Shown here: piece after piece, positions 1-64,000 of the stretch
Numbering within the stretch: the stretch's first letter is position 1
How the letters are laid out: each line of letters begins with the position of its first letter
Source: Norana najaformis
Lineage: Eukaryota; Annelida; Clitellata; Crassiclitellata; Hormogastridae
Assembly (NCBI GenBank): GCA_964023275.1
Contig: OZ029917.1
Location: forward strand, 20,929,988-20,993,987
Length of the DNA stretch: 64,000 bases
Direction of reading: 5' to 3'
The notes under the pieces: model-generated
Databases searched by the model: none
What the model saw: the letters and a program-made list of their open reading frames with translations, nothing else
What the model was told of the DNA's origin: nothing
Translations under genes and position numbers: made by a program

Positions 1-1290
1 ATTGTCTAGCTTTGGGTTCTGTTGTTGTCGTTTTTACACTTCAGTTTAAATATTTCTCAACCTCAAAAGCACGCCTCCAAAGACTATGGTTGAAAATTAG
101 TAGCATGCACTAAACGATAATTCTGTGGTACAGCAAGATTTTAGTCTGCCAGTCTCCCTTCTATCACGATTAATTTTTGTGTCTAATTATTCATAATTAT
201 TAAAGTCTATTAGATGCTCATGATATCTGATTAATACCTAATTAGAATTTCCAAAGAAAATGTTAATAAACCACATATGTACGTACGTATGTATGTATGT
301 ATGCATACATGTATGTATGTATGTATGTATGTGTGCATATCTGTTTGTTTGTATCTAAACATTTAATACAGCGCCTTCTAAGTACCTTACAAAATCGCTG
401 TATGCATAGGCCTACATGTGTATGAATCTATCAAATTATTATTATTTCTGTATTCACATGGCTTAATTATTAACTAATTATGAAGCATCAACAAAGCACA
501 AAGCAATGTGGCGTGAAAGAATTCTTTCTCCTTCAATTATAGATACCTACAAACATCGATAGTCTGTTGTTGTCGTTTTTGCACTTCAGTTTAAATATTT
601 CTCAGAGAACCTTTTAGCCAAACTTGTAAATGTTATGTGACATACGTAACTCATAGTCAGTTGAGATTAGGATATACTACGACAAATTTTTGGTCCACTC
701 TCTAAATAATAGGTACCAGTAAATAGTGGGTTTCAAAGTGTATATGTAGTCTGATCGGGTATCGTATGCACAAGCCCAAACGACAAGGCCCAAAGATGTT
801 CAACGTTCAGTAGCATTAACAAGTACTAGGCAAAAAGACCTATCAAACGGTCTGCTTTCGTCAGTATAAAAGCACAAATGACCACTAGCCATAGGACTTT
901 TCAAACAACGACTTATGCCTGTCTTGAAGTGCTCTGCATGGGACATTCCTGTCGTTGTTGGGCTTCCTCCTTCAGTTTACCGTATCAGTCCACCATCATC
1001 AGTTTAGTGGCATTTGTCTAGGATTTTCGCTTCTTTTCTTTCCCGCCATTCTTCCCTCTATGAAACAAAGACATTTAGCATAAAGTGACACTAAAAAGTG
1101 GAAAATTAATTACCCTTGTCTCCACCAGTGTTCCCTCTTTTATTCGCCCTACGCGAAATGGCTACCACCTGGGCAGTAACATTTTGGACCTGAGCTCTGA
1201 TCCGTGCTAGACTGCACATCTATATTGTACGAGTGTATTCATGCTTCAAATATACAACATTGTATTTATATATGTATGCATGCATGTCTC
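1..1290. other. Non-coding AT-rich DNA, no gene seen
   Basis: No convincing coding region on either strand. It holds a GTAT microsatellite near 277-334 and one copy of the palindrome TAGGCCTA at 407-414. A CAGCGCC motif near 369-376 resembles the LINE tail signature described elsewhere in the window, read in the minus orientation. Confidence 0.5.
277..334. repeat. (GTAT)n microsatellite
   Basis: Nearly uninterrupted GTAT/GTAC tetranucleotide units, interrupted by GCATAC. Simple repeat read directly from the sequence. Confidence 0.9.
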
Positions 1291-1304
1291 GACCATCCTT
1301 CGAA

Positions 1305-1372
1305 GTTGTCAACAATCGGAATTCGAACCGTCGACTCGCCTGATTAGTAGCGTAGCGTTAACTCGACAGAAG
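1305..1372 (-). mobile_element. tRNA-derived SINE head (remnant)
   Basis: On the minus strand a good Pol III B-box-like element (GGTTCGAATTCC) follows a tRNA-like stretch containing AGTTAACGC and an anticodon-loop-like CTACTAATCAG. The sequence after the B box resembles that after the B box at about 31.09 kb, which suggests one SINE family. No acceptor-stem closure was checked, so this is called a SINE relic and not a functional tRNA. Confidence 0.4.
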
Positions 1373-1399
1373 ACATAGTCTTTGAATTTCGATTGCATA

Positions 1400-1740
1400 T
1401 AGGCCACTTGTACCAAATTTTTCGCAATCTGCCAAACAAAGCATTAGCGTCCGCTTTTATAGTCTGTTTCCCGCCAAGTTAACGGTTGCCGCTGACTTCA
1501 GACATTGCGCGGGAACGCAGACCAATAAGACTCGTACATTTAAAATTTGGACGCGAACGCGCACCAGTCAGAAGCGTGTATTTAAAATGCGCGCTAACGT
1601 CGACCAATGACAAAGAAGTAAACAATCAGATAACTCATCGCTGATACTTCAGAAATTTTGCACCTAAAGCTCAGGAACCCCACCAGCCAATCACAAACAA
1701 GTCAACATCCCGATGACATCGATATGACGTCAGAAAGATC
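1400..1740 (-). mobile_element. LTR-like repeat, copy 1
   Basis: The reverse complement of this segment aligns along most of its length with 15415-15840. Shared blocks are a start like TGACGTCATATCGATG with TCATCGGG, several CCAAT-type boxes next to GCGCG runs, TATTTAAA blocks, and a TATAAAA box in the last third. It lies directly downstream, in minus-strand sense, of a Gypsy RNase H remnant, where a 3' LTR would sit. The LTR call is inference: I could not identify a primer-binding site or a target-site duplication. Copy 1 has an extra CCAAT/TTTAAA unit compared with copy 2. Confidence 0.5.
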
Positions 1741-2240
1741 CCGTTTACATTACCGTCAAACCCTTTTGTAGTTTACAAATCAAAATATCATAATTCAATG
1801 TTATGCAATCGACAGTCACAACGGAAAACCGACGTTACAAACAAAACGATCTGAACTATGGAACAATTACAAGGTGACAGACAATCTCTAATCACATTCA
1901 ATTTACCTTTACAAGATCAGATTTACTTCAATTAGTCTCTGACAAGGTTTGCAGATTTATACAGAGTAGTAATCAAATAGGTCAACGGATTATGATCGAT
2001 ATATACAGTGTGCTAACCTAAAATAATGTTTTTCAGTTTAGCCAACGCACATACAGCATAATAATTGGAAAAAATTGGAAATTGTACACGTTTTTCTTAA
2101 TAAGCTTCTTTCTCTATAGTTGTCCATTTGCTTTGGGTTTCAATCAGTTTTTGACTAATAAAGAGAATACTGTCGGTAATTCTCGATCTTTGTTGTCAAA
2201 TTGTGTTAACACAGCACCAGCTGCAACGTCAGTACTGTAA
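1735..2240 (-). mobile_element. Ty3/Gypsy RNase H remnant, copy 1
   Basis: A broken fragment of a Gypsy retrotransposon polyprotein just upstream of the receptor gene. Translated on the minus strand with frame changes, it shows GAVLTQFDN, then a stretch reading TQSKWTTIEKEAY, then DHNPLTY. These are the core segments of a Gypsy-type RNase H (D.G.GAVL, ET.. Y..IEKE, TDH.PL). The nucleotide sequence is plainly homologous to 43189-43690. Frameshifts and stops make it non-functional. No integrase lies between it and the adjoining LTR-like repeat. Confidence 0.7.
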
Positions 2241-2365
2241 CAGTACTGCCAGTACTAAACTAGATTGATCAGAAAAATGATCTTCATGCTTTGTTAACAA
2301 TTCACCAATTTTTCAGACTTTAAGTTCGGCAGTCGTTTCCGAGGTTAACGGTCGCCACCGCCACC

Positions 2366-5138
2366 ATGAACTCTTCAGCGTCCGATAATTATCCGCCTTG
2401 TAGTTATGAATACGAAACGAATAACGATGACCTGAATTGCTCGGATTGCACCGGGGACGAGTGTTTTGAACCCGATGTATCGGTGCCTTCTTGGGTGATC
2501 GTCGTCTGCTGTATCTACGCTCTCATCTGCTTCGCCGGTGCCGTTGGCAACGGGCTCGTCATCTTTGTCGTGCTGCGCTTTGCCAAGATGCGCTCCGTAA
2601 CGAACCATTACATCTGCAACTTGGCCGTTTCGGACATCCTCTTCCTGATCGGTCTGCCCCTGATGATCGTGACGGTGATTCGCCACACGTGGATATTCGG
2701 CGCCATCATGTGCAAGGTCTTCTACATTCTGACCTCCCTCAACTGGTTCACGAGCGTCTTCACTCTGACGGTCATGAGCGCCGACCGATACCTGGCCGTC
2801 TGTCACCCGATCAGCTCCATCGGGTTTCGAACTCCGGTCTTGTCGCGGTGGATCTGCATCGGAGTCTGGCTGGTGTCGATGCTCGTCATGCTGCCCGTCT
2901 ACATGTACGCGAACACGGAGTCGAAGGGAGGCACTGAGTCGTGTGTCATTCGCTGGCCGCACGACAACAAGATCTGGGCCGACAAAGCGTTCATCTGGTA
3001 CGGCTTCCTCGTCGGGTTCGCCATTCCAGCCGCTCTCATCTCCGTCTTCTATGCCCTCGTGGTTTTCCGACTCAAGACGACCGGACCTGGAAAGAAGTCG
3101 CAGGAGAAGAAGAAGGCACACAGAAAAGTTACAAAGATGGTCCTCATAGTAATCGCTGCTTACGTCATCTGCTGGCTACCATATTGGATTTTCCAGGTAA
3201 GCCGACATCTTACGGATCATTGTATGTGTGTAGATAGGTACGTAGGTGGATGCATAGAGAAGCACAGACGAATGGATAGATGCGTTTACATAAGTACGCC
3301 TATATGTTTCTATTTATGCAACTGTTTTATACATGTACGCCTATACGTTTCTAAATGGATGCTCGGAAGATTTGAAATCCGAGAGTCCTTGCGCCATCCA
3401 CTTTCCGTTTCATTCCAACTTCCTGTATTACATTCGGAGAACTGTTCTGCCTATCACGAGCAAATTCATGACTCATATAGCGCATTTAAATTGCCAGTGA
3501 CTGAAATATGGAACACAACATCTAGATAAGAAAAAATAAAACTCCAGAAATAAAGTGTAAGTTCTTAGGTTCACGGAATTCAAGACAGAATTAACTGTCA
3601 CAGCATTTATGAGTGATCAGGCAACATCGTTGTGGACACAACAAGGTTTGCCAGCTGCATCAAAGACAATGGAGTGGATAAAGGTCAAAAGGTGAAGGTA
3701 AGACACTTATTTACCCGCCTCAGTTGCACCTATTCAGAAACAACTTGGATCTTTAGACTGATGCTAAATACGACCTCTGCAGTCCTAAGATAGGCCTTCC
3801 AACTTGCATTGTTATTGATGCACCACCAATAACGAAGGGACGAAGGCCTGATTGAGCTCAAGGTAGGATTGTATCCGACAGACGATCACCACCCCATGCT
3901 AACGGGCCTTGGCATCGCTTAATTTCGCTCCATCTGCCAAATAGTGTTGTGCTAAATAAATTATGCCGTGTTATGCAGTACTGTTCTTTAAAACGTTTGG
4001 AGGACAGTGCATTTCTGGGACCGCTTTAGACAATTAAGACTCCACTCGGAAACACTATCACGGACGGTTCTTGAGGTGAATGTATGTATATACTTGCATA
4101 CGTATGTATGTTCGCACGTGCGTACATATGTATGTATGTATGTATGTGTTTATATGTATGTCTGTGTGTATTTATGTAAATGTATGTAACTCCAAGAGGC
4201 AGCCATGGGTATGAAATGTTAGCGACATCACCTTTTAGCTTTGGCATATGATGGCGAATGGCCAGTCCTCTCCCTTGCCGTCTGAGCTTCCCACCCACAG
4301 TGTGTGGTCAGTGTACTTATTTTAAAGTTGAAATCGGAAGTGGAGCAAAAATCTTGAAACATCTCTCTGCGTTGGCGGAAAGTTGAAACCCTTACTCCGT
4401 GCTGACAGTTCAGCAAGCTAACCACTAGACTTAAAGTTAGGGTTAGGCCACATGCGAACGCACCAGGCCAAAGCCCATATGAAATACTTTGCGCTGTTTG
4501 AAGCGATATGTCATGATAATATGTATTTGAAAGCTCAGATATGTGATATGTAGCTTTCGAGCATGTAGAATTTGAAGGTGACTTGCTGATGAATTCAGGA
4601 AGTCACTATTCTGGAAAAAATGCTGCAGAAATTTATGAAGTTGGTTTCCAAGCGACGACAATAGACCAGGAGAAATTCAATTATTATTGACGACAATTCC
4701 CTGTAGAATAATAAATGTCCTTGCACAATAAATGATGGCGATTGGTTTTTTACAGTCTCTCAAAACACCAATCGGCGCAATCTCAGAACCGTGTAAGCGA
4801 AAACTGTAGCAATTTCTGCGGTTGCTATGGTGCGGGTTGGTGTTGTCAAGGAGTTTGCTCATTTTGGCGCTAATATCGGAAGCGATTTAGAAAATGACAG
4901 GAAGCTGAAGATGAAGCAAGAGATGGAGAAGAAGAGGCAGAGACATAGGAAAGGGAAGATGAAGATACAGATGCATGGACAGGACAGAAGAAGGGGAAGA
5001 TGGAGAGACATAGCATGAGGACACTGTAAATGCCGTGTCATCCTAAGGAAACGATGGAGAGGCGGAACCAGAGCAAGGAAGAGTGAGAAACAGCGTATTG
5101 TACTGAAGATGAGGAGATCTATAGATAGAGAGAGATAA

Positions 5139-5183
<45 letters not shown>

Positions 5184-5188
5184 GAGAC

Positions 5189-5234
<46 letters not shown>

Positions 5235-7967
5235 ACGGTGAAAGTGGCGGAGGGATTTAGAGCCAGACGGACTGACGGCGCATTGGCTATTCTTGGTCGA
5301 ACCAGATCACAGACATTCTGCTGAGCGATTATTATCTGTTTACGACCTGAACGTCTCACTGGGTGAATACTTTCTCGATGGAATCCGGATTTCCAGATCT
5401 GAACGAAGCATTAATCACAAACAACAGACTGCGAAGACTGCTCCAGAAAAACACAAGTACAAAAACGCACCCCCATAAGCATGCATAAGTAATTACATAG
5501 GTCTAGATAATTAGTTTAAAACAGCACTTAGTCCCATATTCCATTTACCAATAAAACGAAGTTTTCTCTGGCCCTCTTTTGCCGAATGTGATGCTGCTAA
5601 GAAGTCACCATAAATTGCTGCCCTTCACTTCAAAAGAAAACCGCGATGAAACGTTTCAACTGCGTCATTCTGTTCCAAAGGAATGCCTTATGTGACTAAT
5701 GCAATTAATCCTATCCCAAAGGAAGGTCTAAGGTCACTGAGAAAGTCATTTTGTTCCGGTGCAGGATAGCGCTTTGTGCATAAGTCCCGGATCATGGAGT
5801 AAAGTGCTACGTTTATTGTGTTTCGGTCAAGGCATCTGACTGCAGCTTCAGGCAGTTCAGTATGCAGAAGATTTTATTTGACGGGTAAAATGAATTGCGA
5901 TATCGGCGATACTTTCCTTGTCACAAAACAATCAGCTAGTACTCGGATCAACTTCAGCTACGAATTTTACGTGCACATAAGTTATACACGCTACGACGTC
6001 CTTGACAGAGTCCAAGACTTTTTTTTACCTATTTAACTATCCTCTTTCTTTGCCTTTCTGTCTGCGAATCTCTCTCTCTCTCTTTCTCTTTCTCTCTTTC
6101 TGTCTCTCTCTCAGTCTCTCTCTGTCTCTCTCTGTCTCTCTCTGTCTCTCTCTGTCTCTCTCTGTCTCTCTCTCTGTCTCTCTCTGTCTCTCTGTCTGAC
6201 TGTCTCTCTCTTTCGACCAAGATGGTTGAGGCGCCCTAAAAAAGTTACTAGCGAACGTTACCGACTAAAAAATCTTAATTGAAAATCAGGAAAGAGATGA
6301 ATGTGGCGCTGTATCGAATCTGAAGAGAGGCAAATCAAAGCTCGACTGTGATTCTCATTCTCGTCTGAGAGATCAAAGAAAGACTGGAAAAGCAGGAAAA
6401 AGTTATTCAGAGGATAAGAGAAGGATAGAATGAGTCAGCGACATTTGAAAGACAGAGTAGACGAAGAAAGAACATCTGAGAAAAGCTAATCCTGCACTTA
6501 GTCAACATCAAAGGAAGCCAACGAAACTACTGCCAACACTGATTTGTATGAACGACAAAGGCAGCGTTGTGGTCGTGTAGCTTCTACTGCTACCGCAAAG
6601 CCAGGTATCGACTGAAGGCAGATGACATATTGGTCTAACGAAGCAAAGTGAAAGATGAACAGCGACACAGGAGCGTTCACTTCCGTCAGTGTCATAAAGA
6701 AGGCTTCTTTGCTGCTAGCAACTGCGCTGTGGAATAAACGCCTACGCTAGCTTTATTTTTGTCAGCTCTGAAACGCGTGAGACTGGCCGCGGATTTAATA
6801 AGTCGGTATTGCATTTAATAAATCCATAAAACAAAAACCAGGATGACAATTCCAACTGAGCAAGACAGCGTGTTGCATTCCTTTACACGCGTTTTTAACA
6901 CGCATTTGACTTTACACGCGTATAAGCCACATGGTATGCTTGCATTATGTTATAACTCAAAATAACAACATGTACGAGATTTCTGTTGGTTAAAGTGGTG
7001 TTTTGATGACTATAAAACTCTAACTCAAATAACCAGGTTATTAATTTCTTTTTGCACGCCCTGATCACATGCTTACGGCTGCCGCGCGTCAGACACGTGG
7101 TGGGGGTGTGATTGGATGACAGATCCCTGCGGGCAGTCGGGCTAACATCAGTAGCAATTAGTGTTGACGCGTATTTTATCAAATCACGCTCGCGCGACCT
7201 ATGCTCTGATGAGTCAGCAGGTTTCTGGAAACCCACGATTGCGCAATATCGGGAAGGTGGTCTAAACCAATCAGTGACGACTAGGAAAGATCGTCGACAC
7301 CTGCTTTGTAAATATTTGTACATAGAACATGGGAGTAGCCGATCGTTGAATTAGTGCTCTTCAGAAGAGCTAATCCCTCACTTAGCCAGCATCAGGAAGG
7401 CAAAGAAACTACTCTCAGCGCTGATTTTATTTTTATTAACGATGAGGATGGCAATGATGATGACAATGACGACGAAGATGATGATGATAATGCTGATGAT
7501 GATGACGACGAAGATGATAATGGTGATGCTGAAAACAATGATGATGATTGTGATAATGATGCCAGGTAGGAAATGCTAGATAAGTCTTTGGATTTTTGGC
7601 GCTGTTGGTACAGGTGACGAATACCTTCGTAGACAATAAAGACTGGATACATGCGGTTGTACACATCGTCACTGTACTGAGTTACACGAACAGCATGCTC
7701 AACCCGGTCCTCTACGCCTTCCTTGCCGAGACCTTCAGAAAGTCCTTCGTCAAGGCCCTGTGCTGCGTTTCTCTCTCCGACGCCAACCGGACCATCCAGG
7801 TCGAACACAGCGGCGCCTCGGGCCGCGGCGGACACCACCGTCAGCGCGACAAGGGGTTGGCCCTGAAGCTGGAGGACGAGAAGGGCGCGAAGAGGCATAA
7901 CAAAGAAATCCCTGTTGAGCACTTGGAAAGGGAAAACATCGCAGTCGACGACAGCCAGGCAGTCTGA
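2366..7967 (+). CDS. Allatostatin-C / somatostatin-type neuropeptide receptor (two exons)
   Basis: Rhodopsin-family G-protein-coupled receptor expected at the plasma membrane, where it would bind a somatostatin/allatostatin-C type peptide. Exons are 2366-3196 and 7614-7967, with CAG|GTAAGC donor, ACAG acceptor and phase 0, giving 394 residues. The start lies in a near-ideal Kozak context (GCCACCGCCACCATG). Visible: N-glycosylation sites at N2 and N24; TM1 about 43-71 (GNxLV); LAVSD in TM2 with D90; C116 paired with C193 in ESCVIRWP; DRY at 140-142 followed by LAVCHPISS; a long basic third loop (KKSQEKKKAHRKVTK); CWLPYW in TM6; NPVLY at 307-311 in TM7; CC at 327-328, possibly palmitoylated. 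HPISS..FRTP and the AHRKVTK loop point to the protostome AstC-receptor branch of the SSTR/opioid group; the ligand is inferred. A TTTTCAG at 2310-2316 may be the acceptor of the exon carrying the start codon. Confidence 0.9.
4080..4180. repeat. (GTAT)n microsatellite
   Basis: Degenerate GTAT/TGTA tetranucleotide run immediately 3' of the minus-strand SINE copy, consistent with a SINE tail. Confidence 0.85.
4185..4436 (-). mobile_element. tRNA-derived SINE, copy 2 (minus)
   Basis: On the minus strand it begins with an A-box-like CTAGTGGTTAGC, then a B-box-like GGGTTTCAAC. A body follows that shares with the copy at 35212-35475 the blocks TTTCAAGATTT, TGGCCA-TCGCC-TCATATGC-AAAGC and TTCATACC, in the same order and at similar spacing. 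It ends in the tetranucleotide microsatellite. The tRNA-like head, conserved centre and simple-repeat tail are SINE structure. Confidence 0.65.
5104..5232. repeat. (GA)n / (GATA) low-complexity repeat
   Basis: Long purine tract of AGAG and AGAT units with a few GTGA interruptions. Any open frames here are low-complexity artefacts. Confidence 0.9.
6068..6215. repeat. (TCTCTG)n microsatellite
   Basis: Repeated TCTCTG hexamers within a TC tract. They are open in several frames only because of composition. Confidence 0.9.
6479..6548 (+). repeat. Dispersed repeat, copy a (intron)
   Basis: About 65 bp that align with 7367-7428 (shared AGCTAATCC-TCACTTAG-CA-CATCA and AAACTACT). The two lie about 0.9 kb apart in the same orientation inside the receptor intron. 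Identity of the repeat unknown. Confidence 0.6.
7367..7428 (+). repeat. Dispersed repeat, copy b (intron)
   Basis: Partner of 6479-6548. It lies about 190 bp before the exon 2 acceptor. Confidence 0.6.
7436..7565. repeat. GAT/GAC-rich low-complexity tract
   Basis: Imperfect (GAT)n next to the 3' end of the receptor intron. The acidic reading frame is an artefact. Confidence 0.8.
7614..7967 (+). CDS. Exon 2 of the AstC/somatostatin-type receptor
   Basis: Carries the third extracellular loop, TM7 and the C-terminal tail (117 residues). The motif SYTNSMLNPVLYAFL is the TM7 signature of SSTR/AstC receptors, and FRKSF follows as the helix-8 start. The tail is rich in charged residues. Spliced onto exon 1, loop length matches the family, so no exon appears to be missing. 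It is GC-rich compared with the flanking intron. Confidence 0.88.
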   Translation: MTNTFVDNKDWIHAVVHIVTVLSYTNSMLNPVLYAFLAETFRKSFVKALCCVSLSDANRTIQVEHSGASGRGGHHRQRDKGLALKLEDEKGAKRHNKEIPVEHLERENIAVDDSQAV

Positions 7968-8206
7968 ACTAATCTCGAATTATGGTGATCGTGGTCATTG
8001 AGTGAGTCTCCCTCACCTCGGTAGGAAAAGTGCTGACTCTAGCAACGACCTTGAAATCGTGCTAAGACCTTTTAATTGCTTGATGTTGGCATCCTTGTAC
8101 AGTTTATTTATCGCGATGAAAACTGGATAATATTATTGTTGTAAAGTGTTGCACGTCCGACCATAAACAGACATATCTATCCTCAGCGCCATTTAAGCAT
8201 AGACGA

Positions 8207-8341
8207 GCCCAGTGAAGAAGGACTTTGCCGGAATGTCGTGACACTGTTACCGCCCAGTGAAGAAGGACTTTGCCGGAATGTCGTGACACTGTTACCGCCC
8301 AGTGAAGAAGGACTTTGCCGGAATGTCGTGACACTGTTACC
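8207..8341 (+). repeat. Three 45-bp tandem repeats
   Basis: Three virtually identical 45-bp units at 8207-8251, 8252-8296 and 8297-8341. Each contains AGTGAAGAAGGACTTTGCC and TGTCGTGACACTGTTACC. They start 240 bp after the receptor stop codon, so they may lie in its 3' untranslated region. Confidence 0.9.
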
Positions 8342-9696
8342 TCTCAGTTGGACCTTGCTAGTTGTTTATGCTACTATGTCTATCAAGTTCTTCAGCTGAG
8401 GTTCTTCTCGAACAAACTTGATGAACTTATAATCGACGTTCAACGAATGTTTAATTGTTGCTTACACTCAAAGATTACCTATCTACATAATTTTAGAATC
8501 GCCTTTCATCCCATACATCTGGCACTCGTTGACATTTGTGCGATCCTGGTCAGAAACTCAACAACAACAGCAGAAGCAGCAGCGGCAGCGGCAGCAGAAA
8601 CAGGATTTTTACAGTGATGAACGTACCTGCCAATAGCGGTTAATGTCAGCAAAAGCAGAAGTAGTAACCCCAATTACATGAACAGCAATGTCACCAGAAC
8701 TATCACCACCGCCATCCGCTCCAAATTTCCACAAAAGCAGCAAATTTTGTTATGCATTTGGCTCAGGCGTAGTACGCATACTAACAGCGGAGGTCAGCCA
8801 TATGAACATCCCAATCAGAAATTGAATTCCCTGCACATGTCAGATTGTTTCTTGTTGCGAAATAATATACATGTATTAGTATAATTAGAATATGATATTG
8901 TATTTGAAAACTGTTGGTTTGTGTTTATTTTCAAAAGTTGGCACCTTCATGAATTTGTCACAGAGTTCATGTAGGTTACAGTTCAAAGTCCTTTCACATG
9001 TAGAGCAGCTTCCACTACTCCCAGACTGCTTCAAAACACTATCAGATATGCAAGACTCAGCATTGATTGTAAAATACTGTTCCAAATTATTAGTTTGCAA
9101 ATGAATATGCAATGCATACTACTTGTTTTCATACTGCAATATCTTATGAGCATGTCCTAAACTGAATACGATTGGATTCAAAGATGCTAGATACTAGAGG
9201 CGATTTGCCATAATGTTCTTAACCACTGCGCTTAAGTGGCATGCATGTGGCCACGACTGTGATAGTGAGGTTTATTTTCCATTACACTGCCTATCATTCT
9301 TCTACAGGTCAGTGGCAGCACTTTTGTGTAGGCCTAATAAGTTTAAATTTTTTCAGAGTTAAAATGTCATTTTTATTAAATAAATGTATGAAGAAAAGCC
9401 GAAGATACAGATTGCAATGACAGGTGAGGAATTTCCACATAGAGATGCCTCATTTGCAAGCGAGAACAGCAGAATCGGCGTTCAAAGACTACTTCAATAC
9501 AGGGGTCTGTTCATAAAATGAAGCCGTATTAACAATGGAAATGTGATCTCTAGTCGGCCACCATATACCTGTTGGAGGCTTCGCGCTGTATATGAACGCC
9601 TGAGCCGTTATGTTGCTTCAAAACGATCCACTGTTTTAATAATTAATGCCGCAGATATGAGAGATATTTTTGGAAGGCCGAGTCGACGACAAGTTA

Positions 9697-9820
9697 CACT
9701 GGACAACAAATTTTTACAAAAGTCGTGTTACTGAAATGAAATTAGTCAGTTCTTATCAATTTGTATGTGCTGAACACGAATATGACAGTGAAAATGCCGA
9801 ATTGGCTCTAGTTTTTTTGT
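9697..9820. repeat. Left terminal inverted repeat
   Basis: Reads CACTGGACAACA at the outer edge, GTTACTGA about 35 bp inside, and GTGCTGAACACGAATAT near 9768-9784. Each block is matched in the same order by the reverse complement of the right end. Confidence 0.8.
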
Positions 9821-9907
9821 AATCTGAAATGAAGTAATTTTATATCGCACAATGCATGCCAATAGTGATACACTTACAGCTAATATTTGTAAAAACCAGG
9901 TCATAGA

Positions 9908-11602
9908 CTAGTTCTTAGATTTTTTTGCCTGTCTCTTGTACAGCTGTTCGGGAGCATCTCTGCGGAGTGTCCAGCAGTAGTCAGCAAAACATTGTAGTGG
10001 ACCATTTTCCCTGGTACCTTTGCTCCATTGTTGCGATATCTTGATGAAAACGTTCGCCATGTTCGTCACTAACCATACCACAGTTGTCAGGGAAGAAATC
10101 CAGATGGGAATGAAGGAAATGCATCTTCAGAGACATATTGCAGCGAAATTTCTGGTACTGCTTGAGCATGTCTTCTACTAGTTCCTTGTAGTTTTCTGCC
10201 CTAACATTCCCCAGAAAGTCTGTAGACACTAGACGAAAAGCATTCCATGCTTGTTTCGCATCACCCTCCAGCAAGTTGTTGAAGCGGTCATCTTTGAAGA
10301 GTTCTCTAATCTGAGGACCCACAAAAACTCCCTCTTTAATCTTTGCTTCGCTGAGTCGAGGGAATTTTTCATGCAGGTATCGGAAAGCTGGCGAAGTGCG
10401 GTCCATGGCTTTCACGAAGTTCTTCACCAAACCTAGTTTGATGTGAAGGGGTGGTAGTAGGATTTTGTGAGCCTCGACCAGAGCTGGGTGCTCGATATTC
10501 TTCTGTCCAACTGCCATGTTTTGTCTGGGAGTCCATTCCTTCCGCACGTAGTGCAACTCTCTTGCTCGGCTATCCCACTCACACAAGAAACACATATATT
10601 TTGTATATCCTTGCTGCAGTCCCATTAAAATGGCAACTACCTTCAAATCACCACACAGGTGCCATTTGTACCTGTTATAGTCAATGGAATGCAGTAGCTG
10701 TTTTAGGTTATCGTATGTCTCTTTCATGTGGACAGCATGCGCTAATGGAATAGATGGAAGACGGTTTCCATTGTGCAAAAGCACAGCCTTAAGACTCAGT
10801 GTTGAAGAGTCTACAAAGAGTCTCCATTCTTGTGGGTCATGAGTGATCTGTAAGGCATTCATGAGGTCGTCAATATTGGAACAGAATACCAGATTATACC
10901 TTCCTTCATAAAGAAAGGTTTCAACTGCTGATGGCGCTTTCTATATGAAGTAATTGTGACATCTTCTTCTAGAAGATTCCATTGTTGGAGTCTTGATCCT
11001 AGCAATTCTGCCTTGTTTTTGGATAAGTCCAAATCACGAACAAGGTCATTTAGTTCTTCCTGTGTTATTCTGTGTGGGATTGATGATGCACCACAGTGAA
11101 AATCGGGATCACTGCACGCTGACGGACCAGGAGAAGAACATGTCGGCTCACCCTTGTCCTCATCAGATGAATCAAGGAAAATATATTCTGCTGGAGGTTC
11201 TGGAATAGGAAGTCCATCGCCATGTGGAACTGGTCTCAATGCTGACGGAATGTTTGGGTAGACTATTGTCGACTTCTTTTGCTTCGTTATTCCACCGGAA
11301 AGAGGAGGAACCAAGCAGAAGTAACAGTCATCTACGTGGTTGCTTTGCTCTCTCCACACCATGGGAACTGCAAACGGCATTGATGGTCTTTTGCCATTCA
11401 ACCACTGTGAAAGCTGTGTTGTACATGTAGCACAGCATATATGCGGGGCCCATGGCTTGTCTTGGTCACCAACCTTGCATTCGAAGTAAGCATGATATGC
11501 CTTCTTGACTTGATAAGTGATACTTTTCTTCTGGTTGGCAAATGTCACTTCCCCACAAATGTAACAAAAGTTGTCCACAGTATTTACGCACTTCCGAGGC
11601 AT
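9908..11602 (-). pseudogene. Broken gene of an uncharacterised transposon-borne family (candidate DDE-type transposase)
   Basis: Starts at MPRKCVN (11602) and runs 247 residues to a stop, then continues in another frame from 10862. A first frameshift lies near 10893-10900. A second, at the A4 run 9986-9989, cuts off a C-terminus whose frame otherwise continues to a stop at 9908. I know related proteins from memory as multicopy uncharacterised proteins in many invertebrates. The N-terminus has a zinc-finger-like cysteine set (C13, C16, C42, C56, C57, C60), then a second pair at C93/C96. The downstream part (numbered from its first Met) has LFVDSS (D18), CGDLK (D72), a C91-x2-C94 pair and SDEHGERFHQ (E267). 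These are placed like the D, D and E of an RNase H-fold transposase. Catalytic function is inference. Inactive as it stands unless the breaks are sequencing errors. Confidence 0.75.
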
Positions 11603-11717
11603 TACTGTTCTGTATTGTATCTAAATGGATAAAGTAATAACAGTTTTATAAAACAGTAACTTAAACTGTCTCGCACAAAGTCTGTAATATTGTAAATGCT
11701 CAACCGTTCCGACTCGC

Positions 11718-11742
11718 TTTATATAGTACACTGCTGACGTCA
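11718..11742 (-). promoter_or_regulatory. TATA box and CRE-like site of the transposon gene
   Basis: On the minus strand TATATAAAG (11718-11726) lies 116 bp upstream of the start codon. A perfect TGACGTCA (11735-11742) is just upstream of it, and a second half-site ACGTCA lies at 11747-11752. Transcription would start near 11690. Function is inferred from motif order. Confidence 0.55.
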
Positions 11743-11937
11743 TCTTACGTCAGCAGCCGACTGGCTGTAGTTTTACATTGCATCAGAAAATGACGTAATC
11801 AACTGTGCATGATGTGTCCATGATGGGATTATGCAATGAGGTGGAATATTACATCATTCTAGACTTATTTAGGATATTGTCGCAGACCTACTGCATAAAT
11901 TTACATGGTGAAACATAAAAAATGAACTATATGAAAT

Positions 11938-12052
11938 ATTTTCAAAACGAGAGCCAATAAAAAAGTTTTATGGTTATATTCGTGTTCAGCACACCAAGAT
12001 GCTACACATTAGGGCCTTTTCCAGTCAGTAACGATTTCTATGTTGACCAGTG
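11938..12052. repeat. Right terminal inverted repeat
   Basis: The reverse complement begins CACTGGTCAACA, then GTTACTGA and GTGCTGAACACGAATAT. The distance between the last two blocks equals that in the left repeat. The outer spacer is shorter than on the left. Confidence 0.8.
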
Positions 12053-12055
12053 TTA

Positions 12056-13682
12056 TCCGTCAAAAGGAAATTACATTTTGATAGAGTGAGAAGACTTTTG
12101 CTGGCCTTGAGCCGTCAGTGCGCACAAATAATTTATAAGAAGCAAAATGGGCAAAATTGTTGATAAATGCAAAGAAAACACAATTACTCAATTGTCTTGT
12201 CGTTGCGATTCCAGTCATATATGATATATAAGAAGTTATAGTTATATATAACTGGTAGTTATTGTTATTTTGCGTTTATTGTCCGCATTATAAAATGCAA
12301 AAAAGCGACATGGACCACACTGGCTTATATAATCACGTGATACTACTTTGACATTACAAGCAGCCATTTTATTTTCCAAAGAAACTAATTAAGCTTCTTA
12401 AATAAAGGTTAATAAGTAAGTAGCTTTTTGTTAGCGTAAGACAAACATTAACAGTAAAGACAGTTGTTCTAGTTAGCATTCACTGTAAGTCGTAAAACGT
12501 CATATAAAATCCCATCTAAAGCAGCTACTGTGAGGTCTTCCGATGCTGTCTTTATTTTAGTAGAGGCCTTCATTTCGAGCCATAATAAGTAAGTTAGTTC
12601 ATTAGTAACCGATTAAAGCAAACAAGGATGACAGCGCGTTTTTAGCGACGGCTTTGAATCGACATGAACATGTCTACACTTTCAATTCACAATAGGGAGT
12701 TTGACTTTTGACTTGAGCGTTGAATATCCCCAAGATCTGACGAATATCTCGCCGACAAGACATTCCTGCGATGCTCCAAGACTATGCTTCACTGGAATCT
12801 TGACTGCTCAAATCTATAGGGCTGTGGGTAGATAAAGCAAGTGGAAATCCCTGCATGTAGTTGTTAGTTGATCCCAATATGGCGGCGACCTAGCCATACC
12901 GTGACAATCGTAGGGTGAATGAGATGGTCCGAAATAAGTACAGCAGAGGCGGACTCGAACGCAAAATGTCTTCGAATACAGGAGATATTTGCAAGCAAAC
13001 AGATTAAAAAACAGATACAGTACACATTGCTTTAGACTAAATATGGCTATAGCTTCTTGTGCATACACCTACTCATGCACGTAATATATACATAATATAT
13101 AGTACATATAAGAAGGCACTGAGATGCGTTCTCCTTCTAAATAGATTAAGTGAAACATAAAACAAGGGGGCAAAAAGTTCAATGTTTCGTCGATCCGTGC
13201 ACGAGTTTCCACCTTACCAAAAGTACATAGTTTATACATAGGATGCAATATTTAGCTTGGAAGGAGACGGGGTTAGGGTCAATGGCGTGATCAGTCGTTC
13301 CCTATAAGGTGATTCTGTTCCGGCGAGAGTAAATCTATTTAGCAGAGGAACGCTGACGGCAAAAGCACGCCAGCTGTTCGCTGCATTGCAGCAATAGTTT
13401 TGTCACACGTCACTTACTTCCGGGGTCATGGCTGACTGCTGTCAAAGACCACTGCATGCAAAGCGAGGTGTCGCATTCAAGGACGCCGTGGCAATGACCT
13501 TCTGGTATAGATGTCACCCGTCTAATTGCCGTTCTTAGAAATACGTCACCTTTTGCCTCTTGGCCATCTCTGGTCAACTACACTATCTCTCTGACGATAA
13601 CCACCACGGTCAAGTGCAGACTGTCAAGCAGAACTGTATATCGAAAAGCAGTTTTTGAAGATGGGACGTTGCAGTTTGGGTA
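12056..13682. other. Intergenic, no gene seen
   Basis: AT-rich in its first half. Apart from the dispersed repeat at 12650-12740, I see nothing that I can name. Confidence 0.5.
12650..12740 (+). repeat. Dispersed repeat, copy 1
   Basis: Aligns with 20421-20510. Shared blocks are CGACATGAACATGTCTA, ACTTTCAATTC, TTTGACTTTTGAC and TGAGCGTTGAATATCCC. The sequences diverge afterwards. The family is unknown. Confidence 0.7.
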
Positions 13683-13803
13683 TTTGCATCATCGTTTAAT
13701 TGCTTGCCATGCATGCTAATTCCTGCTCGTCTAGCAAGACAGATAGATACCCGATTCTAAACTGTCCGTGCATGGATAGCGTCACTTCCGCTTTTTATCT
13801 CTT
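13683..13803 (+). repeat. Diverged duplication, copy 1
   Basis: Matches 14743-14855 about 1.06 kb downstream in the same orientation. Shared: TTTGCATC, GCTTGCCAT/GCTTACCAT, ATGCTAA, CCTGCTCGTC, GCAAGACAGATA and TTTCCGCTT. These could be the repeats of an unrecognised element that spans 13.68-14.86 kb. A minus-strand frame inside it, 13795-14061, matches nothing that I know. Confidence 0.55.
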
Positions 13804-14742
13804 GCCGCTTTCGATAGGAAATGGCTTCGACACGTCCTCTTTTTTTACCACAGTTCCAGCAATCTTTGGTAAAGGATGGACAATTCTATCGGCCGCCTCG
13901 ATGCGGCAGACTGAGGCTTTCTGAGTTCTGGGATTATCAGGTGCGACAACTGATTTGGTCTTAAGGTTCTCTATCTTAAGCCGGTTCACTGACTCGTTGG
14001 CGCTTTTTTCGTTTGTCAGCTCCAAGACTTGAGCTTCCATGAGTTCAGCTGCTTGAGCCACTTTAAGTTGTTTTTAACAGCTTGTCTAGCATACGAGTCA
14101 GCACTTTCCGGGTTAAACGATTTGACTGACAGCCCTGGATCAGTTGGATTTTAAGCTCTCTATTAGCGTCACTGAACTCACAGGTTGCAGATCACTGACG
14201 CAGACGGGGTTAGGTATGACACGATGTTCTCCACATTGTTCTACTTAGCCTGGCGGAAGTTATAAACTGTAAAGTCAGAATTTTCTTTCGGTGCAAAGTA
14301 GGACGTCAGCGCGTGTATGACTACCTCTGTCATGGACTCTTTTCCAATAGGGTAACGAATCGAAAGCGTGTCAGAAACCTCATTTGCTTATTCACCATCG
14401 TATTGGTGAACATAGAGTAGCAATGCTTTTCTTCTCATATCATCTGTGATGTTGATTACAACGAGTTGGTTCTGAATCGATTGATCCCTTTTTCAATCGA
14501 TCTCCTGTTTCGAGTGATGGATTAAAAGTCTGAAACGGTGGTGAAACGGTGGTGAAACGTCGACCGTCTTTGGCAGTTCTTTCTACGTCCGGAGTCACAT
14601 ATGCGTTGTGCTATTTTGATTTGACATACATGTGGTTAAGTGAAGTGCGCGTTTCTGGAAACTTGGTGTCCTAAGATACATCAGATGTAATTATTCAGGC
14701 AGTTTTCCGCGCCATTCACTGGTCACCAATGCAAGATTCTTG

Positions 14743-14855
14743 TTTGCATCGCTTAACTGCTTACCATCCATGCTAACACCTGCTCGTCAGGCAAGACAGA
14801 TACCCAATGCCTAACTGTACGTACATAGATGTAATTTCCGCTTCCGCTTCATAGA
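14743..14855 (+). repeat. Diverged duplication, copy 2
   Basis: Partner of 13683-13803; see that entry for the shared blocks. The intervening DNA has two adjacent GGTGGTGAAAC units near 14537 and no recognisable gene. Confidence 0.55.
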
Positions 14856-15414
14856 TGCGTGATTATAAGGAGAATGGGCCTTCTGACAACCGCATTTTAC
14901 GGATCATCGCTTTTCGTTTTGTTTTCGTGCTCGTAATTTATTAGTCATCAGATCAATAAATGAGCGGATTTATGAGAGCCACGTGTAATAATAATAGTGA
15001 ATCCGATGAAAAACGAGCTTCACAGCTCATGAACCACAGACCGTAGTTACTCTTCTGTCGTTTGTGCAAGTACAGCAGTAGCTTTCGGACGTTCACAATT
15101 TTAAATGAACCATAAAAGCGCAGCTTAATCGATCGCCTTAGAGGTGTGAGCGGATATTGGTGCCTGCAGATGACTCGACTCTTAACGGATGGATGAGTCT
15201 AGAATTAAATGTACTGCTAATTCCGTGTAACATTAAGTAATAACGAGACAGTCGGTAAATGCCTTCAAAAGCTCGAGACAGTGCAAAGGGACACAGAGCG
15301 ATAGAGACAGACAGAGTGAAACAGTACAGAGAATTTCTATAGGAAAGAAGGACATAGGCAGGGACACTTTTGAATGTAATTTTTTCAATGTTGAATAAGC
15401 GCGTTTGTATTGGA

Positions 15415-15840
15415 AATGTTTATGACATCATACCGATGAGTCATCGGGTTGTTGACTGGTTTGAAAACGTTCCGATCATGCGTTGATCACGTGCTTGCAG
15501 TCATTAGGTGTGGATATTACCATAGATCGAACACGCGCTGGGAGTTGATGTGACCTTGAATGGTAGGTTTTTCCCGCGCTAAGGCGCGAATTTTCTGTGA
15601 CGTAACGTAGACAAGTTATCTGGTTGTCTTGCTTGTGATTGATGGGCGTTCGCGCGCAAATTTAAATATGTGCATTTGATTGGTCAGCCTTCGCGCGGAT
15701 TGTCCGACGTCAGCGGCGACCGTTGACTTGGCGGAAAATTGTCTATAAAATGATACCTCAAATGCATTGTGGGAAAAGCGCGAATAAATTTTTAGTAGCA
15801 GTATTCTGTCGTATGATCAGTTGGTAATTTATAGCTACAA
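15415..15840 (+). mobile_element. LTR-like repeat, copy 2
   Basis: Opposite-orientation relative of 1400-1740. It starts near TGACATCATACCGATG with TCATCGGG, then shows GCGCG-rich blocks, an ATTGGTCAG CCAAT box (reverse), TGACGTAACG, TGGCGGAAAA and CTATAAAATG (near 15744-15753), with GAATAAATTTT about 30 bp later. This order of enhancer-like boxes, TATA and AATAAA is LTR-like. No internal retroelement sequence was recognised on either side, so a solo LTR is possible. Confidence 0.45.
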
Positions 15841-15844
15841 ATGC

Positions 15845-18485
15845 CGTTGAAAGATTCGTGTGTTTACCAATTATACAGTATGTTGACATTCAAGTACTGA
15901 TGTCAATGAACTGTTCAGTTATTCAGTTTTAAAAAGAAAAATCAAAGCCTGTGTGTCTTTTGTCTGCGCTACAAATCTCGAAGCCCGATCGATCGACACT
16001 TTGAAAGCTTGTCGACAGACTCCGAGATACAAAAGGACAAAAGTCAGGAGACAGAGAAACATTCAGACTGACACAGAAAAGAAGCAATAGAACATGAACG
16101 ACGAGAAAACAATAGACGCGAATAAAATCAGGACAGACGGTTAGACAGATTGAAAAAAAAACGGCACAAACACTGCAGCGATTTAGTGCTAAAATGAACA
16201 GCGCATGCGTCAGTTAGGGTCCAAACGTAGCAACGATAGCTCCTTAAGATCTGCACGGGACATTGTGTATGGTAAGTAGTGATCGAATGACGGCAGGGAT
16301 TTCAGTAAATATTCAAGTCAATGCTGGCAAAATGAGCTCATAAGCCGAGATAGCAAGATCGAGATGGAGGTACACAGGCAGACACAAACAGAGAGATGGG
16401 AAGACGCAAGCAGATGTACAGAGATGTACAGACACACAGTGAGACAGATAAGCAGAGAGAATGACATGCTGCTTCAATAATAAGAAAGGCTTCTGTTCCA
16501 GAGGGACATTTTTCTTTTATGGACAAATTTGAGGAGTGATTGTGAAGCCAGAGCTCTGCGTTGATCATTAGTTGTCATTAACTAAGAATAGTTATCGATT
16601 TTCTACGACACCTTAGTCAGTCATTTCCAGTCATTTCACCCAGTCTCTGTCCCGCACTCGGTGGGCATTCTTCGACCCTCGAAAACAGCTCTTACGACCA
16701 AACGCTAGGCAGTGTATTAGCCAAAATTTATTTGTCATTAATTAAAATTTTTTTCTTACAGAACCACATCCTTAAAATAACTTTAACAGTTAACATAATT
16801 GCCCATAAGTCTATGGGTGACTATTTTAGCTTCCTACTTAGACTGAACAACAATTAAGCGATTAGCTTAATACTATGGGCTATAGTACAACTGAAATATG
16901 ATAATGCTCCCTTATAAAATTCAGAAGTGCGTATTGAAGCAAAGCAACAGGAACATCAATGGTAAACAGACTGTAAGAGTTAAGTTCTCAGCTTGGAACG
17001 AAAGAATGTCTCAGTGAATGAATCACGAACATGAGGCGGTAGAGAGTTCCAAAGTGCACGATGGAAGGGAACGGAAACGTATGCAGTTATATAAAGGTTT
17101 GACCGATTCTCCGCTCCTTCCGACTCCACAAAACCCACGAATATCTCTTCTGGCAGCGCAGACAGTCAAACTGTACAAGCTCTCTTTGATAATTAAAAAT
17201 ACTTTGTGTATACGTACGTGTAAATAAGCTACCTGAACATGTGCGAAGCGCTATTCCGCGGCTGAAGGAAGAGATTCTGGGAGAAAAAGGAGTATGGTTT
17301 GAGAATGGGGCGAACTGAGATGCCGTATAATACAAGGCAATGCAAGGGCGCCAAATGCAAGCAATCGCAGGATGAATGATTGGAAAAGAATGCGCTGGAT
17401 GGTAACACACAATGAATTGTAGAACACAATAGCCTTCATTTAACTCATGCAATTTTTGAAGACATTCAGACGGAATCATTCACCTCTCATTAGTATCAGC
17501 CGCTCAGTTATCGGCGATATATCATCATCATTCTTAATTCTTAATCCAATCTGATCAGAGCTCGTGTATTTGGACGAAGGCAGGAGGATAAAAGAGTGCA
17601 TATGGATTAACCCTGGCACAATCCGCCATGGCCAAACGATAGAAGACGTATTGTCCTGAGATCTGAAAATATGATTAGACAATAATGGATCTGCTCAGCA
17701 TCCTTTCATAGGTACTAACAAGTACGCATTTAGCCTTGAGTTATTATAGTCGCATGGACCGTTCGTTCTTTGGCCCAAAGCTTTATATAGCGCCAGGAGA
17801 TCTATTAATTCCGTTCAGTGAACGCGTCCCCTTAATAGATATACAGAAACGGAGATTATTTGCACGTGTCGCCAGTTTAGTTTAACCTCGTCCCGTGCGC
17901 CATACGGGATGATCGGATCCAGATCAGCAAAGCTATTATCATGTTGAGGGTTTTGAGAACATCAAATACTAATGAAGTTGTATCTTTGTATGGTGTTCCG
18001 CTTATGCAGCGGCCTCATCAACTGTAGGCCTACAGGTCTTCCAGAGTGCTGTCTTGGGGTTGTTACAGATCTCACGGCTGAAGCGCAGAAATTACATAAC
18101 TGCGCCTTCATCAGCTGTAATCCTGGACCTCTGACCGTTTTGAGCGGCATCTCATCCAAAGAATGCGATTTTACGTGCCATCTTTAGACCTTTTTGGAGG
18201 TTTACGACATTGGTGGTCTAGAATTTGCATGTGTCCCGCTGGCTGCAGTAACGATGTTTGGTTTCTTTAAATAAACTAGTCCAAAGTCAAAAACTGTGGA
18301 TAGGTTTCGTTGGGCGGATTCCAGGTGCCTGCGTGTGTTCTGCTGGTAGTAGTTTTCTATCTTGTGGAGTAACACTCAAACATCGATAAAATGATTGGAA
18401 TTACAGGTTGCCTAGTAAACATGCGAAGTGCTCTTACTTTCAAAAGCACATTTCTTAGCAGTGTTGCACCTCTTTATTTAGCTTT
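15845..18485. other. Intergenic, no gene seen
   Basis: No supportable coding region. A CTTTATATAGCGCC motif at 17781-17794 is the LINE tail signature in minus orientation. Confidence 0.45.
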
Positions 18486-18489
18486 CGAG

Positions 18490-18605
18490 CGAGTTTTTCC
18501 AAAGGATAGCGATTTTTGACTACGATATCACTAGAAACAACTATCAACTGATGCCTTGTGCATTATGATAATGGCGCTATAGAAGTCATTAGATTAGATT
18601 AGACA
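18490..18605 (+). mobile_element. LINE 3' tail, copy 1
   Basis: Shares with 51500-51640 the block TGCCTTGTGCATTATGATAA, followed by a GCTATAGAAGT block and a terminal (TAGATTA) run. The upstream part matches more loosely. It looks like a 5'-truncated LINE copy that ends in its own short simple repeat. Confidence 0.6.
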
Positions 18606-19060
18606 GCTGATGGAACTGCAGCATCACGAGGTGCAGCATAGAGCGCATCTACTCCCCCCCAAGTGTACCGCCTTCAGGCTTTGAAAGCCTGCTGCCTGAA
18701 AACCTCAATATTGAATTTTTTTCGGATTTTTTAGCCTGGAACTTTACATCAACGAGGACATGAATCCTTCTCTATGACCGAACCAACCTATTCAGCTACT
18801 CGCAGTCTCATTCAGCGATCATCAACGCAGCGGATAAGATTCAAGTGTACTCTGTGATGACATGTTTGTCTCTATGTTGTGGCTGAACAATCATCTTCCG
18901 GGATTTAACACAAGAAATGAATACGATCTTAGCAATGTTAAATAATGGATGAAAGTTCCGTTCTTAATGACATTTAACATCGTTAGCGCAGTTAGCGCCT
19001 CTGGTGAGTTTATCTTGAACAGTGCTATACAAATTTCAAATTACAATTACGATCGATTTT

Positions 19061-19488
19061 CTACTGCAAATTAGACAAACTTCCAAGAGCTTTCGTGCAA
19101 CCGGTAAATATTCTACAAATTACATTGAAGTTTACCTGATTCATTAATTTTTGCAATGTACTTATTTGGCACCTTCCAGTATTCAAAATCCTTCCAATCA
19201 ATTCCCAGTTTTCTATTCTGTCAAATGCCTTCTCGTAATCCGCAAAACATACATAAACGTCTTGATCGTGTTCAAGGCTTCTTTCTTTCAACACCCTAAG
19301 TGCTCGAATGGTATCACCTGCACCTCTACCCTTCTTGAATCCGAACTGGTCTTCTCCCAAATACTCGGTCCTTCTGTCTTGGCTTGTACTCTTTTTGTGA
19401 TGATCTTTAGCAGAATCTTGGAAGCATGTGCGAGTTGACTGATTGTTTGATGATCTTCACTAGCAGCTGCATTATTCTTCGTTTTCAC
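19061..19488 (-). mobile_element. RTE-like LINE reverse-transcriptase fragment
   Basis: The minus-strand translation shows HQTISQLAHASKILLKII and, in a second frame, QFGFKKGRGAGDTIRALR and VYVCFADYEKAFDRIENW. These are the start of the fingers/palm of a non-LTR reverse transcriptase (block with FGFRKGRGT.D and the first catalytic Asp region F.DYEKAFD). The frame change near 19290-19360 and the truncation make it a relic. Confidence 0.8.
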
Positions 19489-19510
19489 GAACGAAGAGGT
19501 GCTTCAGCCG

Positions 19511-19738
19511 GTGGAAGACAGAAGATCTTTGATGGCTACAATGAGAACGAGACATTGGATATGGATTGAACACATACTGAGAGGTGATTCCCTTCTGAGA
19601 AATATCATAGAGGGAAGAATGGAAGCAAAGAAAAGAAGAGGACGACCTATACAAATGCTACTAGACTGGATGATGGAGGACGGATACGGTAGACTGAAGG
19701 AGGCTCAACAACGTCAGTAATGGCGCCAATGGACGTTC
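19511..19738 (+). mobile_element. RTE-like LINE C-terminal fragment
   Basis: The plus-strand frame shows HWIWIEHILRGDSLLRNIIE and GRMEAKKRRGRP, typical of the C-terminus of RTE-like LINE polyproteins (GH.LRGDSLLR..IEGRMEGKR.RGRP). After a TAA at 19718-19720 the frame continues as WRQWTF, so the stop is probably a mutation. It lies tail-to-head against the minus-strand RT fragment and runs into the palindrome at 19736. Confidence 0.8.
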
Positions 19739-19861
19739 TCATCATATTGCATGAATATAATCATCAGCTATATGTATATATGTATTTGAATATATATATA
19801 TACATATTCATATACATATATACATATAGCTGATGATTATAGTCATGCAATATGATGAGAA
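19736..19861. repeat. Long near-perfect palindrome
   Basis: A 126-bp inverted repeat. The left arm from 19736 (TTCTCATCATATTGCATGA) is matched almost base for base by the reverse complement of the right arm ending 19861. The arms also share ATAATCATCAGCTATATG and TATATATGTAT. The centre is an AT-repeat near 19798. It could fold into a long hairpin. Confidence 0.85.
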
Positions 19862-19967
19862 TCCTTATAATGGCTGTCATCCTAGTCAGCCGATCGTGGA
19901 AGATCGATGTTTGGCCAGGACTCGTCACGGCAAACATTATTTTAGAAAGCTTCATGCCCGCTCTCTA

Positions 19968-20035
19968 GTTCTCTCTCTCTCTGTCTCTGTCGCTCTCTGT
20001 CTCTCTGTCTCTCACTGTCTCTCTCTTCCTCTATT
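19968..20035. repeat. (TCTC/TCTG)n microsatellite
   Basis: Simple TC-rich repeat. Confidence 0.8.
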
Positions 20036-20420
20036 TATCACTCCATAGGACCTGGTAAACTCCGGCTGTAAAATCGAATTGCACTAAATCGAAGATTAAA
20101 CTGGAGGCCCGAGGAAAGAAAGGAAATGGAGATACTAACAGTCGAAGTAACCTCTGGTAACCTATCAGAAGACGCAAGAGGCTGACTTTAACGCACCCTC
20201 TATATGCATACATTCTAAGGCCATAAACGAAGAGGCGTGTACACAGACAAGAAGAAGGTATACGTTGCATTAAAGCCATCAGACTAACACAGACTGGATG
20301 CTATTAGGGTACAAATTATCTGGAAATACTCGTGCCATGTTTGAGCAAAATCCAGTTCTTGAGCTATGCCGTTCTTTACACGTAGGCCTATATAAAGTCT
20401 GAAAAAAGACTTTTTAGGAA

Positions 20421-20510
20421 CGACTTCGAACCGACATGAACATGTCTAAACTTTCAATTCGTAATAGGCAGTTTGACTTTTGACCTGAGCGTTGAATATC
20501 CCGAAGATGC
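20421..20510 (+). repeat. Dispersed repeat, copy 2
   Basis: Partner of 12650-12740; see there. Same orientation, 7.8 kb apart, one on each side of the LTR-like copy 2 and the 19-kb LINE cluster. Confidence 0.7.
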
Positions 20511-20514
20511 CCGG

Positions 20515-22565
20515 CAAATCCAGGAAAAGCAAAGTTTTGGAGAGTCTGTAGGCCTAAATGACTGCACACTACTTTCAACATCTGCTGCAAGAAATTCTTT
20601 GATGACGATGGGATTTTTTACTTAGACAACAGTGCAAACTCCAAACACCTTTGCCACCTACAAACCTGGATAAATACAGAAAATAGATTATCAAGAGATT
20701 TATTTGTTTCTTTTTGCATTCGGGATTCATATCTCGTTATTTTTGAGCAACTCAATTAAAAATTTTCTGTTGACAGCAGGTTTGCAAGTGAGAGGCCATA
20801 ATTTCCCTCCCCCATTTACCCCTTTGCTTCAGGATATGATATTCATGGGCCAAAAGAACCTGCCAGAACCTTCACGGCGCCATGATCTCTTTCACCTTCC
20901 TTGTATGTGTATTTCGGCGAGTCGTATTACTACTTATTAAACTCCAAGGTCAGTCAGTGAAGTAGCAGTTAAATCAAAATGGATTCCTCTATGTACGTGA
21001 ATTCTCGATTGCACACCTACATTGAAATCTTACAGCCCAAAAATTTCAATTGTTTGGGTAATTCCATACCAAACGACGAGATGGTGGCTTTATGAATTAA
21101 TTTAAGGAACACTTGTTTTTTCAATTAGCTGCGAATTTTTGGCATATTTTAGTGAAGTCTTTGTTGAATGCATTAGCTATCAACTTATGTTTAATCTAAG
21201 CAAATAATTTCCATAGCGGCATTATCGTAATGAATGAGGCATCAGTCGATGGTCGGTTCAAGTGAGATCGTAGTCAAAAATCATGGTAGAAATCCAAATC
21301 GGAAAATATGCTTATTGATTGCATCTTCTGTGCTAAACAAATTTTTCAATTCGCGTCAGACTCTGGAGTCGGAGATGTCGTGACCTTCAACGTCAACCTT
21401 ACCGCTCACAGTGCAATTCCCGCTGATTCTCTGCTTTCAGCATTTCCTCACTTGGTTGATGATAACAGCCGACGTTTTAATTACTTGTTCGTTGATTAAA
21501 AAAAAATTCGGGTGGCAGAAACGAAATATCGCAGAGTAAAATTTTTTTATAATACACATATGAACGTTGACTGAGATGAAGTGAACCTCACCACAATTGC
21601 GCGATCTTCCTAGAATAAATCCCGTGTGTTTGTTTCCCCACTGATTCCAAAGGTTTTGAAACAGATTGTTTCATTAAGGGAGTAACTCGGTCATAAGCGG
21701 AGTTGAAAGACTCGTAACCACCCAGCGCCACATTTTGTCCTGACTTAAGAGGTTTTGGTGTGATATCGACAGTCTAGCTTTCTAGGATACCATAAAAAAC
21801 CAGACTGTCTGCCCCGAAATAGGCATCAAGGCTGCCCTGTGGTAATTGCAGTATTTTTCGCTGGTCAGAAAATCAATATTCTCCGTCAGGGGTTTAATTC
21901 TGTCCTTATTCGTTTTGATTCCGCTTCAGTGGTACCCCGCATCGAGTCCGTGAACGTTTTTCACGCAAGCCGTGTCTTGTTTATAAACGACGAGAGATAC
22001 AATGGTAAAAATTAGAGGTGACTTACGTTTCGCACGCCTCTAACCTACAGAAGTGTGGTTAAGCGTGCCCCTAGAGTTGAAGGGCATTTCCTACTGATGC
22101 GCAAATACGACGACAGCAAACGAACAACAAGACAATTTTTGTATGTTCGTAGCATTATATAGCGCCTGTTAGGAACCTCACAAAGGCACTGATACTAATG
22201 AACGAATGGCAGGTTGAATTGACCTTGCATTCCATGGGCGGTGAGTCACCCAATGTCAAGTAGAAACTCTTCTTGGCATACTCTAAAAAGAGTCCTTCAT
22301 ATCCATGGCGCTTTCGACATGTCAAGACATGTCAACGAGTCTGCAACCAGATCTTCTAATATGGTCTCAATGTATGGCTTTATTTGCTCCTTTCTCGCGA
22401 TTAACGGTGACTCACGACCACGCAGACAACGGAACAATCGTGAGCATCATCGTAGACTTCTTGATTAACTTCTAAGACAATTTTCTCTAATGTCGCAAGC
22501 TGAAAGAAACAATAGCTCATCTGTTTTGAACAGGCGACAGCCATTAAAATTGAAAGAAGCTTGCA
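20515..22565. other. Intergenic, no gene seen
   Basis: No supportable gene. The motif TTATATAGCGCC at 22155-22166 is the LINE tail signature in minus orientation. Confidence 0.45.
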
Positions 22566-22577
22566 CAAAGATTCATG

Positions 22578-22648
22578 AATACATACATACATACATACAT
22601 ACATACATACATACATACATACATACATACATACATACATACATACAG
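22578..22648. repeat. (CATA)n microsatellite
   Basis: Uninterrupted ACAT tetranucleotide run, followed by an AT-rich stretch to about 22710. Confidence 0.95.
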
Positions 22649-22879
22649 GAGTACATGCAAGATTGTGTATACATGCTTATATATATGTATATATATATAT
22701 GAATACATATAAACTCGAACAAACTTCTTAGCCCTCGTCTGTCAGCTGCTTTGGCTTTGTGTAGAATTCACAATGAGATCAACACGCTTGTATAACCTGT
22801 AAAATCCTTAACACGAGAACTCCTACCTTCAACCACTAGTCTTTTATTATATCTCTCCCCGCAATTTGCGATCTTCGTG

Positions 22880-23128
22880 TAAGAGTCTTTTGACTGAGCC
22901 ACGATGCAGAACAGTCATGGGCTCTCGTTCGTTCCACGCCGCTGCCCCAAGGAAGGGAACCGAATACCCGTCTTTCTTCGAAGCTCGAACTCCTTTCCTT
23001 CGTCCAAGACACGCCTCAAAACTCGCTATTTCAAACATCTGGATTATCATCCGACGGCTGACTAACCGCGCCTCAGTTTCGCAATTCTGTGACTTTGAGA
23101 GCCTTACAAATGTGTGTAATGATAACAT
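22880..23128 (+). mobile_element. CR1/L2-like LINE C-terminal and 3' fragment
   Basis: The plus-strand translation reads RSFHAAAP in one frame, then PVFLRSSNSF, SSKTRLKTRYFKHL in the next. This is the C-terminal signature of CR1/L2-type polyproteins (RSFS.AAP.LWN.LP..LR...S...FK..LKT.LF). A tail with TTTGAGAGCCTTACAAATG leads straight into the (TAA)n tract. It has one frameshift and is non-functional. Confidence 0.7.
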
Positions 23129-23129
23129 C

Positions 23130-23301
23130 AACAACGATAATAATAATAATAATAAAAAAATAATAATAAATAATAATAATAATAAGTAGTAGTAATAATA
23201 ATAATAATATAAGTAGTAATAGTAGTAATATAATAATAATAATAGTAAATTAATTAAATAATAATAATAATAATAAGTTACGATAATAATAATAAGTTAC
23301 G

Positions 23302-23393
<92 letters not shown>
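23130..23393. repeat. (TAA)n microsatellite
   Basis: About 260 bp of TAA/TAG trinucleotides, increasingly perfect towards 23393. It begins at the 3' end of the LINE fragment and so is probably an expanded LINE tail. Confidence 0.95.
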
Positions 23394-23486
23394 GGCTCAC
23401 ACTGATTACATGGTGTGCTGGACGAAGTCTCATTTGGGACGCTACTATGACGAATATTTTGGCCGTTTCCTATTTAGCAAATATGT

Positions 23487-24356
23487 CGGTCACAGAGGAT
23501 GCTGCAGCTGAGAAGGTAGCTATTCAGTCACAGAGGATGCTGCAGCTGAGAAGGTAGCTATTCAGTCACAGAGGATGCTGCAGCTGAGAAGGTAGCTATT
23601 CAGTCACAGAGGATGCTGCAGCTGAGAAGGTAGCTATTCACAATGCTGCAGCTGAGAGGGTAGCTATTCACAATGCTGCAGCTGAGAAGGTAGCTATTCA
23701 GTCACAGAGGATGCTGCAGCTGAGAAGGTAGCTATTCACAATGCTGCAGCTGAGAAGGTAGCTATTCACAATGCTGCAGCTGAGAAGGTAGCTATTCAGT
23801 CACAGAGGATGCTGCAGCTGAGAAGGTAGCTATTCACAATGCTGCAGCTGAGAAGGTAGCTATTCACAATGCTGCAGCTGAGAAGGTAGCTATTCAGTCA
23901 CAGAGGATGCTGCAGCTGAGAAGGTAGCTATTCACAATGCTGCAGCTGAGAAGGTAGCTATTCACAATGCTGCAGCTGAGAAGGTAGCTATTCAGTCACA
24001 GAGGATGCTGCAGCTGAGAAGGTAGCTATTCACAATGCTGCAGCTGAGAAGGTAGCTATTCACAATGCTGCAGCTGAGAAGGTAGCTATTCAGTCACAGA
24101 GGATGCTGCAGCTGAGAAGGTAGCTATTCAGTCACAGAGGATGCTGCAGCTGAGAAGGTAGCTATTCAGTCACAGAGGATGCTGCAGCTGAGAAGGTAGC
24201 TATTCAGTCACAGAGGATGCTGCAGCTGAGAAGGTAGCTATTCAGTCACAGAGGATGCTGCAGCTGAGAAGGTAGCTATTCAGTCACAGAGGATGCTGCA
24301 GCTGAGAAGGTAGCTATTCAGTCACAGAGGATGCTGCAGCTGAGAAGGTTGCTATT
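23487..24356. repeat. Minisatellite with two unit lengths and higher-order structure
   Basis: Twenty-five tandem units share the core GCTGCAGCTGAGAAGGTAGC. Fifteen are 38-bp (L, with CAGTCACAGAGGAT) and ten are 30-bp (s, with CACAAT). The order is L4, then ss-L repeated five times (a 98-bp higher-order unit), then L to the end: L1-L4 23487-23638, ss-L units 23639-24128, L10-L15 24129-24356. Units are almost identical, which indicates recent amplification. Unit lengths are not multiples of three and stops occur in frame, so it does not encode protein. Confidence 0.95.
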
Positions 24357-24519
24357 CACAAAAAATGTTAGTTATAGCCAACTTCCACCACTTCCCACTT
24401 TGTCCCTCTGGCCTTCGAAACTCTTGATCCTCTAAATAATGCTGGCCGGGCCTTTCGCCACAGCGTTGGCACAGAGCCTCAGTAATGTCCCTGGAGATAC
24501 AACAGAGAAGACATCTTTT

Positions 24520-24633
24520 TCAACGCTTGGCAATGACAATTCAACGCTTGGCAATGACAATTCAACGCTTGGCAATGACAATTCAACGCTTGGCAATGAC
24601 AATTCAACGCTTGGCAATGACAATTCAACGCTT
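24520..24633. repeat. 21-bp tandem repeat, 5.4 copies
   Basis: Five identical units TCAACGCTTGGCAATGACAA+T and a 9-bp partial copy, only 160 bp after the larger minisatellite. Confidence 0.95.
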
Positions 24634-24759
24634 CAGTGCAATTGCTTTCTGAAGCACATTTTTCGTGCCAGAACTTGAGGAGCAGAGGCCGTCCCAGATG
24701 CTGTACCTCTTCTCCAATAAGTTTATAAATCCCGAGGGATCATATGTACCTCGGGGAAT

Positions 24760-24975
24760 ACTACTACTACTACTACTACTACTACTACCACTACCACTAC
24801 CACTACCACCACTACCACTACTACCACTACCACTACCACCACTACCACTACTACTACTACCACTACCACTACTACTACTATAAATAATAATAACACATAC
24901 ATACATACATGCATACATACATGCATACATACATTCATACATGCATACATACATACATACATACATACATACATG
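24760..24975. repeat. (ACT/ACC)n then (CATA)n microsatellites
   Basis: ACT/ACC trinucleotides at 24760-24880, a short TAATAA linker, then ACAT tetranucleotides at 24892-24975. Confidence 0.95.
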
Positions 24976-25014
24976 CAGGAGTACATGATCTATGCATGCA
25001 TGCATGCTTAAATA

Positions 25015-28000
25015 TTGTCTTAGCCTTCTGGCCTTATCATAGATGATAAATTGCAGTACTCCAAGCTAATTTTATGTCCAATTTATTCTCATGAACCCGA
25101 ACTACTCCCAAGAGCAACATCGTTTCCTCCTATTCCTCCGATCCTCCTCCGTTTTCTGCGCCTCCTACTTCTGACTTAGGCCTACACGGATTGGTCTTTC
25201 CATGTCTTCTGAAATCTCCCAATACACTCACTATGGTCTGGCAATCGTTCTTCTGTCGTTTTACTGAAAACTCAAAAGAATACATAAACAAAGTCTCATC
25301 CTGACTCTAATTAACCTTGTCTTCTTTATCTCTGCATCGCTTCTTTTACTCCAGGCGAATACTGGAGTCTCGTCTGTGCTTCCTGACCCAGAACAACAGC
25401 TGATTCAATCTGTGCGACTATGTCCTGACTGAGAGCTTGCAACTGAATTGCTTCTGTCTTTTTGGTGTTCTTAAAGAGATATGAGAAGTGCATAGTTTTC
25501 CAATAACAGCTGCGATTACCTAATCCGGTTTCACTGCCACTGGAAAATTGTTCATCATCATGATCCATGGGCCGAGAACCCGTAGGTGTCCACTGCATGC
25601 ATTGTCACTTGTCTCCACAGTTCCCGATCTTGTGCTGTTCTTATCAAGGCGTGCAAGTCTTGCTTACGTTTTAATTACTAGTTCTGTAATTAAAATTCTT
25701 CACAGCAGGATTAATTTGAAATTGGCGATCTCTGGAAAGGTACTTCATTTTATCTCGTGATTAGAGGCCTACCTGAAATTTGGATACCTCATCTAATAAA
25801 CATCCATCCAGCGATGAAGCAGATATATTGGATCTTCACGTATGCTTATATATATATGTAATTATATATAATATTACATATGACGACAGGATCAGTTGCC
25901 ATAGTACTAAAGTACTTTTAAAAGACCTACTTTCGAAGAAAGTCATTTATCCTGCAAGTGGTCCAAGGAATCTGTCCTTAGCTCAGGCGCCGTTGGACGA
26001 CCACGGAATAATTGGTGACGTACACCGGTGGCCAAAAACACGTAATACAGCGAGACTAACAGACAAACATATCGAGATAGAGAGGCAGAGAGATAGAGAG
26101 ATATATATATAATTAGACCGATATACGCAGAGGTATGGTAAGGTACTGTTATGTAATGCTCAGATTTATACGCTTAGGAGATTTTGACTGAGGCGGAAAC
26201 ACTCAAATTACAAGCAGCCAGCAGCTTATGCCTTTCCTATGAGCTCCGTGCTTCGGCAACGTGTACATGAATAATAGGATTAACACTTGGCACAGCGGAG
26301 AAAGGATGAGGTATTAAAGCTTAATGACCAACCGATCCCCACGACAAACGATCGGAGAGAAAAGCAAGCACTGAGTGAATGAGTGATTGAACGAGCAAGC
26401 AAGCGAGCGAGCGAGCGAGCGACTGACTGACTGACTGACTGACTGACTGACTGACTGACTGACTGACTGACTGGAGAATCGATGTATTAAAATTATTCGC
26501 CAACCAGTTTCCAGTCAGTCCATTTGTCCGTCGTATCTGACTTACTGACTGACCACGGAGATGACACACAATGAGCATATGCATATTCATGTCAAGAGAT
26601 TTGGGCTCCGGCGCTTACTATACAGTTTTGTTTAACTGAATGAGGGAACTCGTGTTTTTCACATTCGCTCTCGCTGTTCCTCCGCAAGCATGCCATAAAC
26701 TGTGCTTACCGGCATAAATCGGTTTCGACTGTCAATGCTGTTGCCGGGATTCGAGCTCAGAATCATCAGCTGGGGATTGGCAGTCGTAACAAACAACTTC
26801 TTTGTGGACTTTCTGTCCGATTACCATATTCTGCATTTGTCTACAAGTGCGTGTGTGGGCAAACAAAGGGAGACAGAAACTGAGAGACAGACAGAGGGGC
26901 AGACAGCAATGAATGGATGAATATTAAAAGACTACAGTGCCAGGCAAAAAAAATCGAATCATCGGCAAAAAATTGAATCAGAGCAACAGAAAGGCATACC
27001 GGGAGATATAAATGCCCCAAGAGAAACAAATGGGCAGACGCAGAGAAAACAGAGAAACAAAGCTCAACTAAGTAAAGATATGTAGACTTAGAGAGAGAAA
27101 GGCGTACAGCTAGAAAGAGACGCAGACAAGGAAACAGAGAGACAGTCGATGGTGATTTTGGTAAATAACACTTCCTTATGCTGTAAGCAAATTTTCCTTC
27201 TAGTTGACAATTACGTCTATCTTTATAACGATTTTTAAAGCCTCCCATTTCCCCCAGGTGGTGTTGATATTGACTATTTTTGAATCAGACCTCAATTTCA
27301 GCATTGATCCTCTCACATTAAACCGTTTTAGCATTATTTAGGCTCTGTGTATATATGCAACCAGTTCCGTCGTCACTGATCGGCTTCATCTCGCTAGACA
27401 ATAACTGCGTATTTGAAGAGAATCCTGACGACACCTCTTCGTAATATTAAAATATTGTAAGTCCTTGCCAAATAAAATCAACCAATCAAGGTCAATGTCA
27501 ACTCTGAAGATTGCAGTAAAATTCTTGAAGATATAGCCGGTTTCAATGGCATAATCTTACCTAATTACAACGGGTAGGTTAGAGCCATTAACCTTAGCAA
27601 TTGTGATTAAGTAACGAAGATAGCTATTACATGAATGACTCCTTCTTGTGCAGTATCCAATAATTGTCTTTATTACGTTAAAATCTGTCTCCCAACTGGA
27701 GTTCTTATCAAGACTACGGATTCACTTTTATCCTGAGAAGGGGTTAAGCAAAAATCTCTTAGCTAATCCAACCCTGTTTGTATAGATATATTAATAATGT
27801 ATAGAGTCAGTGGAGTTGTAGGATTGCTGTTGAATTTGGCCGAAATATCCTCCAACTCGATTAAAGACCTGTGCCTCTGAGAGTAAACGTGTGACTATCT
27901 CACCTAATCGGAATGATAAACAAGTTTTCTTGAAATAAAACATCAAGTGCGTAAATCTGCATTAAGAAAGACGCCAAAAGAAGATCGCTATTTAACTACT

Positions 28001-28910
28001 GACACCAGTAGTCATTGTTTCAATGCATTCACGTTACCTTAATTTTATTATTTAATGTTTGATAAAAGTTTAATGCAAATATGCAATCTATTGAAATGCT
28101 TTACCGCCTAAAAAGCATTTCTTGTAAACACAATTCGTGTATAAATTATGCTTCAAACTGTAATTTTTTTATTCTTTCTTAATTGTAAAACAAAGAAAGA
28201 TTCCAATTATAATAGACTAACGAGTCTGAAACGTTGGTATTTTATCATATGACGACGATTTACGTTATCCTAATCACCTCTAACATCTTCGTCGTCGTCA
28301 TCATCACAATCTCGTCATCATCACAATCTTCATCAACAGAAAGAAGAGCAAATTAAGAGTAATTGTTTATGACTGTGATTTTATAATAAATCGTTGTTCA
28401 TATTGAGCATGTGTGCATGTTTATTCAAAATCTTGCAACTGGAATTGTAAATAGCCAAATTGATTTCCTTAATACCACACGACTTTTGAATAATAATAGT
28501 TGTAACAAGAAGAAATTTTACGAAGCATAAGCATGTAATTCATTAGGTTCCTCGTGCTACGGCTTTACTTAACATCTACAAAAATAAACTGTAATAGATT
28601 ATCTTTAGGCCTACCTATTCAGTCGATAGCACAACCTGTATTCGACACCTCTGCATGTCATATACCGTCACGTAGATCCAATCTTTTGGTAACTTATTTA
28701 TCCTTTACTTGTCGGTCTAGACTGTGAAATCTAATTTGACCTAAATGACATGCATATAGCCACAACCAGTCTCCTAATTACAACCAATCTCGGCGGCAAC
28801 GTGCATACAAAGCAGGGTTCGCTTTCGTAGTCAGGATTCGGCGTTCCCAACAGAGAAATCGATGAGCCAAGCACTAGCATATGTTAAAAGTCTGTCGGTG
28901 CTGCTTTATA
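25015..28910. other. Intergenic, no gene seen
   Basis: I find no coding region that I can defend. A B-box-like GAGCTCGAATCCC near 26744-26758 (minus) is a possible tRNA-derived relic. A GAGC/GACT microsatellite lies at 26392-26473. Confidence 0.45.
26392..26473. repeat. (GAGC)n(GACT)n microsatellite
   Basis: GAGC/GCAA units followed by about 13 GACT units. Confidence 0.95.
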
Positions 28911-28915
28911 ACCCA

Positions 28916-29045
28916 TGCCAATTTACTCGTAAAATCAGAGCCAGATAATTCCCTCTCCACAAACAACATCCTAGCAACCCCTGCCAATTTACTCGTCAAA
29001 TCAGAGACAGATAATTCCCTTTCCACAAACAACATCCTGGCAACT
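28916..29045 (+). repeat. Two 66-bp tandem units
   Basis: Units start at 28916 and 28982 with TGCCAATTTACTCGT and share ATCAGAG-CAGATAATTCCCT and CCACAAACAACATCCT. A few substitutions separate them. Not recognised. Confidence 0.85.
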
Positions 29046-29576
29046 ATGATGAGGATCAGGTAGCACGAAGTGGCCACATTCTGTTATTGCAGCCGGTCCT
29101 TAAGGATATATAGTATATACACATGACGGAGATCTCGTTCGCTAAATAGACAACAGCAACGTAACAACATTTCCAAGATGGCAACGTTGCTCAACATCAA
29201 ACTACCCTCTCATATGAAAAGCATGCATCCAAATCAAGGTTATTTTTTTTAAAACCCTTAGCGTCTCTTGTACCATTCATTGTATGCATCCGCCCTGCAG
29301 GCGGGGCGCTCCACAGCAAACAATCTCTAAACCCGGTGAAGCTCGTCGCCGCTCGTGTTCGCCCGTCCACAGTCTCTCCCCCCACCCCGTACAATCAAAC
29401 ATTCATCTTTAAATGAGAACCCTTTGCGTCATGACTAAAGATCTGACGGTGTACACCATCATTCTCGCCAGTTGGACGATTTACATAGGAATATATGGAC
29501 TGCTGATTTGGTAAACGCTATTAGTCAGAACAACTCTTCGCGTTTACACAGCCACTGCTATCAAGAGGAAGGACCG

Positions 29577-29634
29577 TCCGTCCGTCCGTCCGTCCGTCCG
29601 TCCGTCCGTCCGTCCGTCCGTCCGTCCGTCCGTC
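29577..29634. repeat. (CCGT)n microsatellite
   Basis: About 14 perfect CCGT units; the flanking DNA is unremarkable. Confidence 0.95.
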
Positions 29635-30129
29635 CTTGCCCTTTAGTTTCCTCCGGAAGAATCTATTCGTAGTTGACAATTACTGTATAGACGCCATAGA
29701 CTATTCACATAACTCGGTCCGTTTATCCGTCCGCTTTTCTTTCTGTTCGTCGGTCTCTCCCTTCTTCCTATTCCCTCCGTTCGAATCTTCCATTCAAAGT
29801 TGAGCGCCATATTCACTCATCCCATTCAGGCCATACTTCCTTCTCATCCTCTCTTCAACGTCCATCACTTGCTCAGTATACGTTTTCAGCTCATGTCGCT
29901 ATCTTTCATCTCTATGTATTATTATCTCTTTTTGCATCTATCTGTCTTTGGTTCTGTCTTCCTCCGTTTCTCCCTCTCTGTCACTTCTTCTATCTGCATG
30001 TCTCCGCCTTTTATTGCTTCTCTACGCTGAGCGTCGTTTATTGAGCCTTCATTTGAACTGCGATCGTCTAGAAAACTGCAATGGCTTTTCATGTTTTGCG
30101 GAGGGAAGTAGTAGGCTCGTTACCAAGAG

Positions 30130-30240
30130 TGCTACTGCTGCTGCTGCTGTTGCTGATAATGATGATCATAATGATGATGGTTATGACGATGCCGATGACT
30201 ATGATGATGATGAAGACGACGACGATAATGATGACGGCCA
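30130..30240. repeat. CTG then GAT-rich low-complexity tract
   Basis: CTGCTGCTG followed by imperfect GATGAT units. Apparent reading frames are compositional. Confidence 0.75.
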
Positions 30241-30701
30241 ATCGCAACCATTCAGGTGAAATTCTGCTTCTAGTGACTCGTGGAACTGAAGGCCTCTTAT
30301 TCTCTGTCTCGATCCAATTATCTACAATTGAGCGCATTCAAGTTTCATCCTAATGCGTTTTTCCATCGACACTAATTATGGTGCCGATTGTTTTGCGGAA
30401 TCCTGACAAAAGACGGTGGAATTGAATCTTCATCCAAGTGGCGCATGGCCTGGATGCGATGCTGATAGGTTACTGAGAACGATTCGCATGTTGCATTGGA
30501 TCAACTGACCTCATTTGGCAACAACAAACAACCACGGATCGAAAAATAATGGAAAATCATTCGCTCAATTTATCAGAAGTCACAGGTTTTCACCTTTGTC
30601 TGTGTCTCTTGGCCACTATAGGTTGTTTTCGTATCGAATGATTTGCCGCTGAGCTCATGTTTTGCACTCTAAAAATTGCTCCGTTTACGTTTTTCCAAAA
30701 A

Positions 30702-30760
30702 CAGGCCAGGCGCCAAGAATTGCTTCTTCGGTTAGATAAAACGTATAAGCATTGAGTATT
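30702..30760 (+). repeat. Dispersed repeat with a conserved short frame, copy 1
   Basis: Shares with 31547-31597 the sequence AAGAATTGCTTCTTCG-TTAGATAAAA-GTATAAGC-TTGA. In one frame both copies read ELLLRLDK-YK(H/R) followed by TGA. The differences are one silent change and two replacements. Family unknown. Confidence 0.6.
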
Positions 30761-31069
30761 AAAATTACTTTAGGACTTTCTTTACGCCTCATTGAAATAT
30801 CAGTTGCCAAAGGCCATCCAAACCGATTCGATCTAGCGTGTCCCTACTCAAATTTTCCTATCTGAAGTAAGGCTTAGGCTAACCTGACGCAGGGACAGCT
30901 CGACATTTTCTTTGGCATGTTATTAACTCACAATAGTTCAATTACGACATTAATAGTTCTATATGTACAAATCTTTAAAATTGCCATTGTTGGCAATAAC
31001 TGAAACGAGACTTCACCCAAGTTGTCGCCGTCATGTTAAGGAGCCTTCGAGGTGAAAAGAGCCCAATCT

Positions 31070-31140
31070 TCCTCGCAACAGCGGGGATTCGAACCTCAAC
31101 CTGTTGGACCTGCCGTTAATAGTCATATACCGGTTTCCCC
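31070..31140 (-). mobile_element. tRNA-derived SINE head (remnant)
   Basis: The minus strand shows TATTAACGGCAGGTCCAAC and then a near-perfect B box in GAGGTTCGAATCCCCGC. The next bases resemble those after the B box at 1305-1372. The A-box side is degenerate. Confidence 0.4.
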
Positions 31141-31546
31141 TTAGGAAACAGGAAGTCCTTATTTATGCCTGGAAGTCCTTATTTATGCAAGGAAGGAGGT
31201 ACTGGAGAAGTGGAAGACAAACTTATGGCATCACCAGATGAGCGACCTGCTTCTATAGCGCCTGTGGTTTCCGCAACTCTCGAGTCGAAAGTTGTTGCCT
31301 CTAAGAGCAGATCAGGGTCTTACATGGCAGCTCCACAACGGAATTCTCTCATTCTTCTTGGCCTTCGCTGGTCTCCATTTACATGCATAGTCTCGCTTCG
31401 TGAAATTCGATGGCTCAGAAATAAAGCTGCAGACAGGGTCGCCTGACTACTTGCTAAAGTCTACTCTTCCAAGGCCGCCTGGCCGCCATAAATTAAACAT
31501 TTTAAGTGGAGATAAATTCCATCAAGGGAATCTTGCAACATGTTGG

Positions 31547-31597
31547 CCAGGAAAAGAATTGCTTCTTCGATTAGATAAAAAGTATAAGCGTTGATGG
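31547..31597 (+). repeat. Dispersed repeat with a conserved short frame, copy 2
   Basis: Partner of 30702-30760. Here the frame stays open upstream to about 31400 without resembling anything that I can name confidently. Confidence 0.6.
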
Positions 31598-32224
31598 TGT
31601 AATTGATACTCGCTCTGCGATTCTAGCTCTTATTTTATATTTTCTTCTCTACTTATTTTCCAAACGTAAGCAAGTGTAACTTCGATTAATTGGAAATTTT
31701 TAAGAAAATTGTATAAAATGTGCCTCTACGTTTATTAAACCCGCATAACTCTTTCGGCCAATCCGATTCTAATCGCTACTTATTTTCTAAGATATTTAGT
31801 GCCTTTTCTGTTATTCAAAACTGCAACTCTAGGCCAGGAACGTCTCTCTATATATATAATATATAATTTTATAAATAATTCAATTCCCTGTTCAGATTCT
31901 AATATTGGCGGTTTCCCTGGTAACGTCGAAATAGGAGATCCGCATAGAATAGCCTCAGCCATAACTCGGGAGATCTAGGATGCCAGGGTCGACCAAGAGA
32001 ATTGGAAAATAAAAATTACTTCCCCGAAACTTCGATATCTCTCTATGTAGGTCGTAACTAGAGAACGCTCTTAAGCTCCCTAATCCTGAAACAATTGCCA
32101 TCAAAAACAACGATTTTTGATAAATTTGAATGATTTTTGATAAAATCCAAAAATGGCTGCCTTAAAAAGTTCTCGAAGTTTTCTTAATAAAACTACCAAG
32201 TTCCAAACAGCTTACGATAATCTA

Positions 32225-32365
32225 TTCTCCGTAAAATGATTAATAATTAATAAATAATTAATAAAATAATTAATAAAATAAATAATAAAAATAACAAATT
32301 AAATTTAAATTAAAATATAAAAATTAAAATTAAAATTAATAAAAATAATTAATAAAATAATTAAA
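32225..32365. repeat. AT-rich TTAATAAAA low-complexity tract
   Basis: Imperfect iterations of TTAATAAAATAA; no coding content. Confidence 0.85.
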
Positions 32366-32479
32366 GCTATCATAAGATTTCCTTATGTCATTTAATCCTA
32401 AAAATTTGGCGTAAACGACCTTCAACCGACCTTCCAAACAGCTGCGCACGACCTGCGAATGGAAGACAAGCTACGGTGC

Positions 32480-32575
32480 TGCCGTCTGGTGAGCTTACGT
32501 AACGCCATCTGGCGAGAATATGTCAGCTCATAGAGCCCTACGCTCCGCTAGAGGCGCTGTGGTTACTCGACTACT
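32480..32575. promoter_or_regulatory. Cluster of CTCF-like motifs (tentative)
   Basis: Three motifs within 95 bp resemble CCASYAGRKGGCRS: CTCACCAGACGGCAG (reverse, about 32482-32496), CTCGCCAGATGGCGT (reverse, about 32508-32522), and CCGCTAGAGGCGCTG (about 32556-32570, one G short). Binding is inference. Confidence 0.25.
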
Positions 32576-33579
32576 GCTACGCTCAGCGAATGCTAGCATC
32601 GATCAATCAAATTATACAAACTTGCTACATATTTATGAGCAGTAACGGCAGACATATATTAACATGCAAACAAACTAAATTTAGAATCCGTCAAAGCTCG
32701 ACTAGCTTACATTTAGTTAGAGTCAATTGTAACTGTAAGCTCTAATGTAATATGCGCGTTATCTTGACACAATCTGTCTAAAACTTGCTGACTCATCACT
32801 ACGCAGCGTCAACATAAAGTCACGTGACACATATTTGCTGTCTCATCACGTCTGCTACGTTGCGTTAACGTAAACTGACGCTCACAGCGATAGCCTCGAG
32901 TCAAGAGATAATGTGCCAATATACAGTATCATAACGTCGGCCTCTCTACGTCGAGTCTCGAATCCCCCGTGCGTCGCGTAAAATCGACAGTTTATTTGGC
33001 ATGAGTAAGAAGCTGTTATAACAGGAACAAGGCACTGACCTACATGTTGACTGTTAGGCCTATCACCTCAAGGTATATCGTAGGTCCAAGAAGTTCTAGC
33101 AGCTCAGCATTTAAGTGTCGGTTCAGGAAGGGTTTCCTCAGGTGTTGGTACAGTTTTAGAGCCAAAAAGAAATGGTTATGTGACTACGATAACTGTCAGA
33201 TGCCTCTAGAACTACCATCTGAAATTGCAATTACACTGGTGTATGGGACAATTTCATCGTAGGCAGGACAGTCATGTTATAACAAGGTGTTGGCCAACAG
33301 CCGACTACTGGCACTGACTTTAGCCTAAGAAGTATGGCGCTTGTAGCCTCATGCACTTCAGTTACAGCTTGAAAACGATCATGTGAATTGCTGCCAAGGA
33401 TGTAGTACTTGGTACTTGTGCTTGAGTAATGCCTGAGTACATTCAGTAAAATCTACTTGTATGCCAAGTGCTTTTTACTCGTAGTCGTGTTTTTCAAAAT
33501 TACACAGAACTATTTGTAATATATAAGAGTAACGTAATTTTAGTTTCCTAAGGACGTGCGAGCTTTTTCGGAATCCAAT

Positions 33580-34390
33580 TCAACAGCCTAAGATGTTCGG
33601 ATGACATAGACCTGATTGCCACACAACGAAAAATCGTTCAGAAAAAAGTGGAAGTTCAATACACAGAAGGAAAGGATGCGGGATTAAAAATTAACATCAG
33701 TCAGACAAGGCTGATATTTGGTGCTGAGGAGAACGAGATCCCAGTGGAAGTAATTCGTGAAAAAAGGAAATTATGGGCGAATTTGTGTATTTGGGAAGCC
33801 TGCCGACATGGGACAATGACTGTACCAAAGAGGTGAAGAGAAGACTAGCAAAAGCAAGCGGAGTAATGGCAGGTTTCAAGAACGTCTGAAGAAGCAGGGA
33901 TAGGCCTACTAGTATGCACACCAAAGTGAACATTATCAAAACATGTATACTCATTGCGTTGCAGTACGCAAGTGAAACTTGGGCGATGCGCAAACAAGAC
34001 GAAGGTCGATAACTGACATTTGAGATAATATGTTACAGATCGATAGTACACACCAGATGGCAGCAGAAGTTCACAAACGCTGAGATGCAAAGACGAGTAG
34101 GTTTCACAAGAAACATCGTGCAGCAGGTAATGGAAAGGAAACTAAATATCTTTGGACGCATCTCCAGAGTGGATAAAAGCAGGATGGTCAAACACGTTGC
34201 GTTTGGAATGATGGATGGCGAAGGGATCAGAGGTTGAACGAACAGACAATGGCTGGATGACGTCAGAGACCGGTGCGGGATGGACTTGTATAGGCTGAGT
34301 CTGTTGGCACCGGATAGAGAACAGTGGAAATCTCCAGGGAAGTGTGCGATCGACACCAACAGCCGACGAACCCATGGAAGAAGAAAGGAA
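33580..34390 (+). mobile_element. RTE-like LINE reverse-transcriptase C-terminal half (broken)
   Basis: Across several frames the plus strand shows DDIDLIA (the catalytic YADDI box region), GLKIN--QT, LGSLPTW-like sequence, CTKEVKRRLAKASGVMA, TKVNIIKTCIL, ASETWAMRKQDEG, RWQQKFTNAEM and WLDDVRDRCGMDLYRL. This is the order of the palm, thumb and C-terminal region of RTE-type polyproteins. Multiple frameshifts and an in-frame stop (TGA at 34234-34236) make it non-functional. Confidence 0.85.
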
Positions 34391-35211
34391 GAAGAAGGGT
34401 CTGCAAGTGCTTCTGAAGAAGTCATTTTAAAATGGCCCTACACAAATACCCGTCTCAAAATTATGAATATGGATTTCCCAGTATTAAAATTTGCATGCAT
34501 TGCATTTTGTTATGGGAATAGGATTAAAATGTGCTTAAGTTTATTTTGTGTGTACCTACAGCTGTAGCCTGCCTGTCATTGGCCCTGAAGTACTTGAACT
34601 TATTCAGAACCGACTGGATAACACAATATGGCACAGACCACCTCAGTTTCAGAGGAAGAGATTATAGGAATGGTCAGGGGCATATTGGGGAGGGGAAGAA
34701 GAAAGGAGGGAGAAATTTAAGGGACGTTAGATACCCACGACAATTGTAACATTTGATAGATCGACGCCCGAATTTCAATTTTTGTAGTAATATACTGCAT
34801 ATGGGAAAGTGTAATGTGCATTTAGCTAAAAAAAACGCATGCTCGACCCTGTGAAACCATGATTAAATAGTCGTTCTAAATATGATGTTACCATTAGGTC
34901 TAAATAATCTGTTTTAAATATCATACATTCTGGTGTCTGTATATTTTTTGTGGATTGTCTCATTGACTCCAAATTAATAGGAACGTGTAATGCCAGTGAA
35001 AAGCATTGTAAATTTACGAAAATAAAAGAATTAACATAAGACGAAGGAAACATGGAAACTGGAAGCAAAAGATGGAATCGATCTTGAAAATGGATCGCAA
35101 ATAAGGCGCAATAATAATTGGTGGAAAGGAGAGTGAAGAAAAGAGGCAGGGTCTATGCGGGTTGCATCTCTAGCCGGAAATGGAATTGTTACCTCCCCAA
35201 TAACTGGGGAT

Positions 35212-35475
35212 GCGCGGTTGTGTAGTGGTGAGCGTGTTGGGCTGTCAACCTAGAGGTTGGGATTTCAAATCTTCCCAGGACAAGATATTTCAAGATTTAC
35301 GTTTCACTGGCGCCCTATCTAACTCAGCTATCATATAATATTGTAACCTGTCAGTGGGAAGATCACGCACCAAGGGACAGGAATGGCCAGTCGCCCTCAT
35401 ATGCTAAAGCCGATCAAATTTAAGTCGATAGCACTTCATACCTTAGGCTATATCTCAGGGTTAGCTTAAGGGACT
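35212..35475 (+). mobile_element. tRNA-derived SINE, copy 1 (plus)
   Basis: Starts with an A-box-like TTGTGTAGTGGTGAGCG, followed by a B-box-like GAGGTTGGGATTTCAAATC. The body shares ordered blocks with the minus-strand copy at 4185-4436: TTTCAAGATTT, GGACAGGAATGGCCAGTCG, CCTCATATGCTAAAGCC and CACTTCATACC. The conserved central block is the best marker of the family. Confidence 0.65.
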
Positions 35476-36051
35476 GGTCGCACAGATCTCACTACATCAC
35501 ACCAACACATTTTACCAAAGTTACATAATATAATGTTGCATAAGGTGAGAATTGGCTCTAGTATACAACCGGATCACCAGAAAGACGACTTCAGTCCAAT
35601 ATCAGTCTGTTTTACGAACTATTTTATTGCCCATTAATATGCTGTACGCCTCAGCTGTCTAAGAAAATTTATGTAGCGCTCATTTTAATTTCTGTCTAAT
35701 GTTCTCACTCGAACGCGGCGTCACATCAGAACGCCATTAATATTAAAAGCACAGCCAATTTCCACAAAACGCCTCCGCCGCCGCACATATCTCGCTAGAT
35801 GGCATGCTGCGACCGGTAGCGACGACGTATAACGTAGTATGCTGTCGCTAAGACGACTAAACGAGAGCAGCTGACAGGTGCGCGATCATTATATCGACGC
35901 TAACGTCACGGGCACCTTGCCAAGGCAAGCAAACGGAGCGCCTTTTCTTTGCACCAGCTGTTGCTTTGATAATGACAGCGTTCGGATCAGCGCACTGCTC
36001 GCTTAATTCCCCTTGCATCTTCCCTTTGTCTTTGGACTTCCATGCTCTGCT

Positions 36052-36150
36052 CTAAAATGTAAATGTACGTGTTTTTCTGTAGCGACCGTATGGTCTCGAC
36101 CCTGCTCAACGTTTCAATGAATTCATCGGGTGAGATCCTTCGCCATCGCT
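36052..36150 (+). repeat. Dispersed repeat, copy A
   Basis: About 100 bp that match the reverse complement of 58240-58350. Shared: AAATGTA, TAGCGACCGTATGG-CTC-ACCCTGCTCA, and ATCGGGTGAGATCCTTC. Upstream of both copies lies a GCTAGATGGC/GCCAGATGGC motif, at 35796 and 58371. Confidence 0.75.
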
Positions 36151-36679
36151 GCCCGTTTGAATGGGCGCCACGTCGTTTAAGGTCCCCATGTAAGGACCGT
36201 GCAAATCGTATTGTAATCGTAGTCTCGAGATTTCTACAGCGCCCAACGAAAGCTAAGTCACGGGAACCAGCTTATTCACAGGCGCTCAGTCAAAACAAAA
36301 TCGCTAGGCAAAAGGGTTCGGTTCCAGGTCAAGATCCAGGAGTCAGGCAGTCAGACAGTCGGACGGCTACGGTGGGTGGTGTTTGAAATTGAAGTGTTAG
36401 CCCTATTCTTCGTCATGACGTCCTCCGCCTGTTGCGATGTCTTAAGGGGAAAGCACAAATCACATCGCAGAGCGAAATTAAGACATGACCTTGAAGTCTG
36501 GCTGAAATATATTTGACGTTCGTTTCACGATTCTGGTTCGTTTAGGGTCTCGGTCGGTGATCCAGTCTCTAGACTGTAGGTTGTATGTGAAAAGGTTGGC
36601 GTTGGTCGTAATGTCGGGCTGAAGGATGGAAATTCTTGTCCTACATTGTTTCGTTACGTCAACATTGCGCCTAATTTTC

Positions 36680-37075
36680 CCGACCTTCTTCCCTCCTTCA
36701 CATCCTCCCTCGGAGCCTTTTCCCTCCCCTCTCGCGAAAACCCCTCTGTCTATTTGCTTACCATAACTTCTTCATGAATGCCTGCCTATGTCTCCTTCCC
36801 TGAAGTCCATCCCTTCTTCCCCTTCCCCGCTGGCTTTCTGTTTCCATCCCCTCTTCCTTTCCAACCTTCCTTAAATTCCTCCCTCGCTCCATTCATCTTC
36901 TTCCTTTCCTTCATTCCTCGCTCCCTCCATTCATCCACTATTCCGTTCCTTAATTCCTCCTTCCCTCCTCCATTCATTCCATCCGTCCCGTCTCCCTTTC
37001 TTCCTCCTTTTATCAGTCCATCTCTTCATCCCTCCTTCCTTCCGTCGTTCGCTTCCTGCACCGTTCTTCTGTCCG
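36680..37075. repeat. CCTTCC-rich pyrimidine tract
   Basis: Long imperfect CCTTC/CCATTC run. The proline/serine/phenylalanine-rich frame through it is a composition artefact. Confidence 0.7.
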
Positions 37076-37297
37076 TCCGGTTCTTCGGTTTGGGATGTGC
37101 GTGTGTGCTGGACACGCGGCACAACTATTGTAGACGAGGCGAAATGAGATCCTTCTTCCACACCGCTTTACATAAGCATGGTCCCAATTGCATTTACACA
37201 GTTGGAAATGCGGAAACGTGAGGGTGTTCTGAGGCTGCCATAGAATCTGCGTTTCTTTGGTGCGGAAAGTGAAATCCATTAGAAACGATACGACGCT

Positions 37298-37368
37298 TTA
37301 ATGGCATCTGGTGGCATCGGGTGGCATCGGGTGGCATCGGGTGGCATCTGGTGGCATCGGGTGTCACG
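37298..37368. repeat. 10-bp tandem repeat GGTGGCATCG
   Basis: About seven units with a G/T alternation at the last position. Confidence 0.9.
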
Positions 37369-38416
37369 TATGCCGTCGGTGCCATTGCGATGCCCTGCTC
37401 CTTGGAAAGCTCATTACTATTACTAGACGCAGCCGGACATGCATAAGGACACCGGCACCAGAAATATAAACGCTAAAGTGGAGTCAAACTCAGGCAAGGT
37501 AAAGTTTGCTGCGATAAGACAAGTAAAATGAGGCGATACAGCCCTTAACTGTTAACCCTTAATGTGCTAAAAAAGCAAGGTTAGATAATGCAAAGTAAAA
37601 TGAGATAAGGAAACGTAGACCGCTGGTTGTCGGCGGGGCGTCACCGGTAACCGAAACCTCTCAAACTTTTCTAGGTGGAAATCTTTCCCAAACAATCACC
37701 CTGATAAATTTAGAAGTAAATCGGATGAGGGCTGTCTGTTTTACAGAGAATAAATCAGCTCCATTTTATGTGCTTAAGCCAAGTTATCGTTAACAACAGA
37801 CTGTACTAGTGTATAGGTAGAAATTGGGACAGCAAGCGTGTTGAAAGCCTCTGTTACCCAAATGCCCATCACGCCACCTCCGCGAGGTCCCCTTGTTAGA
37901 ACAGAGTGTATAGTGGACTACCGAATACTCGCCGGTATAAGTGAGCTCCCGGAGACAAAGAATCTAAAAGAAGGACGATGGAAGACATCGATGCAGGATA
38001 TGGTCTCTTAAAAAACACCGGGGTGAGGCAACGGGAAACCACCTCTCCGAAACTTTCCAAGTATATTGACAGATACCGTCCAAACAAGTCAACAACAAGA
38101 TGATTCACAGTCTTGGAAAATTTCTGTACAAACGCGAGCTTCAGCTGACTTATAAGAGAAAAAAAATTACTTTAACACCCATTATACACACACGTACAAA
38201 ATGAGCATCGGGTACCCTAGTACTATGCCACCCTCAAGCTCATCTTTGTCTCCACATCTCCCCATCTTTGTCCTCCTCTTTCTTGTTTTCTTGTCTTTTC
38301 TTTCAGCGAATGATTTCCGTCTTAAACTGTCACCGTGACAACCGAAAAACACTTCAAAATCGTAGTAGGTGATTATCGAAATGTTTGCATTAGTAAAGAA
38401 CTCTCTCATGTCCTCG

Positions 38417-38540
38417 TTTTCCTCCTCTCCATCCTCTTCCTCTCCATCCTCTTCCTCTCCATCCTCTTCCTCTCCATCCTCTTCCTCTCCATCCTCTTCC
38501 TCTCCTTCCTCTTCCTCTCCATCCTCTTCCTCTCCATCTG
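38417..38540. repeat. 15-bp tandem repeat CTCTTCCTCTCCATC
   Basis: About eight units, one with CTTC in place of CATC. A unit length divisible by three makes it open on both strands. Confidence 0.95.
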
Positions 38541-38584
38541 ACTCGTTCCACATTGAAAGATTGCGTGGATATTTCCGCGAAAAC

Positions 38585-39311
38585 GGCGACAGACAGACGA
38601 AAGCAAAGGCAGAGAGACAAACAAACGGCGACAGACAGACGAAAGCAAAGGCAGAGAGACAAACAAACGGAGACAGACAGACGAAAGCAAAGGCAGAGAG
38701 ACAAACAAACGGCGACAGACAGACGAAAGCAAAGGCAGAGAGACAAACAAACGGCGACAGACAGACGAAAGCAAAGGCAGAGAGACAAACAAACGGAGAC
38801 AGACAGACGAAAGCAAAGGCAGAGAGACAAACAAACGGAGACAGACAGACGAAAACAAAGGCAGAGAGACAAACAAACGGCGACAGACAGACGAAAGCAA
38901 AGGCAGAGAGACAAACAAACGGCGACAGACAGACGAAAGCAAAGGCAGAGAGACAAACAAACGGCGACAGACAGACGAAAGCAAAGGCAGAGAGACAAAC
39001 AAACGGAGACAGACAGACGAAAGCAAAGGCAGAGAGACAAACAAACGGAGACAGACAGACGAAAACAAAGGCAGAGAGACAAACAAACGGCGACAGACAG
39101 ACGAAAGCAAAGGCAGAGAGACAAACAAACGGCGATAGACAGACGAAAGCAAAGGCAGAGAGACAAACAAACGGCGACAGACAGACGAAAGCAAAGGCAG
39201 AGAGACAAACAAACGGCGACAGACAGACGAAAGCAAAGGCAGAGAGACAAACAAACGGAGACAGACAGACGAAAGCAAAGGCAGAGAGACAAACAAACGG
39301 CGACAGACATG
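38585..39311. repeat. 42-bp minisatellite, about 17 units
   Basis: Units contain CGACAGACAGACGAAAGC, AAAGGCAGAGAG and ACAAACAAACGG, and vary mainly at GGCGAC/GGAGAC and AAAGC/AAAAC. The period is 14 codons with no stops in at least four frames, so frames of about 270-320 residues exist on both strands. I regard them as artefacts: the composition is simple and no start context or codon bias stands out. Confidence 0.95.
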
Positions 39312-40207
39312 ACAGACAAAGAGATTAACGCATGGAGGTATGGTTTGAACGTCATGATTGTGTCATGCCTGTGACAAAACCGAATAACAGAGCAATGCGA
39401 AGAAGCAGAGGAGAGCTAGAAATGGCAGGAAGCAGAGCAATATGATATGTAGGAAATGACAAGGAAGCGGGTACGGAAGAAGATCTAGAAAATAAAGAGA
39501 AGCATTTTATTCGCCGACGAAGAGAGATGTTTAGAAAATCGAAAGCGAGAAAGCGAAAGCCGAGCACAAAGCGCTGCAAGGTACATCGAATGATATAGAA
39601 ATCCAGTGTAAGTACAATGCAACACGCCGCTATGGCTATCCATTAGCTGCATTGCTCTTGTCGTGTTTGTCTCAAATTACACAGAGACCATGCATTAGAG
39701 GAAGAATTCAGCTGAATGATGGACGTAAATACAATAAACTTGCCATTCATTTACAACATATTAACGCTACGATAGACTGCAAAGAAGCTCAGCTAAAATT
39801 GGAGTATGCTTGACGACTAAATGGTTGGGTAAGAAATCGCCAGAGCATGTTTTTTGTGCATTTAACCGGTTGCGGTGGACTAGGCCCATCCATCGCCGCC
39901 ATCTATGATGCAGCAGCAGCAGCAGCAGTAACCGCAGTAGACGGAAGAAGACTGCATCACCGTCGCTGGTGTTACTGACTGCCGGTGATAGTTGACAGAA
40001 GAGTTTTTCTTCGGATTAGCTAATGCTCCTCAGGGTGGTCGCGTATAACACCTACCTGTCATCCTATACACCCTCAACCAACTACATGCTCTTCTCAGTC
40101 CCATCCATCCTTCTTCTACGCATGCATCTTATGCAGACATGAGAAAGGGAATCATATATATACATATATATATATATATATGTACATGAAACAAAATCTC
40201 AAAAACA

Positions 40208-40367
40208 GATAGATAGATATATAGATGGATGGATGGATGAATGGATGGATGGATGGATGGATGGATGGATGGATGGATGGATGGATGGATGGATGGATGG
40301 ATGGATGGATGGATGGATGGATGGATGGATGGATGGATGGATGGATGGATGGATGGATGGATGGATG

Positions 40368-40437
<70 letters not shown>
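40208..40437. repeat. (GATG)n(GATA)n microsatellite
   Basis: About 38 GATG/GGAT units followed by about 16 GATA units, then GACAGGCA. Flanked by an AT-repeat at 40150-40180. Confidence 0.97.
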
Positions 40438-40849
40438 CAGGCAGACAGTTAGACAGGCAGACAGAAAGGTACAGAGACTAACTCTTGAGCATAGAAGTGT
40501 AAAGCATGAGCTCAGATGGCCTGCTACCAAATTAGAAGGCGACCAGATGATGTTAGTCTGTGCACATTGAAACCTGGTGACCTTTCTTAGAACAGAAGCT
40601 TATCCCTTTCCCAATAAACAGCAGATGTGTTTGGAAGTTAGGAGCTTGAGATAAGGGTGAAACAAGAATTGCCCGACGTAAATACGGCTTTGACCGAATG
40701 ATGTTCGCATACTGATCGCCTTCGAATGCTCCCCAGTCGTTCCTGCATCCTAAATGAAGACATTTCCCTACTCGATGCCAGCTCCATTTAATTAGCTTTC
40801 TCAGCCAGAAACCTACAAGCATCGATGCCATCGACTACCTCTACATGCA

Positions 40850-40965
40850 TTGCTCTCTCTCTCTTTCTTTCTGTCTCTGTCTCTCTCTCTTTCTCCCTAT
40901 ATCTATCTATCTATATATCTATCTATTTCTCTATTTCTCTCTCTCTCTCTCTGAGTTTCTGTCAC
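40850..40965. repeat. TC/TATC-rich microsatellite
   Basis: CTCT, CTTT and TCTA units; apparent frames are compositional. Confidence 0.8.
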
Positions 40966-41304
40966 TATATTTACTTATATTTGTCTCACTGTCTCTGTTT
41001 TTCCTTTCTGTCCTCTTTTAATTCTCTGTTTCTTTTCCTGTCTCCTCTGCCTCTCCGTCTCTAGTTTATGTTGCAACTATTTCCTAGTATATATGTCCCT
41101 TACGTCTCAATTATTTTCTTGTTGCTGTCCTTCTTTATGTATGGCTCCCTCACCAGCCGTTCTCTTCACGCTGTTTCCGTCTTGCTTTGTTTCTTTCAGG
41201 CCGTTCATATTTCAGCTTGCATAACATTTTCCTTCAGATTGCATGAAACAATCCCATCAAATTGTCTAATTGTTGGCGATGTAGAATGTGCAGAGGCAAA
41301 CTAT

Positions 41305-41380
41305 CCATCCATCCATCCATCCATTCCATTCCATCCATCCATCCATTCCATCCATCCATCCATCCATCCATTCATCCACC
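41305..41380. repeat. (CATC)n microsatellite
   Basis: CCAT tetranucleotide run with CCATT interruptions. Confidence 0.95.
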
Positions 41381-41464
41381 GGCTTGTGTTTAGTTGCGCT
41401 GCATGACAAATAACAAGAAATCGAAAGGCTGCATTGCAGAAAGAGATCTTCTTCCTCTTCGTCT

Positions 41465-41605
41465 TCTACTACTACTACTACTACCACTACCACTACCACT
41501 ACTACCACTTCCACTCCCACCGCCACTACTACCACTACTACTACTACCACTACCACCACCACTACCACTACCACTACCACTACTACTACTACTACCACTA
41601 CTACT
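41465..41605. repeat. (ACT/ACC)n microsatellite
   Basis: ACT/ACC trinucleotides, very like the tract at 24760-24880. Confidence 0.95.
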
Positions 41606-41607
41606 AT

Positions 41608-41866
41608 TATGCTGAGTCCACGTTACCGCACGTCGTTGCGTGCTCATCGTGCCTTCTCCTGCTTTGGTCCCTCGTTCTGGAACAGTCTCCCTTTAAACAT
41701 TCGTACTTTTCCACTTAGTTTAACTCAATGTTCATTCTCTGTTAACTTGAAAACGCACTTGTTTAGATCGGTAGTATAGCCGTGTCATCAGCGCTTTTGA
41801 GAGGTACTTGAAGAGTGCTATATAAATGTTTGTTATATTACATTACTACTACTACTACTACTTGTG
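41608..41866 (+). mobile_element. CR1/L2-like LINE C-terminus and 3' tail
   Basis: One plus-strand frame reads LRTSLRAHRAFSCFGPSFWNSLPLNIR, or in shorter view FGPSFWNSLPLNIR, then VNLKTHLFRS before a stop. This is the C-terminal signature of CR1/L2-type polyproteins. The tail GTGCTATATAAATG is followed by ATT and ACT simple repeats. Only the 3' end is present (5' truncation, usual for LINEs). Confidence 0.8.
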
Positions 41867-42229
41867 ATTCTTCTTTTCTTCGGTGCTCTGCCCTAAGCAG
41901 GTCCAGGAACCATCGTTTTGATGTAATGTATCTAACAGATTTTCGTTTTTTTCCATGTCCTAATTTCGAATGTCTTATTAGGCTTCAACTTCTGCCTTAT
42001 GTAGGGTCCATGTCATTGACTCATAGAGTGCTAAACCCAAATGATGTTTTCACCAGGCTTTTCTTTAGATCTTTAACACACCTGCTGGCTCGCTTGATGT
42101 CCGGACGCTGCGTCACCTACAAACCACGAGAGACAGCTGGACGGTGAGACAACTGTGTGCCCTGGGAGGCCGTCATTTCATCTGTCGTCGTCGTTCTTTA
42201 TTCTCGATGCAACTCGGTCCAAAAACTCT

Positions 42230-42350
42230 AAACATCTATCAACTCTGTGTGGAAAGCCATTGGTTGGGCGCTGCATGCTTGCTGTTCTTAATTACTTAGT
42301 GAGCGCTTCTTATTAGTTTCTCTTGAATGGCGCTATAAAAATGTCCAATT
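42230..42350 (+). mobile_element. LINE 3' tail with GGCGCTATA signature
   Basis: Ends GAATGGCGCTATAAAAATGT (42325-42344), the same signature as the other LINE tails in the window. No coding part was recognised. Confidence 0.4.
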
Positions 42351-42857
42351 ACTATTGCAAATTACAAAATTTAAATTACTTTGTAGTCGCCATGTCGTAA
42401 ATTTATCTATTTTAACAGTAATGGCTCTTAGTTTTGAAAATTTTTATACCAGTCACTGCCTCCGACGGCAAATCATATAAATAGATGCAACTTCTTCCAC
42501 ATACATTCAGCTACATTTTGAACAGAACATATCTGAAAAATGTATATAATAATCGTTTCTTCGCTCCGGCCTGTATTGAAAAAGTAATAGAATAGTTACA
42601 TCGCAACCAAGTACAATATGCGAAAATAGTTGAAATATGTGGGCTCGACGAAATTGTGTCCGGCTGTCCAAATCAACTAAGGGATTGACAATGCTTATAG
42701 AAATGTCTTTTAATTTCACAACTGAAAATCTGGCTTTTCCACTTAAGAATTTCTAGCAGCAACAACAAAATAACAATTATAAAATAATAATTATTCAGTT
42801 TGCCACTAATCTGGCAGCGATCATGGCATCAATGTCAAGCTTCATATGCTGATGCTG

Positions 42858-42903
42858 AAAAACCCTTTTAAAACCCTTTTAAAAACCCTTTTAAAACCCT
42901 TTT
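42858..42903. repeat. (AAAACCCTTTT)n short tandem repeat
   Basis: Four units of 11-12 bp. Each unit is close to palindromic, since AAAA and TTTT flank CCC. Confidence 0.85.
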
Positions 42904-42920
42904 CCACCTGATAGCAGATA

Positions 42921-43187
42921 AATGGAGATAACAGAAATGAGATACTTGGAATCTCACTGAAAGACAAGCAAAGGAATGAGTATATCAGTCAGATTTTGGG
43001 AGTGGCATGTATATCTGACAAGGTGCGAGAAGCCAGGTTGAGATGGTATGGTCATGTGATGAGGAAAGAGGAGGAACGAATTATGACAGCAGGGGTTTAC
43101 GGAAGATGCAGTCGAGGACGTCAAAAGAAGAGATGGGGAGACATGATTCAGCAAGACCTAAAGCTCCCTGTTGACTCAGCAGCGTAA
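42921..43187 (+). mobile_element. LINE C-terminal fragment
   Basis: Shows DKQRNEYI, ISDKVREARLRWYGHVMRKE and RGRQKKRWGDMIQQDLKLP to a TAA. This is the C-terminus of LINE polyproteins (REARLRWFGHV.RR.... GRRSRGRP..RW.D....D). One frameshift lies upstream near 42950. It abuts the end of the minus-strand Gypsy remnant within a few bases. Confidence 0.75.
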
Positions 43188-43188
43188 T

Positions 43189-45750
43189 ATCACGTTCACA
43201 TTACCTCATACTCATCTGAATTTTACAAATCAACATCCGATGATTGTAAACGGAACAAAATCCAATATTATACTATTAACTGTACAACACAAAAAATCAA
43301 GCTCGCAAGCAAAACAACATCAACTGCAAAACAAGCAATTACAAGGGTGAGAGGCAATCTGCCTCCACATTCAGTTTGTCCCTATGGCATCTCACATAGA
43401 GATCAGAGATCAAAGGCTGAAACGCCAAACACATTCTGACAAGCTTAGACATAGCAAAAGTCAATAAATTATGATCAGTAGGCCATATACAACAACATGC
43501 ACACCTAAAATAATGTCTTTCAGTTTAGACGACACCCAAACAACAAAATAAGTTTCTTTCTTAATCGTTGCCCATTTCCTTTGAGTTTCACTCAGTTTCT
43601 GACTAGTAAACAAATTAGGTCTTTCTCGACCTTCATTGTCAAATTGTGTCAACACAGCACCAACTGCAAAGTCACCATTGCCACATCACAAATCTAACAT
43701 TTGAAAAGCGTTTAAATGTTTTCTAGTACTTCCTTTGCCTACTTGTTCTTTGATCTTTTTGATCTTTCCACAGTACAATTTATCTAACCTAGATGCACTT
43801 TTAGGTTTCAATATCCAAGAGCATGATTACTGAATTTAATTTCTGGCTTAGCAAATTGCTTTTCTTTAGGTTCAAAATTAACTTATTCTGTTTTGTTGTA
43901 CAAACAATTCTAAATGTCGTAATTGAGTGTTCCAATCATCCCAATGTAATGCTACATATGGTTCTGAAAACGATTTTGCAGTTTGCGACATAGAAATAAT
44001 GGCTTTCATAAAAGTACGGCCTGAATTAATCATACTAAACGGTGCACATGTCTAATCAAATATGCCACGGTGAGTATCATTCGCCGTTTCCCACTGATCC
44101 GATTCTATAACAGGACATGTCCAATATGCACTTCAACAGACGAATACAGCTGTAAAGTTTGACTTTACGACCTGTTTTTAACAGCTCAGAAACCACAGAC
44201 ATGGGACACTGACACTCAACAGCAAGACTGCTAATGTAACGCTAATCACAAGCAAATTGTAGGCTACCATCTTTCTTTCGACAATGACCAAAGGACTAGC
44301 CATGCGGCTGGTTGACGGTTTGACAATTCCTGCTTTCACAAGATCATCTATCTGACGCTTTACCATAGGAGGTCGATATTTCAAAGGTGCTCTTTAAGCA
44401 GTAAACTATCCCTAAAATCAGGTTTGTAAGAGAATTTCATATTCAGCAACAGTACACAAACAAGGTTTAGCAGAAAACGATCTGCATACCATGTTAACAA
44501 ACCCACCAATGCTTCTGTTGATTCAATGTCAAATGTTTCATCTGTTGATACTCAGCAGTTAAGCCACATATCAAAACACGTGTAATAAATTTCCGAATCT
44601 CGTTAGCATGAACAATTTTCTTTCCAACATCACCATTGTTAATCAGTTATGAGTGTTCTGAACGTCTCGGGGAAGCAGTACACGACCCGTGCCAACGAGA
44701 CATCAATATGTTTGTGGAAGTCGGTTACAACACAATCACTATTTCTCCCTGTTCAAAAGATTTTTCTTTTGGGTTCTATTATTGTATTGGGACACATACT
44801 AAATTTGTTTCCCTTCAGCATGGTTTTATGCAAGTCTTACGGCTTCCGACAATTTTTTCTGTAATTCTTTCAAATATTTTGTTGGTCTTCGTCCCAGTTT
44901 AGATGTATAAAAATGTCGTCGGGCGATGTTTCCTTTCGAACTGTATGTGACTCCGGAGTGGTATCTTCCCATAAATCAACAAATAAGCAAGGACCAGTTG
45001 TCGCATTCCGAAGCTCCCTCAGCTGCCATACCAAAAAGGCATCGAAATATGCAAAGATTGATTCCATCTCTTTATTAATCCAGACGCTTCTGGGTGACCC
45101 AGTGTACTGAAACTGCAATCCATCAATTTTCTTTCATTATTATCTCTTTCTCTTCGAACTTCCTGTCCATGATTTCCACTTGCTTTCTTCGCTCGGTCGA
45201 AATATCACCATCATCATGCACTGCATCTCTTTCATTTTAAGTCTGTTTTGTTCGGCTTCTATTTGCTCTTGTCTTCCAGTTCTGATTGCTAGCTTTTAAA
45301 CCCAATTTGTTAATTTCGAACCTCCAGTTCGACCTGTCTCGCTTTCCCTGCGGCTTTCAATTCGGCACGTCTCGATTTTTCTGTGGCTTCTACTTGTATT
45401 CTTTGAGGTTCAAGTTGCTGCCTCTGCAGTTGTTGTTCAGCTTGTTTTGTTCTCCCTAGCTTTATAGCTTGTTCCAATTCTTCTTTGTTTGGCCTCAAGT
45501 CTTCTTTGTTCAGCTTCCGCTCTTTCTTTCCTTTCTAACTTCATGTGCGACCATTGCAGGTTCATCATTTTCAGAATTGCTTCCATAGTTTTTGGAGTGG
45601 GAGGAGGTTTTTCACAGGCTCCCTCTATGGCTTTGCTTCAGCACCAGCTTCCGTTGCCTCCTCCATCAACCATTCCTTCTCCAGCTCTTCCATCAGTACC
45701 TAGTGACTCCAGTCCTTTATATGATCAGCCTTTCAGCCATACTTAATTAA
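43189..45750 (-). mobile_element. Degraded Ty3/Gypsy element, copy 2
   Basis: Read on the minus strand: a gag-like region (about 45720-44870) with glutamine/glutamate/arginine-rich coiled coil (AEQRRLEAKQRR, EELEQAIKL) and MESIFAYFDAF; a linker near 44640-44480 with KIVHANEIRKF; the reverse transcriptase at 44400-43890 with RQIDDLVKAGIVKPSTSRMA, DGSLQFACD and a YVALHWDD catalytic-box relic; RNase H at 43690-43355 with GAVLTQFDN, LSETQRKWATIKKE and TDHNLL; and an ADCLSP end. Several frameshifts and stops. No integrase follows: sequence homologous to copy 1 continues to about 43189 and then meets the LINE fragment. Confidence 0.75.
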
Positions 45751-45904
45751 GGCTAGTGACTTGCCCGTGAACAAAAAAATCAGTAACCCGATGATTCAAA
45801 AAAATCTCGTATAAAAACGCGCGCTGAAAACTTGCTGCCTAAGCAGCGTAACGTCAGGTTTGCATCAGGTATTATTTAAATAAAATTATTGTTAGACCTA
45901 AACA

Positions 45905-45975
45905 TATGTAGCTTATAAGCCTTTTGGCGTGTCCGTCATATAGTCGTGCTATATAGTGGGTTCAAATCCAGTTAC
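45905..45975 (+). mobile_element. tRNA-like SINE head (tentative)
   Basis: A good B box (GGGTTCAAATCC, 45958-45969) lies about 47 bp after a weak A-box-like TAGCTTATAAGCC. Nothing else supports it. Confidence 0.25.
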
Positions 45976-46289
45976 TCTTGTATAAAGTTCAAGTGGCAGG
46001 TCAATGCTCAAAATAAGACGCCATTGTGCGGTGCCGGAGACATCACTGCTATCATCACTCGCTAATGAAAATGTCTCATAATCTCATCTTGCTAATTTAA
46101 TACATTTGTGCATACGTTGGCTTTTAAATTCTGTAATTCTGCTGTAAACTGTATTGGATGATAAACTTAAACCCCAAGAGCTTTTATCTTTTCAGGGTTT
46201 AACTCGTTTTTAACATACATTTGTTATGAATGTGTCTTTCAAAAATGAATATTGTCTCTGATTGCATTACATGTATTACACGTATTGTT

Positions 46290-46770
46290 ACCCTGTCCAT
46301 GCAAGCCCGCCAAGGCTCCGGATACGGCGGCTGCAGTCCACCTCTACTGCGCCGCCCGATTCGTCGCTAATTTGCCAAATGTCTCGCATGTTTCGAGCTA
46401 TATGCGAAAGAAGCTTCAATGGCTTCCGATTGAGGACATAATTATATCAAGATCCACCTCATGATATGAGCTACGGTAGTCTTTGGGGCCCCAGATATAT
46501 CAATCAGATGTATCAAGATACATCAACCATTCCTGTTCTAATCAGCCAGAGGACGATCGTTACGTTCGGCAGTCCACGGGGATCTGATGGTCCCGCGCTC
46601 GCGTACGACGATGCCGGCACATCGTGCTTCCTCGTGCATTGGTCCGTCTTTATGGAGCAGTATTTCACTAAAAATACAAATTTATTGCAGCACAGACAGC
46701 TCAAGAAATATTTTTCAATTTACATTAAATCGTACCTTTCAGATCTGTTAGATGGCGCCATTGCGAGGTT
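46290..46770 (+). mobile_element. CR1/L2-like LINE reverse-transcriptase C-terminus, copy 1
   Basis: Across frames it shows ARFVANLPNVSHVSSYMRKK and LQWLPIED (the ARLV...HITPVL..LHWLPV.. block), then RSLRSAVHGDLMVPRSRT, IGPSLWSSISLKI and a stop. Same domain order as the copy at 47050-47390. Frameshifted. Confidence 0.75.
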
Positions 46771-47049
46771 CCGAAAAGGCTCTCTATAAATGGCCAGATA
46801 CACACACACACATGACTAAGCACAGGCTTATATTGAACTCATTTAGACCTTCAAACGCTCAAACAATGGTTTCTTGCAAAAACCTTTAGCAGACATAGCA
46901 AAATAATTTTAAAAATAATTTTTATTACTTATTAATGACAAATAAAAATGTCTTAGAAAGAGTCGCAGGCTTAACAAATGGACCGCGGGCCAAGACTTTG
47001 AGACCACTGATATTAAAGTAGATTTGTACATATTGCAAATTGCGCTATA

Positions 47050-47390
47050 TGAAAGTATACTGCAAGTTCGCACTATAAATAACGATCGTAAAGAGAGCGG
47101 ATTTCTACTGCATAACGCTTGCCTTCTCTTCAAAAGCCGAAGCGGATCCACAATACATCAAAGAGCTTTGCGTCCCTGTAACCATTCAGCGAGGTTGACG
47201 GTCGTTACGTTTTAGCGCCACAATAACGTACAACGATGTTGGCACATCGCATTTTCTTCTGCATGGGCCGTCCTTCTGGAGCAGACCTCCATTAAAAATA
47301 AGCGTTTTTCGCCACAGACATCTCAAGAAACAGTTTCAGCTTATCTTGCAATCCCACCTGTTAGATTTGTGAACTAGCCATGTTTTATCG
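47050..47390 (+). mobile_element. CR1/L2-like LINE reverse-transcriptase C-terminus, copy 2
   Basis: Shows ADPQYIKELCVPV, RSLRFSA, VGTSHFLLHGPSFWSRPPLKI and LKKQFQLILQSHLLDL to a stop. Nucleotides 47228-47285 align with 46600-46657 of copy 1 (CGTAC-ACGATG--GGCACATCG). The two copies are tandem and in the same orientation. Confidence 0.75.
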
Positions 47391-47399
47391 CCTTCGTGA

Positions 47400-49785
47400 G
47401 TTTCCTGAAAGACGCAGTGTAACTAGTGAGATGGTTACATACTGCTAAGTTTATCATGTAGGCCTACTACACAGGCGGTAGCCAGTTGTTAGAGCGCTCG
47501 AGGGTCTCGCTGGTATTCTGTTCGGTTGCAGCTATTTTAGTACAGAAGAAACCGTTTGAGTGTTTCGCTGGCATCAATAAAGGCAGGTTGCTTACTTACT
47601 TAACGCGATGTTTGCCTGTTCCAGTCATCCATGATCGGTGAAATTCTAGAATCTTGGTCTAACGTTGTGGGGATGAGATACATTGTCCGTCCATGTAGGG
47701 TCGTATTGAATTTAATATGATTCTAATGGCCATATGATGCAGTATAGAGCGCTTCACTTCGATGAAAGGATATGAAGATATATGTGTTTTTACCCCTCCC
47801 CAACTTTGGACTCTCGTGGTAAAATTTATGGTGCCTAGTTCTTCCGGAGAGGCTAAAAGATCAGCTGGGAAGGAGAGGGGCAAAGGGTGGATGTAGGAAC
47901 GAAGACTCGATCAATCACGAAAACCGCGACGAGCAAACAAATCCATCGGAAATTCATTTCTCTGACTTGCATAATTATTCGACTAAGTCTCGACGACTAA
48001 AACGGTCTTAAAAATTGTTGGCAACATAAAGCACAATCTTCCTGTAATTGGCCTCTCATTTTGGATCCGACCCACAATTCTCCAATTTTAAAATCGTGAC
48101 CGTAATACATCAAGCATCGCATTTACCCGCTCTGGTATTTGTAAAAAAGAATGGGAGAAAGTCCACCGATCTCTCCTCTGCTTCTCCCCGAATGATTTTA
48201 GGAAGGGATCGAATCCATTGCGCCCTTCTTAAAAGTCTGCTCCCCTATCAGTTGGTGACATCCAACTCAGATGATCTACGCAGTGGTTGCTTTCTGATCT
48301 CATGCAGCCTCCGCATCCGTCCGTCCATCCGTCCGTTCGTTCGGACAATAACCCTCGAATTACCAGCCGGCCATTGTTATATGTGACACCGGCAGCAGCC
48401 GAGGCGTGCTGGCGCTATATAATTCGTGCTCGCAATAAGGACGCCGTGAATCAGTTTTACTGTCTCCTGTGGCACATTTCACGACCGTTCTATCAAGAAA
48501 TGACTTATTTCAAAGCAAAATTGCGCAACGACGACCCCATTCGGATTGTCATCTGGTCGGGTCCCGCGGGCCGAGGCCCTTGACCTTTCGGGGCACAGTC
48601 GAAGTTTGCCTTTGCGCCGTTGGAGGTTCCTGGAAATGAATGCCATCAATTTTGGTTCGAAATTAGAACGCCGCTGGACCTGCTGCAATCCGCATAGCTC
48701 TATCGATCAGAGGAACAGACAGTCTAAAACGCCATCTCATGGGCAAAGGTCCTCAGGTGATCCAGATTTTTACCCACGCTGTAAAAAGTGTTGCTATAAT
48801 AAAGAAAGTCGTGGCCGATGGAATATGACCGAATTATTTGAAGGACCAAGCGAGTTGCCTTGGTGATTTGCAGTGGGATATACGTTCTTTTACTGAATTC
48901 CAAGATGTCCTTTTACTAACTACTTTTCGATTCGTAAATACATTGCTGATCGTGTATCATCAATTATCACCATCATAACCATCGCCAGCATCATCAGCTC
49001 ATGGCATCACCATCATTTTTGCAAATATCACCATCTAGCTCTACTTTCCACAACCTTCTTGCTACTAAATGTGAGGATTTATCAATGGACAACCCAATCT
49101 GCTCATATGATTACTTTAGCTGTTCACTCACCAACAGTTATTGCCCTGCTTGGGTGTCAAAAGATGTCAAAGGTATAACCTCTTAGATTAACTAGAATCA
49201 ACTCATGCATGTTATAGAATATGGTCACTTTCAGTCCGAGTTTGTCGTGTAGTTCTTCGGGCCTGCCGAAATGTAAGAGCAGCTTTCGAACGATATCTGG
49301 ATCTTTCACATCTGAAGCTGACCGATGGGTCTGGCCAATGTACATACCATGTGTATCCCATCCTGCGCGTAGCATTTCAGCAATTGCGTTTGGGCGCTCC
49401 CGAACCTGGGGTCACATGTCGCATGTGACAATGCAATCACGGATTCGGTTTTGCTATAAATGATGATTCAGAGACTTCGGATTGGCATCGACTGTCCTTT
49501 GCTGAGAGACGGCTTCTGGTCGTTTAGTCGCGAATACTCGGACAGGACAGACTCGTGAACAGCGCCGGGAAACGACCGCCTAATGCGGGGCATTCAACTG
49601 TCAAACTGGTCGGCGAGTGTTACCGTGTGTTGCGAGCGCTTCGTTCTTCATCCTTAGCGATTTTCGAACCGACGAATCGGAATAAACATGAAATAGTCAG
49701 ATTGGATGAGGTTTTTGGTCGGTCTCTGCCTTTCTGCCCCAACCACGAACAACATCATCATCGTTTATAAGTTAAACATTGTTTA
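47400..49785. other. Intergenic, no gene seen
   Basis: Frames at 48048-48386, 48287-48583 and 48546-48866 match nothing that I know and lack start or splice support. GGCGCTATATAATT at 48411-48424 is an isolated LINE-tail motif. Confidence 0.4.
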
Positions 49786-49789
49786 GGTG

Positions 49790-50060
49790 AATACATTTAC
49801 ATGCATACATAGATACATGTATGCATACATGCATATCATACATATATGCATGTATGCATGTATATATGCATACAAACATACACATGTACATGCATACACA
49901 AACATAAATACAAACATGCATGCACACATGCATATGTACATGTACACACATACAACAGGCCTATACATACGTACATACATATATACATGCATGCATGCAT
50001 ACATACATACACGCATGCACACATACATATTTACATACATACACGCATACAACGTTTAGA
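49790..50060. repeat. ACATAC/ATGCAT-rich microsatellite
   Basis: Imperfect ACATACATGC units; open frames on both strands are compositional. Confidence 0.9.
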
Positions 50061-50091
50061 CATCTTTGAGCTGCATCTTAAGTCTACCCAG

Positions 50092-50163
50092 GAACTTGAC
50101 TGGCCAGTAGAACTTGACTGGCCAGTGGAACTTGACTGGCCAGTGGAACTTGACTGGCCAGTG
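50092..50163. repeat. Four 18-bp repeats with palindromic core
   Basis: Four units GAACTTGACTGGCCAGTG (the first ends in A). Each unit contains the perfect 10-bp palindrome ACTGGCCAGT, so palindromes recur every 18 bp. Confidence 0.95.
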
Positions 50164-50169
50164 CAATCG

Positions 50170-51495
50170 ACGGCATCTGACCTTTTGATCTTCCGCTCGA
50201 ACTGCTCTCTACTCAGCCATTGCGCATCTGTTTCCCGCAGCCCCGTTGAACTCTTGACCTTGTCGTGGCCGCCATGTCAAATTCAGCAATGGACTCGTGA
50301 TTTAAAAAACGCGAATCGGGTGCATGAGGCGTGTTGCGGGCGGCAATATGAGATTTAAGGCATGCGCTGCGAATTTTCAACCATCAACGAACAGAAGAAC
50401 AACTGAACGAGAAAAAGGTCCAAATGATGTAAATATGACCTGCGTGGTTCAGGTGTAGTGCATCATATGAGACTACTACTCAGTTACTGCAAGCCCAGCG
50501 CACTGCAAGTCGAGTTCGTATCGCTATCGATTGATTCTTAGTCACTAGATAGTGGCGCTATATAAGCATAGACAATAGTAATAACAATGTAAGTAAGTAA
50601 GCCGGATAAAGCGAGGGAGCGAATTTTCGAATTTTCGAAAGAGTGAACTAACGAGGTAGAAAACCTTGTTTTTAAATTCCCGCTAATGACGGCAATTAAT
50701 TAATTTGTGAAATAATTGACAAGGTAAAAATGTAATGATAATAAATAGTTAGGCAGAGGTAGATGTTTAAATACTATTAGTTATGACAAAATAAACAAGG
50801 GATTTATTCTAAGCAACGGCTAAGCCTATAGCTTTCGAGCTAATGGGCTGAAGCCAAGGGCTCAAATTTTGGCCAAACCTACATGCAATTTTTAATATGC
50901 CAATGTCTGAGTCTGGTCAAAACAAAGATGATAAAGTTAAGTTTCTTTTGGTGTATTTCGGCTGTCAGCAGCGTCTAAGCACGGTACTATCATCTTGCTT
51001 TGAAATCATTTCGTTGTTCCAAACTTCTTTTTACCCTGCGCTATAGGTCGTGTCTGAGTATCCAAGTTATCGCCTAGTTTGAGTGTGACCAGTTGTTGCG
51101 TCTCTTTTAAACTCTCAACGTGGCCCTCAAACACTGTGTTCGGGAACAAGTCTTCTGAGCCTCCTAGCGAATGTTCAATCCGCAATAACATTGGTCCACG
51201 GCACAGAGCGCCCACTTTCTATTTCATAGACAGGCAGTGGGCTTGGAACTGGCCCCGACTCTTGCGTCTTCAGGCCTTTATTACATCGGAGTGTCATCAA
51301 GTAATCGTTAGAGCAATCGTTTTTCCACACTCTGGTAATTGGGGTTGACCTATGTCTCCCAAGAATGTCCATACAAATTGAAAGTTTCTGCTGATAGCTC
51401 AAGCACAGTGGCATGTCGCTGTAGACCCGTATAAGACCTCATGGTTTTAAATTAAATCATTTTAAATCCGTCATTAAAGATCTTAGTAGCCAAAT
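50170..51495. other. Intergenic, no gene seen
   Basis: No recognisable gene; minus-strand frames at 51006-51414 are unrecognised. AGTGGCGCTATATAAGC at 50552-50568, followed by ATAGTAATAAC, is a LINE tail motif. Confidence 0.4.
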
Positions 51496-51499
51496 GAAC

Positions 51500-51640
51500 T
51501 TGTACAGGCTGATTACGGCCTTCTCCGACGGATTATGATTTTTTCTTTTGTTTGATTTGAAGCGACCATCGATTGATGTGCCTTGTGCATTATGATAACG
51601 AAGCTATAGAAGTTAGAAGTTAGTAGATTAGATTAGAGTG
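51500..51640 (+). mobile_element. LINE 3' tail, copy 2
   Basis: Contains CTCCGACGGATTATGATTT, CGACCATCGAT, then TGCCTTGTGCATTATGATAA, GCTATAGAAGTT and terminal TAGATTAGATTA. The first half matches 59994-60046 and the second half matches 18550-18605, tying three copies to one LINE family. Confidence 0.65.
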
Positions 51641-52286
51641 GCAGGTGTTTTGCAAGGGATGTCACAGTGATCGACAAAGTTGCAAATTCAAATCTTGCAT
51701 ATCTTCAAATCTTGCCTGCTTAGGTATCAGTACAAAATAAAGATTGCCAAATACAAAACAGTCATGCTGTGGAGGTCTCGAAATTTGCTTCAAAGTTACA
51801 TATTGTAATATTTTGCCAGATATTTAAAACGGGACCCATACCCTTTTCGTGTGGCGTTATATCGATGAAAGTTATTCGAACTGGGAGCGGCCTGTAATGT
51901 CTTTTCATATATTAATATGTGATGTATACTGTGGTGATGTATGCTCCGGGCCCACGCTTACGGATATTTAACAGAATGTACACTTCGGTGATATATACTC
52001 TGACCCGTACTTCCGGACATTGACATTAATTGCGGACCTGTCATTAGCCCTAATGGCAGAGTTGTTGATTTCAGATTACGTCATATAAAAAGTTTAGAGA
52101 CAATTTATTTTCTAAGATGCTTTCTAAGACTTAACAATATGATAGGTCTGAAGAATACCGAAAACTGGAATCCCACCGAATACGAGAGGAGAGGAAGAAC
52201 GAGAAGGTGGAGAAGAAAAAAGAATCTGCAGATCATTATGCTTTATTTTATTAAATCAATTATATAGGAGAGGGAAATTTAACAAT

Positions 52287-52690
52287 TTAGCAATTTGGAG
52301 GTGGTTTAAATGGGAAGCTAAACTTTAAGAAAATGGTAGAGTGCTCTGAAAGATATGACTCAATGGGAATAAGTAAATGAGGCGATTGCGAGACAGAACG
52401 AGTTATCAGGAAATTCAGAGCATGACCTCTGTAATGTGTTGGAAAGGTTATGAGCTGTTTAATGTCAAACCCTTGCAACACGTCAAGAAATGCTGAAAAA
52501 GAATTACTTGCTAAATCAGTATGAATATTAAAATCACCCATAACAACTATTTCAGGAGGGAAGGAAATTAAATGTTCGAGCAATGACTGAAATTCACAAA
52601 AAATGAGAGGTCAATGGTGGACGATAAATATTTAGAAATAATACCTGTTTGTTGCCAGAAATAAGAATAGCAGGCAAAGCCTCTAATGAC
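52287..52690 (-). mobile_element. LINE endonuclease-domain fragment (CR1/L2-like)
   Basis: The minus strand shows LPAILISGNKQVLFLNIYRPP and then, in another frame, FPPEIVVMGDFNIHTDLAS, FPTHYRGHALNFLITRS and SEHSTI. GDFNIH, THxxGHxLxxxITR and S(D/E)H are the catalytic motifs of AP-endonuclease-type LINE endonucleases. A frameshift near 52575-52600 and the truncation at 52287 show that it is a relic. Confidence 0.85.
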
Positions 52691-52924
52691 TTGGACGGAA
52701 AATAATGATATCGGTATTAGAAGAAGCTGACCTCTTCCCTAGGGGGGATTAATTCCAGCCAGAAGGAGAGAGAGAGAGAGGCCCGACATAGCAGAAGCAC
52801 GTTTGACTGAATTGAAAATGAAGCACCAGGAACCAGATGAAATGAATTGGCTTGAGCAAATAAAATAGACCAGACCGCAGTGACGCATGCATAAATCCAC
52901 TAACAGAGCTGTCTCCACCAGATA

Positions 52925-52959
52925 ATTATTATTGTTATTATCATTATCATTATCATTGC

Positions 52960-53038
<79 letters not shown>

Positions 53039-53040
53039 GC
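52925..53040. repeat. (ATT)n microsatellite
   Basis: About 30 ATT units, perfect from 52960 to 53038. Confidence 0.97.
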
Positions 53041-53344
53041 TGTGATTTACTGTTTTTCACACGACACTCTTCCAGAAAAGCGAAGACATCGATCTTTATC
53101 TTTGTCCAGATTGTTATTTGACGCAGTACAAGAACACGCAAAACGACAATACAATTCTGAGCCAATTGTAACGAAACTTTCTATCCCCAATCTGCCCAAA
53201 GGCAATACGTGCCAAAGTATCGCAAACGACTACATATTTCGCCTATATATATACACACACACACATAAATATATACAACTCCCAATCCAGAATACGAATC
53301 ACACAACACTAGAAAGAAAATGTATTTAATTGAAAACTTGGGGT

Positions 53345-55648
53345 TAAATGGACGATCGCGTCAAGTGGTGCAGGTTTCGTCAGAGGTATGCCTAAGTACG
53401 TGGCATTAGCGTTTTCAGTATGTGGCGTTAGCTTTGCCAGGTAAGGCCTATCTTATATTGTTCATACAATATTGAATATAACCTCAGACGCCGAGGTTCG
53501 TCGGCAACCTATCGGCCAGTATTTTGCTGTAGCTTTCCCACTTCTTTTACAATTTTCTTTCCCAATTCTTTACCATTTCCTTTTCCATTTCTTTTACCAT
53601 TTTTCTTTCCCAATTCACTAAGTTACCTTTCCTTGTGTTCACCTTTTCAGAACAGTTGTAACTCTATCTGTAACCTAACTGTCAGCGCATTATAACGATT
53701 ATTAGCAATTGCTGTTAACACTGAAAAGCACCCCAGAAGTAGGTCGCAACCTATGATGCTATTTAAATTGTCGCAATTACATTACAGCTGTCCTTTTTCC
53801 GAAGCTGTCGTTTTCAGAGTTTCACTTGTGAAGTTCATTTCGTTTAGTATTTCAGTTTCACACAGAACAGAAACACGCAAAAGAAACAATAATTTTGACA
53901 TAAGTAGCTTGTTGAAACTTTGATGCAGCTGCGATGTTCACTCTGTCTGCACTCATAATTTCGCTATTATCGCCCATGCCAGAGTCATTATTACGAGCAA
54001 TGGCCATCGGCGGTGATTGGCTGTGGTAAGCACGTGAGCATTGCTAGTCCGCGATCTTCCGTCAAACCCAGCTACAACAGCAAAGAAAATTGGTTTAAAT
54101 ATCACGAAGAAGTAATAATTGATATCATCAACTCCAACGTCGTCGTCGTTATCATTATCCTCATCATCACCACCACCATCGTTGGCAACACGGACAACAA
54201 CTTCCATATAAACTCCTACTTAAGTGGACTAGGTTTACAAAACGGATATCGGTATTAAATTATATATGTATAGATAATTGCATGTCTGTTATATACTCAT
54301 TAGTGTACACATACTAATAAATATAGCCGCACGTATACGCAAAGCGTAGAAATATATAGTTATATAGCTCTTTTAAATAACAAGATCCAATGAATAGTTA
54401 TAAATAGCAGCCATTTTATTAGATCCACTCGAACTGAGTGAGGGTTCTTACAGTGTTTATTTTTGCTTGGCATCCCGTATCCAAGAGTTTTCGTGGCTGC
54501 GGCTGCATTTGTGCGAGGGATGCTGGCCGTTAGCATCTGAAGAGCAGGAGACGGAGATGATGTCCAAATTAGGCCGGCTGAAGTGGAACGGTACTTGTCG
54601 TCATACTCTATGTACTCTGCATCAAGAATTGTGTCAGCTTCAGTGAATGTCTGATATCAGCAACAATGTCTAACTATCGATCATCTATTCACTCACATTA
54701 TGTTCTTTATACCAATGGATATTTTGGGTAATTCGTTCTTCAGCGCGTTATTCAGTTATTTGGAGCATTCGTCTGTGTTCTTTTTATAATCGTCACATTT
54801 TTCATTCTTTTGTATTTGTTCTGTTGTTCGAGTTATTGTTCATTTTGTGATGTTTGCAACATTCTAAATATAATAATAAATGTTAACGCAACAGCTAATT
54901 TTATTTTATAAACCCGACAAAGATGGCGATGGATAATGATCTAATCTGTAATTTCTTAATAAAAGTCGAGAACAATATGGATTTATGCTTAAAACGGAAG
55001 CATTAAATATAGAATCGTGGAGAAACCGGAAGAATAAATATCTGAATAGATTAAGAGAAGAGATCGAAGTCTGAAGTCTTGTTCCTCACTCCATTTACAA
55101 CAACGCCGACTCTGTTGAGGTGTTATCTGTGTTCCCATAGAAACACACGGTCTATCTTGTAACTCAGCTTTGTTGAGTTTCTTTACTGTTTCGTTTGGTC
55201 TGATTCCTGAGTGAAAAACGCTTGTAAATAGCCAGTCTGCAATGCTTCGCTTCGTAGCTCATTAAAAATGCGTCGTTTATGTTGTCGAAAGTCTCCTCAG
55301 TGCGACTGAAGCTATTGCGGTTTGTAACCAAAAGCTGTTCTAATACATTCTGACGCTCGAAATGTCCGTCTTGTGTCGTTTGCTTAAGCTCTTCTGGACA
55401 TCGCTGAAGCAATTATCCTCATCGCCAGGCAAGGTTAAGCATTAACTGTCGCTGGTGGATTGGTCTTCGACGTCGGAAGCAGAAGTTTTCCTACTCAGTC
55501 TTTGCGCAGAATTCGTACTTCGTCTGAGCAGCGATGAGATTTGCGTCCGAAATTGACTAGGAACGGAAGCTGGTGATTGGCCTGATAACTCACGACTATG
55601 CGTACAGATACAGCCGCCATTTGCACACAGTTCATCACCTTGCTGTTG

Positions 55649-55680
<32 letters not shown>

Positions 55681-56400
55681 GTCTTCAACGTCGTCTTTAT
55701 AAAGAAGATGCTGCATGGGCGCAAAAGAAATGTCTGCAATAATCTGAGCTCCTTAAACAAAAGTAAAGTAAGGTACAGTATGATGCGACTCCTTGCATCA
55801 AAATAGCTCCTACTACACCGGTTAAAGGATCCTTCACCTGAAGCGCAAACTCGAAAACAACTAAATTTAACTATCTTTCGTCTTTATCTTCGTTGAACGT
55901 CATCGTCGCCGCATTCGCTGTTGCCCCGTGCATCATAGTCATCTATGTCAGCGCATTTTATGAACACGCTGTATCGGAAGAGGCGTGGGAAATTTTAACT
56001 CCCGCGCAGCTCTAGCGTAGGTTAGCGAACATGCGCAGCGTGATAAATGTTTGCCTAGACAAGCCTGGACTTATTAAGACAAAATTTGAACGTATATAGT
56101 AAGATATAACTGTATTTGTCTGGTTAGTTAAAATTAGGCCTCGACGAGTGAGAGTTGGCGTAATCGCCGTGAAGTATAAATAGGAGAACACTGTACATTT
56201 ATGTGTGACAACTGATGTTCATCGAAATAAGGAAAGAAACATAAATCGAAAATTAAAGCAACATTTGAGATTTTATGCAGAAATAGGGCATGTGTTATTT
56301 CGTACAATAGATTATAAGTAGCATCTAAAGTATAGAAGTGCAGCGTATCAGATAAGTGTAGTGACAATCTTCATCGTCGTCGTTGTCATCATCATCAACA
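53345..56400. other. Intergenic or downstream region, no gene seen
   Basis: This could contain the unseen 3' exon(s) of the minus-strand adhesion gene, but I cannot identify one. The minus-strand frame at 55164-55412 is unrecognised. A CAT microsatellite lies at 55645-55680. Confidence 0.4.
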
Positions 56401-56659
56401 TCATCGTCATCACATCATCATCATCATCATGATCGTGATCATGATCGTGATGATCGTCATCATTGCCATCGTTTTCATCTATATTCCTATAGTAGTAGTT
56501 CCAGTGTTTAACGACATCTTATGGAACCAAAGACCGTTGACGTCGCCCTCGTCCTTTATCCAGGCTTGGGACTGGCACTACCGGATTAATGGCAATGGCG
56601 GAATTTTATATTCCTATATGATATATGTATATTACATATGGATATATAGAGATACGTGA

Positions 56660-56740
56660 ATTGTTGTGCTTACCATAGAGTGCTGTGCTTACCATAGAGT
56701 GCTGTGCTTACCATAGAGTGCTGTGCTTACCATAGAGTAG
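56660..56740 (-). repeat. Four tandem copies of a 5' splice site
   Basis: A 19-bp unit (on the minus strand GCACTCTATGGTAAGCACA) is repeated four times, each with a full donor TATG|GTAAGC. Predicted exon ends are 56731, 56712, 56693 and 56674. Because 19 is not a multiple of three, each donor gives a different reading frame. Only the first (56731) keeps the phase-1 end expected of the Ig exon. Confidence 0.85.
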
Positions 56741-59612
56741 CATCGTGTCGGAGTCGTCTCCGAGAGTGTTAGATGCCGTGCATCTGTACTCGCCATAGTC
56801 GCTCTCTTCCAGTCCGTGGATTCGGAGGCTGAGGACCAGCGTGTTGTCCCCTTCGTCGTAGGCCTCGACCCGGTGCCTCGTCGAACTCGAGATCTTCTTT
56901 CCATCTTTGGACCAGGTCGTCACTTCCTGCGGATAGGCCGTTATGATGCACTCGATAATCGTCTCTCGACCTCTGAGCTGACCCAATTTTCGCGTCGGAA
57001 GCTGAACCTCAGGTTTAACTACGCGCCAATACAATACCCTATCCATTAGATTATGGGTTATTGTTAAATGATAATAATAATATTAGTAATAATAATAACA
57101 ACAACAATAATAATTCGCAACTTCTGTAGCGCCAGTGTCTAACTTACAGGACACCAACCGAAGGCACACCAGAATCAAATCGTAGTCATGTCATTACCAG
57201 AAAGTCAGTCCGCCGAAAAGTAGAATCGGCCAATGAAATAAACCAGCTGAAAATTGAGTTTTAAGTTGAGACCGAAATGACATAAGAGACTGGGCAGAAC
57301 GAACATATGCGGCGAAAGACTCGATGCTTCGGGTGATCAAAGAGCAAAATGGCCACCAGATGATGTATTGGCATTCCACCTAGATTCCGGATTTCAATTG
57401 ACAGTGACAATTTCACTGGAATGCCACTTACAACTAACAAGGAAACGTTGTTCCATTGTTGTTGTTGTTGTTGTTGTCATATATGGGTTCCCAGAAAATA
57501 GATTTTTAAACCTTAAGACCAAGCTTCTGAGGAATCTTTTTGAAGAGGCGTGGAACAAATTTTCAATTGCTTTACCTTACCATACTTTAGTTACTATACC
57601 TAACTTAATTTTTTATCCTAGCTTATATTCTACCTATCCACCTTCTATAGGAGGAGTATGGATGGATGGACGGACGGACGAACGGATGGATGGATGATTT
57701 AAAGACAAAAGTAAATTACATTCGACGGTGACTTTCATCTGTCGGCTGACTGGAGGTGGTACTCCATTCGATGCGATGCATTCGAAGATGTCATCACAGT
57801 GGCGAGAGACATTTTGAATGACAATCATTTCTCCTGTTATATCTAGCCCTTCAAACAACACAGACAATAATCGCAACAAACAACTGACGCCTTAATATAT
57901 AATACCAGTTCGTGAAATAGGTTATTAGCCGATAGCATTGTATACAGTGATCGGAATAGGCTGTGATTTTACTTTTCTAATTAAAGTACTTTGTCACTTT
58001 TAAGATTTCTTTTTACCAAACTGTGCAAGACAGGTACCAACGAATATAATTTATTTATCGGAACTTGTTTCCAAACTCGACACGTTGTAATGATATTAAT
58101 AACAACCGTTAAGACAACAAACATATTAAAGGAACGTAGGCGACAAACTCCGACATGTAGATTTTCCCCCAAAGAAACCCACTGCACTAGACTATGTAGA
58201 CTTAGGTATTTGAACCAAGTCACGCAGCTGCAACCTAAAATAGCGGTAGTGAAGGATCTCACCCGATTAATTAATTGAACAGTGAGCAGGGTAGAGGCCA
58301 TACGGTCGCTATAGAAAGGTGTATACATTTGCATTTAGAATGCCGGTAGTATATGCACTAGAACTCATTCGCCAGATGGCAGTGACATTGCACTCAGCTG
58401 GAGTGCTTGAGAGCTGAAAATTCGCCAGGTAGCGATAATCTCGAACGCAGCCTATTCGCAAGATGGCGATAATTCGTTGCGTTTACACGAAGTACGACAA
58501 TCCAGCTTGGCTTCATGACTCGTTGTAATCGCCTTAAGTTGGTCAAATTGTCGACGGGCGTCCTATCCTTCATTCGACGGCCATTTCAGGTCATTCATTA
58601 ATTTCCCAGTGGACTGCGTCAATATGCCACATTGACACGTGCGTCGCCGTCAACATTCGGTTTGCACTAGCACCTTCCCACGGCGAGGTTCTGACCGACT
58701 CTAAGTAACGGTCCTCGAATAGAGGGGTGGCTAATCATTTCCAAGTATAATTTTCAACGCGCGCAAAGTAGTTGTCGGGATGCATCTGTTTCGTGCCTCC
58801 TAAGACGACTTTGAAGTGTATGATGAGAAAAAGAGGTCAACAGCTTGGCCTGCTCTTCTTTTCAATAAATTCTATGAGCCTGTAGTAGCAACAATACTAA
58901 AGCCCAATATTACCAATACAACCGTTGCACTGAAAGCTGTAGGTAATGACTGCTGCCCGATGGAGAATAAGCGAACTGTCGGAGGTCTTTCGGGAGTCTT
59001 TCCATACAATTGTGTTAAATATGGTCGATCAAAATGACTCATTACTTCAAGTAGGCTAATAATTATAGAGCTACATAACAATGACACCTATTGCGGAAAA
59101 ATGATTTTTCAAGTTTGTCTGTATGATAACAGGTAAACTTTACCATCATCCCGACTCCTGCTACCATCACAACTTCCACCATCATCACACTACCAGGAAC
59201 TCCGCTCCTCTTCCACCACCACCACCACCACCACCACCACCACCACCACCACCACCACCACCACCACCACCACGAACTCGTTCTAGTCCTCCGCATCCTC
59301 CTCCTCCACAAGCACCACCAATACCACCGTCTTCGTCGTCGTCATCTTCGCCAAGATCTGTTCGTGACCCATTTAAAACTGATTTCAGAAATTGATTAAC
59401 AGATAACAGTAAGGAGGGACAAGAGAATTATGCGCTACCTGGGCCCGGAATACTTCGTACGGTGCACGTCTTACTTTCGCGTCCGGTCGAACGTCGCGAC
59501 CACGTGACTTCCGGTCGTGGAACGCCTGTCACGTTGCACACAAGAATAACAGTGTCACCCTCTTGGACTATCAAGTCGTTGCTTGACAACTCGTCAATGA
59601 TTGACGCTGGAA
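56731..59612 (-). CDS. Lachesin/DIP-type immunoglobulin cell-adhesion protein, partial (three exons)
   Basis: Minus-strand exons 59612-59475, about 57842-57720 (start uncertain, 57833-57848) and 57018-56731, all phase 1-1. Exon A begins after a strong acceptor (TTTCTTCGCAG) and codes for the first half of Ig2: PASIIDELSSNDLIVQEGDT, LVCNV, PEVTWSRR; donor A|GTAAGA. Exon B completes Ig2: GEMIVIQNVSR, FECIASNGVPPPVSRQ, VTVE. Exon C is a whole Ig3: KPEVQLPTRKLGQ, IECIITAYPQEVTTWSKDGK, SDYGEYRCTASNTLGD, LLYG. IASNGVPPxVS and the Ig3 opening are hallmarks of the lachesin/DIP/IgLON group, three-Ig neural surface proteins, often GPI-anchored, that bind one another outside the cell. Ig1, signal peptide and C-terminus are not found. 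Exon C's acceptor (GCGCGTAG) has a poor pyrimidine tract. Confidence 0.85.
58240..58350 (-). repeat. Dispersed repeat, copy B
   Basis: Reverse-complement partner of 36052-36150, inside the intron between exons A and B of the Ig gene; see copy A for the shared blocks. Confidence 0.75.
58366..58465. promoter_or_regulatory. Three spaced CCAGATGGC-type motifs (CTCF-like, tentative)
   Basis: TTCGCCAGATGGCAGTGA (about 58366), TTCGCCAGGTAGCGATAA (about 58421) and TTCGCAAGATGGCGATAA (about 58460) lie in one orientation. The spacing, TTCGC prefix and GATAA suffix suggest decayed tandem copies of one unit. The core resembles the CTCF (or YY1-like AAGATGGC) consensus; function unproven. Confidence 0.25.
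59206..59272. repeat. (CCA)n microsatellite
   Basis: About 22 perfect CCA units inside an intron of the Ig gene. Polyproline and polytryptophan frames are artefacts. Confidence 0.97.
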
Positions 59613-59984
59613 CTGCGAAGAAAAAACATTGTAATATTATCGTCTTCAGCATTATTTTCGTCAGCACCACCACCACCACCGCCACCATCAGCAACAACAA
59701 GAACAAGTATCAGTACTTGCAATCAGTCAGAGAGGGGTCAACAATTGAAGCTGAGGCGAAGACAAGATGGGTATTGAGTGTTACTCAGAGGTATAAGCAA
59801 ATAGATGGACCTACAAGAAGACACCAACTCATAAACAATTTACACCCTTTATGTGATTAACGCAGTTTTCAAAGCAATTCGCTCTTAAGCTGATCGACAG
59901 CGTCATCATGCAAAAGTCAGGGTTTTGTTCTGATATTCGGGAAGTGTTTGTGAGATATGGTCATCGGTCTGGTAGTCTATCGGA

Positions 59985-60050
59985 TTTTGCTGGACTTTTC
60001 CGACGGATTCTGATTATGACTGGCTTTACTTCAGTCGACCATCGATAGAC
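59985..60050 (+). mobile_element. LINE 3' tail fragment, copy 3
   Basis: TTTTCCGACGGATTCTGATT and TCGACCATCGATAGA match 51515-51575. It stops before the GGCGCTATA part. Confidence 0.5.
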
Positions 60051-60751
60051 CACAGAGAGAAGGGGACAGAGCAGCTGTTACGGTTGGTTGCGTTTAGGTT
60101 GAGAGAAATGGGAAGTCAGCGGATTAGATGGATTAGGATAAGATATCTTGAAAAATTTTAATGACCAAAATTGGTTGACATAAGGTTAATTTAGCCACCG
60201 TAAGCTTGCTCACACAGGTGTCAAGTGATATGTGTTTTTATGTATAATAATTTTGATATTTTCACTCCTTCTAAAACAGATTGAACCAACTGATTTGAAA
60301 TCTCATGTGGGTGATTGCGTTTTGGAGATCCGCTGTGGAGCGTATACGTACAGGCCAACCAAACGATTAGGATCTGCGTGACTTCCTGTGCTTTGCCTTC
60401 CTGCTGCCTGCTCCATCTTTCCAGAAATGAGTATGAACAAAGCAACCAGACATGTCGAATATTGTCACCAAATGTTCTGGTGTGACTTCTCCTTTTGTAT
60501 AATTCCAGATATCAGAGTTTTTACTAGTGTGAACTGGTCTTGAACTTGTCTGTGGCCAGTCAACTGTAACCGAGTTTTCCGAGGTGTTGAGTAAGGAGAG
60601 GGAAAGACTGTTGCAGATGAGAATTAAAACATGGGTATAATATAAGTTGAACTGTTTCCATTAAGCCTGTACAGTTTTAAAATAGAGAGCTGTTTAGTAA
60701 ATGGAACACGTGAAACCGCCGAACTCGTGCTTGACAAATATTATAAATGTC

Positions 60752-60868
60752 GGTCGGTCGGTGGGTCGGTAGGTCGGTCGGTCGGTAGGTCGGTCGGTAG
60801 GTCGGTCGGTAGGTCGGTCGGTAGGTCGGTCGGTAGGTCGGTCGGTAGGTCGGTCGGTAGGTCGGTCA
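60752..60868. repeat. (GGTC)n/(GGTA) microsatellite
   Basis: Mostly GGTCGGTCGGTA 12-bp higher-order units, about nine of them. Confidence 0.95.
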
Positions 60869-61756
60869 GTGTGTCTGCCTGTCTGTATGTATGTTTGTGT
60901 GTCTGTTTTTTAAATACGTGTGTCTAATTACTGTTTTCTAGTAATGACTCTTCAACATACAGTCACTCCTCTGCTTCGTCGTTACTTTCCTACGAGGCAT
61001 AACACCCCTCGATGAAGTCTAGCTTATGACAAATGTGACCGACGCCTTTTCCCGGCATCCTACATACCGAATTGGCGCTAAATAAATGCAACATAAATGA
61101 CTGCTTCCAACTTGCAAAAATAGGGGCCTATAATCAAGCTAATAAATTTGAGTAATACATTGTGTAAAGACTAATACGACAATTATAATCTACGAATAAG
61201 ATGTGGCTATATAGGCCTAATTACGTCTTGTCCCTACTTTATCGTTCGTTTTTTACAGTCCGTAGACGAGACTGTCTTGCTCATTATATGATCTCCGAAT
61301 ACATAGAAAGTTACTGGGACACCATTCTTCCGATAGATTTGCATTGCCTCTAATGCATGTTAGGCATTCAACTGCATCGGACTTTTCGCTTAGGATTTCA
61401 AAGATACTTTGTCGTCCACTGAATATGGTTTCAGCTTGGCTGCTGGTGACGCAGCAAATATTGCGGATATGTGAACCTGAGATTTAAATAATTCCTGCCG
61501 GAAATCGGACTAAAACGAGCAAAGATCGTGTTAGAGAAAGAGGAGTCTTGAAGACGGATTAGCTCATTAGAATAGTATCGCTTCAGAACCTGAATATTTA
61601 ATTTCTCGGAAAATGCCTTTATAAGCTGCCAGCGAGAATCTGACTGCGGCTCCTAAATGCATGTGTTCAGACTAATGGAAACACAGGTGGGCGCACCACA
61701 GTGTAAGACTTAGACACCAAAGACTGCACCTTTTGAAACCTAGAATACAGCACAAT

Positions 61757-61797
61757 GAAAAAAGAATAGAAGAGAATAGAAGAGAATAGAAGAGAAT
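61757..61797. repeat. AGAATAGAAG short tandem repeat
   Basis: Four near-identical 10-bp units. Confidence 0.9.
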
Positions 61798-62025
61798 CTA
61801 GATTTGGTAATATAAAAGGCAGTTCAAAGTCCTAGTGAGCCCATTTGATTCTATCTCAGTTCTTCTAAAATCGAAATTGGTTACTCAGATGTCATATTAA
61901 ACTGCAGCGAGTGCCTTGCTGATCCTTCTGTGCATGGCTATGTATAGATACTGTAGATGCAGGCTATGTGTCTTAATTAGCAATAATTAGTTTCAGTTCT
62001 CATTTCATTTAGCCAGAAGGATCCG

Positions 62026-62085
62026 TGTGGCTGACCTCATACCTAGGAGGGATTAATTCCAACCAGCAGGGGAGAGAGAGAGAGA
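62026..62085 (-). repeat. Dispersed repeat shared with 52725-52785
   Basis: Both copies read GCTGACCTC, CCTAGG, GGGATTAATTCCA, CCAG and then (GA)n. The 52.7-kb copy lies just upstream, in minus-strand sense, of the LINE endonuclease relic, so this may be a second fragment of that LINE. Confidence 0.55.
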
Positions 62086-63177
62086 ATCGTCCAATACGAT
62101 ATATCTTCATCGTTTGGTGACGAACCGGATGGCTGCTGACGAATATTCGTTTTAATGACTTTTCCAGCGATTTGAGCATCATTACTTTTTAGTTTTATAT
62201 TCCACCAATAACTTTAAAACCTTACTGCTGGGGCACATGAGCAGCAGAGGGTTTCAAAATTTTGGCGTTCATTATTTGCTGTTTTGCATGTGGCCTTAGT
62301 ATTGAGTTGCTTTCAACACTCAGTCTTAAACTGTGCAGCTTTCTACATTAATCCCTGTCAACGCCTGACAATTGCTTCAAACACAGAATTTTATTAGTAA
62401 TGCTTGATAATTAGTTTACGCTCCTACGCCACCCTGAGCAGATTCGGTCCCAGCGTCCTGCTGGTCTTCACGAGATGGTTTTTGTGGTTATGACCTTTTT
62501 GCTGAAACGACCTAACTGCACAGAATATGGATATGACTGAACGCCGGCGAATAAGCAGCTGTTCCATTACTAGGTGCAATGTTTATGTGGCGCTAAGATT
62601 TGTTGCCACTCTTGCAATATTTCACAACATCAGATCATTTCATATTATGTTCGCTCTTCGTTTGCGTGTGGCGCAAACACAGCGTGACATATAATTAAAG
62701 GTCAAGATGCAGAGAATTGGCGATTAGATTTAAATTTGCAGGTGTATAAAATAAATATGTGGTTGCGTGTAAGGTAGTGTGGTTGTGCTTGCATGTGGGT
62801 GTGGATGTATCTGTGTGTTTGTATGCTTGTTTCTGTGTCATTGATTGATAATTTCCTGAATTCATCGCCAATAAGGGACCGCCGACTTGGAACCGTGAGC
62901 GCCGCATACAAAACCCATCTCCCAGCAGGCATCAGAAGAAGCAGCAGAGCGAGGAGGAAGAGGCAGATGGATAAGGTGAGGAGGAGGAACCGATGCAAGC
63001 GGAGGAAGGATGCGAACGAGGAGGTGATGGAAAAGAAGGAGACAGAGAGGCGCTTCAAGAGGTCATACAAACCACATAGCATAATTTTCCGGCGCCATAT
63101 ATATTATTAATCAGACGCTCATATTTCCTCAAACGACGACGACAACGCAGTTATTAAATCTGCCACATCTCAATTAT

Positions 63178-63214
63178 ATACATATATACATATATATATA
63201 TATGTATATATGAA
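63178..63214. repeat. (AT)n microsatellite
   Basis: ATAC/ATAT dinucleotide-like run. Confidence 0.9.
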
Positions 63215-63839
63215 AATATATGCAGACGCTGTTCCAGCTGTCGCACTCATCAACTATGACTATGCGTTTAGTTTCTATATTCTTCAATTGAGTTCTCAAG
63301 TTTCCGCAGAAATTAAGCTAACATTAAAAACGCTAGACTTGACTGTGTTGGTCTGCACATAATTGTATATAATTAATCTAATTCTTAGGTCTGAAAATGA
63401 GCAATAATTTCGTAATAAGTTGGAGCAGCAGCAGCAGAATCAGCATCAGCAGCAGCAGATGCGGAGCTTTTCGTGCTGTGCATCTCTGTCTGTAATGCAT
63501 CGCATCCACGACACACATCGAATCTAAGCAACAGCTGGAAGAGGCGGCACCTGCCATTTATAGAATGCGTTGCTTTCTTTTGAAAGCATCGACAACTTCA
63601 TGCAGAAGAAGGCAACACGCATTATGAAAGCGTCTTTCATATGACACACGCATATGTCTGTACGTGAGCGTTTTCTATCTACGTTGCCGTAATATACTAG
63701 CAATTGTAAGCATCGGGCTACAACAATAATCTAAACACTACTTGGTCAGCCAGTTATTCTCATGCTCCACAGGACCTGCGCAATCGCTCATTCACTATTC
63801 TAGTCCAGTGCAGTGCAATTCAAGCGAGTGCAATCTGGT

Positions 63840-63955
63840 CCAGTCTGATGTAATCAGAACTAATCTAATCTGATGCGTCTGTCTGGCCTAATCTAATTCC
63901 ATCTAATCTCATGTGAATTGATCTAATCAGTTCTAATCTAGTCCGATCTAAAACT
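63840..63955 (-). repeat. Degenerate (CTAATC)n tract
   Basis: Many TCTAATCT units. On the minus strand it reads AGATTAGA, like the (TAGATTA) ends of the LINE tails at 18.6 and 51.6 kb, so it may be the expanded tail of a minus-strand LINE copy at the window edge. Confidence 0.5.
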
Positions 63956-64000
63956 GTATGCGAAGAGTTCCTAGATCAACAGCAAACAGAGTGGCAAAGT

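Follow-up and report, generated by a model that had tools for sequence, protein, structure and literature searches.

A compact, high-copy DNA transposon family of probable Chapaev3 affinity in the genome of the annelid Norana najaformis

The 64,000-nucleotide stretch of Norana najaformis DNA analysed here (the window) carries one copy of a compact DNA transposon, inserted between two TTA trinucleotides. The element and its parts are the following.

9697..12052, minus strand (orientation of the gene): whole transposon copy, 2,356 bp, with exact CACTGG/CCAGTG boundaries
9694..9696, no strand: left copy of the 3-bp target-site duplication, TTA, abutting the element end
12053..12055, no strand: right copy of the 3-bp target-site duplication, TTA, abutting the element end
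9697..9845, plus strand: left imperfect terminal inverted repeat, on the 3' side of the gene, about 150 bp, limits transferred from the intact copy L058
11915..12052, minus strand: right imperfect terminal inverted repeat, on the 5' side of the gene, about 140 bp, limits transferred from L058
9766..9787, plus strand: conserved sub-terminal motif TGTGCTGAACACGAATATGACA, a putative transposase-binding site, from arm comparison and end alignment
10859..11602, minus strand: 5' segment of the disrupted transposase gene, 247 aa; ORF with a cysteine-rich, zinc-finger-like N-terminal region
9981..10862, minus strand: 3' segment of the disrupted transposase gene, 293 aa; ORF with a putative DDE core

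The left boundary reads CACTGGACAACA from position 9697 and is preceded by TTA at 9694-9696; the right boundary reads TGTTGACCAGTG to position 12052 and is followed by TTA at 12053-12055. The CACTGG ends between two TTA trinucleotides, described in an earlier note on this DNA, are therefore real and exact at 9697 and 12052. The imperfect inverted repeats bearing these ends, claimed in the same note, were confirmed by alignment of the two ends of the intact copy L058, which match over approximately 150 bp with a score of 73, compared with 37 for the best of 200 shuffles. In the window copy, the 50-nt inverted arms 9766-9815 and 11944-11993 are 78% complementary, and a motif similar to TGTGCTGAACACGAATATGACA is found in inverted orientation at the right end, within 11944-11993. 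Judging from the sequence of the two ends, this sub-terminal motif may be the site at which the transposase binds. Rfam and tRNA scans of the window gave no matches.

The gene of the window copy is split into two minus-strand ORFs, 11602-10859 (247 aa) and 10862-9981 (293 aa). The second of these holds the strings CFLC, LPPLHIKLG, HFLHSHLDFFP and DEHGERFHQD, and stops earlier than in intact copies. As its gene is broken, the window copy makes no whole transposase and would be mobile only with help from other copies. The single minus-strand gene reported previously thus exists in the family, where it forms one ORF of 563 aa, and not in the window copy, where there are two ORFs.

Copies were sought throughout the genome (608 Mb, 17 contigs) using the terminal sequence 9697-9850. 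The best 40 of 470 candidate matches, which are 99-100% identical to the query, constitute the sample: the window copy and 39 others fetched with their flanks. Both ends are present in 39 of these 40 best copies, the window copy included, and the elements are 2,310-2,359 bp long; the sole exception, L063, lacks the right end. Besides the window copy, 38 of the 39 fetched loci accordingly show the CACTGG...CCAGTG arrangement, which bears out the predicted conservation of the ends in other copies. In 30 loci extracted with their left flank, the left end begins with CACTGG and the 30 bases outside it vary between loci. The sequence common to the copies stops at the duplication and does not run past TTA into conserved sequence, an outcome that the earlier note had regarded as contrary to its reading. 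Individual copies carry 3-15 substitutions relative to the majority sequence (mean 0.36%), a figure obtained on the best-scoring copies; the sample is therefore biased towards young copies, whose youth partly reflects the way they were chosen.

Genome-wide, exact left ends occur 819 times, exact right ends 899 times and a 25-base gene motif 980 times, and the reversed-pattern controls gave 0. The family is represented by many hundreds of copies in this genome, and the sampled ones are nearly identical.

Linkage between the gene and the ends was evaluated on contig C1, where a left end was considered in reach of a gene motif within 700 bases and a right end within 8,000. Sixty-three of the 96 gene motifs on this contig have both exact ends in reach, 13 only the left one, 17 only the right one and 3 neither; at least one exact end is thus in reach of 93 of the 96. 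This co-occurrence on C1 indicates that the gene and the ends travel together. The inverted repeats are part of the gene's own element and do not belong to an unrelated one, and gene copies without ends, another result that would have been adverse to the initial proposal, are rare (3 of 96). The ends were searched as exact 21-base matches, which miss an end with one mutation, and the three motifs without either end may be mutated or truncated. The spacing is 2,310-2,359 bp in 65 of the 70 exact-end pairs on C1; of the other five, three are longer, possibly through mispairing or inserts, and two span only 1,029 and 1,706 bp. Short non-autonomous versions on C1 therefore amount to only 2 of 70 exact-end pairs, in a search that versions with mutated ends would escape.

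Identical 3-bp sequences abut both ends in 27 of 39 copies, compared with a mean of 7.8 matches and a maximum of 16 when the pairing of flanks was shuffled 2,000 times. The 27 abutting duplications are TAA (12), TTA (8), TAT (3), CTA (2), ATA (1) and TAG (1), that is, TAA or TTA in 20 of 27. The bases outside them are also biased: A precedes the left trinucleotide in 29 of 39 copies, and T follows the right one equally often (29 of 39); the window copy has G before its left TTA, and T after the right one as in the majority. The TWA duplications, together with the outer A and T, indicate that the target is A-TWA-T. ATWA precedes 375 of the 819 exact left ends in the genome. Abutting matches longer than 3 bp were found only in L055 (4), L059 (6) and L061 (5). 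Transib transposons produce target-site duplications of 5 bp, and those of Chapaev proper are 4 bp long, unlike the 3 bp seen here. A Transib identity was rejected in view of the 3-bp abutting duplications in 27 of 39 copies, five abutting bases being present in L061.

Empty sites, which the earlier note had listed as supporting evidence, were recovered for two other copies and not for the window copy, the joined flanks of which matched only their own place in the genome. Eleven further joined sites, out of 26 prepared, were searched in one query and the best 40 of 239 candidates were scored; among these, 39 places correspond to the L032 site and one to the L043 site, and places belonging to the other 9 sites may lie among the candidates below this cut-off. 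For L032, 38 places cover all 117 query bases in 117 bases with 88-90% identity, and one further place covers 113 in 113 bases with 91% identity, which makes them length-matched empty sites. The single place for L043 is a near match (92% over 115 query bases in 111), and the evidence is weaker than for L032. That the empty places contain a single duplication is deduced from the matched lengths. Empty places span the junction at two sites. At L032 the element sits in a dispersed repeat that has 39 or more further places in the genome, 88-91% identical, and this repeat is also found uninterrupted.

A plain abutting 3-bp duplication is missing in 12 of the 39 copies. Nine of these (L045, L053, L055, L056, L060, L061, L064, L067 and L069) have a TWA (or TAC) duplication followed by one to three extra bases, at the left end only, which is the gene's 3' side; in L055 and L061, a longer duplication is an equally good reading. 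Among the remaining three, L059 is ambiguous and L033 has no duplication. At L038:1-1049, the insertion lies directly against a partial second copy of the element, and there is no duplication that matches.

The same asymmetry was seen genome-wide. On the left, ATAA followed by one or two bases and then the end occurs at least 59 times (11 and 48, counted from 100 of the 107 places listed) for 819 left ends, and on the right 19 times (5 and 14, from all 61 of 61 places) for 899 right ends. The Fisher p value for the left excess of one or two extra bases is 3e-7, but it does not test the mechanism, since a longer end passed down within one lineage would make the places interdependent. With three extra bases there is no left excess (41 left versus 42 right), in a class that includes ordinary sites such as ATAATAA. 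We tentatively suggest, as a possibility with less than even chances, that processing differs between the two ends, with an exact cut at the right (gene 5') end and, at the left one, frequent retention or gain of one to a few outside bases, which would then be carried to the new site. Such end-asymmetric cleavage does not feature in the passages on CMC transposons consulted here. This left-end asymmetry, if real, provides a testable clue to the way in which Chapaev3-type transposases cut.

Intact copies contain one intronless ORF of 563 aa (reference L058:1467-3155). An ORF of at least 560 aa is kept in 15 of 39 copies, and 74 of the 77 scored protein matches in the genome have no stop. The intact protein has CxxC pairs at positions 13, 57, 93 and 337. 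D264 and D318 lie upstream of C337xxC340, and the protein also has LH at 385-386, H494xxxxH499 and DEHGERFHQD at 512; D264, D318, E513 and E516 are invariant in alignment A1, which consists of three rows only. Changes among copies comprise 195 nonsynonymous (13 of them stops) and 51 synonymous ones, a ratio of 3.8 compared with 3.0 expected without selection. Among the sampled young copies the gene thus shows no evidence of purifying selection, as is expected soon after a burst.

Pfam scans of both window ORFs and of the intact protein, with E values up to 10, did not detect any transposase family. A sub-threshold match to Retrotrans_gag (E 0.11) was rejected as due to chance. PDB sequence searches with the protein gave nothing of note and no solved relative, and none was found in viral_contigs and genome_contigs, where 11 pattern-matched stretches do not encode a relative. 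AlphaFold predictions from the single sequence (mean pLDDT 38.0) and from the three-row alignment (37.6) gave no usable fold. Three motif strings of the protein had no match in the literature searched.

Pfam contains models of both the Harbinger and the En/Spm transposases, and the lack of a transposase match up to E 10 argues against two alternative identities of the element. A PIF/Harbinger-type element would account for the TWA duplications, since PIF/Harbinger also duplicates TWA, but it agrees neither with the CAC ends nor with the C(2)C and H(4)H signature and its CMC-type motif order, and the family almost certainly does not belong there. The CACTG-type ends and the 3-bp duplication would equally suit a CACTA/EnSpm element proper; this identity is nevertheless very improbable, as TWA between A and T is the target attributed to Chapaev3 in PMC4079192.

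The family has defined ends, a 3-bp duplication, a target preference, gene-end linkage, a high copy number and intact ORFs elsewhere in the genome. Taken together, the boundaries, the 3-bp duplications, the empty places and the gene-end linkage show the gene to be part of a compact DNA transposon; they thereby support the proposal of the earlier note that this gene family is the transposase of such an element. We consider it highly probable (about 0.9) that the family belongs to the Chapaev3 group of DNA transposons (CMC/CMCT clade), is autonomous, moves by cut-and-paste and is observed shortly after a burst, an assignment made by setting the family against published feature descriptions. The initial idea of a lineage not properly described is not supported: a Repbase report of 2008, cited in PMC4411706, dealt with Chapaev3, and the Chapaev3 members Garfield, Merrow and Conan were characterised by Zhang et al. 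in 2014 (PMC4079192). As the family fits the already described Chapaev3, it would count as a good further example of a known system rather than as a new one.

According to PMC4079192, Chapaev ends are 5'-CAC/GTG-3', Chapaev in general produces a 3 to 4 bp duplication, the Chapaev3 target is a TWA duplication always located between A and T, and most Chapaev3 have a single exon, Garfield and Merrow having two; the Garfield element is 2,289 bp long and its 556-aa transposase carries the motifs C(2)C, LH and H(4)H. The testable features published for CMC/Chapaev3 fit the present family, in accordance with the CMC-group reading of the earlier note. It has CAC...GTG ends and a 3-bp TWA duplication (27 of 39 abutting, with TAA or TTA in 20 cases). 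For the outer A and T there is a strong preference (29 of 39 each), compared with the ‘always’ of that paper, and C(2)C, LH and H(4)H, located after the second D, were matched by eye to the notation of the same source. Garfield_BM is also close in length, 2.29 kb as against 2.35 kb here, with a transposase of 556 as against 563 aa. The gene has a single exon, as in most Chapaev3 and unlike the two-exon Garfield and Merrow. The sequence of the family and its host differ from those of the described Chapaev3. Short internally deleted copies are few here (2 of 70 end pairs on C1), whereas PMC4079192 devotes a section to nonautonomous elements.

The cysteine-rich N-terminus followed by a putative DDE core recalls Chapaev proper as presented in PMC4411706, where the N-terminal Chapa zinc finger is said to be present in Chapaev3 too. 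CMCT is a wider group, the signature of which is given in PMC12730594; in the literature consulted, A-TWA-T is stated for Chapaev3 alone. Fragments of Chapaev3 in a fly are listed in PMC3630058. The family could also represent a separate CMC-type superfamily that has yet to be described, a sister group of Chapaev3 or EnSpm with which it shares target and ends through descent or convergence. The protein has no database family match (Pfam, PDB) and its likeness to Chapaev3 comes from descriptions, but all the Chapaev3 features tested fit (A-TWA-T, CAC/GTG, C(2)C, LH, H(4)H, ~2.3 kb, ~556 aa, mostly one exon), and we regard a separate superfamily as very unlikely.

As a member of Chapaev3, the element could transpose as follows. 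Its single intronless gene would produce a 563-aa transposase, the putative N-terminal zinc finger and/or core of which may bind the sub-terminal motif in both ends. The putative DDE core, formed by D264, D318 and E513 or E516, would cut at CAC/GTG, and C337/C340 together with H494/H499 may hold zinc. The excised element would then join an A-TWA-T target with a 3-bp stagger, and TWA would thereby be duplicated. A protein matching no Pfam family beyond the weak gag hit would in this way be explained as a Chapaev3-type transposase, and such genes should consequently be masked as transposons in gene counts. The many intact, near-identical copies make the family a good source for a working member of the clade, which is related to RAG1 ancestry according to PMC4411706.

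The same genome contains a second Chapaev3-like family (L078:769-2409, minus strand; L079:567-2132, plus strand), the protein of which is 53-54% identical to that of the first (alignment A1). Its ends, CACTGGATCACA, are of the CACTGG type, its two target sites are A-TTA/TTA-T and A-TAA/TAA-T, and its sub-terminal motif resembles, and partly matches, that of the first family. It keeps D264, D318, C337, C340, H386, E513 and E516, as well as the N-terminal C5, C13, C16, C42, C56, C57, C60, C93, C96, H54 and H89. C(2)C and LH are conserved in both L078 and L079; the HFLHSH / H(4)H region is intact in L079 and damaged in L078. A pattern avoiding the usual codons of the first family had 326 matches in the genome (156 + 170), and inspection of 55 of them revealed 50 second-family-like sequences and 5 that resemble variants of the first family. 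The second family probably has some hundreds of copies. A more distant relative is located at L080:1950-2174 (plus strand), where only 76 residues on the C-terminal side match (59%) and the frame is damaged.

Several other features of the window were recorded. A 98-nt direct repeat, 89% identical, occupies 12639-12736 and 20411-20508, one copy lying approximately 590 bases to the right of the element. The 95-nt arms of an inverted repeat (18511-18605 and 21188-21282; 82%) are 2,582 nt apart and possibly belong to another transposon. Tandem repetition is seen at 23410-24437, where 38-bp repeats form a 98-bp higher-order unit, and at 38455-39468, where a 42-bp array is open on both strands, with a 14-residue unit. 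A 387-aa ORF at 2366-3529 (plus strand) resembles, by eye, a 7-transmembrane receptor.
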